Below, in pieces: positions 1 through 64,000 of a stretch of DNA of 64,000 bases. The stretch is taken from assembly GCA_027625095.1 (NCBI GenBank), contig JAQBXN010000026.1, positions 1 through 64,000 of the forward strand, in the 5' to 3' direction. Both the position numbers and the translations under genes were made by a program. The notes under the pieces are model-generated. The model saw nothing but the letters and a program-made list of their open reading frames with translations. It ran no database searches and had not been told where the DNA came from. This stretch comes from Planctomycetota bacterium (GTDB lineage: Bacteria; Planctomycetota; PUPC01; JACPCR01). The stretch's first letter is position 1; every line of letters starts with the position of its first letter.

Positions 1-248
1 TGGAATGATAAGCGGTCGCGTCAATGAGAGGGGTGAGGCAGGAATCAACTTCTCGATGAGAGATTCGAGCGGAAACATTCATCCTGTTAATGCGGTACAT
101 GTGGGAACCGCGTGAGCGATCAGTAATTGTTGCCGCCGCAGGTGGAACACCTCTGGTGGGTACCAAAATGTTCGATGGTCAGGAATTGTGTATTCAGTTC
201 GTGGAGAACGGTGAAGTAAGAGTTTCAGAATTGAAACCGGTAGAATAA
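1..248 (+). CDS. 3' end of an unidentified gene, cut by the window edge, possibly frameshifted
   Basis: From base 2 a plus-strand frame reads a protein-like 37-residue stretch (ending NAVHVGTA) and stops at a TGA at 113-115. An overlapping frame, one base further on, is open from an ATG at 99 and ends at a TAA at 246-248; it reads a beta-rich stretch (core SVIVAAGGTPLVG, tail GEVRVSELKPVE). Either the gene ends at 115, or the two pieces are one C-terminus split by a +1 frameshift, or the second is a separate short peptide. The ATG at 99 has no Shine-Dalgarno sequence, which argues against a separate gene. I do not recognise the family. It converges on the large minus-strand gene that ends at 288. 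Confidence 0.3.
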
Positions 249-287
249 CTGATTTTCGGGGCGGAGCCCCTTGCTGGGCAATCCCGA

Positions 288-3200
288 TCAATCACCCAAT
301 GCGTGCACGGTGTTGTGGATCACTCGCTCCACAGATTTGCCATCCTTGCCCTTCACTTTGCACTTTATCTCCATGCACCAGGTGGTTTCGATTTTTGGGA
401 TTTCCAGCGATACCGTTCGGCCGTCTTCGCTAACATTGGCGTTGGCTACCTCCAGATTCTTTTCGTTGTAGTGGCGGGAGCCGTATCCTGACGTGCGCTT
501 CAGGCCCCAGATTTTTACAGCGTAGTTGCTCGCGTTCGTAGCAAACTCGGCATCGATCTCATCGCTGAAGGTGATAGACATGCCGGTTTTCTTTGCGCTA
601 AGAGCGATTGGCAGGTATGCGGGTTTACCGGTGTAGCGCAGCCGATAGAAGCCTCCCGGCTGATTGACGCTTGCGGCCCAGGCAAACATACCGGCCAAGT
701 AGAGTTGATGGTCTTTGGGATGGAAACGACCGCGCATCACTCCAGTCGGAAAATTTGGAATAGGGAACGCGCACATGCCGCCCTGCATGAGGCCGTTGAC
801 CTTTTCGTGAGGAACGATGAAGACTTTGCCATAACCGTATGAGAGATTGAGCAGCTTCCTGTTAAGAGGGCCCCATTGTTCGCTTTCGGTCCAAAGGAGT
901 TCGGCCGGCGAGCGATCAAAACTGTTCGTAATCCATACCAGTGGCGGTTCCATGGCTTCATCTGAAGAGTCGGTAACGTCGTGGTAGCCAAACATATTGC
1001 CGTAGAACTTGTCGCCGGGAACCACCCAGTTGATGCGGTTCTTGGGATTCCAGTGCCCCTCCTGGTCGGTCACGATAAACGAGCCGTCGGGGTTAACACA
1101 GACGCCATTCGCCGCCCGAAAACCCTTAGCCAGAATGTCCGTCTTCAGGCCGTCCTTACTGATGCGCAACAAGGTACCGTGGTGGGGTACGAGCGCGGTC
1201 ATCGCGTGCCGGGCGGATTTGGCGTAATAGAAATTGCCGTCTTTGTCCGTCTGCAGGCCCATAGCGAATTCGTGAAAGTGTTCCGTTACCTGGTGGTCAT
1301 TGTTGAAGCTCTCAATGTAATCAATTTCGCCATCGCCGTTGAGGTCATGAATGATGGCAAGCTGGTCTCGGCAGGTGACGTAGATTTTGCCATCGACGAT
1401 CTTGACCCCGAGAGGTTGAAAGAGCCCGGAGGCTATACGCCGCCATCGCAGGGACTGCGTCTTACCGGCTTCTGCTCCGGTCTGTTTCTCCAATCCGCTC
1501 ACCAGCCAGATACTGCCATCCCAGGCAGAGATGACGGCACGGTCTGCATCCATGAAATCAAAGCCCGACAATCGCGCCCGGCAGAACCACGGATTCTGCA
1601 CAGGGTAGGTCAGCACATCGACGGCAAAAGGTCCGTCATCATTTCCCAGTTTAGCCTCCGTAATGACCTCTCCGTCCCAGCGTTTGGGGCCGCCCTTTGT
1701 GAAGCGCAACAAATCCTGCGCGGGGTTGTTCATCGATGTTTCGGCCAGCATCGTCTCGGTCTGTTCGGGCTTGTCCGTCCGGCCGATCCAGAGTGTCCAC
1801 TTAATCGGCTTCTCGCCGGCCGGGATCTTCAATCGCAGGTCACTCTTATCTTTGAGCCACTCGAAACCGACATGGTCGCCCGCTGTGCCGGCTACCAGCG
1901 CAACCTCTGTATTGACCGGTTCGGTGGCCGGCTTGCCCCAGTTGATCTTGCCGTCATGCCCTTTATCGGTGAGGTCTTTTGCCGGGCCTTTGACTCCGTC
2001 GAACTTCCATTGGGCGACCATGTGTTCGTCATTCAAGATGTCGGTGACTTCCTTCATTTCTTTGTCACTAAATGCCTTTGAGTAGAATCTTACCTCTGGC
2101 ATTTCGCCGTCGAAGTATGTCTGGCCGAGGGGGAAATTTGTAGCAGTGAGGCCGATACGTACCACCTCAGTCGGCTGAGGCTTGCTGGGCTTGAGGCGTC
2201 CGGAGCCGTCCAGATTGCCATCTACGTAAAATTGGACGCTGCCGGTCTGGTGTTCCCAGGTCATGGCGACTTCGTGCTCCTTGCCATCTGCTACATTTGT
2301 CTTACCAGTGGCCGCCCCGACCCAGCCGATGTCCAGGGTCAGCCGGCCGCCTCGAATGAACCATGCCTTGCCATCTGCGCGCCATTGATCGCCGGGATCT
2401 GTTCGGCAGAAGATTGAACCGCCTTTGCGGGTCTTGATTTTGGCGTAGATGGTGTAATCGCCGCTGGTCATTTCGAAGTCTTTGGATTTTTCGACCTTGA
2501 TATAGGTAGCACCGTTGAAGCCGGGCCAATCCGGTTTCGGCTCTTCTTTCTCGGGTTCGGTCGGTTTAAGATTGGGGCCAAACACGATTTTGCCTTCCGA
2601 TTTCCGGGTTAGCACAATCGAATCTGCGGCACCGGGATGCCGGGCGACTTGCATGACCATGTCTTTCTTGCGAGGGCCGATGTTAAAAGTTCGGGTGTAA
2701 ACAGGGCCGGCTTTGGTCTCCTCAAGACCGGCCAGTTCCATCACGGTTGCCTCGCCAACGGTGTAATTGATGACGATTTTTTGTCCGTGCATATACAGGC
2801 CCTTGTAATGGGCCCAATAGCGCGGCAACGGGCCGTAGGGTTTGTCGTCGCGGCCGCGGATGCGTGGATCTTCCCAACTGCCCGTTTCAGGATGCGCCCA
2901 GCCGGGGCCGACCGGATTGACGAAATCTGGGGTGCCACCGACTCGAGGATGGATGGCATGCCGGCCATCGAAGTTTATGCCCCGCCAATCGATGAACTCT
3001 CCGCTCCATCCCGCGGCCATTCGAAGCGTGTCATGATCAAACGTTTGGAACTGTTTGCCTCTCGATATGCCACCCGGGCCGGGATCAAGTCGCACGGCGA
3101 TCGATTTGTAAGTGATGTTCGAGCCATCCCGATTACTGATTTCCCAAGTTCCCATCAGATGCGGGCCATAGTCCATCTCCACCCAGGGTTTCACTCGACT

Positions 3201-4184
3201 GGGGGCCGGGCCGCGGGATTTTCCGGTTGGCAGGGCCGCCAGATACGGGTCATCAACATTGGCGTACTGCGAGGTATTGTGCGTCTTCAAGTAAGCCTCG
3301 CGAATGTAGTGGACGACGTCATACTTTTCTTGAGGCACCATCCAGGGCTGCGGCTGCATCATCCCGAATCCGTGAGTGAGGGTCTGATACATGGTGAATG
3401 GATCTCCGCCGTGTTTGAACCTGTCTTTCGAAAATTTCAGAGAGGTCGGTAGAAAGCCGGGCTGATCGTGGGTGCCGTGGCAATTCACACAGACTCGGCT
3501 GTAGATTTCTTCTCCTCGCTTCAGGGCTTCGTCATCGAAGCTGCGGATCATTCCAGCATGATCGATGTCCTTTTCATATTCAGGAAGTTTTGCAGTGTAG
3601 AGCGATGCATCCGGCTTGAGCGCGTCCGCGTGCGTCGGGCCTGCATCCGCAATCTCGATCAGATAATTCACCAGATCGAGAAACTGCTGACGACTTGCCA
3701 ACTGGTCGACCAGGCCCTCAGGCATGATTGAAGGCCCGCCGCCCTTGCGTGCCTGGATGTCTTTCTTTGCAATTGTGACGACTTTTCCGTTTTGCGAGGC
3801 ATCTCGAAGGAGGATGCTGTCGCCCTTTTCATCTTCAATAAAACCAGTGTAGGTCTCCTCAGCCTTAGTCAGGATGCTGACGGTTTCGAAGCCCTCACGG
3901 ATAGTCTTGGAAGGACGCAAGACTGAATCTACCAGGTGCTCATCTGTTACCTTTCCAATGCGCGCGAGATTGGGGCCGAGCTGGCGCCCTTGATCAGAGT
4001 TTGTATGGCAGGTGATACATGCGGCCCCCGGCTGGTAGAAGACAATGGCGCCGCGGCGAGCGTCCCCTTTTTCTTTAGCCTCGACCGCAAGGGTGGCCGA
4101 GGATTCTTTGAGGAGCTGCTGAAGGAGCCCGACATGGGAGGCCGACTCTGCGCTGAGGGACGCAATAAGGAGGAGGTATGGCAT
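288..4184 (-). CDS. Secreted di-haem c-type cytochrome / LamG / propeller protein
   Basis: A 1298-residue exported protein with a short leader (MPYLLLIASLSAESA). The first CxxCH (CITCH, residues 56-60) lies in the planctomycete-type putative haem-binding domain, followed by its usual tail (RPSKTIREGFETV; PEGLVDQLASRQQFLDLV). A second cytochrome c fold carries CVNCH at 232-236. Residues of roughly 560-730 look like a LamG/concanavalin-like module (DGEMPEVRFYSKAFSDKEM), and roughly 880-1190 like an NHL/sorbosone-dehydrogenase beta-propeller (VNPDGSFIVTDQEGHW). The family is probably a periplasmic or surface redox enzyme acting on sugars, with electrons leaving through the two haems; the substrate cannot be told from sequence. 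No clear Shine-Dalgarno precedes the chosen ATG, but the leader begins immediately after it. It is transcribed alone. Confidence 0.8.
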   Translation of the reverse strand: MPYLLLIASLSAESASHVGLLQQLLKESSATLAVEAKEKGDARRGAIVFYQPGAACITCHTNSDQGRQLGPNLARIGKVTDEHLVDSVLRPSKTIREGFETVSILTKAEETYTGFIEDEKGDSILLRDASQNGKVVTIAKKDIQARKGGGPSIMPEGLVDQLASRQQFLDLVNYLIEIADAGPTHADALKPDASLYTAKLPEYEKDIDHAGMIRSFDDEALKRGEEIYSRVCVNCHGTHDQPGFLPTSLKFSKDRFKHGGDPFTMYQTLTHGFGMMQPQPWMVPQEKYDVVHYIREAYLKTHNTSQYANVDDPYLAALPTGKSRGPAPSRVKPWVEMDYGPHLMGTWEISNRDGSNITYKSIAVRLDPGPGGISRGKQFQTFDHDTLRMAAGWSGEFIDWRGINFDGRHAIHPRVGGTPDFVNPVGPGWAHPETGSWEDPRIRGRDDKPYGPLPRYWAHYKGLYMHGQKIVINYTVGEATVMELAGLEETKAGPVYTRTFNIGPRKKDMVMQVARHPGAADSIVLTRKSEGKIVFGPNLKPTEPEKEEPKPDWPGFNGATYIKVEKSKDFEMTSGDYTIYAKIKTRKGGSIFCRTDPGDQWRADGKAWFIRGGRLTLDIGWVGAATGKTNVADGKEHEVAMTWEHQTGSVQFYVDGNLDGSGRLKPSKPQPTEVVRIGLTATNFPLGQTYFDGEMPEVRFYSKAFSDKEMKEVTDILNDEHMVAQWKFDGVKGPAKDLTDKGHDGKINWGKPATEPVNTEVALVAGTAGDHVGFEWLKDKSDLRLKIPAGEKPIKWTLWIGRTDKPEQTETMLAETSMNNPAQDLLRFTKGGPKRWDGEVITEAKLGNDDGPFAVDVLTYPVQNPWFCRARLSGFDFMDADRAVISAWDGSIWLVSGLEKQTGAEAGKTQSLRWRRIASGLFQPLGVKIVDGKIYVTCRDQLAIIHDLNGDGEIDYIESFNNDHQVTEHFHEFAMGLQTDKDGNFYYAKSARHAMTALVPHHGTLLRISKDGLKTDILAKGFRAANGVCVNPDGSFIVTDQEGHWNPKNRINWVVPGDKFYGNMFGYHDVTDSSDEAMEPPLVWITNSFDRSPAELLWTESEQWGPLNRKLLNLSYGYGKVFIVPHEKVNGLMQGGMCAFPIPNFPTGVMRGRFHPKDHQLYLAGMFAWAASVNQPGGFYRLRYTGKPAYLPIALSAKKTGMSITFSDEIDAEFATNASNYAVKIWGLKRTSGYGSRHYNEKNLEVANANVSEDGRTVSLEIPKIETTWCMEIKCKVKGKDGKSVERVIHNTVHALGD

Positions 4185-4426
4185 AAGAATTCGGATTAAA
4201 AGGTGTTGGAAATTCGATAGCCGGATAATAAACGAAGTTCATCTTGATTCGCCGCCTGCAATTCGGTTGCTCCACCCCATGGGAATTTGTGACTGATGGC
4301 TATCAGATTACTGGAACAGGATGCCACCTGTGAGAAACCATGCCTGCTTTATAGTTTGAAGTTGCAGTATTGAGTATAGAATCTCGCACCCCGCATGAAT
4401 TTTCTTCACCTGAAACCAAGTGAATT

Positions 4427-5005
4427 ATGGAATATTTCATCCCGGCTTTTATGGGAATAGGTCTGAGCGCGGCCTGCGGTTTTCGGGTTTTCGTCCCGCC
4501 GTTTGTCATGAGCGTTGCCTCGCATCTTGGTTACGAAGCGTTCCAGTTCGAAGGGAATTTTGAATGGCTCGGCACCTGGCCGGCGACCGTCGCTCTCGGA
4601 ATTGCGGTAGGTGTGGAAGTCGCCGGATACTACATTCCCTGGGTGGATAATTTTCTCGATACTATTACCACCCCGCTGGCCGTCATCGCTGGAACAATGG
4701 CGACGGGAGCGATGCTTGGAGATGTCGACCCGGCGATAAGGTGGGGCCTCGCACTCATTGCCGGTGGCGGTTCTGCCGCGGTTATTCAGACCGGCACGGG
4801 GATCGCCAGGGCCGCATCCACGGCGACGACAGGTGGGCTTTGTAATCCTGTCGTCTCGACTGTCGAGGCTGGTGGTTCAATCTTTCTGTCAATCATGGCC
4901 ATAGCTCTACCCGTCGTGGCCATTGCCGTCGTGCTTGCTGTTGTGATCTGGTGCGGCAAAAAAGTGGTTGGCTGCTTCTGGAAAAAAACTGTACCTGCCG
5001 ACTGA
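4427..5005 (+). CDS. DUF4126 family integral membrane protein
   Basis: A 192-residue hydrophobic protein that opens with the family's typical start (FMGIGLSAACGFRVFVPPF). It has about four to five membrane segments, a conserved-looking WVDNFLDTITTPLAVIAG stretch near the middle and a short cationic tail after a last segment at about residues 150-178. The family has no established function. The next gene starts 40 bases downstream on the same strand, so the two may be cotranscribed. I chose the ATG at 4427 because the first helix begins there at once. The C-terminal end (KKVVGCFWKKTVPAD) should face the cytoplasm if the positive-inside rule holds. Confidence 0.8.
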   Translation: MEYFIPAFMGIGLSAACGFRVFVPPFVMSVASHLGYEAFQFEGNFEWLGTWPATVALGIAVGVEVAGYYIPWVDNFLDTITTPLAVIAGTMATGAMLGDVDPAIRWGLALIAGGGSAAVIQTGTGIARAASTATTGGLCNPVVSTVEAGGSIFLSIMAIALPVVAIAVVLAVVIWCGKKVVGCFWKKTVPAD

Positions 5006-5045
5006 AATAGTCGGAGCTTCATCTCATAACCATCAAGAAAAAAGA

Positions 5046-5804
5046 ATGGATTCTGCAAAGTTAGCCACACAACTCATCGTCGAGGGATATACCGTGATTC
5101 CCGATGCTGTTCAGGGAGAAGAACTCGAAAAAATGTCGGATGCTTTTGAGCGACGGGCGGCCGAACTCAAGAAGCGATGGATGGGTTGGGACGAAATCGC
5201 CTGCGTGCCTGAGTTGATGGCTTACATCGGCCATCCGCGGGTTATGGCGGTGATTGACGCCTTCTATGACCACTTCGGGCAGACTGCAGCGTTCGCCTGC
5301 TGCAGTGGGATTCGAGATGTGTACGACCCGGAAAAACCTCCCGGCGATTTTGATCCAACGGATCTCGAGAACGGCCCGATCGGCTGGCATGACGATGTGA
5401 CAGGAATGAAAAATCCCAGTCCCCGGTTTCTCCAGACGACAGTCACTACCCTGATTTATCTTGACGATACTTTCGTGGACAACGGCGCCTACTGTACTTC
5501 GGTCGGTAGCCACCACCTGGTCTGCAGAGAAAAAGATGGCGGGCCTGTTCTTGCCTCCCGAACCAAAGCGATAGAACACTGCGAGCTCAGACCATTGCCG
5601 GTAAAGGCTGGCAGTGTCATCGCACACCGCGCTCATAGTTGGCATGGGGTTGTTCCGCCCAGACAGCGACGTCGCGTGATGTTGCAGTGTTTCGCCGGAC
5701 GCGAGGTTTACGATATACAAAATGGCCACACCCAGGTGTCGGATGAGGTCGTAAAGTTGGTTCCGGAACCTCAGCGAAAGTATCTGTGCTGGTATTCGAA
5801 GTGA
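5046..5804 (+). CDS. Phytanoyl-CoA dioxygenase (PhyH) family protein
   Basis: A 252-residue Fe(II)/2-oxoglutarate-dependent oxygenase. The metal triad is visible: HDD at 115-117 (HxD motif) and SWHGV with the distal histidine at 200; the arginines after it (PRQRRR) should include the 2-oxoglutarate salt-bridge residue. The frame is open further upstream to 4968, but that would overlap the DUF4126 gene. The ATG at 5046 follows a purine-rich stretch (AAGAAAAAAGA) and gives the usual PhyH start, in which a short helix precedes the sentence-like GYTVIPDAV motif. The substrate is unknown; bacterial members hydroxylate many small molecules. It lies between DUF4126 and an M60 peptidase on the same strand, with no obvious common pathway. 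Confidence 0.85.
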   Translation: MDSAKLATQLIVEGYTVIPDAVQGEELEKMSDAFERRAAELKKRWMGWDEIACVPELMAYIGHPRVMAVIDAFYDHFGQTAAFACCSGIRDVYDPEKPPGDFDPTDLENGPIGWHDDVTGMKNPSPRFLQTTVTTLIYLDDTFVDNGAYCTSVGSHHLVCREKDGGPVLASRTKAIEHCELRPLPVKAGSVIAHRAHSWHGVVPPRQRRRVMLQCFAGREVYDIQNGHTQVSDEVVKLVPEPQRKYLCWYSK

Positions 5805-5868
5805 GGATTTCGGATTTCCGTATTGGTTTTAGTCTCGGCGCTTCATCTCTGGTAGCTTCAACGAGCTC

Positions 5869-8052
5869 ATGGGCAAGATAGTTTCATTTTATCTTACGCT
5901 TGCGTTCACTTTCTCTAACACTGCATCTGCTGAATTGGCCGATCGGCTACTGCCTTTGCTTGACCAGGTGAGCATGATTGACGCGCCTGGCGTACCCGGC
6001 TCGGTCTGCGTGTTTGGCGAGAATGCCTTTCCTGTCGTGAGTGCGAAGAGTGGTGGGCATCGTGTAGCCGTCATTGCTGTTTCCGAGATGAAGAGAGGGC
6101 GGCTCGCGGCATTCGGGCATACGGATTATCTGTCACCGAAAACTCTTGAGAAGGCCGATACTGGAAAGTTGCTGCTGAACATCATTCGCTGGTTGGCCGG
6201 AGAAAATGCAGGCGACAAGGCGATAGGCATCTTAGGCAATCCAGAGGTTGTAAAATGGTTTAAGAGCAAAGATGTGAAGGCTGAGCTTGTACCGGCAGAC
6301 TGGGTGAATCATCTCAGCAGCTTTAGTGTTCTTTGTTCTGGACAGAGGGATTTCAGCAAACCTGAGCAGGAAGCGATTATCGAATCTGTCGAAGCAGGTG
6401 GCGGCTTTGCCATGACCACCACCGGCTGGGGCTGGTTGCAGGTGCACCCTGGACGGAATCTCCGAACGGATCACGACGGCAACAGAATTCTCGGCAGGGC
6501 CGGTCTTGCTTTTTCCGGCAGTTTCACGCAGCGCACGGCGCCTCAGGGATTCGAGACGAGTAGTCAGCCATCAAAATACCTCCATGCTGCCGCTGCTCTG
6601 GATGCTCTGCTTGCCGGTGAACCGGCAGCGGCCGATCTGCCACAGATCTCAGCCACGGCATTAGCTGCCGGCCGAGTGGTACCGATGAGCGATAAATTTG
6701 TCCGTCCGAAACTGGAACAATTGATGACGTCGGAGACGAGCATTATCCCGACAGAAAAACAGCCGCTTACGCTGGCCAGGCATCCCCGGGATCGGCTGGC
6801 TCTCTCCTTGCGACTGCAACAGTTGAGCGCTCTGCGACCTCAGGATGTGAAAGCGCACGCGGCCGCGGATTCCTTTCCGGGCAAAGTACCTTCTGAGGCG
6901 AGACGCGTGCGGCGCTCTCTGGAAATAGATCTATCTATCCCTGATTGGCACAGCACAGGGCTTTACGCCGCGCCGGGTGATTTGATCGAATTTGAGAAGG
7001 ATACAAAGGCCCACCTGCAGGTACGCATCGGGTGCCACCAGGATCTGTTGTGGGATAAACCCGACTGGAGACGGGTACCGGAAATCACAACGACGGCAGC
7101 CTTTTCAAGACCGACGATCGAGGTCGCTTCGGCATTCGGCGGACTGATTTACATTCATGTTCAAAGGGCCATGGAGGGCAAAGCGCCGATTAAGATTAGT
7201 GGAGCTGTCGAAGCCCCTTTTTTCGTGCTCGGCAAAACAACGAACGCAGAGTGGATCAAGACGATTCGTGATCATCAAGCGCCGTGGGCTGAACTGGCCT
7301 GCGACAGCATCATCTACTCCGTGCCGTCTTCTTCGATTCGCACGCTCGAGGATCCGGAAGCTCTCATGAAAACGTGGGAAGAGGTCATGGCCGCGGTCGC
7401 CGATCTGGCGACTATTCCTCGGGAAAGAAAGCGTCCTGAACGATTCGTTCTGGACGTTCAAATCAGTGCTGGTTACATGCATTCGGGTTATCCCATCATG
7501 GCGCATCTGGACGCAGTCTACAGCATGGATCGAGTGAAACTGCTGGCCGGGCTTTGGGGGAATTTTCACGAGATAGGCCACAACCATCAAAGTCCGTTAT
7601 GGACTTTCGATGGGACGACCGAAGTTACCTGCAACCTGTTCACGCTTTACGTCTATGAAAAGATCTGTGGGATCACACCAGACAAAAACGAACGGACAAA
7701 CCCGCTGCAGGTTCAGGCCCAGACAACGAAGTATTTCGCGGATGGTGCAAAGTTCGACCGGTGGAAGCAGCAGCCCTTCACCGCGCTGATGATGTACGTG
7801 CAACTTCAGCAGGCGTTCGGCTGGGAAACATTCAAAAAAATCTTTCAGGAATACCGCACGCTCAAGGAAGATGAGCGCCCGAGGACGGATGACGAAGAAC
7901 GAGATCAATGGATGGTTAGGTTTTCGAGAACCACGGGCAAGAACCTGGGCCCATTTTTTCAGGCCTGGAACGTACCGACTTCAAAGGCGGCCAGGGAATC
8001 GATTAAGGAACTGCCAGCCTGGATGCCCGAAGGTTTTCCGCCAGGGGAGTGA
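5869..8052 (+). CDS. Secreted M60-family (enhancin-like) zinc metallopeptidase
   Basis: A 727-residue exported protein with a signal peptide at residues 1-21 (cleavage near TASA). The zinc site is HEIGH at 567-571, continuing as HEIGHNHQSP, with the third ligand Glu585 in GTTEV, so the spacing fits the M60 consensus HExxH-x(8-24)-E. The N-terminal half resembles the class I glutaminase-like domain often found ahead of M60 modules (GKLLLNIIRWLAGEN; GIFAMTTTGWGW-like stretch). A beta-rich accessory module lies at about 360-450. M60 peptidases cut O-glycosylated, mucin-like proteins in known cases, so a role in attacking glycoproteins is likely but inferred. A palindromic repeat starts 44 bases after the stop codon. 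Confidence 0.85.
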   Translation: MGKIVSFYLTLAFTFSNTASAELADRLLPLLDQVSMIDAPGVPGSVCVFGENAFPVVSAKSGGHRVAVIAVSEMKRGRLAAFGHTDYLSPKTLEKADTGKLLLNIIRWLAGENAGDKAIGILGNPEVVKWFKSKDVKAELVPADWVNHLSSFSVLCSGQRDFSKPEQEAIIESVEAGGGFAMTTTGWGWLQVHPGRNLRTDHDGNRILGRAGLAFSGSFTQRTAPQGFETSSQPSKYLHAAAALDALLAGEPAAADLPQISATALAAGRVVPMSDKFVRPKLEQLMTSETSIIPTEKQPLTLARHPRDRLALSLRLQQLSALRPQDVKAHAAADSFPGKVPSEARRVRRSLEIDLSIPDWHSTGLYAAPGDLIEFEKDTKAHLQVRIGCHQDLLWDKPDWRRVPEITTTAAFSRPTIEVASAFGGLIYIHVQRAMEGKAPIKISGAVEAPFFVLGKTTNAEWIKTIRDHQAPWAELACDSIIYSVPSSSIRTLEDPEALMKTWEEVMAAVADLATIPRERKRPERFVLDVQISAGYMHSGYPIMAHLDAVYSMDRVKLLAGLWGNFHEIGHNHQSPLWTFDGTTEVTCNLFTLYVYEKICGITPDKNERTNPLQVQAQTTKYFADGAKFDRWKQQPFTALMMYVQLQQAFGWETFKKIFQEYRTLKEDERPRTDDEERDQWMVRFSRTTGKNLGPFFQAWNVPTSKAARESIKELPAWMPEGFPPGE

Positions 8053-8095
8053 TGTGAACTTACTTGGAAGTCTGTCCTGGTATTGCGGACAAATG

Positions 8096-8208
8096 AAAGC
8101 GACGACAAGTTGGCGCTTTCCAATGAGCTCTGCAAGCCCTCAACAGTTGAGTGGGAGAATTGTCGTGCGGTTCTCTGAAATTGGAGTGCGGTAACTTGTC
8201 GCCGCTTG
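8096..8208. repeat. Imperfect inverted repeat, 29-base arms
   Basis: The arms are 8096-8124 and 8180-8208 and pair at 23 of 29 positions. The left arm also holds its own small hairpin (GAAAGCG / CGCTTTC). The element fills most of the 261-base gap between the convergent M60 peptidase and moeA, so it could fold in either transcript and help end transcription, but there is no T tract. The shape (a CGACAAGTT core ending in TCCAAT) resembles dispersed repeats I associate with Verrucomicrobiota. That is memory and is untested. Confidence 0.55.
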
Positions 8209-8313
8209 TATTTGGGAGCTTTTCATTAAGGAATGTGTCTGCAACAAAGGAATGCTGAAGGGCCGGAGAGCCCAATCAAGACGCGCCCTGGTCACGGTCA
8301 ATTTTGCCTGCCT

Positions 8314-9555
8314 TCAGTCGTATGCATAAACATCCACCTCAGCCCCTTCCGGATAACCTTCTTTCTCTTCATCAACGATCAGAAATCCATCCGCTCGCGT
8401 GGTTGAAGTAAGGATGCTGGCGCCGCTGACCCTGAGTTTGCTGATGGTGAAATCGGGCTGTATCTGAACGCGGACGAATTCCGTTCTGCCGATGCTGGAG
8501 ACGATCTTCTGGTCAAGTTTGCCACGGACTTTCCGGTAGGCGAAACCAACATCCTGACCAAGCCGGCGGCGAATGATGGAACCGAGAAAGGCATCTCCGG
8601 TAACAAATGCAGCGACTGGACTCCCGGGCAGAAGGCAGACGATCTGTTCGCCGATTCGGCCCATTCCGAAGGGGCTGCCCGGTTTCATGGAAACCCCGTG
8701 GATATCCAATTTGCCAAGCTCATGGACGACCTGTGGTGCGTAGTCTTCTTCACCCACGGAAGTACCGCCGGAGAGGACAATGATGTCTTCTTCCGAACTC
8801 TGGATAGCAGCTTTGATCGTTTCGTAATCGTCTCCCTGGATTCCTTTGAAAGTCGGCAAGCCGCCGTAGAGTTCTACGAGTGCCTGCAAAAGGTAGGAAT
8901 TACTGTCAACAATACGAGTGTCGGCGGCTTCTGAATCCGGCTCAACCAGCTCGTTTCCGGTAGGAATGATGGCGACAGTGGGGGACTTCACGACCTTTAC
9001 CTTCGCCTGATGCACTGAGGCGAGCACGCCAAGATCCTGTGGGCGGAGTCGTCGGCCCCTCTCTAACACGACATCACCGATACCTATATCTTCGCCAGTT
9101 CGCATTATGTTTTTTCCTGGTGCGACCTGGAGAGTAAAACGAATTTGTTTGCCTTCGTGCTGGGTATATTCGGCCATCATCACTGCGTTGGCGCCGGACG
9201 GAATTTCGCCACCGGTCATGATCTTCACCACCTCATTTCTGCCCATCTTGCCATCGAATGGCTGCCCTGGTAGTGCCTCTCCGATGAGATTGAAATAGAG
9301 GGGTGAATAATCTGTTGCGCCCGACGTTTCTTCGGCGTGGCAGGCATAACCATCCATCGCGGAGCGGTTGAAATAGGGCACGTTGACGGAGGAGACGACA
9401 TCTTCGGCCAGTACGCGATGGTTGGCGCTGCGGACTGAAACCGCTTCGGATGGGCCGGGTAAGACGGACTGTTGGATAAACTCTCGCACCTCCCGGAAAG
9501 ATTTGCGAGAGATGAAACCAGTCATACGGACATCATGTTGTGGTGTGGTGGACAT
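8314..9555 (-). CDS. moeA: Molybdopterin molybdenumtransferase
   Basis: A 413-residue protein of normal MoeA length that inserts molybdate into adenylylated molybdopterin, the last step of molybdenum cofactor synthesis. Hallmarks are visible in order: RSAMDGYA in domain 1, MTGGEIPSGANAVMMAEY, the PTGNELVEPD stretch, the MogA-like core with VLSGGTSVGEEDY, and GSPFGMGRIGEQIVCLLPGSPVAAFV, followed by the C-terminal beta domain. Its start codon overlaps the stop of the upstream kinase gene by one base (TGATG at 9553-9557), so it is probably translated by coupling. No other molybdenum-cofactor gene and no molybdoenzyme lies in the window. Confidence 0.92.
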   Translation of the reverse strand: MSTTPQHDVRMTGFISRKSFREVREFIQQSVLPGPSEAVSVRSANHRVLAEDVVSSVNVPYFNRSAMDGYACHAEETSGATDYSPLYFNLIGEALPGQPFDGKMGRNEVVKIMTGGEIPSGANAVMMAEYTQHEGKQIRFTLQVAPGKNIMRTGEDIGIGDVVLERGRRLRPQDLGVLASVHQAKVKVVKSPTVAIIPTGNELVEPDSEAADTRIVDSNSYLLQALVELYGGLPTFKGIQGDDYETIKAAIQSSEEDIIVLSGGTSVGEEDYAPQVVHELGKLDIHGVSMKPGSPFGMGRIGEQIVCLLPGSPVAAFVTGDAFLGSIIRRRLGQDVGFAYRKVRGKLDQKIVSSIGRTEFVRVQIQPDFTISKLRVSGASILTSTTRADGFLIVDEEKEGYPEGAEVDVYAYD

Positions 9556-10637
9556 CAGTCGCCGTCTGTCAAGATATCCGTGGCGGTCTCTGGATCGTCC
9601 GGATCAGTGTTGCTGAATGGGTTTTCCTGGACCAACAGCATACCCTCCGTACCCATTTCCACAGCCAGCGTGGGTGAAGTATCAATGTTTACGTGATGCT
9701 TGTGGAAATCGCGTTCCGGGAAGAGATCGACCAGATATTTTTCCAGTGTCACGTTCGTTGGGCCGAACTTGTCGTGATACATGTAGTATTCGAGTTCGTA
9801 GCCCATCTCACCGGCATTCTGATAACGCTTTTCCGGTTTCCGCTGTAGTGCTTTTTCAAGGATTCGCTCCAGATCCGGGGGCACTTCCGGATTGAATTGC
9901 CGGACGGGTGGGACCTTGGCGCGGCCAACGTTTCGAAGTGTGATCATTGTGTTGTCATCTTCAAAAATAGATCTTCCAGTCAGGAGCTGGTAGAAAACGA
10001 CTCCCAGAGAAAAAATATCAGAACGCCGGTCTGTCTCCTTGTATTCCGACTGTTCCGGCGACATGTATTGCGCCTTGCCCATGAGAATCTCGCCCTCACG
10101 GCTGGCTAGGACGTGCGCCGCCTTGGCGATACCAAAATCACCGAGTTTCACCACGCCGAGGCGGGTGATCATGATGTTCCTGGGGCTGATGTCGCGGTGG
10201 ACTACGCCGAGAAGTTTTCCCGCTTTGTCTGTCTTTGAATGTGCATACTCAAGCCCGCGGCAGATTCGGCTGATGATGAAAGCGCACAGTTCAACCGGGA
10301 GCGATTTTTTCTGCTCTTCGTGCCGCATCATGAATTCGTATAGGTCTACACCGTCGATGAGCTCCATCACGATGTAGAGGCTGTTTCCGGTCTGGCCGAG
10401 TTGATAAACCTGGATGATGTTCTCGTGTACCAGGTTGGCGACGAGCTTGGCTTCGCCGATAAACATGTCCACGAACTCACGATTCGCCATCAGGTCGTGG
10501 ATGATCGTCTTGATCGCGACATGTTTAGTGAAGCCCTCGGCGCCGAATTGAGTGCCTTCCCAGACCGCACCCATGCCGCCCTCTGCGATTTTTTGGTCCA
10601 GTTGATATTCGATATTTCCGGAGATGATGCTGGACAT
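9555..10637 (-). CDS. Hanks-type serine/threonine protein kinase, cytosolic
   Basis: A 360-residue kinase with a complete catalytic set: glycine loop GGMGAVWEG, ATP-binding Lys43 (AIKTI), catalytic HRDISPRN with Asp150 and Asn155, DFG at 168-170, and an activation segment ending MSPEQ. The HRDISPRN form, with Ser-Pro-Arg in place of Leu-Lys-Pro, is typical of a bacterial subgroup best known from Myxococcota and relatives. After the kinase lobe (to about 285) there is only a short acidic, Thr/Ser-rich tail (SNTDPDDPETATD) and no membrane segment or sensor domain, which is unusual for bacterial kinases and points to a soluble enzyme. The tail could be a phosphorylation or partner-binding site. 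It is upstream of and overlaps moeA by one base. Confidence 0.92.
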   Translation of the reverse strand: MSSIISGNIEYQLDQKIAEGGMGAVWEGTQFGAEGFTKHVAIKTIIHDLMANREFVDMFIGEAKLVANLVHENIIQVYQLGQTGNSLYIVMELIDGVDLYEFMMRHEEQKKSLPVELCAFIISRICRGLEYAHSKTDKAGKLLGVVHRDISPRNIMITRLGVVKLGDFGIAKAAHVLASREGEILMGKAQYMSPEQSEYKETDRRSDIFSLGVVFYQLLTGRSIFEDDNTMITLRNVGRAKVPPVRQFNPEVPPDLERILEKALQRKPEKRYQNAGEMGYELEYYMYHDKFGPTNVTLEKYLVDLFPERDFHKHHVNIDTSPTLAVEMGTEGMLLVQENPFSNTDPDDPETATDILTDGD

Positions 10638-10986
10638 AAGTGCTTAGTTGTACGGGGTAACTGTTTTTGAAGTCAAGAAATTATAGTCACGACTCATGCA
10701 GGGTCAAAGACCAGAGATGTAGAGCTGGCTGGTGTATTTGCCTGTAAGGGTCGTTGAACGGGATCTGTGCCGGGATAGCATCGTGAGGTGTTCAGAGGAA
10801 ACCGGTTCCAATCACCTTCACAGTCTCATTCTTAATATCCATCCATTGTCCTGGTTTACCATCTATTGGAACTTTCCAAATTTTTTTGTTGGGGCCAAAT
10901 GCCGCGGTAGAGTGAGAGGGTGATTCCGGTTGCGGCCAACGGGTCGCTCCTGGCTATGCACAAACTGAGCAACGAACATCGCTGTT
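10638..10986. other. Divergent intergenic region, no gene seen
   Basis: These 349 bases separate the minus-strand kinase from the plus-strand sensor kinase and should hold both promoters. I see no convincing -35/-10 pair, dyad or terminator. Short open frames here have no protein-like composition. Confidence 0.5.
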
Positions 10987-13248
10987 ATGAGTGAACGCTT
11001 TTTCATTTCTACCCGGTTCAGGATTCTTTTCCTTGCGGTTGTTGCGATTGCCATCCCGGGGATCATTCTGGCGGGGTTTGGATTCAAGCTGACGAGTGAG
11101 CAGCGCGAGGGTACAGAGGCGCTGGTCGGGCGCTTTTATCAAACTACCGCAGACACAGTGATGGGCCGCGTTCTTGATAAGGTGGACGAGCAGGAGAATC
11201 AGGTGCTGAAGTGGCTTGAGGATCGGCCGCTCGGCAAGTGGCCTCTGCAGATCGAGAAACTGGCCAGGACAACCCCGCTGGCCGAACAGTTTTTTGTGCT
11301 CAGTCCGTCGTTTGAAGTTGTCTATCCGCCTACCCGCGAAACGGTGCTTCCTGAGCCCATCAAGTGGCGTTCGGGTTCGGGAGGACATGGCGCAGAAACA
11401 CTGCTGAAATCCGGTAATCAGTTGGAATTTGTCAGCGGCGATCTTGCGGCCGCGGCGAAGAAATATCGTACTTGCGCGGATGGTCCGCACACCGCTTTGT
11501 TTCGTTCAGAAGGGTTGATCTCCCTCGGCGCTTGCCTCAAAAAACTGGGGGCTTTTGAGGAGGCGATCGAAGCTTACAACAGGGTGGCCACAGAATTCGA
11601 ACCGCAGGATGTCCCTGTTTCTCACCGGCTCTTGGCGCCGTTCCAGGTTGGAAAAATTCAGGAAGAACTTGGAAACAAAGAATCCGCGGCCGAAACGTAT
11701 CTGACGCTCTACCGCCAACTGGCCAGCAAACCATCATCTCCAGAGGGTTCAGACACTCTGGAGTTTTTTCTGGCCAGCGCTCGCGAGAGGCTCAAGGAAC
11801 TGGCGCAAAATGAATCGATGGGTGAAGCCATCGGCGGGCAATTAAAAGAATTGAAGAACCTGGAGACACGCCGCAATGGCTGGCGGGAGTTTCGCCTGGA
11901 GATTGATCGATGGATTACCGAGCGTATCAAGTGGGAACTGGCGGACCGAACCACCACCAGCGGAAAATTCAGCTACGTCTTCAAGATGCTTGATTCGCAG
12001 CCGTTTCTTGTCGCCTTCACCCAGGCTGGGGGCGACGTCGGAAAGGGCAACATATTCGGATTCAAACTCGATCTCGGCTACGTGAAGAATCGCATCCTTC
12101 TGCCCGAAGTCATCGACATCAAAGTAGGCAAGGGGACGGTTATCACCTTCGTGAACAGAGAGAGTGTGCCGGTGTTGCCAGTACAGATGTCCAAAGGCAG
12201 TGATGTTAAATTTGCGCTGATACAGGAGTTTCCGCGGATATTCGATTTCTGGCGGCTGGGTATCCTGGACCAGGAGAATGAAGAGCTGCTTGTCGTCTCA
12301 CGGAATCAGAATCTGTTGATGACCGGAGTTCTGGCGCTTTCTATCGCGGTAATGATCGGTGGGCTGTACCTCACGCTGCGTTACATCAATCGCGAGCTTG
12401 AGCTTTCCAGGCTCAAATCTGATTTCGTTTCAAATGTCTCGCACGAACTAAAAACACCTCTGACTCTTATTCGCATGTTTGGTGAAACGCTGTCCCTCGG
12501 CCGAGTGAAGAGTGAGGAGAAGGCGATGGAGTATTACCAGATAATTACTCGTGAGAGCGAACGCCTTACCAAGCTGATCGACAACGTCCTCGACTTCTCA
12601 AGCATCGAGTCCGGCAGCAAAGAGTATGATTTTCAAATACAGGATCTCGGCGAAATTGTTCAGACGACGTTTGAGTCCTATCGAGAGAACCTCGAAAGTC
12701 AGGGCTTTGCCTGCGAGCTGGCCATTGAAGAAGGCGTCGATTTCGCTGCAAAAGTAGATCGTGATTCCATCGAGCAGGCACTTATCAATCTCTTTACCAA
12801 CGCCCGTAAATATTCAAAGGATGAAAAAGAGATTCATGTTTCGGTGTCAACGGACGGTGAAGAAATCCGCATTGCAGTGCGGGATAAAGGGCTCGGAATT
12901 ACTGAATCAGATCAGCAGCAAATCTTTGACAAATTTTTCAGGGTCCAAGATGACTATGTTCGCTCGATCCGCGGAAGTGGCCTTGGCCTGGCAATTACCA
13001 ACCACACCATCGAATCTCATGCCGGCCGGATTGAATTGAAGAGCGCGCTTGGAAAGGGCAGCACGTTTACGCTGGTGCTGCCCGCTTTTGAGAAGGAAAA
13101 AGATTCGAAATTTCGGATCTCCTCTAGGACGACCGAAGCCGACCGTAAAGCAGGAACCTTGAATACCGAAGGGCAGGAGGTGCAGGATCAGGAATTATCC
13201 CCGGAGCTGAGTGATGCACCTCACCCCGCCATTCTTTCACCAGATTGA
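10987..13248 (+). CDS. Membrane sensor histidine kinase with TPR-like sensor region
   Basis: A 753-residue two-component kinase. Membrane segment 1 is at about residues 10-32 and segment 2 at about 441-462 (MTGVLALSIAVMIGGLYLTL). The roughly 400 residues between them should be periplasmic and include a helical, TPR-like stretch at about 150-260 (FEEAIEAYNRVATEF; GNKESAAETYLTLYRQL). The HisKA domain carries the phosphoacceptor His486 (SNVSHELKTPL). The ATPase domain has the N box (ALINLFTNARKYSKD), G1 (DKGLGI) and G2 (GSGLGLAI). The architecture is YycG/PhoR-like but the sensor is different. The response regulator follows after 15 bases, so the two form one operon. A polar tail of about 40 residues follows the ATPase. 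Confidence 0.92.
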   Translation: MSERFFISTRFRILFLAVVAIAIPGIILAGFGFKLTSEQREGTEALVGRFYQTTADTVMGRVLDKVDEQENQVLKWLEDRPLGKWPLQIEKLARTTPLAEQFFVLSPSFEVVYPPTRETVLPEPIKWRSGSGGHGAETLLKSGNQLEFVSGDLAAAAKKYRTCADGPHTALFRSEGLISLGACLKKLGAFEEAIEAYNRVATEFEPQDVPVSHRLLAPFQVGKIQEELGNKESAAETYLTLYRQLASKPSSPEGSDTLEFFLASARERLKELAQNESMGEAIGGQLKELKNLETRRNGWREFRLEIDRWITERIKWELADRTTTSGKFSYVFKMLDSQPFLVAFTQAGGDVGKGNIFGFKLDLGYVKNRILLPEVIDIKVGKGTVITFVNRESVPVLPVQMSKGSDVKFALIQEFPRIFDFWRLGILDQENEELLVVSRNQNLLMTGVLALSIAVMIGGLYLTLRYINRELELSRLKSDFVSNVSHELKTPLTLIRMFGETLSLGRVKSEEKAMEYYQIITRESERLTKLIDNVLDFSSIESGSKEYDFQIQDLGEIVQTTFESYRENLESQGFACELAIEEGVDFAAKVDRDSIEQALINLFTNARKYSKDEKEIHVSVSTDGEEIRIAVRDKGLGITESDQQQIFDKFFRVQDDYVRSIRGSGLGLAITNHTIESHAGRIELKSALGKGSTFTLVLPAFEKEKDSKFRISSRTTEADRKAGTLNTEGQEVQDQELSPELSDAPHPAILSPD

Positions 13249-13263
13249 AAAGGAACATTAATC

Positions 13264-13959
13264 ATGGCCAGCAGAGTTCTCGTCGTTGAAGATGACGCCA
13301 GCATGTTGATGGGTCTCAAAGACAACCTCGAATACGAACACTATGAAGTCACAACCGCAACCAATGGAGTGAGTGGGCTGAAACTGGCTCAGGAGAATTC
13401 ATACGACCTGATCATCCTGGATGTGATGTTGCCGCAGATGGATGGATTCGAAGTGTGCCGGCAGGTACGAACCGTCGATGAAGATGTGCCCATTATCATG
13501 CTCACCGCAAAGAACCAGGAGATCGATAAGGTAGTTGGCCTCAAATTGGGCGCGGATGACTACATCACTAAGCCCTTCAGCATTCGGGAGCTCCTCGCCC
13601 GACTCGAAGCAGTTCTACGCCGCCAACGCCGCGGCTCGCACCCCAGCACGCCTAAGATCCAGAGCTATGAGTTTGGAGACGTAAAGGTGGATTTTCGCAA
13701 ATGCATGGCCTACAAAGGGAAGCAGACCATCGAGCTCACCCACTATGAAGTCGAAATCCTCAAAGTCTTGATTGGCAATAAAGAAGAGCCCATCTCACGC
13801 AATCGAATGCTTGACGAAATATGGGGCTTTGAGCTTTTCCCGACGACGCGCACGATCGACAACCACATAGTCAAACTCCGCCAGAAGCTCGAAGACGATC
13901 CGAAAGACCCGAAGCACATCATCACGGTGCATGGAATCGGATACAAATTTTTGGATTGA
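13264..13959 (+). CDS. OmpR/PhoB-family response regulator
   Basis: A 231-residue transcription factor. The receiver domain (1-120) has the acidic pair EDD at 8-10, phosphoacceptor Asp53 (IILDVMLPQMDG), the conserved Thr in MLTAKN and Lys in YITKPF. The winged helix-turn-helix domain (about 135-231) ends in the usual TIDNHIVKLRQKLE and HGIGYKF motifs. A Shine-Dalgarno (AAAGGA) lies ahead of the ATG, and the cognate kinase gene ends 15 bases upstream. Nothing adjacent points to its regulon. Confidence 0.95.
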   Translation: MASRVLVVEDDASMLMGLKDNLEYEHYEVTTATNGVSGLKLAQENSYDLIILDVMLPQMDGFEVCRQVRTVDEDVPIIMLTAKNQEIDKVVGLKLGADDYITKPFSIRELLARLEAVLRRQRRGSHPSTPKIQSYEFGDVKVDFRKCMAYKGKQTIELTHYEVEILKVLIGNKEEPISRNRMLDEIWGFELFPTTRTIDNHIVKLRQKLEDDPKDPKHIITVHGIGYKFLD

Positions 13960-14091
13960 TGCCGCCCGTGTCCCGCCGGAACAGCGTCGCGCTGGCCTCC
14001 GAGTGCAACCTTTGATCGCCGGGCGGGGCGAATTCGTTGAGCCTGAGTAGGACGCATGACTGCGGAAATCGTTCGATCGCCCGTTCCAAAA

Positions 14092-15273
14092 CTACAGTCC
14101 CAGATTCTTCAGCTTCTCGGCAGCCCCTTTTGTTTGCTCGATGCTCGGTACCAGTGCAAAGCGCACAAAGCCTTCGCCGGGGTTGAGGCCATCAGCAGTC
14201 TTGTCGCTCAACCACGAACCCGGAGTTGTGACGATGGCCACCTCAGGAGCAAGAAGCCTGGTGGCAAATTCTACTGAGGTCATGCCTTCTGGTACCCGCT
14301 GCCACAGGTAGATCGTCGCGTCAGGAGTGCAGTCCTGCAGTCCGGCTTCTTTGAGTGCTGCCACCAGGATGTTGCGTTTCGCTTTGTATTCTGCACGGGA
14401 TTGCTCTACGTGAGTTTCGTCCGACAGGCCGGCAACAGCGCCATCCTGCACAAAAGATGGGGTGCCTGAATCGATATTTGTCTTCACCTTCTTGAAGACA
14501 TCGACGATGCGCGAATCGCCGGCTACCCAGCCGATCCGATGGCAGGTCATCGCGCTGCGTTTTGACATGGACTGGAAAACGACCACGCCTTCCTTGGAGA
14601 CCTCTAGGATGGAATGGGGCGGTTCGTCGGTGTAATAGATTTCAGAGTATGCCTCGTCGGATGCGATAATAATGTTGTTGCTGTTACCGAACTCGACGAC
14701 CTTCTCGAGGTAATCGAGTGGGGCCATCGCACCGCTGGGGCTGTTCGGATAATTAATCCACATGATCTTCGCTCGTTTTCTGATGTCCGCCGGGATGGCT
14801 TCAAGATCGACGAGAAACTTATTTTCTGCAAGGAGAGGAACGAAGTAGACAGCGCCTTCCGCGAAAAGAGTTCCTCTCTGATAAGGCGGGTAACCCGGAG
14901 TTGGGCATATCACGATGTCGCCGGGATTGACGAAGCCTTCAGCAAAATTGAAGACCGCTTCCTTGGAGCCGACTGTGGCGGTGAGTTCCGTCCCGGGGTT
15001 TAGAGAAACTCCAAATCTGCGTTCATTCCAGGCAGCTAAAGCTTCTCGAAATTCCAGTCCACCGATGTAGCTGGGATAACCTGCCGTGGCACGTGCATCC
15101 ACCCCGGCCTTGCATGCCTCGCGAACGATTTCCGGCGTTGGAATTGTCGGGTCGCCAACCCCGAAATCCGTAGGAGTAATGCCTTGGGCTTTGAGCTTCT
15201 CGACCTCTTTGTCCACCTCGGCGAACGCGTAACCGCCAATCGATTGAACCCTGTTTGATGCAACAATTTCCAT
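14092..15273 (-). CDS. PLP-dependent class I aminotransferase, LL-diaminopimelate type
   Basis: A 393-residue fold-type I aminotransferase. Landmarks: a DFGVGDPTIPTP substrate-lid start, YPSYIGGLEFREA, the NYPNSP motif at 174-179, Asp206 (ASDEAYS) pairing with the PLP nitrogen, Schiff-base Lys238 (SMSKRSAM) and Arg246 (HRIGW) holding the phosphate. The family includes LL-diaminopimelate aminotransferase (DapL, a one-step lysine/peptidoglycan branch common in PVC bacteria) and N-succinyl-diaminopimelate aminotransferase (DapC). The sequence looks nearer to the DapL/DapC-like group than to aspartate or aromatic transaminases, but the exact substrate is not certain. It stands alone, convergent with the response regulator. 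Confidence 0.8.
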   Translation of the reverse strand: MEIVASNRVQSIGGYAFAEVDKEVEKLKAQGITPTDFGVGDPTIPTPEIVREACKAGVDARATAGYPSYIGGLEFREALAAWNERRFGVSLNPGTELTATVGSKEAVFNFAEGFVNPGDIVICPTPGYPPYQRGTLFAEGAVYFVPLLAENKFLVDLEAIPADIRKRAKIMWINYPNSPSGAMAPLDYLEKVVEFGNSNNIIIASDEAYSEIYYTDEPPHSILEVSKEGVVVFQSMSKRSAMTCHRIGWVAGDSRIVDVFKKVKTNIDSGTPSFVQDGAVAGLSDETHVEQSRAEYKAKRNILVAALKEAGLQDCTPDATIYLWQRVPEGMTSVEFATRLLAPEVAIVTTPGSWLSDKTADGLNPGEGFVRFALVPSIEQTKGAAEKLKNLGL

Positions 15274-15458
15274 GATGTTTCCTCTCAGAATACCGCTGTG
15301 AATTTGGTTTGAATTAGGGGCAGGAGCCTTCGTTACGCCCTGAAATCCAGAAGGCCGAGCAGTTTAGCAGAGGCCCCAGTGCCGGCAAACTAGGCACACC
15401 TCTTTCGACTCGAAGTTTCCAATCTGTTCGGTCGCGATAAGATTCACGACCGCAAGCG

Positions 15459-15522
15459 TAGCTTCGGCGTCTCGCCGCATGTGCCGTGAAGCCGGCCTGA
15501 CCGCGGCGAGACGTCGAAGCTA
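15459..15522. repeat. Inverted repeat, 20-base arms with one mismatch
   Basis: The arms are 15459-15478 and 15503-15522, matching at 19 of 20 positions around a 24-base GC-rich loop. The arm reads from TAGCTTCGGCGT to GTCTCGCCGC. It is the only structure in the 285-base gap between the divergent aminotransferase and FAA hydrolase genes and ends 36 bases ahead of the latter. That position is wrong for a terminator of either neighbour, so I take it for a dispersed palindromic element. Confidence 0.7.
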
Positions 15523-15558
15523 AAATCGTTTGCCTATCAGACTTCACAACCTCCCCGC

Positions 15559-16488
15559 ATGAAACTCCTTACCTTTGAGAGAATCACCAACCCCAACGGC
15601 GGCAATCGCCTCGGCCTGCTTTGGCCCGGGGGAGCGATCATAGACCTCCGTGAGGCAGCGAATGAGCTGGCTCTCCGTTCTCTGCCGACCTGCATGGTGG
15701 AGTACCTGGAAGGTGGTGTATTTACCCGGGAGACTGTTCAGGCGATTATGGAACGCGTTGATGAATTCAGTGCACGACACACCGACTTTGTGTTCTCACC
15801 ACAACAGGTTCACCTTAAATCGCCGCTGCCTCGGCCCGCCAGCCTTCGAAAGTTTTCCGTGTCGGAAAGTCATTATCGCGCGTTCTGCAGCCATTGCGGC
15901 AAGCGTCCATCCAAAGCATGGAATAAATCTCCACGCTTTGTGTACAGAAATCACCAGGCCGTTTACGGAGGGGACGTCACCATTCCCCGGGCAACCGCCG
16001 GTGGTCAGCTTGACTTCGAATTCGGAATCGCTTGTGTCATTGGGATGTCCGGGGTGAATATCCCCGCTGAGGAGGCCATGAGCTACGTGGCCGGCTTCGC
16101 TATCTCAAATTGCTGGACATTGAGAGATCTGGCAGCCGAAGAATTCAATCTTCGTGTGGGGCCGTCCAAGTCGCAGGATTTCGCTACTTCTCTTGGCCCC
16201 TACCTGGTCAGTGTTGAGGAGGCAGGCGCTCTCGAAAAGCTCACGATGCAGATTCGGATCAATGGCGAACTGCTCGGAAGCTCAGATACCGGCAATTCAA
16301 TCTGGAATTGGGGGCATCTGATCGCTGTTGCATCGCAGGACGCACCTCTTTTCCCCGGTGATATCCTGTGCATGTCGGATCCGGGAGGCAGTCTCATGGA
16401 ATTAAGGAAAGATGAGTGGCTTCAACCCGGGGATCAGATTGAGCTTCAAGTAGAAAATCTTGGCACCCTCAGGAATTCAGTGGAATGA
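15559..16488 (+). CDS. Fumarylacetoacetate hydrolase (FAA) family protein
   Basis: A 309-residue protein with the FAA fold in its C-terminal two thirds. The metal-site acidic residues sit in LDFEFGIACVIG and later in ISNCWTLRDLAAEE; the fold signature VAGFAISN and the ending GDQIELQVENLGTLRNSV are standard. Family members hydrolyse or decarboxylate acylpyruvates and related diketo acids (FahA, hydroxylated-sugar-acid and aromatic breakdown enzymes); the substrate is not readable here. The stretch SHYRAFCSHCGKRPSKAW near residues 98-116 is an unusual Cys-rich insert where other members have the lid. The stop overlaps the start of the DUF971 gene by four bases (ATGA), so the pair is translationally coupled. 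Confidence 0.85.
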   Translation: MKLLTFERITNPNGGNRLGLLWPGGAIIDLREAANELALRSLPTCMVEYLEGGVFTRETVQAIMERVDEFSARHTDFVFSPQQVHLKSPLPRPASLRKFSVSESHYRAFCSHCGKRPSKAWNKSPRFVYRNHQAVYGGDVTIPRATAGGQLDFEFGIACVIGMSGVNIPAEEAMSYVAGFAISNCWTLRDLAAEEFNLRVGPSKSQDFATSLGPYLVSVEEAGALEKLTMQIRINGELLGSSDTGNSIWNWGHLIAVASQDAPLFPGDILCMSDPGGSLMELRKDEWLQPGDQIELQVENLGTLRNSVE

Positions 16489-16826
16489 CAATGGAAACCA
16501 AATATCAGCCTTCAAATATCGAACTGGACGTCCGCTCCGAAATGAAGATCGAGTGGTACGACGGACACGAAAGCACCTTCGCTCTGGATTACCTGCGAAA
16601 GCAATGTCCCTGCGCAAACTGTATGACCAAACGGAATGAAGCGGCTGAGAATTCAAATCCGTTCAAGGTGCTCTCCGGCAAGGTCGTTACCAAGGCTGAA
16701 GCGTTGAATATGGAGGCTGTTGGAAATTACGCGGTGAAATTTGACTGGAACGACCAACATAACAGCGGCATATATACCTTTGAATACCTGCGCGATCTTT
16801 GCCCCTGCGCCGATTGCAAAGGATGA
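16485..16826 (+). CDS. DUF971 (GBBH-like) domain protein
   Basis: A 113-residue protein made of one DUF971 domain. It shows the IEWYDGHESTFALDYLRKQCP opening, and two zinc-like Cys motifs, CPCANC near residues 42-47 and CPCADC near 107-112, with the conserved WNDQHNSGIYTFEYLR between them. The same fold is the N-terminal part of gamma-butyrobetaine hydroxylase, and free-standing copies have been linked to iron-sulfur assembly factors, but the role is not settled. The ATG at 16485 overlaps the upstream stop; a second ATG two codons on is equally possible. Confidence 0.88.
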   Translation: MTMETKYQPSNIELDVRSEMKIEWYDGHESTFALDYLRKQCPCANCMTKRNEAAENSNPFKVLSGKVVTKAEALNMEAVGNYAVKFDWNDQHNSGIYTFEYLRDLCPCADCKG

Positions 16827-16860
16827 CGCAAGGCCTGTGCGAAGGTCTTTACCACTTTCG

Positions 16861-16995
16861 CTATTCCCTGATCTCTTCCGGGTCGCTCAGTATGGGCGAC
16901 GAGTCTTCATCCATCTCTACGGGCTTCGGGACCATCTCTATCTTCAGGTATCTGCCGCACTTGAAGCCGGTGTATTCCTTCACGATTGCCCTCAT
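16861..16995 (-). CDS. Possible 44-residue hypothetical protein
   Basis: A minus-strand frame runs from ATG at 16995 to TAG at 16861 and reads MRAIVKEYTGFKCGRYLKIE, then an acidic tail rich in Glu, Asp and Pro (DEDSSPILSDPEEIRE). A Shine-Dalgarno-like AAGGGG lies about five bases ahead of the ATG. Composition and the basic-to-acidic layout look like a real small soluble protein rather than noise. The single CG in FKCG could be half of a metal site. It sits in the 368-base gap between DUF971 and the stress-protein locus, convergent with DUF971. No family is recognised. Confidence 0.45.
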   Translation of the reverse strand: MRAIVKEYTGFKCGRYLKIEMVPKPVEMDEDSSPILSDPEEIRE

Positions 16996-17194
16996 ATTCG
17001 CCCCTTCTTCCGTGGCATCAAAGCCGGACAAGGGCAAATAAATTCATAGATCTCTGTTAGTTCAGTCACACAAACACGCCTATAGTCACTCGCTTCGTTG
17101 GCCGACTCCCTGCGAGACAAATTGGCATTCGCGAAACATACTCGGATGACATTCTATTTTATGCCTTTTAGAAGGCCGGTGAAGGGGAACAGAC

Positions 17195-18047
17195 ATGCCA
17201 AAGATTGATCAATTCGAGGGTGTATTCAAAGCTGCGGACAAGGAGGTCTGCTCTTATGAAAAAATTGAGGTCGGTTCAGCGGTCCTGGTAACCGATTTGA
17301 GTCAGGAAGAGGCGGCGGCTTTCAGCGAACAGGTCAAGGGATTCCTCTCCGTATTGGGAGATGTGACCTGGACGATAGTCACTGGTGATCAATACAATGA
17401 TATAGAAGTGCTTTTACGCCTGGTGGAGGAAGGTGGGGCGGGCCTCGTTTGCACCTGCAGAAATTTGCACAGCAGAGCGTGGAAGTTCCCCCACAGCATT
17501 GGCGAGTATGTGGATGTGCTCACCCAGGTGGCCGAGCAACCCATTTTGCTTCTACCGCATCCGGAAACTGGACGCGGGGCAGAGCATTCGATGGAAAATA
17601 CTAATGTGGTCATGGCGATTACAGATGATCTCAACAGGCGATCATCGGCTTATCAATCACGCTGTCCGCTACACTGAAGCAGACGGAAAACTGTTCCTGG
17701 CACACATCGAGGACGAGTCCATTTTTGAATACTACATGGATATCATCTCCAAGATTCCGGATATCGACACGGAGATGGCACGTCTGGAAATCCGGGAGAG
17801 AGCGGAAAAGGGCCCGAGAGATTACATTGGCTCTTGCGGTGAAATTCTTAAAGAGAACGGAATAACAGCGCATGTCGAACCGGTCGTCACACACGGCCAT
17901 CATCTAGCGGATTACAAAGGACTGATTCGAGAGCATCAGATCGACTTGCTTGTGTTAAACACAAAAGATGATGATCAGTTGGCCATGCATGGGATGGCAT
18001 ACCCGCTGGCGGTTGAGATTAGAGATATTCCATTATTATTGCTGTGA
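17195..18047 (+). pseudogene. Tandem universal stress protein, split by a +1 frameshift
   Basis: The first frame starts at 17195 behind a good ribosome site (GGGGAA) and reads one UspA-like domain, including SAVLVTDLSQEEAAAFSEQV and AEQPILLLPHPETG, then enters ITDDLN and derails to a stop at 17677. The next frame takes over at about 17630-17640 with DHRLINHAVRY and reads a second UspA domain to a natural end (EIRDIPLLLL) at 18047. The switch needs one inserted base or two deleted. Together the two pieces give a tandem Usp protein of about 283 residues. It may be a true mutation, an assembly error, or unusual recoding; no slippery motif is evident. The damaged permease downstream favours decay. 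Confidence 0.75.
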
Positions 18048-18099
18048 GCTAAAGGATCGATCTTGCGCCACCCAAAACTTTACAATACGGCCTCGGGGA

Positions 18100-18932
18100 G
18101 GAGTATTTTCGCGCAAGGTCCGATTGGCCTCTGACGTGGCAGGGATTCCTTTCCTTACATTCTTTATTGTGTCCGCGCCTTATGTTGTCGTATCGACCGT
18201 CCTAACCATTTTGATGGGGGCAAAGCTGTTCCGTGTTAAAGGACTCAAAACTGAGGAAGAAAAGGCCGAAGCGGCAAATCTAGTTGCGGGATTCGATGAG
18301 AATGACGGGATCGAGAGCGAAAGTTTTTTCTGGTTTGGCACCATTATGACCGGCCTGTTCATCATTGTGATAGCAGCAACGTCAGCGCTGCCTTATATCA
18401 GTGACCTGGGCATGGGCTATGTCGCACTCAGTTTCGCTGCGGTAATGCTGATGCGATACAAATCGGAAGTGGACAAGTTTTACCAGTCAGTGGATTGGGA
18501 TCTTCTCGGTTTCTTCGCCTGTCTGTTTGTGGTTATCAACGTGATGGAGCATGCAATGGTGCTCGAAATGATCGGCACCTGGATAAAACCGATCATTAAT
18601 ATGACCCCAAAGCTGGCAGTGCTGCTCTGATGGTGGCGGCTGGGATGGCCAGTTCGGTCACCGACAATATTCCACTGGCGGCCATGCTGGCCAAGATTCT
18701 GGGTGGACTTCCCGATGCTCCCAGTATGAAACTCTGGTGGGCAGTCGTCTTCGGCGCCAACCTCGGCGGGAACATCACCCCGATCGGGTCCGCTTCCACT
18801 CTAGTGGCCGTGACCATCATTCATAAGAACAAACTTCACATGACGTTCGGTGGATTTGTTAAGGTGGCCACTCCGTATTCGGCAATCCAGCTTTTGCTTG
18901 CGGCTGTATACGTGGGGCTCTTTGTGGGATGA
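18100..18932 (+). pseudogene. ArsB/NhaD-type ion permease, 5'-truncated and frameshifted
   Basis: Homology-like sequence starts near 18115 (LASDVAGIPFLTFFIVSAPY), which is about the midpoint of a permease of the ArsB/NhaD (ion transporter) superfamily; the N-terminal half is missing. The frame carries several membrane helices to a TGA at 18628-18630, overlapped by an ATG (TGATG), and the next frame continues without loss: LAVLL then MVAAGMASSVTDNIPLAAML, the family's conserved DNIP region, and GGNITPIGSASTLVAV, then the last helix. So one protein has been split by a -1 shift. The upstream 70 bases hold no start or ribosome site that would restore a full protein. Most likely a dead gene fragment; the pair could also be two coupled half-proteins. 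Confidence 0.7.
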
Positions 18933-19311
18933 GGACTGGGTTTTCCGTGGGAGGAAAGGGGCGAGCAATACCCCAATGATTAGAAAATCAAGAGGCCTGA
19001 TCCTTTTCCTGGGCGTTCTGCTAACGGCAATCAGGAGTTGAGCATAGGAATTTGATGGCCATCCGAGGGTGTGTGCCCTAACTCCGTCGAGGCTTCCAGA
19101 GCCTGCAGAAACCCTCCAGACAATGATCGAAAAATACTTGAAAACGGAAGCCACCCGAAAGGAAAGAACCTGGTCAAAATGCGGCAAACAAGACACTGGT
19201 AATTCGGTGATCACGCAGTGCAGTGGGGTTTTGGAGCCGGCTCTTTGTCTGTCATTTGACTCTACTCCCAAATGCTGAATCCAGGCCCGGCCGCAGCGAA
19301 GCACCATCGAC
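18933..19311. other. Gene-free stretch with a possible peptide relic
   Basis: The only protein-like item in these 379 bases is a 21-codon frame at 18976-19041 reading MIRKSRGLILFLGVLLTAI, which looks like the signal peptide or membrane anchor of a gene whose remainder is lost. No ribosome site precedes it. It adjoins the decayed stress-protein/permease patch and may belong to the same debris. Confidence 0.35.
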
Positions 19312-19647
19312 TTACTTCCCGGGTGATGTGACTTCCACCTTCAGCGCCCACAGGACATCTCCGACCTTGGTGTGGGTTACGGATGCTCTGCTCTTCTTGG
19401 GAAAGCCGTTTCGGGCGCTGGCCCTTTTGCCATCGAGAGAAAACGCGGTTTCGATCTCGCCCTTTTTCACACCAAACCTGAACGTATTATTGCTTTCGTT
19501 CTTACCCCCGAGCCGGAAGGTCCCAGTCTCCATGTTTACATTGTGGATATAGCCATCCATGACCTGGGCCTCGTCCGCCTGTGCGTTGGATGGGGTAATG
19601 AGTGCCAGGGCGAGCGTGGCTGCAACCATGGTGAAAGCGTACCTCAT
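19312..19647 (-). CDS. Small secreted hypothetical protein
   Basis: A 111-residue protein with a clear signal peptide (MRYAFTMVAATLALALITPSNAQA, cleavage after about residue 24). The mature part of about 87 residues is predicted beta-rich, with Lys/Thr patches (TFRFGVKKGEIETAFSLDGK) and no Cys. A strong Shine-Dalgarno (AAGGAG, seven bases from the ATG) fixes the start. The mature domain looks like a small OB- or barrel-like fold, but I recognise no family. It lies alone, downstream of the flavoprotein gene on the same strand with a gap of about 320 bases. Confidence 0.72.
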   Translation of the reverse strand: MRYAFTMVAATLALALITPSNAQADEAQVMDGYIHNVNMETGTFRLGGKNESNNTFRFGVKKGEIETAFSLDGKRASARNGFPKKSRASVTHTKVGDVLWALKVEVTSPGK

Positions 19648-19965
19648 AGAATTATCTCCTTGCCGCGGAAGCGGCGGTTAAGAAAACTGCTTGCCGCTCG
19701 TCGAGTGGAAACCCCGAAAAGCGAGAGGCCAAGTGTCTCTACACACAGGGCGTATCAAAACGCAAAAGGTTAGCAGGAAATTTTTGAAAAAATCTCATGA
19801 AGGGTTGGAATGCAACAGGAATGTCCAAAACGGGACGGGGACTACTTAGGGGTTTTCGCAGGCGAAGAATCGAGAACGTTCGGCTCTAGCGAGCCGGGAA
19901 GTCCACCTACACTTGAGAACCGAGCACCGAACGGGTCGGCCGATCGATTGCTTTTCGAGCCCGCA
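19648..19965. other. Intergenic region, no gene seen
   Basis: These 318 bases lie between two minus-strand genes. The only structure noticed is a small hairpin (CGGCTC, loop TAGC, GAGCCG) near 19883, without a T tract. Confidence 0.4.
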
Positions 19966-21378
19966 TCAGGGCAGACTGATGCTCTGAAGATGCGAAATGA
20001 GATTTTCTGGGTCGTACTTCTGCTTGCACTTTTGCAGCCTGCTGTAGTTTTCCGTTCCGAAATAGGCCACTTGCCAGTTTTTCAATTCAAGACTGGGATA
20101 GTTGCGATAGTGCCGCGTGATGCCGATGTTCTCCAGCTTCCGTTGTATCTCGTTGACTTTGGCAATTCTATCTTCTGTAGCGCCATCATTTTCCCAATAA
20201 CTTTGCAGTTCTCCAAGGTAGCCAAACATTCTGTGAGGATACGCGGCAGTCTTGACTTTCGATTGATCTGCAATGGCGCCACCTAGAGTGTTTATCTGAA
20301 ATATTGTCCCTACGGAGGATGTAACAAGATCGAATATCTCGTGGATGCCATCAACAAGATCATCAAAATTTTTGTAGAACCCTGCCGAGACATTCTTGAA
20401 GTGCAAAGGTGTCTTGCGGCCATAGTAGCGGGTCACTGCCGTACTTAACTTTTCCTGAGCCAATGGCGAGACAGATGTCGCGCCCTGGGATAAGGCATCT
20501 GCAATCGAATTCACCAAGCCTTTGGAAGTCTGGTCAAAGTAGGTGATCAGGATAGTGATTGCATTCCCATTCAACACAAACGCCGAGAACGCGTCATCAG
20601 GTAAGGTTCGGGTGGTCTCGAACCATTTTTTGCAGGTGGCGACCGCATCGCTTGTGCTCAGATGACGAAACTTTATCCGGTGCCGAGGCAGGGTCTGGGG
20701 CGCAGCATGGGTCTGGTAACGAAGTTCTGTAATGATTCCGAAATTGCCATTGCCGCCGCCCCGGCATGCCCATAGTAATTCGGGATCATCCTTCGAGTCG
20801 ATAATAAGTCCTCTTCCATCCACCATTCTGACGCCCTTCAGATTGTCACACGTCAATCCCCAGCGACGGGAAAACATCCCATAGCCTCCCCCCAGTGTGA
20901 GCCCTGATAATCCGACGGTACCGCAAGAACCGACAGGGACAATTCTACCTCTTGGAATCAGGAAATCGTACAGTTGAAATAGTTTTGTACCTGCACCACT
21001 GATGAATTGATCGCCTACCAATTTTTGCTCATTGATAAGAGAGACGTCCACCACAATACCGTGGGCATTGAGTGAAAAGCCTTCAAAGCTATGACCCCCG
21101 CTTTTGACCGCAATTGGAAGCCGTTTGTAAGCCGCGTATTTGAGAGCTTTTTGAACTCCGGCCTCATTCCTGCACACCGCAATCAGGCTGGGTGTGGTCT
21201 TGATACGCTTGTTGAAAGGCGTTGAGAATGCTTTGTAGTCAGAAACGCTTGGTATCAGAAAAACGATATCCTGATTTGACTCGACCTCTTTCGAAAGCAG
21301 ATATGAGGGGTAAAGGCTGGCCAATGCCAGCTGGCTCGTTGCCAGTTTCAGGACGTCTCTGCGTGAAATCTGTTCCAT
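19966..21378 (-). CDS. FAD-binding (BBE-like, PCMH-type) oxidoreductase, Tat-exported
   Basis: A 470-residue flavoprotein of the VAO/berberine-bridge family. A twin-arginine leader (SRRDVLKLA, RR at 6-7) suggests folded export. The PCMH-type FAD domain shows AVKSGGHSFEG, whose His is the usual 8-alpha FAD attachment site, and VGSCGTVGLSGLTLGGGYG, whose Cys sits where the second covalent FAD bond forms in bicovalent members. GGGNGNFGII follows. The C-terminus has the short BBE motif with the conserved NYPS...YFGTENYSRLQKCKQKYDP ending. Known relatives oxidise oligosaccharides or alkaloid-type amines; sugar oxidation fits a glycan-degrading bacterium, but that is inference. Confidence 0.87.
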   Translation of the reverse strand: MEQISRRDVLKLATSQLALASLYPSYLLSKEVESNQDIVFLIPSVSDYKAFSTPFNKRIKTTPSLIAVCRNEAGVQKALKYAAYKRLPIAVKSGGHSFEGFSLNAHGIVVDVSLINEQKLVGDQFISGAGTKLFQLYDFLIPRGRIVPVGSCGTVGLSGLTLGGGYGMFSRRWGLTCDNLKGVRMVDGRGLIIDSKDDPELLWACRGGGNGNFGIITELRYQTHAAPQTLPRHRIKFRHLSTSDAVATCKKWFETTRTLPDDAFSAFVLNGNAITILITYFDQTSKGLVNSIADALSQGATSVSPLAQEKLSTAVTRYYGRKTPLHFKNVSAGFYKNFDDLVDGIHEIFDLVTSSVGTIFQINTLGGAIADQSKVKTAAYPHRMFGYLGELQSYWENDGATEDRIAKVNEIQRKLENIGITRHYRNYPSLELKNWQVAYFGTENYSRLQKCKQKYDPENLISHLQSISLP

Positions 21379-21581
21379 TGTCCGCCGCGTTTGTCTGGTG
21401 AAAAAGTCAGATTATAGGCCCGCCCGCGATCCAGCCCAAGTTGAGCGCCCCGATTCCGGTTATTTTCAGAACTAATGCCGATAAAGTGATCGGGTTCACG
21501 CTGACCCCCAAGCCAGGTCGGCGGATTTTCGGAAAAGTAATGACGGGGTGGTGGAAGTGAGCCGAGGCCCCACACTGTTCC

Positions 21582-23051
21582 CTACGCAATGATTTCTGTG
21601 ATTGGCAAACCGTGATCGATGGCCAGGCGCTTGCGGCCGGGTATTTCGAGCTTGTGGGAGTCGACACCCATCTGACGCAGAATCGTGGCGTGGATGTCGG
21701 TGACGTAGTGCCGGTTTTCCACGGCATGGAAGCCGATCTCATCGGTCGCACCGTGGACAACACCGCGCTTGAGGCCGCCGCCGGCCATCCATACGGTGAA
21801 ACCGAAGATGTGATGGTCGCGGCCATCGGCCCCCTGTGTGCCTGGGGTGCGGCCGAATTCTGTGGCGAAGATAACCAATGTTTCGTCGAGCAATCCGCGA
21901 CGGTCGAGGTCTTCGAGCAGTCCACCGATCGGCTGGTCGACCGCGAGTGAATTCTTCGTGTGATTGTTCTTGAGCCCCCCGTGGGCATCCCAGGCTCCTG
22001 CGCCGCCGCCGCCGTGTTGGATTTGGATGAAACGAACTCCGCGCTCAACGAAACGACGCGCCGCCAGCAGTTGCATGCCGACATCACGGCAGTGCGAGTT
22101 GTCCAAACCGTAGAGGGCCTTGGTCTCCTCCGATTCTTTGGAAAAATCAACTACCTCGGGAACTGCGGTCTGCATACGGTATGCAAGTTCATAGGAGGCG
22201 ACTCGCGCAGCCATGGCGGGGTCGCTGGGATACTCGATGCCGCGCAGGCGGTTCAGATCATGAACCAACTCGAATCCCACACTTTGTTCCTGTGACGAAA
22301 ACGGACGCTGTGGGCGGCCGTAGTCGAGCGGGTTGTTCGGATCGATGCGAAGCGGCACTGCGTCGTGCGCGGGGCCGAGGTAATGTCCATCCTTCTTGTT
22401 CCAGTATTCTCGATTCCCAATGGAGATGAACTGCGGCAGATTGTCATTGAGCGAACCGAGACCGTAATGCACCCAGGCGCCGAGCGTGGGATATTCGCCG
22501 TCGTTCATGTGGCGTCCGGAGTGGAACTGGGTCTGCGCTCCGTGATTGCTGTCGGTGGTCCACATAGACCGCACCACGGCCAGCTTATCCACGTTTCGCG
22601 CGACATGAGGGAACCAGTCGCTTACTTCAATGCCACTTTGTCCGTGCTTCTTGAAGCCTACCTGCAGTGGGTAAAGTTTGTTTCGCTGATTCCCGTTACC
22701 GTCGGGCACCACCAGTCTCTCGATGGCCAGCCTTTTCGGGTTCTGGACGTCGGCAAAGGGGGTGTCCGCAATAGTCTTGCCGCCGTATTTGGTCAGCATC
22801 GGCTTGGGATCAAAGCTTTCCATGTGGCTCACACCGCCGTTCATAAAAAGCCAGATGACGCTCTTGGCCCTGGGCGCGAAATGCGGCTGCCCATCTGGGG
22901 GCGTCCAGACCGCGTCGCTCGCGGCAAGCCCTTCCCGTTGCAGCATGGCGCCCAATGCGAGACCGGTGAATCCCATCCCCATGTCGGAGAGAAAGGTGCG
23001 GCGGGAGAGGTGTTGGCCAAGGAGGTTGTGTTGGTATTGAGTGTTCGACAT
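21582..23051 (-). CDS. DUF1501 protein, Tat-exported (first of three)
   Basis: A 489-residue protein of the alkaline-phosphatase-like superfamily. The leader carries RRTFL (RR at 17-18) ahead of a hydrophobic stretch ([11 protein letters not shown]). Family hallmarks follow: [31 protein letters not shown]-like His/Asp stretch ([13 protein letters not shown]), and [17 protein letters not shown] near the C-terminus, then DHGLPITEI. The family is common in planctomycetes and relatives and has no proven substrate. It starts five bases after the DUF1549/DUF1553 gene ends, the standard pairing of the two families, so they form a two-gene operon whose products probably meet in the periplasm. Confidence 0.92.
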
Positions 23052-23056
23052 GTCTG

Positions 23057-26000
23057 TTAACGCAGAGTTATAAAATCGTTGTGATTCAGCAGTGCCCAGA
23101 TGATGTGGGAGCGGGCCTTGTCTGGCGATGTGTTGGGGAGCATTCTCCAGGCTTCCAGGGCCTTGGCGCTGGAAGCGATTTCCGCATCACTGGGCGCGAT
23201 ACAGAGCAGGACATTGAATGCTTTGCGAATAAATGCGGCGTCGTCCAATTGCCCACCCTCGACGAGTCGCGCGGCGATCAGCGGCGTGGCATCGTGAATC
23301 AACCCACCGTTGGAGAGGGCAAGCGCCTGCTGCGGCACGATACTCTGGTCGCGCTGGTAACACTCCTTCACCATCGCCTCGTCGAACATGGTAAGGAACA
23401 GATTCCGATCATTGTTCGAGTGGAAAAAATACAGGCTGCGCCGCTTCGAGGACTCCTGAGCGGCGGAAGGAACCGGGGGGCCGCCCATGGTCAGGTCGAG
23501 TTGGCCGGACAAGGCAAGAACAGAATCCCGAACCACCTGCGCTTCCAACCGGATGGGTGGACGCCGCCATAGGTGATGGTTGTCCTGGTCTCTTGCAATA
23601 TTGCCTTCACCTCCGGCCAGGGAAGAACTCATCCGATAAACTGAGGAGGTCACGATAAGACGGTGCAGATGCTTCATGCTCCAGCCGTTTTCCACGAGTT
23701 CGATGGCGAGCCAATCTAGCAACTCGGGATGGGTTGGTGGGGTGCCCTTGCGGCCAAAGTCGAACACCGTTGTTACCAACGGTGTGCCCAGGTGACGCAT
23801 CCAGATGTGGTTCACTGCGACGCGGGCAGTAAGCGGATTCCGTGAATCAGTAATCCAGTCGGCCAATGCTTTCCGTCGCCCGGTGCTTGTCGGCGGAAAC
23901 TTCACCGCAGGGTCGTCGCTACCCGAGTTTTTGAATCGCGTCGGTGTCCATTTCGCACCTACAAGCCGGGCGTACGACTCTCCAGGGGCAACAGGGGCAG
24001 CGACACTTTTCTCGGACTTTTCCAGGGCCTCCATCTTCTGCTTTACTTCCTTCTCGATGGCCTCATTCTTGCCTCCGACTTTCAGCAACTTCAATTCGGC
24101 AACAGCCAGGGTGTGCCGTGCTGTTGCAAGTTGCACCTTCCGTTCGGCGAGGACAGCAGCAGCCGTTTTTTCGCGCTCGCTCTCTTCACCTGGCTTGGTC
24201 CATGAGGCGCGCATGGCGTCGGCGCGTCGTTGAATGCTCTCCACTTCCGCCTTCGCGATGGCCACAGCCTGCTCGGCCACGGCTGACTCGCCCTGCGTCA
24301 GGACCACTGCGGATTTAGCGCCTTCCAAAGAGGTGGGCGCCTTTCCCGGCGTCGCGACGGACTCCTGCAACTTGACGTCGGAGCTTAGCGGAGCGATTGA
24401 AAATTCATGGAAAACCACCAGAGCATCGAAGGTTATCAACTGCATCGCCCCCTCCCGTCTGTCCAACGGAGACTGCCACGCAAGCACCGGCGCTCCATCA
24501 AGCGATACGTTGACGAGATTGCCGCGAGCCTGCACCTGAAAAGTGTAGTCCTGTTCCACTTTGATGGGCAGTGCACGCATCGCATCGCTGGGATAAACCC
24601 AATTACCGGCTTTGCTGTACGACCCCTGCACTTTGGAACCGCCCGAGACGGCGCTGGCATAAACGATCACTGCGCTGTCTGTAGCGGCCGCCGGTAGGGT
24701 CGGATCCTCATGACTTGCATCGAATGTCAGCCCCACGCTTCGCCACCTGCTCCCGCCGAGGATGCGGAAGCGTATGGATACATCGAAATCCTGCGGTGCT
24801 TTACCAACCAGTTGAAGGATCGAACGAGTGTCGCCGTCCAATTTCTGCTCCAGGCTTCCGGGCTGATGAACCCACTCGCCCGCAATCGTTTTCCAGCGGG
24901 TCTTGTCAAACGTCTCAAACTTTTCCACGATCCGCATACCTTCTTCGAGTTCAACGGTCTCCACTTCAGGATTAGTTAACAGAGACACGAGCTTGGTCGC
25001 AGCGAGAATCTCCGCTTCCATGTTTTTCCGGGCGTCGAGAATTTCCGCGGCGCTCTTTCTCGCGGCCTCCAGGTTTTCATTCGCTTTTTCCAAGGCTGCC
25101 TCGGCCGATTCAACTTTCTTCCGAGCCGTCGCCAAGTAGGCATCCAACACCCACGGCTGTCGAACCGGCTCCCACGCCTCTTCCGGAAGTGCGACTTGCT
25201 GAATGACCATTTCCTTGAACGACAACAGTTCGGGCAGACCGGGGGTGATGGGAGTGGTTTTGTCCGGATTGTATTCGTCGCCGCGGATGTAGCGATAGGT
25301 TGGTGCGTCGAGCAGGCCATCAAACACCCTTGGGATGCCGTCGCGGGTGAGATCTGCCTCGCCAGGCACGATGTCCATCCGCACAAAGTATGGCTCGAAG
25401 AATGCCCGCATGCGGTAGAAATCCGTCTGGGTGATCGGGTCATATTTATGGTCGTGGCACTTTGCGCAATTCATCGTCAGGCCAAGGAGTCCCTTGCTCA
25501 CGTGCTCGACAGTTTGCTCGAGCCACGGGTTGCGATTGAAGAGGAAATAGTTCCGCGCCAGGAAACCGGTTGCCCGCAGCTTGCCGAGGACATTGGGATG
25601 CAGCTCGTCTGCGGCGAGCATGAGGCTGACCATTTCGTCGTAAGGGGTGTCCTCGTTGAGTGACTCCACGATCCAGTCACGCCAGTGCCACATGTGTTCC
25701 TGACTATTGCGCAACTGCATGCCGAGGCCCCACCAGTCGCTGTAACGCCACACGTCCATCCAGTGTCGAGCCCAGCGCTCGCCGTGACGGGGATCTTTAA
25801 GAAGACGGTCGACGACTGTTTCATACCAGTCCTTTGAGGTGTCCTGTTCAAACGTGACAATCTCCTCAGCAGTTGGTGGCAACCCGACGAGGTCGAGGTA
25901 AAGGCGTCGCAGCAGTTCCATGCGTGACGCCTCGTGTTGGGGTGCCAGTCCGTGCTGTTCATGTTGCCTTGCGATAAAGGCATCGATCGGATTCTTTATC

Positions 26001-26476
26001 CAGCCGGTGTTAGCGACGGCTGGGACGGGCGGGCTGGCGGGCTGCTTAAAGGCCCAGTGCTCATCCGGAGCGGCCTCGGGTTTTTCATCCGCCGGAGCGG
26101 GAGCGCCCTGGAGTATCCAGTCCTTGATAAGTTTGACATGCTCGGCAGAAAACGGTTCACCCTCATGTTCGGGCGGCATTCGCTCTTCGAGATCTGCGGT
26201 GGAGATGCGTTTCAGCAGGATGCTCTCAGATGCATCGCCAGGTTTGAACACGGGGCCGGACTTACCACCCTTCAACATGGATTGCACGGTGTCGAGGCGC
26301 AGACTGGACTTTTGCTTGAGCGATCCATGACACACGTAGCACCGGGATTTCAGCAGCGGTTTGACCTCCTTGAGATAATCAATATCGCCGCGGGAGTCAG
26401 AGGATAGGAAGGCAAATGACAGCGACAGCAGAGCCCCAGGCAACAACCCTTTTGTCAGTCGGCGTGGGCGTTTCAT
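23057..26476 (-). CDS. DUF1549/DUF1553 cytochrome-like protein with internal coiled coil
   Basis: A 1139-residue exported protein. The leader ends near residue 30. A planctomycete cytochrome C domain follows, with CYVCH at 46-50 and the RMPPEHEGE ligand-like stretch. DUF1549 spans about 155-365 and includes a second CxxCH in [13 protein letters not shown]. Residues 440-700 are an insert: a coiled coil rich in Ala/Glu, a LamG-like sandwich ([21 protein letters not shown]), then another coiled coil at about 720-850. DUF1553 runs from about 880 to 1120 ([26 protein letters not shown]). Length and insert are larger than in the simplest members. Role unknown; electron transfer in glycan oxidation is the usual speculation. 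Confidence 0.9.
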
Positions 26477-26511
26477 GAGTTCGGGAATTCGGCGGGGGAG
26501 TGTCGTTTGGA

Positions 26512-27192
26512 TTAAGTTCGCCTTCGAGCAAGTTCGTCTACAAACTCTGCATGTTCAGTGGAGGCCAGGCCGAGTTCCAGGGTTTCAAGGAGTTTAGTGC
26601 TGTTCCCTGTGAGTAATGCATCAACTTTCAGCCAAAGCCCAGGGAACACAACTGACTTGATGATCCCTTCAGGCGTGATTTGGAATTCCTGGTATCTGTG
26701 CCCGACTAAACGATGCCATCGTACCGCCGGCCCATTCAGCAAGATTACGATGTATTCCTCAACGCCCGCAGCCTGGTACAGCTCCTTCTTCTGGTGCAAA
26801 TCGTAAGAGGAACTCGAAAGACTGGTTTCAACAATTAATTCGGGGGCGCCATGAAAAAAAATCTCCTCCTCCCAAGAACTCCCGCCATATTCCTGAATGA
26901 TTCGAAGGTGTCCATCAGGCTGTGGGGCATCCTTGAGCATGTACCACGTTGCATTGGCTCCGGCCTCACAACCGGGTGTGTGTGCGGCGTAGTAACCCAG
27001 CCACAACTGCACTCTGGCATCACTCCTTCCATGCCCAGCAGAAAGCGGCGACGGCATATAGACAATCCCTCCGATTAATTCTGCTCTCTTCAGATCCGGG
27101 ATATCGTTCCATCGCTGGATGAACTCTTCACGAGTCAGCCAGTCTCCGGCTCTTAAAGGCTCTACCTGGGTTTGAACAGACATGTGTGGCAC
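26512..27192 (-). CDS. Uma2-family (DUF820) PD-(D/E)XK nuclease-like protein
   Basis: A 226-residue protein with the Uma2 fold: LIGGIVYMPSPLSAGHGR, DGHLRIIQEYGG, PELIVETSLSSSSYDLHQKKELY with the acidic and lysine residues expected at the PD-(D/E)XK site, and GVEEYIVI, typical of the family. These proteins occur in many paralogous copies in cyanobacteria, planctomycetes and Chloroflexota, and their physiological role is unknown; nuclease activity is predicted from the fold. It lies between two unrelated secreted proteins and has no partner gene here. Confidence 0.85.
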   Translation of the reverse strand: MPHMSVQTQVEPLRAGDWLTREEFIQRWNDIPDLKRAELIGGIVYMPSPLSAGHGRSDARVQLWLGYYAAHTPGCEAGANATWYMLKDAPQPDGHLRIIQEYGGSSWEEEIFFHGAPELIVETSLSSSSYDLHQKKELYQAAGVEEYIVILLNGPAVRWHRLVGHRYQEFQITPEGIIKSVVFPGLWLKVDALLTGNSTKLLETLELGLASTEHAEFVDELARRRT

Positions 27193-27324
27193 TCCTATTT
27201 GAGTCGCGATTGTAGGCTCGAAACGGAATCCCTCAAGGGCTACCCACGCCAGGAGCCGCGGTGACCGTCAGGAACGGGGCTGCCGATGCATGGAAGAGAC
27301 TGGATCAGCAAACTGGTCACGCGG

Positions 27325-30300
27325 TCAGTCGAGCGGTATCTCATATATATGCACTGCAGTCGGGCCGTAACTGTACGCGTAGCCGCTGGGCATGATATTG
27401 ACCAGCTCGCGCATCTCGTCCTTGATGTAGCCGAAGGCATCGCCGGCTACTCCGCCCGCCTCCTGGCCGTAGGTATCGATACCATTGAAGTCTTCGGTGA
27501 AGGTGCCGTCCGTGCAATCTATTTCACGGTTTTCGAAAAGCACTTTCACCTTCCTGGTACCGGTAAGACCGGCGATATTGAATCTGACACTGCCCAAGAG
27601 TGAGCGATCAATGCCTACCGAGTCTTCGCACAACACGATTTCTTTGTCGCCGCTCAGAATGGCTGTGTGATCCCACAAGGCATTGCCTTTCTGGGTGGAG
27701 AATGCGAAACCATCTACCCATTTGCCGACGAGGCCGGCATCTTCAGCCCGGACTTCGATGCGATACCACTTTCCGGCTTCCGGCAACTTGCCGAGCGATT
27801 TGAAGTGTTCGGATTTGTAGGTCTCTTCATCGACATGCTTTTTGTGTGTGATGCTGTAATTCTGATAGGTGTCTGCCCACTGCTGACCTTTGAGGCGAAC
27901 AGCTTTTGCATACTTTTCAGGGGTCAGGTGACACCATACCGCATGCCAGGTCGAATGGTTGAGTTCGGTGTACCATTGCAGGTTGGCCGCCTCCTCCTGA
28001 AATTCTTTGAACGAGAAATCCCCAAGAGTGACGTTGTGAATGAACTTGCCGTTCCCGCGAATGCCGAGGGTGATACTCTTGGGCACGTTCGTAGGATCGA
28101 TTCGGACATACTGCACGATACGATCACCGGCTTTGACTTCTCTGGCCTTATCCACGCGCCAGCCGTGGAGGGTCCAGCCCTCAGGTTTCCACGTGCTATT
28201 GATGGAATCGCCGCTGTGAGAACGTTTGCCTGAGAAGGCTTCCTCGTGCCAATCCCATACCCCTACTTGAACGGGCCCGGAGTTGGTGGCGACGATGTAT
28301 GCCTTGTTTCCCTTCTTCCTCACCTGCGAAGAAATTTCGGGAGTGACGGCGACCGCCGGCGGAGTCTCTTGCGAGTACCAGCGTGATTCCAGATAGCGAA
28401 GTTCGCCGTTCAGGCCGCGTAGGAAGGTCGGATCGCCTATTCCCTGGATCATGGAATAGCCGGCCGAACCTCGGAGAATGTTTTCGTAAGTCTCGAAGCG
28501 CAGCCTCTCGAATGGATGGTTCTCGTAGAGCTGTGGCAGGTAGACCCAGGTCGACGGAGTTGGTCTGGATTTCTGATACGGCGTCCAGACGACGTTGTAG
28601 TCCATCGCACCCCACATTTCCGTTTCCCCGTGGACGATGTCATAGTACGGAACTTCGTTAACCCACCAGGCGTTGTAGGCGCCGCTGGGCGACCAGGCGA
28701 TGGGACGGCCAGAGCGCTTACGGATTTCATCGTTGAGTGCGATGTGGCTCTTGATGACCTCGGCGTTGGTATGATCAACTTTGCTCTCCCAGCCGCCGGT
28801 GTTGAAGCTGACGATGTGCTTGCCTCCTCCCTTACCTATCCATTCAGTGAATTCCTTCCGTTGCTCATCCGTAAAGCTGGTATGAACGACTGTTGTCCCA
28901 GCTTTTGAGACCGGCTTGGCCTGGAGCAGGTAGATGCGATGTTCAGTCCACATCTTGTCCAAATCTTCAAAAGAAGCGGAGGCCAGGCGATGCCCAAGGA
29001 ATCCAAGGTCAGCAATGATTTCAGGCGAGTGTGCAATGCGTTGCTGCTGGTGTGTGGCGCCGGAGAGGAATTTCGGTTGACCATTTATGAGAACGGCGCC
29101 GTCTTCACGAACCTTGACTGTTTCGATTTCAGGCAACTGTTTTCGATCAAATCTTTCCATCCTGCCGAAGGCTTGACTCTTGTCACTGAAGAGCACACTG
29201 CCTTTCGAATCGTAGGCGATGAGTTCGAGGCAGGTATCACGAGTCGGCTGATCCTGTGGCCAGACTTTCAGCTTTGAAATATCGAAATCGACGGCCAGCA
29301 GGTTGGTGCGATCACTCCACCAGAATGGTGTTGGATACTTGTGCTCGTAACTAGCTTCGCGGCTTTTTGGCAGCCCTTCCTTTGTGCTCTTGAATGCCGC
29401 TGCGAGATCCTTGATTTCATGACGACCGACAACCGCTGCGTCGATGTTGTTCTTCGCCAGTAATTCAAGGCGTGCAACCTTTGCTAGCGTGCCGCTGGCG
29501 ATTCCGAGGTTCATGGCCACCCGCAACGGGTTTTCATCCGGGTAGCTGTAGTGCTTCGAGAAATCAAAATCGACCGCAACCGGCCATGTGTTGAAGTAGT
29601 AGGTGCTCTTCGCTAACAATTTGCCGCCGCCATACAGCATGACATGGATGGGTTGCTGCTCCAGGGCATCGCCAGCCAGCTTTTCGATCTTGTATGGCAG
29701 TACAACCTCAGTCGCTTCCCCATTCTTTATCTTCACCTTCTCTTCTTTCACCGGCTTTTCCTCCTGGCCGAAGGTGTAGCCGACCCTGAGCTGCATTGTC
29801 TTTTTCGAACTGCTTCGGAGTTTGATACGGAGTTCATTTTCGCCAAAAAGCCGGTCGCCAAGGTCAACTGACTCGACAGTGAAATCGTTTGGTTCGATTT
29901 TTTCGATGGAAGTTTTAACGCCTCGGGCAGCAAGTTCCTGAGCGTTGCTTTCGCGTTCGATGACCCGGAGATCATCCCACCAGACCGTTCCGGTCTGAAC
30001 ACAGAAGGGGCGTGTGCCGCCGTCGTCGAGTGTATGCGCATTGAAGCCGCGAGCGCAGAGCCGGATGCGAATGGACTTAATAGGCTGGTCATTTATCGGG
30101 CTGACAAACTTTCGGATATAGCGCCAGCCGAACGTGCCAGCGCCATATAAGTGTGTGCCGCCGGTGCCGTATTCCGGCTGTCGAGGGCGTGCTGTTTGAA
30201 GATCGTCGCCAAGCTCGTTGATCGCCCGAAGGTCGATCAGTTTGATGCGATCTGCACGCACCATCACGCCGATCTCGATGACCTGTGGCTTTGTCTGATT

Positions 30301-31176
30301 CAGAATGATGGCGTCGGACTCGACATATTTTTCATCGCCAGGAAAAACATTGAAGCGCAGGGACCGTTTTCCTGAGTGGGACACGAGGGCATCCGATACG
30401 ACTCCACCGCGATTCCGGGAGTGGAAATGATTCCAGTCTGTCCAGACATAGTAGGTCGGCCCCATCCACGAGTATTTTCGCTGCCCCGACCAGCCCTTTG
30501 GGTAGTCGTTATCGTCGACATCTTCGAAGCTGACGTTCTGCGCCAGGTTTGGCGAGCCACTGACATCTTCACTGAGCTCGACATCATCGAATTCGCCAGG
30601 GCCAGTCAGGCTGATGGAGATGTTTGTGATCAGGCCCGGTTGCTGAGCTCCGGCATCAAGGGTCGCCTCGATCCTCTGCCAGCCTTCTGCCCCCTCCGGG
30701 AGCGCTGCTTCGACCCTGCTGCTCACTCTCTTCCCGTCCTTCCCAATCGCATTAGTGGTGAGCAGCAACTTTCCTCCGCCGCGACACCACGCGCTCGCAC
30801 GAAGATTCCGTGGAAAACGATCTGCATTCTGAGCCTTCATGTTCAAGTTGTTGACCCCGCCCCACGGGCCGCCACCGTCTTGCGATATAGCAACTGGATA
30901 TTGCCTTGAAGCTACAGCACCCTTGGTGAGTTCCAGACTCCGCTTTCCGGAATGCGGAGTGTCCTCTTTCCAAATCCAACTACCCTGAAGAGTCCAGAAA
31001 TCGGGGATTTCATCTTGCTGGTTGTAAAACCAATCGCCCTTGAAGCTGAGGACATGCGGCTCGCCACGGAGATTGACAAAGTCTTCCTCAAACCCCGGGT
31101 TGACGATCATGTTGCCGGTAAATTCCGCGGAAAGGGTATGAATAAAAAGGCAGTGGAGGATGAGAAGTCTGGACAT
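27325..31176 (-). CDS. Very large secreted protein, probable glycan-active enzyme
   Basis: A 1283-residue exported protein with a signal peptide (MSRLLILHCLFIHTLSAEF). Two beta-sandwich, carbohydrate-binding-like modules come first, each opening with a NPGFEE/NVSFEDVD-type start (about 25-190 and 210-400). Further beta modules follow to about 640. A TIM-barrel-like part lies at about 650-950 (VREDGAVLINGQPKFLSGAT; RPIAWSPSGAYNAWW; YNVVWTPYQKSRPTP; YENILRGSAGYSMIQG), and a last beta module has QWADTYQNY. The layout recalls GH2/GH5-like glycoside hydrolases, but I cannot assign a family or a catalytic pair. The next gene upstream encodes a polysaccharide deacetylase, separated by about 65 bases containing a 7-base tandem repeat. 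Confidence 0.75.
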   Translation of the reverse strand: MSRLLILHCLFIHTLSAEFTGNMIVNPGFEEDFVNLRGEPHVLSFKGDWFYNQQDEIPDFWTLQGSWIWKEDTPHSGKRSLELTKGAVASRQYPVAISQDGGGPWGGVNNLNMKAQNADRFPRNLRASAWCRGGGKLLLTTNAIGKDGKRVSSRVEAALPEGAEGWQRIEATLDAGAQQPGLITNISISLTGPGEFDDVELSEDVSGSPNLAQNVSFEDVDDNDYPKGWSGQRKYSWMGPTYYVWTDWNHFHSRNRGGVVSDALVSHSGKRSLRFNVFPGDEKYVESDAIILNQTKPQVIEIGVMVRADRIKLIDLRAINELGDDLQTARPRQPEYGTGGTHLYGAGTFGWRYIRKFVSPINDQPIKSIRIRLCARGFNAHTLDDGGTRPFCVQTGTVWWDDLRVIERESNAQELAARGVKTSIEKIEPNDFTVESVDLGDRLFGENELRIKLRSSSKKTMQLRVGYTFGQEEKPVKEEKVKIKNGEATEVVLPYKIEKLAGDALEQQPIHVMLYGGGKLLAKSTYYFNTWPVAVDFDFSKHYSYPDENPLRVAMNLGIASGTLAKVARLELLAKNNIDAAVVGRHEIKDLAAAFKSTKEGLPKSREASYEHKYPTPFWWSDRTNLLAVDFDISKLKVWPQDQPTRDTCLELIAYDSKGSVLFSDKSQAFGRMERFDRKQLPEIETVKVREDGAVLINGQPKFLSGATHQQQRIAHSPEIIADLGFLGHRLASASFEDLDKMWTEHRIYLLQAKPVSKAGTTVVHTSFTDEQRKEFTEWIGKGGGKHIVSFNTGGWESKVDHTNAEVIKSHIALNDEIRKRSGRPIAWSPSGAYNAWWVNEVPYYDIVHGETEMWGAMDYNVVWTPYQKSRPTPSTWVYLPQLYENHPFERLRFETYENILRGSAGYSMIQGIGDPTFLRGLNGELRYLESRWYSQETPPAVAVTPEISSQVRKKGNKAYIVATNSGPVQVGVWDWHEEAFSGKRSHSGDSINSTWKPEGWTLHGWRVDKAREVKAGDRIVQYVRIDPTNVPKSITLGIRGNGKFIHNVTLGDFSFKEFQEEAANLQWYTELNHSTWHAVWCHLTPEKYAKAVRLKGQQWADTYQNYSITHKKHVDEETYKSEHFKSLGKLPEAGKWYRIEVRAEDAGLVGKWVDGFAFSTQKGNALWDHTAILSGDKEIVLCEDSVGIDRSLLGSVRFNIAGLTGTRKVKVLFENREIDCTDGTFTEDFNGIDTYGQEAGGVAGDAFGYIKDEMRELVNIMPSGYAYSYGPTAVHIYEIPLD

Positions 31177-31183
31177 AAGAGTT

Positions 31184-31208
31184 GTGAATGGTGAATGGTG
31201 AATGGTGA
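31184..31208. repeat. Tandem repeat, 3.5 copies of GTGAATG
   Basis: The 7-mer GTGAATG is repeated head to tail from 31184, ending with a partial copy GTGA. It lies eight bases upstream of the start codon of the 1283-residue protein, inside what should be its 5' leader. Copy-number change could alter the translation start region, but this is only an idea. Confidence 0.75.
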
Positions 31209-31240
31209 GCCCCGAATCGTAAATCTTGAATCCCGGGCAG

Positions 31241-32047
31241 TTACTGGCTTAAAGCGCCTTCCAGGTAAGATCTGAAAGCATCAGGTGCGTGAACAAGCTT
31301 TTGGAGTTCCATGGAGGGCAGGCGGTATTTGTTTGAATCCTTCGTGATGTATCGCGCGGCATGAGGCGGGCCACCATCCGCTTGATCTTCGCCTTCGACC
31401 CCGACGAGGTCAGCATATCGCATCTCCTTGCCGTCCACCTGATAAATAGCCCCAATGATCCAGAGTCGGCCGAAACGGTATCTGTTCATCACTTCTTTCT
31501 CGGCCGCGCTGCTCCAGCTCGTGCCCGTGAACGCAAAGTCTTTCGCCGTTACTCCCAGCTTCTCCTTCAGCGTTAAATCACATGCTTCGAGCTCGGCACG
31601 CAGCTTTTGTCCGGAGGGGTCTTCTTTGAAGAGTTCAGAGAGATTTGGGTGGGTCACTGTGTGCGCTCCGATGTGCCAGCCAAACTCGACCAGTTCGTTC
31701 AGCTCTTCCCAGGTGGCTTGTTCTCTTACATCGTCCGGGGGCAACGGCTTGCTGTACATTTCATTAAGCGGGCCGGTGTTGATGAACAGGTTTCCGCGGT
31801 AGCCATGCGCATCGAGCACTTCATGCATTTCATAACGCATGGATTTCACTGGATGATCAAAATCGAACATGATCGACCGCTCTGGAATCTCCTTCGCGTC
31901 CGCCATCCATTCAGCGAGATCGTCGTAGGTGATTGATTCGAATTCAAGTTCGCGTGCAATGCTGACCAATGAATCGAAGTGTTCACGATTAAGATGTTTG
32001 TCGCCCCACGCACTGATGCCGTGGCACATGGTGATTGGGATGCGCAT
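31241..32047 (-). CDS. Polysaccharide deacetylase (CE4-like)
   Basis: A NodB-type deacetylase of 268 residues from my chosen start. It carries motif 1 as FDFDHP at 61-66 (in place of TFDDG) and motif 2 as HTVTHP at 129-134, whose two His would bind zinc with the Asp of motif 1. The frame is open to an ATG at 32227, giving 60 more residues of poor composition; the ATG at 32047 starts directly with the strand MRIPITMCHG. Neither start has a Shine-Dalgarno. No signal peptide is present at 32047, so it may act in the cytosol. Known members remove N- or O-acetyl groups from chitin, peptidoglycan or xylan. It sits between two probable glycan-active genes. Confidence 0.8.
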   Translation of the reverse strand: MRIPITMCHGISAWGDKHLNREHFDSLVSIARELEFESITYDDLAEWMADAKEIPERSIMFDFDHPVKSMRYEMHEVLDAHGYRGNLFINTGPLNEMYSKPLPPDDVREQATWEELNELVEFGWHIGAHTVTHPNLSELFKEDPSGQKLRAELEACDLTLKEKLGVTAKDFAFTGTSWSSAAEKEVMNRYRFGRLWIIGAIYQVDGKEMRYADLVGVEGEDQADGGPPHAARYITKDSNKYRLPSMELQKLVHAPDAFRSYLEGALSQ

Positions 32048-32551
32048 GGAGGAAAGGTGCTCGGGAAAGGGGTCAGAGCCTCGGGAATGGATCTCTGGTA
32101 CAAAAAAGGTGTTCAAATCACAAACTGATTTAACTTTGGGATTTCCTTCTCCTAATCTTATTTCATGCCGTTTGCAGGTGTAGTAAGCCTCAAGTGCCGG
32201 GCACCAAAAACGTACAACTAACACCACATCAAGGTCGTTAAAGCGAGGCGTCCCTACTCACGATAATCATGAGTTGGACGCCCAACCCGCCCAGTTCTTA
32301 ACGGTAAACTGCCGTTTTTTATCTCTTCTACCGGCCCTCCTCAAACCCCGCACGAGTGAGGTAACCCAGGGAAGATTGTAATTGTTTCCGCGTATATACA
32401 TCGAGGAAACAGAGATAACGGAGATGTCGTTGATTGATCATTTTCTGTCTCCGCTCCCTCCATTTTCTCCTGTTAAAATTCTTGGTTACGGCTGCAAGGC
32501 AGTGGCAGGAGCAATATGTAAGTTCAAAAGCAAGAGAGGCCCGGCCCCGAA
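32048..32551. other. Intergenic region with a hairpin; possible upstream coding extension
   Basis: The first 180 bases (to 32227) are an open extension of the deacetylase frame and could be coding. The remainder holds the GGCGTCC hairpin listed separately and otherwise nothing I can support. Confidence 0.4.
32247..32282. repeat. Hairpin: GGCGTCC-ct-ACTCA / TGAGT-t-GGACGCC
   Basis: Twelve paired bases with one small bulge surround a nine-base loop (32261-32269). It lies between two minus-strand genes, about 200 bases upstream of the deacetylase start, and has no T tract. It may be a terminator-like fold for the hydrolase transcript or another dispersed palindrome. Confidence 0.6.
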
Positions 32552-34873
32552 TCACTTCCTTAGATTTCTATAAAAGTCTATCCAGCGATCGTCGAGGACA
32601 TACCAATCTGATTCGTAGGTGCATAGGCCGTCGTAGCCTTCACTGAGGGCCATGTCTGTCGCCCTTTCCAAGCCGAGTGCAAATATGCTGCGGATAAGCG
32701 GGACTTTCGCCTGCACCATTTCCTTCCAATCAGGTCGCACGCCGTAGACTTCTTCGTCCCAATCGCTGGTGTTGTAGGACTCGACGACTATTTCGTCGCA
32801 CAGCCCCTCCTCAAGCCAGAGCGGCAGATCGATGGAATCAAACAGACAATGGTTAGGTCTGAGCCACATGGCGATCTTCACGTGCTCCATTCCCCGCCCG
32901 TTGAGTGCCGAACGAAGTTCCCGGCCGAATTGAGTCATGAATCCTGTTCGATAAAGGTACCACTCCAGGTATTCCTCAGTCATATTGGGAAGGCTTGAAA
33001 TATGGGTATGGTCATCCGCCCGCGGCGGTGGGGGAGTTTTCCCGAATTGCTTTTTAAAACCGTCCACCAGGACCGGTGCGTACAGCAGGGGGGGCGGATG
33101 TCGAAGAAGGCCAAGGTTCAGCCCGTCCAGTCCGTAGCCCGCGGCTTCGACCAGGATATCGATCTTGTGTTTGCGGACTTCAGGGTGCGCAAGGCAGAGC
33201 TTGTTGGCGGGGCGACCAGGCTCCCATTCCTCGCGCAGTTCCGGGTGCTGCTTGAAGAATTCGCACTGCACATTGCCTCCGTAATTATTGAAACGCATCC
33301 AACCATATAGCTTCAGGCCATATTCGTGCGCGGCCTCGACGGCCAGTTTCAGCATGTCCACCTTTTTCAACGCCCGGCCGTATGCCTTCGACTGCGGGCT
33401 GAAGACACCATGAACTTTGGCGCTGATATATCGCATGGTGTTAAACTTCGACGGGTAGTCGGAGCACTGTCCGTCAATACGCCAATAGACCTTGTCGAAC
33501 TTGCAGCGAGCGTGTTCCCAGAGATTTGCCTTGTAGATCATTGGGTCGGGATCGCGCTGAGAAGTAAACGGCGCTATATCGGGAATATCGTTGAAGCCGC
33601 TCAAGGGGATGCAGGGTTCTTTGTCTTCCACCTCGTTCCAGCGTGCTGCCTCGTCGTCACTCAGTGCCTCAAAACGAACGTAATCCACCACCGTGCGGGC
33701 GTATGAGTGCGGGTATTTGCTCAGAGTGACGGACTTGCCTCCCATGTCATGGACCCCCAGCGATATCTCTCGGCTCTCCTGGGGCCCGGAGAGGTGGAGA
33801 TAGAAAGGAGTTCGAGAGGCCGCTCCGCCACCGCTCTCGACACCAGTGATACGGATCGTTGGCAGGGGATCTCCGGTGAATCGTGCGAAGATTCCATCCC
33901 CGTTCCCGCTCCCGACAATGACGCGGTGAAGTCCTGAGAGCTCAGGGTGACACATCAGGTCTGGCGCTTCCACGCTCGGGCCGGCCATCAGGGCGCGGCC
34001 ACCATAGCAGCATGGCAGATCAACTATCATCCATTTCTTGCTATCGAAGTCTTTGCTCACAGCCTCTTCGTCGGCGAATTCAAGTGCACCGAAGACGACT
34101 CCTTTGAGATGTCCAGGCGGAAGGCCGGTGGCTGGTGGATTTCCGGTTTCGACAGGCTCACCGAGTCTTGCCAAGGCATGAATCTCTTCGTGCCGTGTTT
34201 CATCCCAGGGGCCGATTTCGAAAGCTGACCGGTATTCCTGCAGCTCGGAAAAATCTATTGCGGAATGCGCCAGCACATAGTTGGTGTCATAGGCCGTCAT
34301 TACGTGCGGCCGGAGGTCGAATCCATTTTGGACGATCTGAAAATGACTCATATCGAGCTTGGAGCGCGTGGCTGCCAATACTCCGCTCGCTATCCCTTCT
34401 TTGAAAAAGACTCGCCAACAAGGAAGCTCCCGCCCGTCTCCGACTTCTTCACCGTCGAAATAGCAGTCACGCTCGTCCTCAAATGCATTGGCAAAGCCTG
34501 GGACGAACTGAACTCTTGGCAGCGCGATTTGGCTGGCCTTCCAGCCAGGGCGACCGCGAACCGAAGTGTAAACCTGCAGCAGTGGACTATCCGCCAGAAG
34601 CTCGAATCGAATCTCTATTTCCAGTTCCCCGCTTCGAACCATACGCGCAACGCAAGATTGGCTTTCAGACACCTGTAACACTTCGAAACCAGCCGCCTGT
34701 CCGAGCCGGTCAGGATCCTCGCTGACGAGAAACCCGTTACCTTCCTCATCACTCATATGGCAATGGCAGAAGATTCCAGAAATCAGGTTCTCACCTCCTG
34801 GAATGGAAAGGTGGATAAGTCGTCCATCTGCTGCGAAGTGCGCTTCGACATATTTGTTTTGCATGACAGTCAT
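32552..34873 (-). CDS. GH10-like glycosyl hydrolase (GHL10-type barrel)
   Basis: A 773-residue protein without an obvious signal peptide. The first half (to about 420) is beta-rich, with YFDGEE and LHLSGPQESREI, and looks like accessory sandwich modules. The second half reads as a TIM barrel of the family-10-like glycosyl hydrolase group: KVYWRIDGQ, DMLKLAVEAAHEYGLKLYGW, the PELREEWEPGR stretch, AAGYGLDGLNLGL, EEYLEWYLYRTGFMTQFG, VKIAMWLRPN and CDEIVVESYN. Such barrels occur in many uncharacterised proteins and the catalytic acids cannot be picked with confidence. It lies upstream of the deacetylase on the same strand. The product may be cytosolic, or exported by an unrecognised route. Confidence 0.65.
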   Translation of the reverse strand: MTVMQNKYVEAHFAADGRLIHLSIPGGENLISGIFCHCHMSDEEGNGFLVSEDPDRLGQAAGFEVLQVSESQSCVARMVRSGELEIEIRFELLADSPLLQVYTSVRGRPGWKASQIALPRVQFVPGFANAFEDERDCYFDGEEVGDGRELPCWRVFFKEGIASGVLAATRSKLDMSHFQIVQNGFDLRPHVMTAYDTNYVLAHSAIDFSELQEYRSAFEIGPWDETRHEEIHALARLGEPVETGNPPATGLPPGHLKGVVFGALEFADEEAVSKDFDSKKWMIVDLPCCYGGRALMAGPSVEAPDLMCHPELSGLHRVIVGSGNGDGIFARFTGDPLPTIRITGVESGGGAASRTPFYLHLSGPQESREISLGVHDMGGKSVTLSKYPHSYARTVVDYVRFEALSDDEAARWNEVEDKEPCIPLSGFNDIPDIAPFTSQRDPDPMIYKANLWEHARCKFDKVYWRIDGQCSDYPSKFNTMRYISAKVHGVFSPQSKAYGRALKKVDMLKLAVEAAHEYGLKLYGWMRFNNYGGNVQCEFFKQHPELREEWEPGRPANKLCLAHPEVRKHKIDILVEAAGYGLDGLNLGLLRHPPPLLYAPVLVDGFKKQFGKTPPPPRADDHTHISSLPNMTEEYLEWYLYRTGFMTQFGRELRSALNGRGMEHVKIAMWLRPNHCLFDSIDLPLWLEEGLCDEIVVESYNTSDWDEEVYGVRPDWKEMVQAKVPLIRSIFALGLERATDMALSEGYDGLCTYESDWYVLDDRWIDFYRNLRK

Positions 34874-35010
34874 ATTTTAGTCGAGTGTGTTTGAGCTCAT
34901 TTCAGTTGCCGTGTGTGGTGTCCAACCCAGGAGCCTTCACTGTCGGGTACAGACAACGACGGTTTGAATTATCCGGGAAGCAAAATGGCGATGGCGTAGA
35001 CCATGGCAGT

Positions 35011-36447
35011 TCAGGCAAGAATCTCCTTCACCACGTGACCGTGCACGTCGGTGAGCCGGCGATCCAGTCCGTTCTGGCGGACGATGAGTTTTTCATGATC
35101 GATGCCGAGCAGATGCAGGATGGTGGCATGCATGTCATAGCCGGTGGTGATGTCCTGCTCGGCTTTGTAGGCCCAGTCATCACTTTGGCCATGGGTGACG
35201 CCGGGCTTGATGCCTGCGCCCCATAGCCAACTGACAAAGCTGCCGCAGTTGTGGTCGCGGCCGAGCGCGCCCTGTGAGAAAGGCGTTCGGCCAAACTCGG
35301 TGGTCCAGACCACAAGTGTATCTTCGTCAAGGCCCCGCGATCGGAGATCGCGCAGCAGGGCGGCGATGGGTTTGTCAACGCTGCGGGCCATCGGCGGAAG
35401 CTCGTTGGGAATGTTGGCATGGTTGTCCCAGTTGTTTACGGCACCCTCCGGCCCACTCCATACCTGCACGAATCTCACCCCGCGTTCGATGAGGCGTGTT
35501 GCGAGCAGGCAGCGTCTTCCGAAGTCGGCGGTCGGTTTGTCGCCGCTGTTGAGGCAGTACGCATTGCGTGCGGATTCCGGCTCGCTCATCACATCGAAGG
35601 CTTCCGGCGCGCTGAGTTGCAGCTTGGCGGCGAGTTCGTATCCGGCGATGCGGGTATCGAGTCTTGAATCGCCCGGATGCTGCGCTGCATGTCCCCGGTT
35701 CATCTTGTTCAGAAGTGTCAGGCCGTCACCATCCGCTTCAGGTGTGGCGAACGCGAATTTCTTATTCGCAAAGAGATCAGGAATGGGTGTCGCGGCACCG
35801 GCCTTGATGACAGTACCCTGATGGACGGCCGGCAGGAAACCGGAGGTAAAACAGCCTCGCCCGTTGTAGGGCAAACCGCGCGCGTCAGGCAGCACGATGA
35901 AGGTGGGTAGATTGTCAGTGAGGTTGCCGATCGCGTACGAGATCCAGGCCCCCATGCAGGGGAAGCCGGGCAGCAGGAATCCGTTGTTCATCAGGTAGGC
36001 GCCCTGGCCGTGCACGTTCGTCCGTCCCTGCATTGCCATGAGAAAGGCCATCTCGTCAACGAGTTGTGCCTGCTCCGGGAACAGGCTGCTTACCCAATGT
36101 CCAGTTTGCCCGTGCTGCTTGAACTCGAAAGGGCTCTTCATCAATGGCCCCTGCATGCCGGTGGCACCCTCGATCTTTTCTTTAGAGCCGAGCTTCTGGC
36201 CGTGTTGTTTTGCCAGCATTGGCTTGTAATCCCAAGTGTCCATCGGACTGGCGCCCCCGTTCATGAAAAGCTGGATGACGCGCTGAACTTTCGCGGGATG
36301 ATGGATGCCGCCGTAGAACTCTGGCTTGGGGACAGGGACGCCGGCCGTAGCCTCGCGTGTGAGCAGATGCGAAAGAGCGAGGCCCGCAAAGCCGCTGCTG
36401 ATGTCGGAAAGAAAGTCGCGCCGTGTGTGGGTTGGGGATGTGTTCAT
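35011..36447 (-). CDS. DUF1501 protein, Tat-exported (second of three)
   Basis: A 478-residue DUF1501 protein with leader TRRDFLSD (RR at 9-10) and the core motifs VIQLFMNGGASPMDTWDYKP, FVQVWSGPEGAVNNWDNHAN, and TLVVWTTEFGRTPFSQG. It ends RRLTDVHGHVVKEIL, like the copy at 61349 and unlike the one at 21582 (DHGLPITEI), so the three copies fall into two subtypes. Its partner DUF1549/DUF1553 gene ends 38 bases upstream and is in the same orientation. Confidence 0.93.
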   Translation of the reverse strand: MNTSPTHTRRDFLSDISSGFAGLALSHLLTREATAGVPVPKPEFYGGIHHPAKVQRVIQLFMNGGASPMDTWDYKPMLAKQHGQKLGSKEKIEGATGMQGPLMKSPFEFKQHGQTGHWVSSLFPEQAQLVDEMAFLMAMQGRTNVHGQGAYLMNNGFLLPGFPCMGAWISYAIGNLTDNLPTFIVLPDARGLPYNGRGCFTSGFLPAVHQGTVIKAGAATPIPDLFANKKFAFATPEADGDGLTLLNKMNRGHAAQHPGDSRLDTRIAGYELAAKLQLSAPEAFDVMSEPESARNAYCLNSGDKPTADFGRRCLLATRLIERGVRFVQVWSGPEGAVNNWDNHANIPNELPPMARSVDKPIAALLRDLRSRGLDEDTLVVWTTEFGRTPFSQGALGRDHNCGSFVSWLWGAGIKPGVTHGQSDDWAYKAEQDITTGYDMHATILHLLGIDHEKLIVRQNGLDRRLTDVHGHVVKEILA

Positions 36448-36484
36448 GGGATTTGACCAGTGAAAGATCAGAGCGGTTTAACAG

Positions 36485-39421
36485 TTAATCAACAAACAGG
36501 AACTCGTTGCTATTGAGCAATACCCGGCACAAAGCGGCGATGCCGTTCTTTTGAGCATAAGCAGTAAAGTCGTGCAGTTCATCAGCACCGGGATCGCGTA
36601 GCAGGACGCGACGAATGGCATCGGTGGGTGTGGTGACCTGCTTGCCCAGTTCACTGCTGAAATGCAGAACGAAGGGGTTGTTGTAAAGAGCGAGGGATTG
36701 CAGCGACGATGCCGAGAAGTTGCGGGTGGGGGCGAGCAGTCCGAGGTCCGGGAAGTCGAGCGTTTCCATGAAGGGATCGGGCACGCCACGCCAGACGAAT
36801 CGGTAGATGCTGCGGCGATGCTTCGGCAGGGCGGACCAGTCGTAAGCCTCGTAAATCAGCGTAGGTGTAAGCTGCACAGGAGGGCCTGTGATAAATTGCC
36901 GCACACTCGGGCCCCCAAAGGAGAGGTCGAGCTTGTCAGCGACCGCGAGTACATAGTCGCGATAGCTACCGGCATCGAGCCGAAGCCGGTTCATTCGCCA
37001 GAGAAGTCGATTTTCTCCGTCGAGCTTTGCGGCGTCATTGCGATGATCACTGCTCTGGCGGTACGTGGTGCTGGTGAGGATGAGCCGGTGAAGATGCTTC
37101 AGGGAGCCGCCGTTTTCGCGCAGTTCGCATGCCAGCCAGTCGAGCAGTTCCGGATGCGAAGGCACGCCGCCCATGCGACCGAATTCGTTCGGTGTATCAC
37201 AGATGCCACGACCGAAGTGATAATGCCAGACGCGGTTCGCGATGCTGCGCCAGGTAAGCGGGTTCTTTTCATCGGCAAGCCAATCCGCCAGCGCCGCACG
37301 CCGCTCCGATTCGTCACCGGCATGCGCCTTGGTGAATCGTGCAGGCAATGCGTCTACGGCACTGAGCGATCCGCTCTCGGCAACAGCGAGGGGACTATCG
37401 AATTCGCCGCGTTTTAAGATCTGTACGACCTTCGGTTTTGCCACGGTTTTGGGCGTGCCTTTGCTTACCGCCAGCAGAACGTCGGCTTTCTTTGCCGCGG
37501 CATAGACCAGCAGTTGTGGGGGGAGCTTTTCCAATTCTTCGCTGGCGCGTATTTGAAGGACATGAGCGGCCAGTGCGAGACGTTGCGGCTCGGTGCGTTT
37601 GTCTGCAGCAACAGCACGCGCATCCGCTACAAGCAGGGGAATCGCCTCGGCGAGCGACGGCGGCTCATCGGTGGCAGAGAGCGCCAAATGGCCGACGAGA
37701 TGCGATCTGCCGTAGGTCTGCTTCACCCAAATCGTAAGCCTCGCACCTGCCTGGAGAATCAGAGGCTCAGCCAACTCGAACACGGCATGATGCGACTTTC
37801 CTTCGGCGGGGTGGATGCCCCAGCCCGTGTTCGGATTGCCATCAATGGCAGCCGGGGCGGCCCAGCCCTCTTGATTAAATTCCGCTGAGGCGCGCACGAA
37901 TTTTGCCATCACCGGTTTGGCTGCTCCAGGATCTAACACCTGTGCTTCAAACCCAGTTACTGTGAGGTTGCCGTTTTCCGGTTGCCTGCCTGGACCGCCA
38001 TGGGGAAGCGATTTGTCTGCGAACACATCGAGCCGCAGCGCGGTAATGCGTGTCAGTGACGAAGTGGCGGTAATGACGTAAGTGTCCTTGGCAGGCAATG
38101 TGCCGCCAGAAACGATAACCCCGTCGCTGTGCGACAGGGTCGCGCCGTCCGTGCTGGCAAGTTTCTCATAACTCAGCGTTGTCCACTTCACCGCCGGCCC
38201 CTGACGCTTCTCCCACTCGGTGACGCTCGGTTCATTCTCCGAATTCAGCAGCACAGCCTTGTCTTGCGCCTTCGCTGCGGTGAGCAGGGACTGCCAGCGA
38301 ATCCGTTGCTGACCGATTTCCGCGTTTTCGTCAAAGGGAATGTCGCCCTCGACGACTCCAGCGAAGACCGCTTGCAGAGCGTAGTAATCCGCCTGCGAAA
38401 TGGGATCGAATTTGTGCGCATGACACCGCGCACAATTTGGTGAGGTACTGGTAAAGGCGGCCATCGTCTGCATGACCATATCGTCGCGATCGAGATAATC
38501 GAAGTTCGTCGGTGCGGTCTCAAACGCACTGTGATCAAACACACCCGCACTGAGAAATCCGAGCCCAGCCTGCAAACGCGATTCGTCATGAAAGAATCGA
38601 TCCGCTGCAAGCTGTTCACGGATGAACCGAGGCCAGGGCGTGTCACGATTGAATGACTCGATGACATAGTCGCGATACCGCCATGCATGGTCCCGTGGAA
38701 GGTCGTGTCCGCAACCGTGGGTTTCAGCGAAGTGGATCGTGTCCAGCCAGTGCCGCGCCCAGCGCTCTCCGTAGCGCTGTGAAGCGAGCAACCGGTCCAC
38801 CAGATTCTCGTAAGCTTTCGGGTCGGTGTCTTTTTCAAACGCATCCAGCTCTTCAGACGACGGGGGCAGTCCATGCAGGTCGTACAGCACCCGGCGAATC
38901 AGTGTGCGGCGATCCGATTCCGGCGAGGGGGCCAGATTCTTTTCTGCAAGACGGGCAAGAATAAAACGGTCAACGGGATTCTCGACTGTCGCACCCGCAA
39001 CGCCCGGAAGCGCGGGTTTCACCAGCTGCTTCAACGACCACCAGTCCGTCGAGGTCGGGCTGTTCACCAGCACCCGAGGATCATGTGCGCCGAGCCTCAC
39101 CCATTCCTCAAGCAGCGCGATTTCTGCGGCCGGCAGTTTCTCCTTCGGAGGCATCTGATGGTCATCATCCGTCCAGCGGACCATCTTGATGAGCAGGCTC
39201 TCCTCAGGCTTCCCAACCACAATGGTTGGTAAACCTGAGTCGCCGCCCTGCACCCAGCCTGATTTCGAGTCAAGCGTCAGCCCGCCCTTCATCTTTTTCT
39301 CGTGCGAATGGCACTTGAAGCATCGCTGTTTCAGCAACGGTTCAATCTTCGACGTAAATAACTCATCGGCGTGTGCAGCTAAGGCCACAACGAGCATCGC
39401 GTACATCAGTCGAAACCTCAT
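36485..39421 (-). CDS. DUF1549/DUF1553 cytochrome-like protein
   Basis: A 978-residue exported protein from the ATG at 39421, where a standard signal peptide begins (MRFRLMYAMLVVALAAHA). The frame runs on to 39523 but adds an unlikely extension. The cytochrome C domain has RCFKCH and the DHQMPPKEK stretch. DUF1549 contains NCARCHAHKFDPIS. After a beta-rich insert (NTGWGIHPAEGKSHHAVFEL, near residues 530-620) comes DUF1553 with ALADWLADEKNPLTWR, RVWHYHFGRGI and RLDAGSYRDYVLAVADKLDLS. It is upstream of the DUF1501 gene, in the usual pairing. The function of the pair has not been shown. Confidence 0.93.
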   Translation of the reverse strand: MRFRLMYAMLVVALAAHADELFTSKIEPLLKQRCFKCHSHEKKMKGGLTLDSKSGWVQGGDSGLPTIVVGKPEESLLIKMVRWTDDDHQMPPKEKLPAAEIALLEEWVRLGAHDPRVLVNSPTSTDWWSLKQLVKPALPGVAGATVENPVDRFILARLAEKNLAPSPESDRRTLIRRVLYDLHGLPPSSEELDAFEKDTDPKAYENLVDRLLASQRYGERWARHWLDTIHFAETHGCGHDLPRDHAWRYRDYVIESFNRDTPWPRFIREQLAADRFFHDESRLQAGLGFLSAGVFDHSAFETAPTNFDYLDRDDMVMQTMAAFTSTSPNCARCHAHKFDPISQADYYALQAVFAGVVEGDIPFDENAEIGQQRIRWQSLLTAAKAQDKAVLLNSENEPSVTEWEKRQGPAVKWTTLSYEKLASTDGATLSHSDGVIVSGGTLPAKDTYVITATSSLTRITALRLDVFADKSLPHGGPGRQPENGNLTVTGFEAQVLDPGAAKPVMAKFVRASAEFNQEGWAAPAAIDGNPNTGWGIHPAEGKSHHAVFELAEPLILQAGARLTIWVKQTYGRSHLVGHLALSATDEPPSLAEAIPLLVADARAVAADKRTEPQRLALAAHVLQIRASEELEKLPPQLLVYAAAKKADVLLAVSKGTPKTVAKPKVVQILKRGEFDSPLAVAESGSLSAVDALPARFTKAHAGDESERRAALADWLADEKNPLTWRSIANRVWHYHFGRGICDTPNEFGRMGGVPSHPELLDWLACELRENGGSLKHLHRLILTSTTYRQSSDHRNDAAKLDGENRLLWRMNRLRLDAGSYRDYVLAVADKLDLSFGGPSVRQFITGPPVQLTPTLIYEAYDWSALPKHRRSIYRFVWRGVPDPFMETLDFPDLGLLAPTRNFSASSLQSLALYNNPFVLHFSSELGKQVTTPTDAIRRVLLRDPGADELHDFTAYAQKNGIAALCRVLLNSNEFLFVD

Positions 39422-39996
39422 GTTCGAAGCCTCGATCCGATTTCGTCTCGCCGGTCCCGGCGAAGCAAGCGGCAAGGCGGTAAGGCTGATGAGGGTCGGT
39501 TTCATGGCAGTCCGGTGATACACAGCGCGATGCGGTGCCTGAATACAAGCGGTGAGGAGAAACGTATCCTATATGGTAACTGTTCAGAGGGGCCGGCACT
39601 TACTTTTAATCTTGCTTTTCTTCGGTTTTCTCTGTTCCGGTCCATTCTCTGCTGGAATCTCCATTCCATGCCGCTGACTTCACATGTCACAAGAAAGAGC
39701 AGAAAGGGGAGATAAGAGTAAGAAAGATTCGGCCCTGACCAGTTACTCCAACTCAGGCACTCAATGATGACATCCGGCTTCGTCATAGTATCTGTCTTTT
39801 CCATTCCAGTCTTTGTTGAACGCGAGACTTTCAAGCCGAATGCCTGGGGTCTCTGCGAACTGTCGGTATCGAAAAGAGTCTACGAGTATAGAAACCTGCA
39901 GACTGGTCTTGATTATTCATTGAAGCTATGGACTCTCGAATTCGCATCATGTAAAAGGCCGTCTTCAATTCCTGACCACACACCAACAATCCAAAG
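39422..39996. other. Divergent intergenic region, no gene seen
   Basis: These 575 bases lie between a minus-strand surface protein and the plus-strand esterase. Several short frames exist but none has protein-like composition or a ribosome site. I see no clear promoter or dyad. Confidence 0.4.
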
Positions 39997-41871
39997 ATGA
40001 GAATTATTTCAGGACTTTTCCCGCATATGGTTTTGCAGCGAAACAGCAGTAATCAGAGCGATTCCACGATTACAGGCACTGCTGAGGCTGACGGAGATCT
40101 GGTAGTCAGTGCCACGTCGAATGGAAAAGCGCTCAAAGGTTGGGCCAGCAAAAAGATTGGGAAGGTCTCTCGAAAAAAAATCAAGGCCGAACTCAAAGGA
40201 CTGCCTGCGGGAGGGCCCTATGACCTTCTAGTCAGTGTAGGTCGAGGCAAGGCCGTTCTCGACCAGATGACCGTCAATGACGTGCTGGTCGGAGACATCT
40301 GGTTGGTCGGAGGACAATCCAATATGCAGGGCTGCGGTCTGCTGCGCCATGCTGCCAGGCCGCATCCCATGGTGCGCGCGTTTTATATGGACGATAAGTG
40401 GCGCGTGGCGAAGGATCCCATTCACAACATGTGGGCTTGTGTGGACCAGGTGCATATCGATCTGTGTGGAGGAGTCCGTCCGGGATTGAATAAGGTTACC
40501 GGGCTGGGGCCCGCGGTGGCGTTTGGGCAATACATGGAAGAACACACCGGAGTGCCACAAGGACTCATTGTCAGCGCGCATGGTGGGACGAGTATGACTC
40601 AGTGGGACCCTGCAAGAAGAGATGAAGGTGGCAAGAGCCTGTATGGCGCTATGGTTCGAAGGCTGCGAGAGAATGGTGGCAAAGCTGCAGGAATGATTTG
40701 GTACCAGGGCGAAAGCGATGCGAATGCTTCCGCTGCACTTCTTTTTACTGAAAGGATGAAGACGCTCATTCGCTCCATACGACGTGATGCCAAGTCGCCC
40801 CGGCTGCCCGTAGCCATGGTGCAGATATCCAGGCTGGCGGCGTCGTGGGGAGACCCCTCTTCCTGGAATTCCGTCCAGGACCAGCAGCGTCAGCTTCAGG
40901 ACACGGTCGCAGGCGTGGCCAATGTTCCCGCCATCGATTTGACTCTCGAGGATCTCATCCACGTGGGCGGAGAAGACATGAACCGGCTGGGCCGCCGACT
41001 TGGGCAGTCGATGTGCGCTCTTGTGAAAACCAGAAAGAGTGATCGGCTGCCCATCTCGCTGAAGGGCATTAAGACTGAAATAAATAGTCGCGGCCTGGTT
41101 GACCTCGTCGTGGAATTCGATCACGTCGTTGGACGCCTGGTGTCCGGGTCGAGGCCTACCGGATTTGATCTCACAGACTCCAATCGCACCCCCTTCATCT
41201 TTGACACCCAATTGAACGGTAACCGTGCCATCTTGCGCACCAACTGCAGTATAGGTGACTTGAACGACAAGGTTCTGCACTACGGCTTCGGCTATAACCC
41301 GGCCTGCAACATCACGGACGAAGCCGACCGATCCGTGCCTGTATTCGGGCCACTGCCACCGACCGGCCACCGGCGAGCGTTGACGGATTTTGTGAAGTCA
41401 ATACGGGTGACGACGCCCCTCCCCGGGAAAGGGGACCTCAGGGGTCTCAAGCGGCCGCGGCAACTAAAGTCGCTTCCCTGGCGGCAACTGGATTTCAATA
41501 CTCCCTTCTGCGACTTGCACACTGAATTGTCCAAGCATGCGCCAGAGGACAAGCTCCTCTATTTCGCGTGTACATTGGAAGCGACGGAGAAAATGAAACT
41601 GGCAGCTCTGCTCGGTTATGATGGCCCGGTAAAAATGTGGATCGGCTCGAAGGAAGTCTATCACGACCCCAAAGGAATAAATCCAGCGGTGTCTGACCAG
41701 GGCGTCGTCAAGTTCGATGCCGGAAAGGGTCGCCATCAGATTCTGGTGGCCCTCGGAACGAACCAATGCCGTGCGTGGGGGATCTTCCTTCGTTTTGAAC
41801 GGCTGGACAAACCTCGCTCCAAGAGCGCTGGTCTCGAAGGAATGGTTATGCCGGCCATCTCGCCGGAGTAG
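39997..41871 (+). CDS. Sialate O-acetylesterase-type SGNH esterase
   Basis: A 624-residue protein of the SASA/DUF303 family. The nucleophile motif is GGQSNM at 105-110 (Ser108), and the second block WYQGESDA lies at 235-242 with the Glu that belongs to the catalytic region. The histidine block is probably TLEDLIHVGGEDMNRLGRRL, where DxxH is read as the Asp-His part. A C-terminal beta module (about 490-620) has the sandwich look of accessory domains. There is no signal peptide, so it may act inside the cell or be exported differently. Family members remove acetyl groups from sialic acid or from xylan and pectin sugars; the neighbours suggest a plant or algal glycan rather than sialic acid. Confidence 0.82.
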   Translation: MRIISGLFPHMVLQRNSSNQSDSTITGTAEADGDLVVSATSNGKALKGWASKKIGKVSRKKIKAELKGLPAGGPYDLLVSVGRGKAVLDQMTVNDVLVGDIWLVGGQSNMQGCGLLRHAARPHPMVRAFYMDDKWRVAKDPIHNMWACVDQVHIDLCGGVRPGLNKVTGLGPAVAFGQYMEEHTGVPQGLIVSAHGGTSMTQWDPARRDEGGKSLYGAMVRRLRENGGKAAGMIWYQGESDANASAALLFTERMKTLIRSIRRDAKSPRLPVAMVQISRLAASWGDPSSWNSVQDQQRQLQDTVAGVANVPAIDLTLEDLIHVGGEDMNRLGRRLGQSMCALVKTRKSDRLPISLKGIKTEINSRGLVDLVVEFDHVVGRLVSGSRPTGFDLTDSNRTPFIFDTQLNGNRAILRTNCSIGDLNDKVLHYGFGYNPACNITDEADRSVPVFGPLPPTGHRRALTDFVKSIRVTTPLPGKGDLRGLKRPRQLKSLPWRQLDFNTPFCDLHTELSKHAPEDKLLYFACTLEATEKMKLAALLGYDGPVKMWIGSKEVYHDPKGINPAVSDQGVVKFDAGKGRHQILVALGTNQCRAWGIFLRFERLDKPRSKSAGLEGMVMPAISPE

Positions 41872-41920
41872 AGTCTCGCTTTGTAACCTCTCCGCGTGGC
41901 TTGTGGATACTCCATCCGAA

Positions 41921-42931
41921 CTAGACGCCGCTCTTCCTGGCCTCGACTATGCTCAGTGGGCAAATAGTCGGAATGACTCGAACGAGTTCCAGCCCTGCCA
42001 TCGAGAAAAGCGTTCGATACTCTTCTTCCGTTCGTTCAAGGCCACCGGTAATCATCATCATGTGGAGATCGAGGTTCTTGCCAAAGAAGGGCTCGTTACC
42101 TGGTGGAATCACTGTCTCAACAACCAGGACACGGCCTTCCTCAGTAAGGGAGTCCGCGCAGTTCTTGAGAATCTTAATTGCGTCGGTGTCGTTCCAATCG
42201 TGGATGATTCGTTTAAGAAGGTAAGCGTCGCCGCCAGGCATGACTTCCTGAAGGAAATTGCAAGTCCGGGCCCTCGCACGTTGTGTGAGCCCACGCTCTT
42301 CGAACGTATTGCCTGCACCGACAATGACATGAGCCAGGTCATAGACTACTCCCTGACATTCCGGATTGGCCAGCAGAATATCGCACAGAAAATCGCCGTG
42401 CCCGCCGCCAACATCGATAACGACGCGATGCTTTGCAAAATCGTAAACATCGATCATGGTCTGGTTGGGATACATCGTCCTTCCGAGGCCCGTCATGGCC
42501 TTGTTAAAAGTTTCAGATGCCTCCGGGTGTTCCGCGTAGTATTCAAACACCGGTTTCTCGAAATGGTGGTCGAAGCCCGTCTCACCCGTCTTAACGGTGT
42601 GAAACAAGTTTCCCCACGCTTGAAAAGCCTCCTCTCCATACATGCACACGGCGGCACGCATGGAGGCCTGTGTATCGGAGCGAAGGTGCTGGGCGAGGGC
42701 GGTCAACTCGAATCCTTTTTCGGTCTCTCGAAAGATGTCCTCAGTACAAAGGAGGCGTAAGACCCGGTACAGCGATCCGTCATGACAGCCCAGCTTCTTC
42801 GCCAGCTCTTGTGAGGTCTGCGGACCATTTATGAGCTCATCAGCGACGCCCAGTTTTGCCGCCACATATATCGATTGTGAGATCCAATAGCCGGTGACTT
42901 TTCGAAGGAACTGCTCGGGGGAGTGTTGCAT
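41921..42931 (-). CDS. Class I SAM-dependent O-methyltransferase (plant OMT type)
   Basis: A 336-residue methyltransferase with an N-terminal winged-helix dimerisation domain (QSIYVAAKLGVADELINGP; YRVLRLLCTEDIF) and a C-terminal Rossmann domain. SAM binds at VVIDVGGGHGDFLCDIL, and the catalytic base is the His in LKRIIHDWND, the signature of plant-type caffeate/hydroxyindole OMTs and bacterial polyketide or phenazine methyltransferases. No biosynthetic cluster surrounds it, so its acceptor, probably a hydroxylated small molecule, cannot be named. It is convergent with the esterase gene and is followed upstream by a 488-base gap. Confidence 0.88.
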   Translation of the reverse strand: MQHSPEQFLRKVTGYWISQSIYVAAKLGVADELINGPQTSQELAKKLGCHDGSLYRVLRLLCTEDIFRETEKGFELTALAQHLRSDTQASMRAAVCMYGEEAFQAWGNLFHTVKTGETGFDHHFEKPVFEYYAEHPEASETFNKAMTGLGRTMYPNQTMIDVYDFAKHRVVIDVGGGHGDFLCDILLANPECQGVVYDLAHVIVGAGNTFEERGLTQRARARTCNFLQEVMPGGDAYLLKRIIHDWNDTDAIKILKNCADSLTEEGRVLVVETVIPPGNEPFFGKNLDLHMMMITGGLERTEEEYRTLFSMAGLELVRVIPTICPLSIVEARKSGV

Positions 42932-43419
42932 GCTCTTGAGTTTACGAAGGTGGAATGGCGGGATGGCAGAATTATTTCAAGAACCACAGAGGGCGTGGAG
43001 GAAGAGATTCTACCGCCTGCTTTCGAGTCTCGGTAATCTCCGTGCCTTCCATAGTCCACGAATCTTTCTCGTGATGCCGTCAGGCAGTTTTAGATAGTGC
43101 GGTATCAATTCTCCTCATCACCGGAAGAGGTTTGAGACCGCCATGACACAAAGACGCGATGGTGAAAGGAATAGTGCCAACTGAGCGTTCAGTCTTCTCA
43201 TTCCTCTTTGTGTTTCTGGTGGCAGCCCTTGGATGATAAAAGTCGTACGACTGCACTAAATTTTAAACCTGTAACTTCTCCGCGTAGTGCGGAGATCTTC
43301 GGAATCACGAAAGGAACGTAATACACCCAAAAAGAAAAGGAGTAGGGAATGGATAGCTTGGATTTTCATTCTGTTTTCGTGCATTTCATGGTTTACCGGG
43401 TTGCGGGCGCAAGGCCGCT
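42932..43419. other. Intergenic region with diverged inverted repeats
   Basis: Two relics of inverted repeats are visible. At 42974-43060 a left arm opening ACCACAGAGGGCGTGGAG faces a right arm with AATCTCCGTGCCTTCCATAG, pairing at about two thirds of positions. At 43141-43225 GCCATGACACAAAGAC faces CTCTTTGTGTTTCTGGTGGC. A small perfect hairpin (TCTCCGC, loop GTAGT, GCGGAGA) lies at 43277-43295. None has the T tract of a terminator. No gene is seen. Confidence 0.45.
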
Positions 43420-45099
43420 TTAGGGTTTTGCTTTGTCATATATTGCCTTGATTGTTTTATTCCATGAGTCCCCAAACCAGGTCCGATAGAACAGGATGTC
43501 ACCACGGCGGACCGCTTGAACGACCTGCTCTCGAACCCCTTCTATTTGGCTGTCCACGATGACAATGACACCAAAAGCGTTTGGATAAGCCCGTAACACC
43601 TCGGGGGGCGTGGCGGCAAGTTTGTCGTAGTTGAGCTGGAGATAGGGGGCGCCGTAGGCGTAATTTTGCAAATCTTCGACTTCTGGAATGACGAGCACGT
43701 CGGGATGTGCCTCAGCCACCTGTCGTAGTTGGGCGCTACCAAGTAACAACGATTGTGTCGCTTCGATCCCCGGCAACTTGGGATCCTCCTCCACATAAAC
43801 GTCCGAATCGAGATAGAAGATCGTGCAGCCCCATCGCTTCCTGGCATAGGTAATCTTTTCAATCATGTTCCTGGCCGGGTCGGCGGCCGGTTGCTGGAAG
43901 ACTTCGTTGCTGTAAGGACGGCGAACGGGTATCTGAGGGCGGATGGTTACACCAACCTTCAAACTGGCATCCGTGAATTTTTTGAAGAACTCATCTGCCA
44001 CCGGTTCCATCTCAGGAGGCAACGAGCGCGGGTCGCCCAGATAGCTGATCGGATGTTTGTTCTCCTGCCCTTCGACGTCCCAGACAATGACGCCCTGGGC
44101 ATTCATGTCTTTCATGATCCGGACGCATCCATCCGCATAAGTGAGCAGACGTTTCTTGAAATCTATGAGTCCGGCTTCGGTCTTGATGTCTACATCCGGG
44201 GTGTTGAAGTAGCCCCGCGGATTTGTTTCCCACCCCGAATGGCTCCGGCAGAGAAAAATCTGGCCGATCGGACGCCGGTCTGCCCAGTGGACTTGGAACG
44301 GATGAGCCTGGGCAAATCGTTTGAACAGATCGTCCGTAAGCTCTCCGAGGTCTGCCCCTGACGGCCCGAAACGGATCGAGAACGAGAAAGTATCAGACTG
44401 GCCAGGAAGGATGGGGCGTTTGATATATGGGAACATTTTCGGGACCGAGGGATGACGGCCGGTGTACAGGAGCAGGGGCCAAGAGCGTTTCTCCGTATCT
44501 TTCGGCCATCCGAAACCGAGGCCCAATGGCCGGCTCACCTGTTCATTACAGACCGCAAGCGACCCGGCCGGGAAGTCGACACCAACGATGCCCGGTTCAC
44601 CGATTCCATGTGACATTCGCATGGCGTTCGCCTCACGCATCCAGGGCGTTCGGAAGAAAATGTTCTGCGGTTCAGCACTTTCGGGGAGTTGAATATCGCC
44701 CAGATGAAGCTGAATCGATTCGATCGTCTGGTCGCTCCGATTCTCGACTTTAACTTGAACATTAATGCGATTTTCAGAGAGCGCATGGCTCAGGCTCACC
44801 TGCCCCCAATCCCAACTCCGGGAGTTCGTATCACTCGACGAATCACGACGACTCTTTTTGCCGATGAGTCCGATGGCCCGAATCATTCCGTCCGCTCTCC
44901 GCAGGAACAGTCGCTCGACACTAAACTGGCTCAGTGCCGGTATCTGAACGCCATGCCAATTCATGGCAGATTTTCCGGCATTTGTTGCCGATTGCGAGTT
45001 CCTTACCGACTCACTCACACAACCGGAGAGAAGCAGCAGGCAAAAGGGCCATTTTAGAGGCCGCAGGACACGGAAATCTGATCGAGACATTTTGTTCAA
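43420..45099 (-). CDS. Lipoprotein with a TIM-barrel-like domain, function unknown
   Basis: A 559-residue protein with a lipobox (LLSGC, Cys27), so it should be anchored in a membrane. Residues 50-270 are beta-rich. Residues of about 270-559 read as a barrel with repeated strand-acid ends: GQIFLCRSH, VIVWDVEGQ (Asp341, Glu343), GVTIRPQ, TIFYLDSDVY (Asp431, Asp433), LVIPEVEDL (Glu473, Glu475) and GVIVIVDSQ. Acidic residues at the ends of several strands suit a hydrolase or glycosidase site, but I recognise no family. It is transcribed on its own, between the methyltransferase and the PL26-like gene. Confidence 0.65.
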   Translation of the reverse strand: MNKMSRSDFRVLRPLKWPFCLLLLSGCVSESVRNSQSATNAGKSAMNWHGVQIPALSQFSVERLFLRRADGMIRAIGLIGKKSRRDSSSDTNSRSWDWGQVSLSHALSENRINVQVKVENRSDQTIESIQLHLGDIQLPESAEPQNIFFRTPWMREANAMRMSHGIGEPGIVGVDFPAGSLAVCNEQVSRPLGLGFGWPKDTEKRSWPLLLYTGRHPSVPKMFPYIKRPILPGQSDTFSFSIRFGPSGADLGELTDDLFKRFAQAHPFQVHWADRRPIGQIFLCRSHSGWETNPRGYFNTPDVDIKTEAGLIDFKKRLLTYADGCVRIMKDMNAQGVIVWDVEGQENKHPISYLGDPRSLPPEMEPVADEFFKKFTDASLKVGVTIRPQIPVRRPYSNEVFQQPAADPARNMIEKITYARKRWGCTIFYLDSDVYVEEDPKLPGIEATQSLLLGSAQLRQVAEAHPDVLVIPEVEDLQNYAYGAPYLQLNYDKLAATPPEVLRAYPNAFGVIVIVDSQIEGVREQVVQAVRRGDILFYRTWFGDSWNKTIKAIYDKAKP

Positions 45100-45352
45100 T
45101 TCCCTCTGGTTTCTACTCTTGGTCGATATGGATCACTTGCGGAGGATCTCGAAAGTATAACCAGATGGTGACGACTCAGCAGTGGCGGTGAGTTCGCGGG
45201 GCAGCACAACCGTGGGCTATAGGACGTAATGCCTTCGGCGTAAGAAACGATTCGAAATGTGGGTAAAGCCCAGGGCAGGGCAGTGGGGAAGGGGTTCCAA
45301 TTACACCCTCGCTGCGGAGCGTCGAGACCACGAAATGATTCATCCCATAAAA

Positions 45353-45382
45353 AAAGCCTTGAACCGAGCGGTTCAAGGCTTT
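45353..45382 (-). terminator. Intrinsic terminator, 13-bp perfect stem
   Basis: The arms AAAGCCTTGAACC (45353-45365) and GGTTCAAGGCTTT (45370-45382) are perfectly complementary around the loop GAGC. Read on the minus strand, the stem is followed by a run of seven T (the A run at 45349-45355), so termination acts leftward. The nearest minus-strand gene that could use it ends at 45826, almost 450 bases away, which suggests an unannotated transcript ends here. Confidence 0.82.
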
Positions 45383-45572
45383 ACCTCTCCGAACTATTTA
45401 GACTCTTAAAGGCTTTCCAGGCTTCAGACCATCAAGTGCCCCTCTCCGACACAGGATGATGACATTGGAAGCTACGACTTCTTCCATTTCTCCCCGAAAT
45501 GTCACTTGTCGCCCCCTAGACGACTGTTATCCAAAACCTGGGGAGTGTGCCCATCAAGTTGCCTAAACGTCA

Positions 45573-45591
45573 ATGCAATATGACATTGCAT
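45573..45591. promoter_or_regulatory. Operator-like perfect dyad ATGCAAT-N5-ATTGCAT
   Basis: Two 7-base arms at 45573-45579 and 45585-45591 are perfectly symmetrical around ATGAC. The size and spacing suit a dimeric regulator. It lies about 190 bases upstream, on the minus strand, of the terminator, and the minus strand reads TAGAAT (a fair -10) just before it. A regulated short transcript is possible; the factor is unknown. Confidence 0.4.
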
Positions 45592-45825
45592 CAAATTCTA
45601 CGCTGTGCCTATAAAGCAATGGTGGTGCCAGACAGGCCAAGATATGAAGATTCTTGCTCTGTGAAACTCTTAGTACACTGTATGAAACGGTTTAGAACTT
45701 GAATCGATTCTGTTTTTTCGAACTACAACCCGCCAGTGTCCGTCCCCCCTGGCACTGGAGCCTGTAACGAATTATGCCAAGGGGGGAACAGTACATGATC
45801 CCTGTAACAATCTGTTGGCCACGAA

Positions 45826-48096
45826 TTAGAACTTGTAATCCACCTGTTCCAGCATGCCCGTCTCGTGGGCCGCTTTCATAAACAAAATGATGCCGCGCAT
45901 CTGATAACTCAAAAGTTGCGTATTTGGCATCAGCATCATGACATTCAAGATGACGTCGTCGCCGATCTCGATGAACTCGCCAGGGATCCGCATCTGGTCA
46001 ACGATCATGCCTCGGTCGAGGCAGTATTCGAGCATTCGCATGCCGCGGCGGATGAACCGTTCTTCCCCGGTCGTGTAGTAGGCGCAGGCCAGGCCGGCCA
46101 TGGCAAAGCCGGCAGCCTGCTGCATCGGAAACGATTGTTCCGGTCCGGTGATGTAGACCGCGATACCTTCCGGCGTGCAAGTGCGTTCATCCATAAAGGA
46201 TTCCGCGGCTGCGGTGATGAGGTCTCTGGCGGTGGTATCCCCGTAAAGTTTCCAGGTGCGATAAGCACCCATTACCACGGTCGCCGTGTGGAACGCGTTG
46301 TCTCGGGGAAGCCAACTCCCGCCGGTTGGAATAGTCATGGTCAGACCATTGTTTTCGCGACAGTAATCCAAAAGGTCTCTACAGAGCTTCAGCATGATCT
46401 GCCGGATGTCTTCCCGGCCAACTACTTCCTGAATCGCGGCCATTTGAATCAGGCCCCATCCGCATCCTCGCGTATAAGGCTCTGGATTGGTCTTGAACGC
46501 GCCTGCCTCAGCCCGCCGAACTACCCAGTCTCCCATCTTCTCCAGTATCTCCTTCGGCCGCGGATTACCGGTCTCAAAATACCACTCCCGAAAACCTTCG
46601 GCCCAGTTGTGGCAAGGGCTCGTGCCCGCAGTCCAGTGTCCTGCCGAGTGAACCCGAAGAGCGCCGCTGTGAAGGGGGTCGCTGTTGTAATCGCAGAAAT
46701 CGACGTCAGCCCAGTGCAGGATGCTGTCACGATAATCCTTGAAGTATTGGAACAAGCCGGTGCGCACGAACAGCCTCCAGGCATGGAAGGGGTGATCGCC
46801 CTCCAGGTTGTTCCAGATAATTTCGCCTTTGCCGCGGAGCTGGTTTGTGTAGAGGGCTGAGTAATCATCGCCCCAATTCATTTTTCCATACCCGCGATTG
46901 CGATTGTAAGCCAGGTCAAAGAGTGTTGTCTCGACGCGCGGATAACGATCCGGCTGGTGGTCAAGGAGTTCCTCAAAGACGCCGCCCTGCTGGAATGCAG
47001 CCACTGGTGTTTGCGCCATTGGTTGTTTGCAGATCGCATATCCCAGGGCGCGTCCCGTCCATGTGGATTCAGCTTCGATAAATCCCAAACCGAATTCGTG
47101 TGTCTTGCCGGATCCCTGTTTGAGTTGCAGCGGGTTTTCGCTCCAGGCCGGCCAGAAATCGACACTGAGTTCGTTGTCGGAGAGCCTTACTCCATACGGG
47201 AAGTATTCAAAGAAATTGCGCAGGCCCAAGACCAACTGGCTTGAACTGTCCGACGCGGCGAACCACGTTTCATTGAAATTGAGCAGACGGCTTGTGTCTT
47301 CCCGCTCTCCTTCAGAATCTTCAAAACGGAGTTTGAGTTTGCGCGCCTGAACCTCGAGAGGAAGCGTCGAGCGATGAGCCATTGCAGACTGCCGCACTTC
47401 ATAGCAGACATCTGTCCAGGCGTGCTCCTTTCTGGTGATCTTGGTCTCCAGGTAATCCAGTTGAATGAGGTCGTGTTCTGTAAGATTCAGAACCAGGAAA
47501 TCACACAGCACGACCGGCGTTTTTGCGTAAGTGCGTAGGGTGAGACGCGTATGGAGAAATTCTTCGCCGTCCAGATAGAAGTCACCTTTCAGAACGCAGA
47601 GCGCTTCTACCTCGCCAGCATGAACGCACTCGAAATCGTGGAATCTCCATTCGAGTGGCTTGGTTTCTGTGCCTTTTTCCGATTCCAGAAAACAACCGGC
47701 CGCGTGAAATGTCCAATGGTATTCGCCGGCGACCGTTTCGAGCTTCAGGCCGTGATCGGAAATGGTGATTCTGCCTGCAGCCGCCAGCACCGTATCAGCG
47801 GACACGACGGGTTGGTTATGGGAGGGCGGAGATTCGCCAATTTTCAGTTCAAATTCGTGTGTACTGGCCGCAGGCAACGAAGTCTCTGTGGTTACCAGGC
47901 CGCGGCGGACAGAACCATCAGGATGCGTTGTGAGGCATCTGAACTGAATCGGAAGCAGACCACCGTCAGCTCTTACGAGTTGAAGATTGTCGTCTTCCCG
48001 GAGTTCGCTTTCCTTAAACGGAATTCCCCAAGTCGCTGGCCACATGGGTAAATCGTCATTGTTTATATGGTGAAGTTTCAGTGTGCGTGTCTGCAT
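45826..48096 (-). CDS. PcRGLX/YetA-like protein, possible exo-rhamnogalacturonan lyase (PL26-type)
   Basis: A 756-residue protein. Its N-terminal part has the RIFT-barrel pattern of PcRGLX/YetA proteins: WPATWGIPFKESELREDDNL, the LLPIQFRCLTTHPDGSVRRG stretch, and a long beta-sandwich. The middle and C-terminus are a helical (alpha/alpha)6-like toroid (DYRDSILHWADVDFCDYNSDP; SAGHWTAGTSPCHNWAEGFREW; GCGWGLIQMAAIQEVVG). The family includes the fungal exo-rhamnogalacturonan lyase and YetA of Bacillus. No signal peptide is seen, so it may act on imported oligosaccharides. The assignment rests on pattern only. The acyltransferase gene ends 36 bases upstream on the same strand. Confidence 0.55.
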   Translation of the reverse strand: MQTRTLKLHHINNDDLPMWPATWGIPFKESELREDDNLQLVRADGGLLPIQFRCLTTHPDGSVRRGLVTTETSLPAASTHEFELKIGESPPSHNQPVVSADTVLAAAGRITISDHGLKLETVAGEYHWTFHAAGCFLESEKGTETKPLEWRFHDFECVHAGEVEALCVLKGDFYLDGEEFLHTRLTLRTYAKTPVVLCDFLVLNLTEHDLIQLDYLETKITRKEHAWTDVCYEVRQSAMAHRSTLPLEVQARKLKLRFEDSEGEREDTSRLLNFNETWFAASDSSSQLVLGLRNFFEYFPYGVRLSDNELSVDFWPAWSENPLQLKQGSGKTHEFGLGFIEAESTWTGRALGYAICKQPMAQTPVAAFQQGGVFEELLDHQPDRYPRVETTLFDLAYNRNRGYGKMNWGDDYSALYTNQLRGKGEIIWNNLEGDHPFHAWRLFVRTGLFQYFKDYRDSILHWADVDFCDYNSDPLHSGALRVHSAGHWTAGTSPCHNWAEGFREWYFETGNPRPKEILEKMGDWVVRRAEAGAFKTNPEPYTRGCGWGLIQMAAIQEVVGREDIRQIMLKLCRDLLDYCRENNGLTMTIPTGGSWLPRDNAFHTATVVMGAYRTWKLYGDTTARDLITAAAESFMDERTCTPEGIAVYITGPEQSFPMQQAAGFAMAGLACAYYTTGEERFIRRGMRMLEYCLDRGMIVDQMRIPGEFIEIGDDVILNVMMLMPNTQLLSYQMRGIILFMKAAHETGMLEQVDYKF

Positions 48097-48131
48097 GTCC
48101 TACTGTCGTAGTCTTTTTGAAAAGGGGAGGC

Positions 48132-48731
48132 CTACTTCCTTTCTTTAATCAGCTTTGCGGGCACACCTCCAACAATCGAGTAGGGCGGCACATCCTTATT
48201 CACAACCGCTCCCGCGGCAAGCACGCAACCTTCGCCGATTGTCACACCATCCAGAACCGTGACATTCGATCCGATATAGACATCCGAACCGACTGTGATT
48301 CCTTTCCACTCAACTCCCTGCTGATAGATGGGGATATCAGTGCGAATTTTGATGTGTTCAGTGCCGACAAACAGTGAGTGCGCCCCGATACGCACCCCAT
48401 CTCCCAAAGTGACCGAGCCTTGAATCATGGAGTACTGATTGAGCGTGCAGTAGGCGCCCATCCTGATTCCATCGCCCCAGGCCCTGAGCCAGGCGAAGTC
48501 GTTGATGCGGCAGTTCGGGCCAACCATGATCGGAGACTCCTTCGTGGGTGGCTCAATATGAGCAAGCGAAGATATCTTCGCCGAAGGATCTGAGATTAAG
48601 TTTTCACCGGCCTGGCACGGCGGGAACGGATTACGCAGGAACCGTTCACCCAGGAGTTCCTCAATAAACTCCGGCTCTTCTGCAGCAAGTAGCCGCAATA
48701 CTTCTTTCAACTCTTGTCTTGAAAGGCTCAT
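48132..48731 (-). CDS. Left-handed beta-helix (hexapeptide) acyltransferase
   Basis: A 199-residue protein. After a short alpha-helical N-terminus (residues 1-50) it shows hexapeptide repeats: IMVGPNCRINDFAWLRAWG, IRMGAYCTLNQYSMIQGSVTLGDGVRIGAH, a loop with EWKGITVGSDVYIGSNVTVLDGVTIGEGCVLAAGAVVNKDVPPYSIVGGVPAKLI. The closing phrase PPYSIVGGVPAKLI is the standard end of maltose-, galactoside- and sialic-acid O-acetyltransferase-like enzymes. The acceptor is probably a sugar. It is just upstream of the PL26-like gene and likely in one operon with it. An acetyltransferase beside an esterase and a deacetylase suggests sugar acetylation matters here. Confidence 0.85.
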   Translation of the reverse strand: MSLSRQELKEVLRLLAAEEPEFIEELLGERFLRNPFPPCQAGENLISDPSAKISSLAHIEPPTKESPIMVGPNCRINDFAWLRAWGDGIRMGAYCTLNQYSMIQGSVTLGDGVRIGAHSLFVGTEHIKIRTDIPIYQQGVEWKGITVGSDVYIGSNVTVLDGVTIGEGCVLAAGAVVNKDVPPYSIVGGVPAKLIKERK

Positions 48732-48847
48732 GTCTGGAATCAGAGTGATACAGTGGTGGTGACTTGAGAAAGCCGCGTTGGGCGTCGCTCGTGCAGGAAC
48801 TGTCTCTTTATGGATGCCGGGCGCCTAACCTACTGGTGCTACGCGAA

Positions 48848-50011
48848 TCAGAAGAGGGAACGCTGCCGCTGATACATGGGTAGATACTGCTTGTCCAATG
48901 AAAGAATCAATACAGCCATCGCCGTGCAATATGCCTCGCCTGCGGGGTAACTTTGCGGTTTGTTATCCGGGGGGAACCCCCACCGGCCGTCGCCCTCCTG
49001 ATTATCGACGAGTACACGCTGCATCTTTGGCCGATACGAATTCCAGGTCTCTCCACCTACCTGAAACATGCCTTGCGACATGTAAAACGAGCCAAAAAAG
49101 AAAAAGCCGTTGTACTGGCGCCCGCCCCAACTCGGCGGATATCGCGTCAGATATTTGAGCGACCTTTTCACTTTGTCGTCGAGTTCTTTATCGAACAGCC
49201 CTTTCATAAACACCGCCACACCGGTAGCTGCAGGCTCAGGTTCTTTGCTCGTGCCAAGTCGATACAGGAAACCGCCTTCGCCCTCATCGGTTTCCATGAA
49301 CGAGTTGTTGATGAACTTCAACGCCGAATCAAAAACGTCGTCGTCAATGTTGTAACCACATTGTTTCGCGGCGTGGAGGGAGAGTAACTGCCATGAGGTG
49401 ACGGACAGATCGCTCTCACGCGCGTAAGGGGAATATCGCCAGCCTCCTGTTTCTGCTCTTGCCTTACGGATCTTCTGTGCCTCGAGGATCAATTTGATTG
49501 CTTTGCGACACCACTCGGCGAGTTCTTTTTCTTTTTCCGGATCTGATGAACGTCCAAGATAAGAAAGACCGAAAAGAGTGCAGATGGCATGCACGTACAT
49601 GGAATTGTCTTGAGTGCCCAGGTAGCCGTCCGGAGTCATGGTGGATTTGACGAATTGCATCGCCATGTCGGTGGCTATCCCGTAATCACCTTCGCCCGGC
49701 GTGTGTCCATTCGCAAGAAATGCGAGTCCGGCAAAACTCGCTGTGGCGGTCCGGTAGCGTGGATTGCCAAAGCTGCCTGCGTCAGCCCCTTCTTTTGTCT
49801 GTTCTTTATGAAGCCATTCAAGCCCGGCTTCGATCGCGTTCTGAATTTGTTTGGGTGCCGGGGCTTCTGTCTGGGAGAGGGCGGGGGTGATGAAAATCAG
49901 AGAGAAAGACAAAAGACGGATTCCACCCTTTGGAGTCCGCCGATTTGTCGGCACTTTCTTTTTCTGAGACCCCCGGGAAGGTGAAGGCGGTAACAAGTTC
50001 CCGCACTCCAT
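48848..50011 (-). CDS. Squalene-cyclase/prenyltransferase-repeat (alpha-toroid) protein
   Basis: A protein of about 387 residues with an (alpha/alpha)6 toroid: AGLEWLHKEQT, TATASFAGLAFLANGHTP, MQFVKSTMTPDGYLGTQ, MYVHAICTLFGLSYLGRSSD, AETGGWRYSPYARESDLSVTSW and ALKFINNSFMETDEGEGGFLYRLG are the repeats. It lacks the DxDD acid of squalene-hopene cyclase, so it is probably not a terpene cyclase. A hydrophobic stretch (GGIRLLSFSLIFITPALSQ) looks like a signal peptide, so the true start may be an in-frame TTG near 49911; I placed it at the ATG 50011, directly after the rbfA stop. Similar secreted toroids of unknown role are common in planctomycetes. Confidence 0.7.
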   Translation of the reverse strand: MECGNLLPPSPSRGSQKKKVPTNRRTPKGGIRLLSFSLIFITPALSQTEAPAPKQIQNAIEAGLEWLHKEQTKEGADAGSFGNPRYRTATASFAGLAFLANGHTPGEGDYGIATDMAMQFVKSTMTPDGYLGTQDNSMYVHAICTLFGLSYLGRSSDPEKEKELAEWCRKAIKLILEAQKIRKARAETGGWRYSPYARESDLSVTSWQLLSLHAAKQCGYNIDDDVFDSALKFINNSFMETDEGEGGFLYRLGTSKEPEPAATGVAVFMKGLFDKELDDKVKRSLKYLTRYPPSWGGRQYNGFFFFGSFYMSQGMFQVGGETWNSYRPKMQRVLVDNQEGDGRWGFPPDNKPQSYPAGEAYCTAMAVLILSLDKQYLPMYQRQRSLF

Positions 50012-50012
50012 A

Positions 50013-50429
50013 TCAGATGCTTTCTGCCTGCTCATCATCCACCTCATCCGGGAGTGCTTCATGAACGATCTCTTCCAGATCCTCATCCGGGAGTGCCTCT
50101 TTCAGCAGTTGCGCAATTCTCACACTACCCGCAATGGCGGGGTCATATTCAAAACGCAAAACAGGGGTATATCGGAGAGTTATCTTGTTCCGCAGTTCGG
50201 CCTGTAGCTTTCCTCGTGCTGCTTCCAGACCTCGCTGGGCAGTGCGTTGTTGTTCCTCTTCGCCAAGGACTGAAAAATAAATCTTGGCGGACTTCATGTC
50301 CTTGGCGACCACTGCGCGGGTGATGGTGATCATTACCAGGCGCGGATCCTTCAAGTCGATCAGAATCTCGCCGATGGTCGTTTTGATCAGCGCACTCAGG
50401 CGTTCCTGTCGTCTTCCTGGCACGTTCAT
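50013..50429 (-). CDS. rbfA: 30S ribosome-binding factor A
   Basis: A 138-residue KH-like protein that assists late maturation of the 16S rRNA 5' end. It shows the usual start RRQERLSALIKTTIGEILI, DPRLVMITITRAVVAKDMKSAKIYFSV and the LRYTPVLRFEYDPAIAGSVRIAQLL region, then a 20-residue acidic tail (EIVHEALPDEVDDEQ), longer than in most members. Its ATG overlaps the stop of the DUF503 gene (TAATG at 50427-50431), which favours coupled translation. The normal partners nusA, infB and truB are not in the window. Confidence 0.93.
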   Translation of the reverse strand: MNVPGRRQERLSALIKTTIGEILIDLKDPRLVMITITRAVVAKDMKSAKIYFSVLGEEEQQRTAQRGLEAARGKLQAELRNKITLRYTPVLRFEYDPAIAGSVRIAQLLKEALPDEDLEEIVHEALPDEVDDEQAESI

Positions 50430-50710
50430 TAGACATACTCGATTTCGTAATCAAAAAGCTCCATCACCGGATGAAGCCGGAGGTGATTAAGGACCTGGTT
50501 CAGTGCACTGTCAACAAATGATTGATCGTTCCCAACTATGCTGATGCCAAGACCGACCTGCTGGTGGCTCTCAAGGAAATCTACTTCGGCGATGGAAATA
50601 TTGAATTTATTCTTGAGGCGTCCCTTGAGGCTGCTCACTACTTTGCGCTTTTCTTTGAGTGAACGTGACTCCCGGACAAAACCGTGCACCCCGAGGATGC
50701 CGACGACCAT
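50429..50710 (-). CDS. DUF503 family protein
   Basis: A 93-residue protein from the ATG at 50710, which gives the standard family opening MVVGILGVHGFVRESRSLKEKR, followed by KFNISIAEVDFLESHQQVGLGISIVGND, then SALNQVLNHLRL. The frame is open further upstream but that would overlap thiI. DUF503 genes usually sit next to rbfA, and this order (DUF503 then rbfA, overlapping) is a known arrangement, so a ribosome-linked role is likely but unproven. It lies seven bases after the end of thiI. Confidence 0.9.
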   Translation of the reverse strand: MVVGILGVHGFVRESRSLKEKRKVVSSLKGRLKNKFNISIAEVDFLESHQQVGLGISIVGNDQSFVDSALNQVLNHLRLHPVMELFDYEIEYV

Positions 50711-50717
50711 GTTCAGC

Positions 50718-51872
50718 TCAACCAATTTCGAGTACCTCCGTTTCTTTGAGGGCCTCCGTGCAATACTTTTCGTTATCGAATCGTTCCTCGTACCGCAGCG
50801 CTTCCTGCAGCCGCATCTTTGTCTCAGGATGCTTCGCGACCAGGAAAGTGCAGCAATCATCGTAAGGCTTGATGGAGATATCGTAAGTGCCAATCTGCCG
50901 CGCAATAGTGATAATCGTATTCTTGTCATCTCCAATCAAGGGAGAAAAGATAGGGTATGAAGTTGCATCGTAGATGACGTTGAGATTTTCAAGGGTCTGC
51001 GAAGCAACCTGGCCAACGCTGTCGCCCGTGATGAATCCTTTTGCACTTTCTTTTTCCAGAATCTCTTCCGCAATTTGGAACATTAATCGGCGATAAGCAA
51101 CCATGCGTGCCTTAGGTGGCACAACGGTGACCAACGCCTGCTGCAGCGTGGAGAACGGTACGAGATAGAGCTTTGAAGTGGACTGATATTTTGCAAGCTG
51201 CGCAACGAGTGCGACAACCTTGTCCCTTACTTGCCGTGTATCCGCGCTGTAGTTGTGGAAGTGCACGAAGATCACTTTGCACCCGCGCCGAAACATTTTG
51301 AATGCGGCCACTGGCGAATCAAGGCCACCGCTCATCAGCGCAACGAGCTTGCCATTCGATCCAACAGGCAATCCGCCCAGCCCCTTCTGTTTGCCGCTGT
51401 AAATGAACGTGCCCTGTTGCGAGATATCTACATGGAAAGTGAAGTCTGGGTTGCTCAAATTCACTTCCCAGCCGGAGCGTGCCTGGAGCCGTGCCCCAAG
51501 GCGCTGATTTACCTCGGGGGAGGTAAGGGGAAATCTCTTTTCAGACCGCCGGGTTTCGACCTTAAATGTCCGGACCTCTTCAGGCAGTTCGATCGCATCT
51601 ACCGCCGCATTGAGAGCTTCTTCGCTTGTCTCAACAGTCTGGGCAAGTGAGAAGGATGAAATCCCTGCTACTCGCGCAAGATGTTCAGAGGTAGCGGCCA
51701 TATCCAGATCTTCACTCGTTTCTATGAAGATGCGGCCGTAAAGGCGGCGGATACTCGCCGTTCTAAGTGACGGGCAGCCTTCTCGAATGTTGCGTACCAG
51801 CCTCTTTTCAAAGTAAGGCCGGTTGCCGCTCTTGGTGCCGATTTCGTCGTAGTAAACAATAAGCGATGACAT
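50718..51872 (-). CDS. thiI: tRNA 4-thiouridine/thiamine synthesis protein, short form without rhodanese
   Basis: A 384-residue ThiI. In order: the N-terminal ferredoxin-like and THUMP domains (to about 165), then the PP-loop ATPase with SGGLDSP at 181-187, and the C-terminal stretch PYDDCCTFLVAKHPETK that closes the short form. It adenylates U8 of tRNA and moves sulfur to it; the same sulfur route can feed thiamine synthesis. The C-terminal rhodanese domain of the enterobacterial form is absent, so another sulfur donor must supply it. It forms one operon with the DUF503 and rbfA genes. Confidence 0.92.
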   Translation of the reverse strand: MSSLIVYYDEIGTKSGNRPYFEKRLVRNIREGCPSLRTASIRRLYGRIFIETSEDLDMAATSEHLARVAGISSFSLAQTVETSEEALNAAVDAIELPEEVRTFKVETRRSEKRFPLTSPEVNQRLGARLQARSGWEVNLSNPDFTFHVDISQQGTFIYSGKQKGLGGLPVGSNGKLVALMSGGLDSPVAAFKMFRRGCKVIFVHFHNYSADTRQVRDKVVALVAQLAKYQSTSKLYLVPFSTLQQALVTVVPPKARMVAYRRLMFQIAEEILEKESAKGFITGDSVGQVASQTLENLNVIYDATSYPIFSPLIGDDKNTIITIARQIGTYDISIKPYDDCCTFLVAKHPETKMRLQEALRYEERFDNEKYCTEALKETEVLEIG

Positions 51873-51884
51873 GGAGGCGTGATT

Positions 51885-52028
51885 CGTAATACGTAATCCG
51901 TAATGAATAAGAAAGGGAGGTTACTGCCAGTTGTGAACTTAAAACGGTAGCAGAGGCTAGAGATCAGATAAGTGGACGGCCAAACAGAGCCGTACCTCAA
52001 GGCTTGCCCTTACTTATTACGTATTACG
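51885..52028. repeat. Inverted repeat of CGTAATACGTAAT in the thiI-proS gap
   Basis: The perfect 13-base arms are 51885-51897 (CGTAATACGTAAT) and 52016-52028 (ATTACGTATTACG), 118 bases apart, inside the 157-base gap between proS and thiI. The left arm continues into a direct repeat of the CGTAAT unit. Related CGTAATACG phrases recur in many uncultivated genomes as short low-complexity elements; I cannot say what they do. Confidence 0.6.
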
Positions 52029-52029
52029 C

Positions 52030-53460
52030 TTAATATGACTTCGAGAAGATAACTCTCTTGCTGGATGGCTCGCCGGTGAGGATGCATTTGCCGTCTTCCT
52101 CCTCTGCGCTCAATGGTATGTTGCGAACGGTGGCCTTGGTCTGATTCTGGATTTCGAGTTCGCTCTCGGTCTTACCGTTCCAGTGGGCTTCGACAAAACC
52201 AGAACCATTCTTGAAGAATTCTTTGAAATCATCCCATTTGTCGATGCGGTGAGTGTTTTCCTTTCGGAATGCATGGGCCTTGTCGTAGATTCCCTGCTGT
52301 ATTTCATCGAGAAGAGCGAGCGCCTGGGTGACTGCGCTTTCGATTGGCAGGTCCCGCTTCTCACCGGTGTCGCGTCGAGCGGCGGTGACCTTCCCCGCAT
52401 CCACATCCCGAGGCCCGATTTCGATGCGCAGTGGGACGCCCTTCATTTCCCATTCATTGAATTTCCAGCCCGGGCGAACCTCGTCGCGGTCATCGAGCTT
52501 GATGCTCAGCTTGTTGGGATATTCTGCCACCAGGCGATTCGCTACTTCGAGCACGCGACTGCGGCTGTCTTCGTCACGATAGATTGGAACGATAACGACC
52601 TCGATAGGGGCAAGCTTGGGCGGCATGATCAGGCCCTGGTCGTCGCTGTGCGCCATGACTAGCGCACCGATAAGGCGAGTGCTGACGCCCCAGCTTGTGG
52701 CGTAGACATAATTCAGTTCGCTGTTCTCATCCTGGAACTTCACATCAAACGCTTTGGCAAAATTCTGGCCGAGGTAGTGGCTTGTTCCTGCCTGCAGGGC
52801 GTCGCCATCCTGCATCATGGCCTCGATAGAGTAGGTATCCACGGCGCCGGCGAATTTCTCATTCTCGCTCTTCAGGCCTGGAATGACTGGTACGGCCATG
52901 ATGTCTTCAGCAAACTGACGATAAATTTCGAGAATCATCATCGTCTCTTTGCGCGCGTCCTCTTCGCTGGCGTGAGCAGTGTGGCCTTCCTGCCATAGGA
53001 ATTCGGTGGTGCGTAGAAAAAGACGGGTGCGCATCTCCCACCGAACGACGTTTGCCCATTGATTGATCAGAAGTGGGAGGTCGCGGTAGGACTGAATCCA
53101 CTTGCGATAAGTGTCCCAGATGATCGTCTCGGATGTTGGACGAATCATGAGTGGTTCTTCAAGCTTTTTGCCCCCGCCATGAGTGACTACTGCGCATTCC
53201 GGAGCAAAGCCCTCGACGTGTTCCGCTTCTTTCTTCATGAAGCTTTCTGGGATGAACAGGGGGAAGTAGGCGTTCTGATGGCCTGTCTCTTTAAAGCGAT
53301 CGTCGAGGTACCGCTGCATTTTTTCCCAGATGGCATACCCGTATGGCTTGATGATCATGCAACCCTTCACCGGAGCATAATCAGCCAGACCGGCCTTTAA
53401 AACGATGTCGTGATACCACTTGGAATAGTCTTGACTCCGTGGAGTAATTTGCTTTGCCAT
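52030..53460 (-). CDS. proS: Prolyl-tRNA synthetase, archaeal/eukaryotic type
   Basis: A 476-residue class II synthetase of the short ProS type, in which the archaeal/eukaryotic C-terminal anticodon-binding plus zinc-like domain replaces the bacterial editing insert. Landmarks: [15 protein letters not shown] (motif 1 region), [66 protein letters not shown] (motif 2) and [20 protein letters not shown] (motif 3). The end [11 protein letters not shown]-like stretch ([11 protein letters not shown]) is typical. It charges tRNA-Pro. It is divergent from gatC and separated from thiI by a repeat. Confidence 0.95.
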
Positions 53461-53549
53461 GCCAGCGAATGTCGTGTGTGAATGGTGCTTGGATGAGGAC
53501 TGTAATTATTCTTCTGCCACCGAAATTACAAGGGGCGGGAGTGTATCGC

Positions 53550-53573
53550 CTCCTTGTCTCCTTGTCTCCTTGT
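53550..53573. repeat. Tandem repeat, three copies of CTCCTTGT
   Basis: The 8-mer CTCCTTGT is repeated at 53550, 53558 and 53566, followed by the degenerate CTCTGTGTACCCCTGTCTCC. It fills the middle of the 204-base divergent region between proS and gatC, where both promoters must lie. It is one of at least two short tandem arrays in the window. Confidence 0.75.
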
Positions 53574-53664
53574 CTCTGTGTACCCCTGTCTCCCCTCTCA
53601 AACTCATTACCGCTTTCCTGATGACTCGATAGAATTCCGCCCTTCATGTATCCGGGACGATCAA

Positions 53665-53955
53665 ATGGCAAAGATTTCAAAAGAACAAGTTCGGCACGTA
53701 GCCCTTTTGTCACGTATCGAGATGTCCGACGGCGAGGTCGAAGTCTTTCAGTCTCAGCTTGAGAACATCCTTGAATACATGGACAAGCTGGATGAATTAG
53801 ACACGTCCGCCGTTAGACCGATGTCAAGTCTGATGGGACTGAACAACGTGTTTCGGGAGGATGTGGTTCAACCCTCCTTGCCGACCGAGGTGGCGCTCGC
53901 CAATGCACCGGAAAAGACCGGGGACAGTTTTAAAGTGCCGACGGTGGTGGAGTAA
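53665..53955 (+). CDS. gatC: Asp-tRNA(Asn)/Glu-tRNA(Gln) amidotransferase subunit C
   Basis: A 96-residue subunit of the GatCAB complex, wrapping the A-B interface. It shows the family opening ISKEQVRHVALLSRIEMSD, the helix FQSQLENILEYMDKLDELD, and the loop VRPMSSLMGLNNVFREDVVQPSL with the SFKVPTVVE end. The ATG at 53665 is preferred to an open extension to 53554 because it gives the standard length. Its stop overlaps the gatA start (TAATG at 53953-53957). Confidence 0.94.
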   Translation: MAKISKEQVRHVALLSRIEMSDGEVEVFQSQLENILEYMDKLDELDTSAVRPMSSLMGLNNVFREDVVQPSLPTEVALANAPEKTGDSFKVPTVVE

Positions 53956-55418
53956 TGAATTTCGAAGATTTAACGGCCACCGCGCTGGTACAGAAGATTC
54001 GCCAGAAGGATATTTCGGCAGCCGAAGCGGTCGCCGGCTCTCTGGCGCAGATCCGAAAGCATGACGGCCAGATCAAGGCGTTCATCAATGTTTGTGAAAA
54101 CGCGGAAGAAAAGGCAAAGAGAATCGACAAAAGACTGGCGGCCGGCGAGGACGTTGGCCCGCTTGCCGGAGTGCCTATTGCGTTGAAGGACAATATGTGT
54201 GTTCAGGGCGTTCCCACCACATGTGGGTCTAAAATCCTTGAGAAATGGATGACGCCGTACGACGCCAACGTGACCGAGCTGCTGGAACAGGCCGGCGCTG
54301 TCATTGTCGGCAAGACGAACATGGACGAATTCGCCATGGGGTCCTCGACCGAAAACTCCGGCCTGATGGTGACGCGCAATCCGTGGAATACGGAATACGC
54401 TCCCGGCGGTTCCAGTGGAGGCTCGGCCGCGGCAGTTGTTGCAGGCATGGTGCCTTTGGCATTGGGTTCGGATACTGGTGGTTCGATCCGGCAGCCGGCA
54501 GCGTTCTGTGGGATTACTGGAGCTAAGCCGACGTATGGGCGTGTCTCAAGATATGGATTGGTCGCATTCGGTTCGTCGCTCGACCAGATTGGGCCGCTGT
54601 CCCGTGACGTGCGCGATAACGCGCTGCTGCTGCAAGTTATCTCTGGTCATGATTCCCGTGATTCCACTTCGGCGAACCTTGATGTGCCTGATTATCTCGC
54701 TTCACTCGAAGGTTCGATTGAAGGCTTGAAGATAGGGATACCGAAGGAATATTTTGTCGACGGTATGTCACCGGACGTCGCCGCTGCAACGGACGCGGCG
54801 ATCGAAACCTTGAGATCGCTCGGCGCCGAGATTCGCCAAATCTCCATGCCGCACACTCAGTATGCGGTTGCGGTCTACTACATCATCGCGACGGCCGAGG
54901 CGAGTTCGAATCTCGCACGATATGACGGGGTGCATTACGGTTTCCGTTCGCAGAATGCGGAGGACATGATCGGCGTCTACACCAAGAGCCGCCGGGAAGC
55001 GTTTGGCGATGAGGTGAAGCGACGCATCATGCTTGGCACATTCGCTTTGAGCGCAGAGACCTACGAGGCCTATTACGTGAAGGCCGCCAAGGTGCGTAAA
55101 CTCATGCGAGAGGATTTTGATAACGCGTTTGAACAGGTCGACTGCATCCTCAGCCCGACGTCGCCTTCGCCGGCCTTCAAGATCGGCGAGCTCGTCGATG
55201 ACCCTCTGCAAATGTATCTGTCAGACATCATGACGCTGAGTCTGAACCTGGCTGGTCTGCCTGGTATTTCTGTGCCGTGCGGGTTCAGCGCGGAAGGCCT
55301 TCCGCTGGGACTGCAACTCATGGGTAAGCCCTGGGATGAGGCCACCATTCTGCGGGCCGCATATGCGTTTCAACAGACCACAGATTTTCTGAGGCGGCCC
55401 AGGCTGAACTCGGAATAA
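53955..55418 (+). CDS. gatA: Asp-tRNA(Asn)/Glu-tRNA(Gln) amidotransferase subunit A
   Basis: A 487-residue amidase-signature enzyme that makes ammonia from glutamine for transfer to mischarged tRNA. The catalytic triad is intact: Lys78 (PIALKDN), Ser153 in the GGSSGGSA loop (cis-Ser) and nucleophile Ser177 in GSDTGGSIRQ, at the spacing of known GatA proteins. Start and stop are coupled to gatC (TAATG). gatB follows after 14 bases. The complete gatCAB operon predicts that glutaminyl- and/or asparaginyl-tRNA is made by the indirect route, though no glnS or asnS evidence lies in the window. Confidence 0.96.
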   Translation: MNFEDLTATALVQKIRQKDISAAEAVAGSLAQIRKHDGQIKAFINVCENAEEKAKRIDKRLAAGEDVGPLAGVPIALKDNMCVQGVPTTCGSKILEKWMTPYDANVTELLEQAGAVIVGKTNMDEFAMGSSTENSGLMVTRNPWNTEYAPGGSSGGSAAAVVAGMVPLALGSDTGGSIRQPAAFCGITGAKPTYGRVSRYGLVAFGSSLDQIGPLSRDVRDNALLLQVISGHDSRDSTSANLDVPDYLASLEGSIEGLKIGIPKEYFVDGMSPDVAAATDAAIETLRSLGAEIRQISMPHTQYAVAVYYIIATAEASSNLARYDGVHYGFRSQNAEDMIGVYTKSRREAFGDEVKRRIMLGTFALSAETYEAYYVKAAKVRKLMREDFDNAFEQVDCILSPTSPSPAFKIGELVDDPLQMYLSDIMTLSLNLAGLPGISVPCGFSAEGLPLGLQLMGKPWDEATILRAAYAFQQTTDFLRRPRLNSE

Positions 55419-55432
55419 AGGAAATTAGCACC

Positions 55433-56872
55433 ATGGGGAAGTACGAAATCGTAATCGGTATGGAGTTGCACACTCAGCTCAAGACCAAGACCAAACTCTT
55501 CTGCGGCTGCAGCACCGAGTTTGGGGCTGCCCCCAACTCCCAGACATGCCCAGTTTGCCTCGGTTTGCCGGGCGTCCTGCCGGTGATGAACAAGAAAGCC
55601 TTTGAACTGTCATTGAAAGCCGCAGTCGCGCTTAACTGCAAAATCGATCTCGAGACGACCTGGGACCGCAAGAATTACTATTACCCGGACCAACCGAAGA
55701 ATTTTCAGATTTCGCAGAACTACCATTGCCTGGGCGTGGACGGCTTCGTCGAGATAGAGGTAGACGGCGCCATCAAAAGAATCGGGATCGACAACATCCA
55801 TCTCGAGGAAGATGCTGGAAAGCTCATGCATCCTGAAGGTTCGAACGTGGACTTCAGCAAGGTGGATCTAAACCGCACCGGCCAGCCGCTCGCCGAAATC
55901 GTAACCAAGCCTGATATGCGCAGCATTGAGGATGCAAAGGCTTACATGGAGACGATGCGCCTTTTCCTTCTGCACCTCGATCTATCCGACTGCAAGATGC
56001 AAGAGGGCTCGCTTCGCTTCGAGCCGAGCGTCTCTTTGCGACCCTTCGGCCAGGAGAAATACGGAAACCGCGTCGAGGTAAAGAATGTGAACTCGGTCAA
56101 GTTCGTGGTGTTGGCACTGGAATACGAAATAGCGCGTCAGACTCAGATTCTTGACAGCGGTGGAACAGTCGCCCAGGAAACTGTGCTGTATGACGAGTTC
56201 AGAAATGAAACCCGGCCGATGCGGCGCAAAGAAGAATCCCACGATTATCGGTATTTTCCAGAGCCGGACCTTGTTCCAGCGACCGTAACGGAAGACCAGA
56301 TTATCGAAGTCCGTTCGGCTATGCCTGAGTTGCCCCTCGCCAAGAAGCACAGATTTATCGAGCAATACGAACTTCCGGCCTATGACGCGGAAGTCCTCGC
56401 CGATGATCCCGGTATAGCGGCCTGGTTCGAATCCTGTGCGAAGCTGCACAGTGACGCCAAGGCCGTGAGCAACCTCATCATGAACGACGTGATGAAGGAG
56501 CTGAACAGCCGGAAGATTTCGATAGAGGAATTTCCGGTTGGCGTCGAAGCTGCGGCGGATCTGCTGCGCCGTGTGGAGGCCGGCGAGGTGAGCAAGAATA
56601 AGGGCAAGGAGGTTTTCGCCGAGATGGCTGCTTCCGGCAAGAACCCTGGGGACATCATCGAACAGAAAGGAATGCGCCAAATCGGTGACAGCGATGCAGT
56701 GCGCAAAATGGTAGAGGACGCCATCGCCCAGAATCCACAAGCCGCTGAGCAATACAAGAGCGGCAAGGGCAAAGCCAAAGGCGCATTGGTGGGCAGTGTC
56801 ATGAAGGTTTCCAAAGGCAAAGCCGATCCCCAGCTTGTGAACCAACTCATCGATGAAATTGTTCTAGGTTAG
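55433..56872 (+). CDS. gatB: Asp-tRNA(Asn)/Glu-tRNA(Gln) amidotransferase subunit B
   Basis: A 479-residue subunit that binds the mischarged tRNA and activates its carboxyl group with ATP. The start EIVIGMELHTQLKTKTKLFC, the Cys-rich NSQTCPVCLGLPG (probable zinc site), the YYYPDQPKNFQISQ loop and the tail domain with ASGKNPGDIIEQKGM and NPQAAEQYKSGKGKAKG are all standard. The spacer from gatA holds an AAAGGA ribosome site. A palindromic repeat follows 16 bases after the stop codon and may end the operon transcript. Confidence 0.96.
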   Translation: MGKYEIVIGMELHTQLKTKTKLFCGCSTEFGAAPNSQTCPVCLGLPGVLPVMNKKAFELSLKAAVALNCKIDLETTWDRKNYYYPDQPKNFQISQNYHCLGVDGFVEIEVDGAIKRIGIDNIHLEEDAGKLMHPEGSNVDFSKVDLNRTGQPLAEIVTKPDMRSIEDAKAYMETMRLFLLHLDLSDCKMQEGSLRFEPSVSLRPFGQEKYGNRVEVKNVNSVKFVVLALEYEIARQTQILDSGGTVAQETVLYDEFRNETRPMRRKEESHDYRYFPEPDLVPATVTEDQIIEVRSAMPELPLAKKHRFIEQYELPAYDAEVLADDPGIAAWFESCAKLHSDAKAVSNLIMNDVMKELNSRKISIEEFPVGVEAAADLLRRVEAGEVSKNKGKEVFAEMAASGKNPGDIIEQKGMRQIGDSDAVRKMVEDAIAQNPQAAEQYKSGKGKAKGALVGSVMKVSKGKADPQLVNQLIDEIVLG

Positions 56873-56887
56873 TTTCTGAAAAAAACT

Positions 56888-56954
56888 GTAGCCGAAGTCG
56901 CAAGAGTTCGGGCACTGGAGGCATCAAGCCCCGAATTCTTGCGAATCCGGCTAC
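56888..56954. repeat. Palindrome of a GTAGCCGGATTCGC-type sequence
   Basis: Left arm 56888-56912 and right arm 56930-56954 pair at 22 of 25 positions (GTAGCCG...TTCGGG against its complement). It lies directly after gatB. Sequences of the form GTAGCCGGATTCGCAAGAATTC recur in planctomycete and related genomes; that is from memory. It may also act as a terminator, although no T tract follows. Confidence 0.65.
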
Positions 56955-56994
56955 CCACACACTGTAATTCTAAGCCCCTCTTTTGTGAGAAGTG

Positions 56995-57040
56995 GGGGCC
57001 AGGTTAGATTTTCCTTTCGACGGTGCCCCAACCTGGCACC
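56995..57040. repeat. REP-like palindrome GGGGCCAGGTT / AACCTGGCACC
   Basis: Arms 56995-57005 and 57030-57040 match at 10 of 11 positions with a 24-base loop (AGATTTTCCTTTCGACGGTGCCCC). The shape is that of the palindromes moved by REP-associated transposases, but no such transposase gene lies in the window. It overlaps an in-frame extension of the next gene (from 57023), one reason to reject that start. Confidence 0.6.
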
Positions 57041-57058
57041 TCCTTCCGAACCGGCAAA

Positions 57059-60000
57059 ATGCAATCCATCTATTTTCTGACTTTCATGTGGATTCTGCAG
57101 GGCCCCCTCTTCTCAGAGGAGTGGAACGCTGCCGATGCGCCTCACTTTGTTTTTCGGTGTGAATTCCAATCTGCCGGGAAGAAAAAGCCCACAGAAGTAA
57201 AGTTCCGCGGAAACAACAAAGCCATCACGATTCGGCTTTATAGCGCGCATCTTGAATTCAACGATACAGCCAGGCAAAACCCTGTTCGTATTCCATTCGC
57301 AAAAGAGGAAACCCATTCACTCTGGGCAGTCATTCAAGACGGCAATTCTTATCTGGCTCTGGATGGGCAGAGGCAGGCGACCTGGAACTTCGACCTCGGT
57401 TCGAAGCCTGAACTGAGTCTGGTAAGCGGCGATGCAGTAAATCTGTCCCAGCGGCCCCGAATCCAGCCGCTTGCGGGCTTCCTGGTCGCAGACGATTTTA
57501 TGCGAACGAATCAGGAACAGCCGTTCTGGAAACCCGCGTCCGGCGGGTGGGGAATTCAGGCGTCGCACACACCCGACCAGGCCTCGAATGCGTTCCAATA
57601 TTTTGGAAAGTCGACGGCTCAAATGGACAAAGCCTGGCTGGGTTCAACTACAGAACCGGCTGTTGCGGTGAATCAGCTCACCTATTGGTTCTCGATGGAT
57701 TATAGAGTCGGTGTCTCTTTGAGAATCGATGATCCAACAGCCGCGGCAGGTATCATCTTCTATGCACAGAACGACAGTAACTATCATTTGCTCAGGTGGA
57801 GTCAGGGGGAACTCCAAGTCTGTCATGTGAGGGATGACATACCTGAAATGCTGACGAAAACTTCACTACCATGCACGAGTGGTGGGTGGTACCGGCTGGA
57901 GGCAGCAATCTTTCGGGGCCGGATTGCAGCATACCTGGATGGCAATCGAGTGTTGGAGTTCCCTGCCGAAGCGGAGAAGGCGGATATCGGATTGACTGCC
58001 GGTAAGGTCGGCCTTTTCGTCCAGTCCCAGTCGGGAGTTTGGTTCGACGACGTTTTCGTTCAGTCCATCAGGGAACTGCCGGGCCCTGCCATAGATCGCC
58101 CCCTCGGGCCCGGAGAGAAGAGTAGTGCAGATTTCAGCGACAAGCTTTTCGCTACCGACGGCCATATGCGCAGCTGGGCCCACCCTCGGGCCCTTTGGGA
58201 AGAAGGTGCGGATGGCCTCCATTGGTTCGCGACCGATCTCTACAACGATTTTAACTTCAAGTGGAAAGCACCCAGTCAGCCGCCGACACAGGGGAAGGTT
58301 GCCTTTCTTTGCCAGCGTGGAAATCGAGAATCCGGTTATCTCTTTGAATGGAATTCCGGCCAGGCGCGGTTGATGCACCAGGGCAAAGTTGTTGCTGAGT
58401 CAAAGGGAAACCAGCCGGAATTGCAGTCGCTCACAGCGACGGCTGAGAAAGGGGAACTGTCTGTTCTCGCACCAGGAATATCGCTTCAGACAAAGTTGGA
58501 TTCGCCTGTCAGCGGAACCATTTCCGCAGATTTGGGACGCACCTCAGGCTGGCGTCTCCGCAACGCTGACTGGCGCGATGAAGCCCAGGTCACCTCATCT
58601 CATTTGAAACAGTATGCGTTCGATTCCGCGCCCACGGCCTGGCTGCCGATGACGGGAACGTGGCAATCGACCAATCGCTGGGCATGTGTGCCGATGTGGT
58701 CTTTCTTCGGCGGGCGCGGGGTGGAAAATGCCATCATTTGGAACAAGAGACGTATCGAGGGCGACTTTGATCTGGAGGTGGCTTTTGCCCCCATGGAGGG
58801 CTCGACCCAGCGAATGCATTTCTCTTTTCCGATGACTTTGAACATCACCTTTGCGGCAGATGGGCAAACCCTCGACAGTGGCTACAACCTCGTTTTCGGA
58901 ACGGTCGATCTGCCATCACAGCTCTACCGAAACGAAAAAATCGTTGCCAGCAACAACAGCTTCCTGATACCAGGCCTGCGTTTACAAAGGCTGGAACTCT
59001 ATCATTCCGTCACAGTTGTCTGGCAGCGGGTGCGAATTCGGCGGAAGGGTGGACTCATTCAAATCTTTGCCGCCAAGTTTAGTCTCCAGGGGGAAGAACT
59101 GGGATACCAGAACCTGCTTGAATACACGGACCCATCACCGCTGAATGGCGACCGTTTTGCATTCTGGACTTGGGGTAAGAACGGAATGGCTATCGCCAAA
59201 GTCCGGCTTTCCTATGCGAAATCCCCTGGCACCTTTTTGTGCACCGAGAAGGCAGCTTTTCAAAATGGAGTTGCGTTCCACCAGGTGATTCGCAGAGGCC
59301 CGCTCGATCCTGCCAAAGAAGGCCTCCTGAAATTTCGCTGTCAGATATCTCCCAAACAGAATCTCGGGCTTTTCATACGCCGGAGGCAGGAACTCGGTCA
59401 GTTCATCCTCTGCGGGGCTGAATCCTACCGAACCGGGGCCATTCCGTTGGGTAAGCTCAGCACTGCAGCCGATGGCGGGTGGCATGAAGTAAATGTCGAC
59501 ATTCGCTCAGCACTCAAGATTGCCTGCCCGGACGATCCCGACCGGGTGATAGATGAAGTCTTCATTGGTTCGCCGCTGAACACCGTCCAGGAAATTGGCG
59601 GCTTAGGCGTCAATCGCCAGGACGCTTCCTGCGAGGTGGCCGACGTATCTTTTGGCCAGTCAAATGCGCCTGAGGTCGCCGCCGAGTTACCATCACCAAT
59701 CATCGCGATTCACGGCCGCGTACCGCTCAACGACTTTGAATCGGGTCCTGGCGAGTGGCAGACATACGGCGGCAGCGATGGGGCTTTGCTTTGGCGTGAT
59801 CCTTCGAACCCATCGAAGGGAAAGAAGAGCTTACGACTCTGGAACAGGGAGATCGGTGGGCCTGCCGGGGCACGCATCACACGAACGCCATTCAACGCGC
59901 AGTTGTTTCCACTTATTCAATTTGATTATCGATTCCCCTTCGATCTCGAGCAAAATCTTATCTTGCGCTCCGGCGACAAGACTTTCGAAATCCATCTCAC

Positions 60001-61312
60001 GGGTGTGGGCAGTTCCTGGCCCGTCATCGCTAACGCGTCGATCACAGCCGATGGCAACTGGCACACGGCATCCATCAATCTTGAAGCTGCACTCCGCACT
60101 TACCTGGGCGGGAATGGCCCCCTTCCCGTGGACGAGATACTTCTTGCCGACAGTGAACGGATGGGGAACAGGCAGGACGTGGTTTATCACATCGACGACT
60201 TCTGCCTGGTTCCTACAGTTTCGAAGACAGTCCTGAGTCGATTCAATTTTTCTATTCCGGGCCACGAGGTGATCGAGTTCAGCCACGTTTTCGATGAGAA
60301 GCCAGACACTGTTCCAGCAACGACCGCGTCCGGCAAGAGTGATCGGCTGGAAGCTGTAGTGCCAGCCGAAGTGACCTGGCTGCACGTGCGCGTGAAGTCG
60401 AAAGAGGGGGCATGGTCAGCCACCTGTCATTTGCCACTCATCGTGCGTGAGCAACTTGGAGAACTTTTGCCAGACCGGCGGGACAAGACTCCGAAGCAGG
60501 AACTGATTACCTACGTTCCTTCGGACAGATTCTGCTTCTACGACTACGAGGGTGAGACGAAAGAGCAGGACTCGCCAGTGAGACTTGAATCCGATGGCCT
60601 CGACGACTCGATGTTGAACACCTGCATACGTCGTTGTACCTGGGTTGACCCGTATCCGTTTGATGGAGCCAGCGGAAACACCTGCATTCAGTCGGAAAAC
60701 GTCTTTCCGGGCGACTATTTCAGTATGTTCATCCACAAAGGCCCGTGGGACATTCGTCGCTATCCATATATCGCCTTCGACTACAAATTCGAAGATCCCG
60801 GCTGCAATTTCGACCTGGCCGCGCTCTTGAACAAAGAACTGTTCGTCCTCGAGTGGGCATCGCCGGGGTTTGAATACTTCCAGCCTTACAAAGTCACGCG
60901 GCTGGCCACCCCGGAACGAGATCGCAATTGGCATCACCTCGAAATAAATCTCCTGGACCTCCTGAAAGAACATGGCCGAATTACGAACGACGCCATCCCA
61001 CTGTTCGTTGAGCAACTCAGCACGTGGACGATGCACGGCAGCCAGGTCGGTCAAAAATTCAGAATCGATAATCTCGCAATTTATTCGCGCAAAGGGAGGA
61101 GCCCGGAATTTCGATGGGCGTCTGAGGCCAACAAGCACCTCAGTTACATGCTGAGTAATGAGAAGGGCGAAGTTTTCAAAAGCGAAGTAACAGGCAGGCA
61201 CTCTGTGGTGATCAAAGATTTAGCGCCGGGAAACTGGACCTTCAGCTTGTGGCAAATCATAAAGGATGGGCCAGCCTCAAAGCTTGCAGAACGCAAGTTT
61301 GTTATTGAATGA
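57059..61312 (+). CDS. Very large secreted beta-rich protein, function unknown
   Basis: A 1417-residue exported protein from the ATG at 57059, where a signal peptide begins (MQSIYFLTFMWILQGPLFSEEW). The body is an array of beta-sandwich modules in the concanavalin/LamG and jelly-roll style: WFSMDYRVGVSLRIDD and GLFVQSQSGVWFDDVFV in the first third, KRRIEGDFDLEVAF in the middle, then two related modules in the last third (RVPLNDFESGPGEWQTYGG; PYIAFDYKFEDPGCNFD), each with a WHxxxINL strand (NWHTASINLEAAL; NWHHLEINLLDLL). No catalytic motif was recognised. It may bind or attack a polysaccharide at the surface. Confidence 0.72.
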   Translation: MQSIYFLTFMWILQGPLFSEEWNAADAPHFVFRCEFQSAGKKKPTEVKFRGNNKAITIRLYSAHLEFNDTARQNPVRIPFAKEETHSLWAVIQDGNSYLALDGQRQATWNFDLGSKPELSLVSGDAVNLSQRPRIQPLAGFLVADDFMRTNQEQPFWKPASGGWGIQASHTPDQASNAFQYFGKSTAQMDKAWLGSTTEPAVAVNQLTYWFSMDYRVGVSLRIDDPTAAAGIIFYAQNDSNYHLLRWSQGELQVCHVRDDIPEMLTKTSLPCTSGGWYRLEAAIFRGRIAAYLDGNRVLEFPAEAEKADIGLTAGKVGLFVQSQSGVWFDDVFVQSIRELPGPAIDRPLGPGEKSSADFSDKLFATDGHMRSWAHPRALWEEGADGLHWFATDLYNDFNFKWKAPSQPPTQGKVAFLCQRGNRESGYLFEWNSGQARLMHQGKVVAESKGNQPELQSLTATAEKGELSVLAPGISLQTKLDSPVSGTISADLGRTSGWRLRNADWRDEAQVTSSHLKQYAFDSAPTAWLPMTGTWQSTNRWACVPMWSFFGGRGVENAIIWNKRRIEGDFDLEVAFAPMEGSTQRMHFSFPMTLNITFAADGQTLDSGYNLVFGTVDLPSQLYRNEKIVASNNSFLIPGLRLQRLELYHSVTVVWQRVRIRRKGGLIQIFAAKFSLQGEELGYQNLLEYTDPSPLNGDRFAFWTWGKNGMAIAKVRLSYAKSPGTFLCTEKAAFQNGVAFHQVIRRGPLDPAKEGLLKFRCQISPKQNLGLFIRRRQELGQFILCGAESYRTGAIPLGKLSTAADGGWHEVNVDIRSALKIACPDDPDRVIDEVFIGSPLNTVQEIGGLGVNRQDASCEVADVSFGQSNAPEVAAELPSPIIAIHGRVPLNDFESGPGEWQTYGGSDGALLWRDPSNPSKGKKSLRLWNREIGGPAGARITRTPFNAQLFPLIQFDYRFPFDLEQNLILRSGDKTFEIHLTGVGSSWPVIANASITADGNWHTASINLEAALRTYLGGNGPLPVDEILLADSERMGNRQDVVYHIDDFCLVPTVSKTVLSRFNFSIPGHEVIEFSHVFDEKPDTVPATTASGKSDRLEAVVPAEVTWLHVRVKSKEGAWSATCHLPLIVREQLGELLPDRRDKTPKQELITYVPSDRFCFYDYEGETKEQDSPVRLESDGLDDSMLNTCIRRCTWVDPYPFDGASGNTCIQSENVFPGDYFSMFIHKGPWDIRRYPYIAFDYKFEDPGCNFDLAALLNKELFVLEWASPGFEYFQPYKVTRLATPERDRNWHHLEINLLDLLKEHGRITNDAIPLFVEQLSTWTMHGSQVGQKFRIDNLAIYSRKGRSPEFRWASEANKHLSYMLSNEKGEVFKSEVTGRHSVVIKDLAPGNWTFSLWQIIKDGPASKLAERKFVIE

Positions 61313-61348
61313 CATTGTCGTGAAGGCCTGAGGTTTTGAATACATCCC

Positions 61349-62773
61349 TCATGCAAGCAGCCCTTCAATCACATTACCGTGTACATCGGTCAGGCGGTGG
61401 TTTCGGCCCTGGAACTTGTAAGTCAGTCTTTTGTGATCAACTCCGAGGCAGTGGAGCATGGTGGCGTGGAGGTCGTGGACGTGCACCGGGTTTTCGACAA
61501 TGTTGTAACTATAGTCATCCGATGTCCCGTAGGTGAGGCCGGGCCTGATTCCGCCTCCGGCCATCCAGACTGAAAAGCAACGGGGATGGTGGTCGCGACC
61601 GTAATTGGTTTCGGAGAGTTTTCCCTGGCAATAGACGGTGCGTCCGAATTCTCCACTCCAGACAATCAGAGTGTCTTCGAGCAGTCCCCGTGCCTTCAGA
61701 TCTTTGATAAGCGCAGCGGAGGGCTGATCCGTATCACGGCACTGAAGGCTGTGATCCGAAGGTAGATTGAAATGCTGGTCCCATCCACGGTGAAAGATCT
61801 GAACAAAACGGACTCCGCGTTCGCTCAGCCGGCGAGCGAGCAGGCAATTGGCTGCGTAAGTGCCCGGCTTGCGAGAGTCTGGGCCGTACATTTCAAATAC
61901 TGATTCGGGTTCGTTCGAAATATCCATCAGATCCGGCACGGAAGTCTGCATGCGAAAGGCCATTTCATATTGAGCAATGCGGGCTAGGGTCTCAGGATTT
62001 TGGTCTGCATCCTGCCGAATTAGATTCAACTCAGCGATGGTATCCAGCATCTTTCGCCGCCGATTTGCAGTGATGCCAGGTGGATTGGAGAGATAGAGTA
62101 CCGGATCCCCCGAGCTGCGGAAGTTGACCGCCTGGTGCTGTGAGGGCAGGAATCCGCTTCCCCACAATCTGGCGTAAAGCGCCTGCGAATCTCGTTTTGC
62201 ACTCCCTTCAGAGACCATTACCACATAAGCGGGTAGGTTCTGGTTGCTGCTGCCGAGACCGTAGCTCATCCAGGCACCCACACTTGGGCGGCCCGGCTGC
62301 TGGCTGCCTGTCTGGAAAAAGGTGATGGCTGGGTCGTGATTAATGGCCTCGGTATGGAGCGTTCGAACGACGCAAATATCGTCAGCCACCTCAGCGAGAT
62401 GAGGAAGCAGTGCACTTATCTCTGTGCCGGACTCTCCATGTTTCTTGAATTCAAAACCGCTCGATGCTGTCGGGAAATTCTTCTGGCCTGAGGTCATGCC
62501 CGTGAGACGCTGGCCTTTCCGAATGGAATCGGGCAGGTCAGTGCCTTGAAGTTTCTTGAGCCCGGGCTTGTGGTCGAACAAATCGATCTGCGAAGGAGCG
62601 CCCGATTGAAAAAGGTAAATAACGCGTTTCGCCCTTGGCACTAAGTTGGGAAGGGCCGTGGCGAAGAGCTCAGGGTGCAGCAGGGAGGATAAGGCGACCG
62701 ATCCAATACCGGCCGCGGAGTTCAGGAACTGTCGGCGGGTAAGTGTTTGAGTAAGATCTCGATAGGTTTGCAT
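61349..62773 (-). CDS. DUF1501 protein, Tat-exported (third, without partner)
   Basis: A 474-residue DUF1501 protein with leader TRRQFLNSA (RR at 13-14), [39 protein letters not shown] and [17 protein letters not shown], and the ending [15 protein letters not shown]. Unlike the copies at 21582 and 35011 it has no DUF1549/DUF1553 gene beside it: a 1417-residue protein lies convergent downstream and the PilT-like gene divergent upstream. A partner could still lie elsewhere in the genome. It resembles the second copy more than the first by its C-terminal motif. Confidence 0.93.
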
Positions 62774-62909
62774 GTTCTGGTTCCTGGTTGCGGTCGGCCT
62801 GGGCCTTGAAAACGCTTGCCTGAGGCAAAATAAGAATTTTTTTTCAAGTTTCCAGTGTCTCAGCTTGTCAGCACATAGCGAAGATCGGTCAGTCGGCCAT
62901 TCCGATGTT

Positions 62910-62939
62910 TGACGCTTTCCCCTTTGTCTGTGTATAAAT
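62910..62939 (+). promoter_or_regulatory. Sigma-70-like promoter ahead of the PilT-like gene
   Basis: TTGACG at 62910-62915 (five of six consensus bases) and TATAAA at 62934-62939 (five of six) are 18 bases apart. Transcription would start near 62946, giving a leader of about 50 bases to the ATG at 62995. It is the clearest promoter in the window. No ribosome site is obvious in the leader. Confidence 0.6.
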
Positions 62940-62994
62940 CTTCGCAGAGGGAATACGCGGCGACAGGTCCTAATTCATTTCGAGCAATGCAGCC

Positions 62995-64000
62995 ATGGCC
63001 AATCAATCTCACGAGATCTTCAGCAGAATTATCATCCATAACAAGCTTTTGTCACAGGCGGAACTCCAGGCTTACCTCAAGGCAAATCCTGACCCTATCA
63101 ATGCGGCTGAAGCGATGGTCCAGACCGGGAAGATCAGTGGTCAGATGAGGGACAACCTGATGGGCATGTACAAGAAGCAAATGGCGCAGGTAGCCGCGAA
63201 GCAGCAGGCCCCGGCGGCAGCTCCCGCCCAGGCGAGCGTTCCGGCAGCGCCAAAATCAGCGCCGGCTGTGGAGGTCAAAGGAGCGGGGAAAGAATTTATT
63301 CACCGATTGTTCAAGGTGGCCCGCGACTCGGGGGCATCTGACCTTCATATTAAATCCGGAGCCATGCCAGTAGTACGCATTAACAGCGTTCTGCGTGATC
63401 TGAAAATGAATCCCATTGATCCGGAGGTATGCAAGCAATCGCTCTTGTCATTGCTGACTACTGAACAGAGAGAACTCTTTCTGGAGAAGGAGGACATCGA
63501 TTTCGCCTACGATGGCGGACCGGAGCTTGGCCGATTTCGCACAAACTATCTCATGCAGCAGCGGGGAATGGATGGCATTTTCAGGCTCATTCCCAATACG
63601 GTCAGCTCATTCGAGGAACTGGGGCTGCCCGATCAAGTGAAAAAATTTACCGATTACGCCCAGGGCATCGTTCTGGTCACCGGCCCCAAGAACAGCGGCA
63701 AAACCACCACCCTGGCTGCCATGGTCGACAAGCTGAATACAGAACGCAGGGAACATATCATCACCGTTGAAGATCCAATAGAGTTCGTTCAACCAAGCAA
63801 GGGCTGCCTTATCAGCCAGCGCGAGGTTGGAGCACACACACGGTCATTTTCAAATGCCCTGCGTGCCGCCCTGCGAGAGGCGCCCGACGTGATCGTTGTC
63901 GGGGAAATGCGCGACCTTGAAACCACCTCTCTAGCCATTACAGCGGCGGAGACAGGTCACCTCGTCTTAGTATCAATGCACACCCCGAATGCGGTTCGGA
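62995..64000 (+). CDS. PilT-like secretion/retraction ATPase, cut at the window end
   Basis: The first 335 residues of a GspE/PilT-superfamily ATPase. A helical N-terminal segment (residues 1-65, HEIFSRIIIHNKLLSQAELQAYL) is joined by an Ala/Pro-rich linker (about 65-90) to a PilT-like core: RDSGASDLHIKSG, then DFAYDGGPELGRFRTNYLMQQRG. Walker A is GPKNSGKTT at 230-238, where most PilT proteins read GPTGSGKST. The Asp box has EDPIEFVQ and Walker B is DVIVVGEMRD; the sequence ends at HTPNAVR. PilT members drive type IV pilus retraction. The extra N-terminal domain and linker are not part of ordinary PilT and resemble regulators of the type IVa system; the family may be a relative rather than PilT itself. 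Confidence 0.85.
   Translation, partial: MANQSHEIFSRIIIHNKLLSQAELQAYLKANPDPINAAEAMVQTGKISGQMRDNLMGMYKKQMAQVAAKQQAPAAAPAQASVPAAPKSAPAVEVKGAGKEFIHRLFKVARDSGASDLHIKSGAMPVVRINSVLRDLKMNPIDPEVCKQSLLSLLTTEQRELFLEKEDIDFAYDGGPELGRFRTNYLMQQRGMDGIFRLIPNTVSSFEELGLPDQVKKFTDYAQGIVLVTGPKNSGKTTTLAAMVDKLNTERREHIITVEDPIEFVQPSKGCLISQREVGAHTRSFSNALRAALREAPDVIVVGEMRDLETTSLAITAAETGHLVLVSMHTPNAVR

Follow-up and report, generated by a model that had tools for sequence, protein, structure and literature searches.

We identified a damaged locus, comprising a tandem Usp gene followed by a permease gene, that is very probably a pseudogenised two-gene operon. The locus lies within a 64 kb stretch of Planctomycetota DNA, referred to here as the window and analysed at its full length of 64,000 nucleotides. 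The source genome is a draft of 8.95 Mb in 262 contigs, with an estimated completeness of 95% and an estimated contamination of 5.8%. Four coding pieces sit between a DUF971-like gene (named by reading; end at 16826) and a gene at 19312–19647. For the searches of this genome, the intact tandem Usp and the intact permease of a relative, L006, served as queries, and residue counts follow these queries. The E-values of the four pieces, from 1.8e-34 to 4.9e-63, exclude chance matches. The features of the locus are as follows.

17195–17635, + strand: Usp pseudogene part 1, covering residues 1–148 of the 284 in a tandem Usp (46% identical to the intact protein of L006, E 1.8e-34)
17634–18047, + strand: Usp pseudogene part 2, in another frame and with its own stop codon, residues 148–284 (match 17634–18044, 59% identical to the intact protein of L006, E 6.3e-45)
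18048–18126, + strand: 79-bp stretch separating the Usp stop from the permease fragment, in place of the roughly 600 bp with which an intact permease would be expected to begin
18127–18603, + strand: permease fragment, first portion of the C-terminal half, residues 201–359 of the L006 query (E 4.9e-63, 61% identity)
18603–18612, + strand: second frameshift interval, bounded by the last position matched in one frame and the first matched in the next, and supported by alignment to intact permeases
18612–18932, + strand: permease fragment, C-terminal end with stop codon, residues 363–468 of the L006 query (match 18612–18926, E 1.4e-34, 59% identity)

A preliminary description of this DNA had counted three lesions in 1.7 kb, namely a truncation and two frameshifts, and the searches recovered all of them. 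The Usp shifts frame at 17634–17635, where the genome matches the L006 Usp in two frames, the permease shifts frame at 18603–18612, and the permease has lost its N-terminal half, as that description had also proposed. Residues 1–200 of the permease have no counterpart at the locus, the query match starting at residue 201; the fragment comprises the C-terminal ~270 of ~470 residues, and the N-terminal ~200 residues (~40%) are gone. Two of the described positions required correction. The permease does begin in mid-protein, but its homology to intact permeases starts at 18127–18139 rather than at about 18115. Likewise, a second frame shift exists, but not at the TGATG at 18628–18632, which is the stop of the first permease frame overlapping an ATG; the shift interval lies 16–25 bases upstream. 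The shift intervals of both genes contain no long homopolymers. An open frame, 18052–18627, covers the first permease piece and matches Pfam CitMHS (PF03600; E 4.1e-12, 46.3 bits against a cut-off of 31.9), while the permease part from 18630 matches Pfam ArsB (PF02040; E 2.3e-06). The Usp pieces of the window fall below the PF00582 cut-off, the second scoring 14.5 bits against 24 and the first giving no match.

In relatives, the pair is intact. When 149 genomes were searched with the permease, 33 (the source genome included) gave some match. Besides the source genome, nine match at an identity of at least 51%, and in these close relatives the matched region is one open frame of 347–510 codons without stops. 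In all eight close phylum relatives inspected, a tandem Usp precedes the permease (461–477 residues) on the same strand; the ninth relative, L010, begins near a contig end and is not among these eight. A scan of named genomes yielded 300 confirmed permease relatives, and the best 80 of these were kept (L032–L111). Their records carry names such as Planctomycetota, Gemmatimonadetes, Gammaproteobacteria, Deltaproteobacteria, Acidobacteria, Verrucomicrobia, Cloacimonadota, and Nitrospina. A Usp match at E 1e-15 occurs in every one of the 80 genomes. The suggestion that the Usp partners the permease is strongly supported: a same-strand Usp lies immediately upstream of the permease in 79 of the 80 loci. 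Among distant relatives the proportion may be lower, because these are the best 80 of 300 and the query was derived from three Usp-neighboured permeases. Across the 79 adjacent pairs, the Usp and permease matches lie a median of 59 bp apart (range −7 to 330). Three of the Usp matches (L063, L090, and L091) are incomplete, each lying at a contig end or close to one. The sole exception among the best 80 is L109, where the Usp lies 3,044 bp upstream of the permease. At that locus (L109:21–5365), a quinone-reductase-like ORF and another ORF, both named by reading, separate the two genes. We found no description of the Usp–permease pair in a limited search of the open-access literature.

Intact permeases and the C-terminal piece from the window were scored against profile collections. 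By Pfam, all three intact permeases tested pass the cut-offs for CitMHS (PF03600; 149.7–164.2 bits against 31.9) and ArsB (PF02040; 47.3–60.7 bits against 22.2), and two of the three pass that for NhaB (38.5 and 28.6 bits against 27), the third just missing it at 26.4. By NCBIfam, the two full-length relatives searched remain below the cut-offs for ArsB (59.5–91.9 bits against 415–760; for the L006 permease, 91.9 against 457 and 70.2 against 415), NhaB (27.3–38.5 bits against 640 and 826.1), and MamN. NhaD is not listed for these two at E 0.01, and the C-terminal piece from the window falls short of the NCBIfam NhaD cut-offs (22 bits against 577.1 and 18.7 against 80). The predicted model of an intact permease (pLDDT 81) has ArsB from L. 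ferriphilum (PDB: 10tp) as its best Foldseek match (E 4.1e-13, TM 0.71/0.79), followed by many DASS/SLC13 structures; the likeness to this ArsB extends to the profile level (E 2e-08). Structures of the DASS/SLC13 type, such as VcINDY, NaS1, and NaDC, occupy ranks 2 to 40 and are only 10–17% identical to the intact permease. The ArsB/NhaD-type name originally given to the permease needs refining: Pfam and the predicted fold support ArsB and NCBIfam does not, while NhaD finds no support, its cut-offs being missed or the family not listed. The intact permeases also differ from ArsB in being partnered by a Usp gene.

The ArsB/DASS (IT) fold consists of two inverted repeats, each contributing half of the transport site. 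In the alignment to intact permeases, the NNVTAM and GGLLTLISSVPN motifs fall in the lost half, and their counterparts SSVTDNIP and GGNLTPIGSAS in the retained one. Because the N-terminal repeat has been lost together with half of the conserved motifs, the fragment could not be a working transporter, and from the alignment and the predicted fold we infer that no transporter would arise from what is retained. We regard it as highly improbable that the fragment is still used, whether as a C-terminal half-permease or with its frame restored by programmed frameshifting. Such use would fit the open frame at 18052–18627 and the motifs preserved in the retained half, but that half is itself interrupted and lacks the first repeat, and the nine close relatives maintain one uninterrupted frame across the matched region.

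To place the lesions in context, we segmented the whole 64 kb window by codon usage, with training on 31 long ORFs. The sole frame switch within a single gene was found in the Usp, at 17635–17637, and the remaining same-strand frame switches are borders between separate ORFs. The segmentation called the last permease piece non-coding, and its sensitivity is limited because the known second permease frameshift went undetected. Within this limited sensitivity, no other gene in the window is split, consistent with the earlier remark that nothing else in it is so damaged.

A search for the missing 5′ half elsewhere on the chromosome, as had been proposed, did not recover it: apart from a distant permease, the N-terminal ~200 residues match nothing in the rest of the 8.95 Mb draft at a threshold of E 1, although the half could lie in unassembled sequence because the draft is in 262 contigs, 95% complete, and 5.8% contaminated. 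The distant permease (C171:10960–12039; L016), the only other match in the genome, is full-length and 27% identical over query residues 82–463. It might partly make up for the function that was lost. At the junction itself, a mobile insertion was considered and rejected, as the region 18030–18150 has no second copy in the genome and its only match, of 21 bases, is at chance level (E 0.94). The locus had no blastn match in a plasmid collection. A short two-copy repeat at the junction (18141–18157 and 17337–17353) was rejected as the cause of the deletion because its other copy falls inside the Usp; it is probably due to chance. A foreign base composition was likewise dismissed: the GC content is 0.50 for the Usp and 0.52 for the permease against 0.54 for the window, and the GC3 of the four pieces (0.53–0.65 against 0.58–0.68 in nine other genes) is no clear outlier.

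We further compared conserved sites in the pieces with those of intact proteins, using 32 intact sequences for the permease and 33 for the Usp, from 33 loci hand-picked from the 80, with each intact sequence left out in turn. Of the 74 strictly invariant permease sites, the pieces retain 72, and one of the 32 intact sequences scores lower; of the 118 near-invariant sites they retain 109 (0.924), which is below all 32 (lowest 0.934). The Usp pieces retain 11 of the 13 invariant sites (0.846), below all 33 intact sequences (lowest 0.867), and 43 of 48 near-invariant sites (~90%), where seven of the 33 are lower. Two of the four measures are under the intact range and two are within it. The average identity to intact proteins is 62% for the permease fragments, just under the intact range of 62–69%, and 47% for the Usp pieces, inside the intact range of 35–51%. 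The slight erosion of sites is consistent with a recent relaxation of constraint, the differences being small. Given how well the remaining pieces are conserved, the decay is either young or not real.

If it is not real, the truncation and the frameshifts would be artefacts of sequencing or assembly, and the pair would be intact in the living organism. We consider this improbable. The fragmented state of the draft (262 contigs), the near-intact identities of both genes, and the 72 of 74 invariant sites kept by the permease would be in keeping with artefacts. Against them stand the concentration of three lesions in 1.7 kb of a 64 kb window where the codon-usage scan shows no further split gene, and the failure to find the missing half on any other contig. 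The shift points, not being long homopolymers, also count somewhat against sequencing error, or on another weighing neither prove nor refute it. We infer that the lesions are real mutations rather than assembly errors.

As a pseudogenised operon, the locus would derive from an ancestor in which an intact tandem Usp gene was followed by a permease of ~470 residues with the two-repeat ArsB/DASS (IT) fold. A deletion of ~600 bp would have removed the start and the N-terminal half of the permease, and each of the two genes would additionally have acquired one frameshift. The loss of the operon would be recent. In eight other genomes of the class, we found neither a Usp of the same family (E 1e-8) nor the permease (E 1e-3); the locus is therefore sporadic in the class, either by loss or by transfer. 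In a genome of the same family, G001, the aminotransferase and DUF971-like genes (names by reading) are neighbours too, and the next gene encodes a different protein; synteny established no clean empty site in G001 for the Usp–permease locus. The window contains an extra gene, 15559–16488, between the aminotransferase and DUF971-like genes, which adjoin in G001. With the pair intact in relatives, its missing half not found in the genome, and no copy in the eight class genomes, the original view of a decaying accessory locus is upheld.

The intact Usp belongs to a tandem type. Its predicted model (L032, m0ecdd349be15; pLDDT 87) matches tandem Usp structures and shows a two-copy Usp fold. The top structural matches (PDB: 4r2j, 3cis, and 5cb0) are UspE/YdaA and Rv2623, which also have two Usp domains each; they are only 10–17% identical to the model, and the Usp described here differs in being paired with a permease (79 of the best 80 loci). 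PF00582 matches 25 of the 33 intact Usps at E 0.01. The Pfam model catches the family poorly, as the other eight members are without a match at this threshold. Usps of the ATP-binding class carry a G-2X-G-9X-G(S/T) nucleotide motif. This motif is absent from the C-terminal 45 residues of all seven intact Usps examined, and two stray matches occur elsewhere in the protein, in the L007 and L011 Usps. The Usp model also matches the human chloride co-transporters KCC1 and KCC3 (E 5.8e-04 to 4.2e-03), perhaps in their cytoplasmic domain.

A regulatory precedent is offered by TeaD of Halomonas elongata, which PMC9006882 describes as a Usp-superfamily protein that modulates TeaABC and is gene-clustered with this transporter. 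TeaD is a weaker structural match of the Usp model (PDB: 3hgm, E 5.4e-03). It has one domain, binds ATP, and serves a TRAP transporter, whereas the Usp of the present pair is a tandem protein whose C-terminal 45 residues lack the nucleotide motif (0 of 7). In the intact module, the Usp would act as a cytoplasmic regulator of the transporter, in a role comparable to that of TeaD with TeaABC. Judging from the gene pairing, the fold, and this analogy, we tentatively suggest that the Usp may sense a cytoplasmic signal and adjust the transporter, though the odds are slightly against it. A more far-reaching and more doubtful possibility is that the intact pair is a widely shared module in which a tandem Usp that does not bind ATP serves an ion transporter of the ArsB/DASS fold as its obligate regulatory subunit, and that the present lineage is losing this module.

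Bacteria often lose accessory transporters, and the decayed locus is in itself ordinary. The broken copy is of little consequence; of greater interest is what emerged alongside it, the tight coupling of Usp and permease across phyla. To our knowledge, the partners of most Usps are not known. A Usp tied to one permease family, as in 79 of the best 80 of 300 loci, makes a Usp-regulated transporter directly testable.
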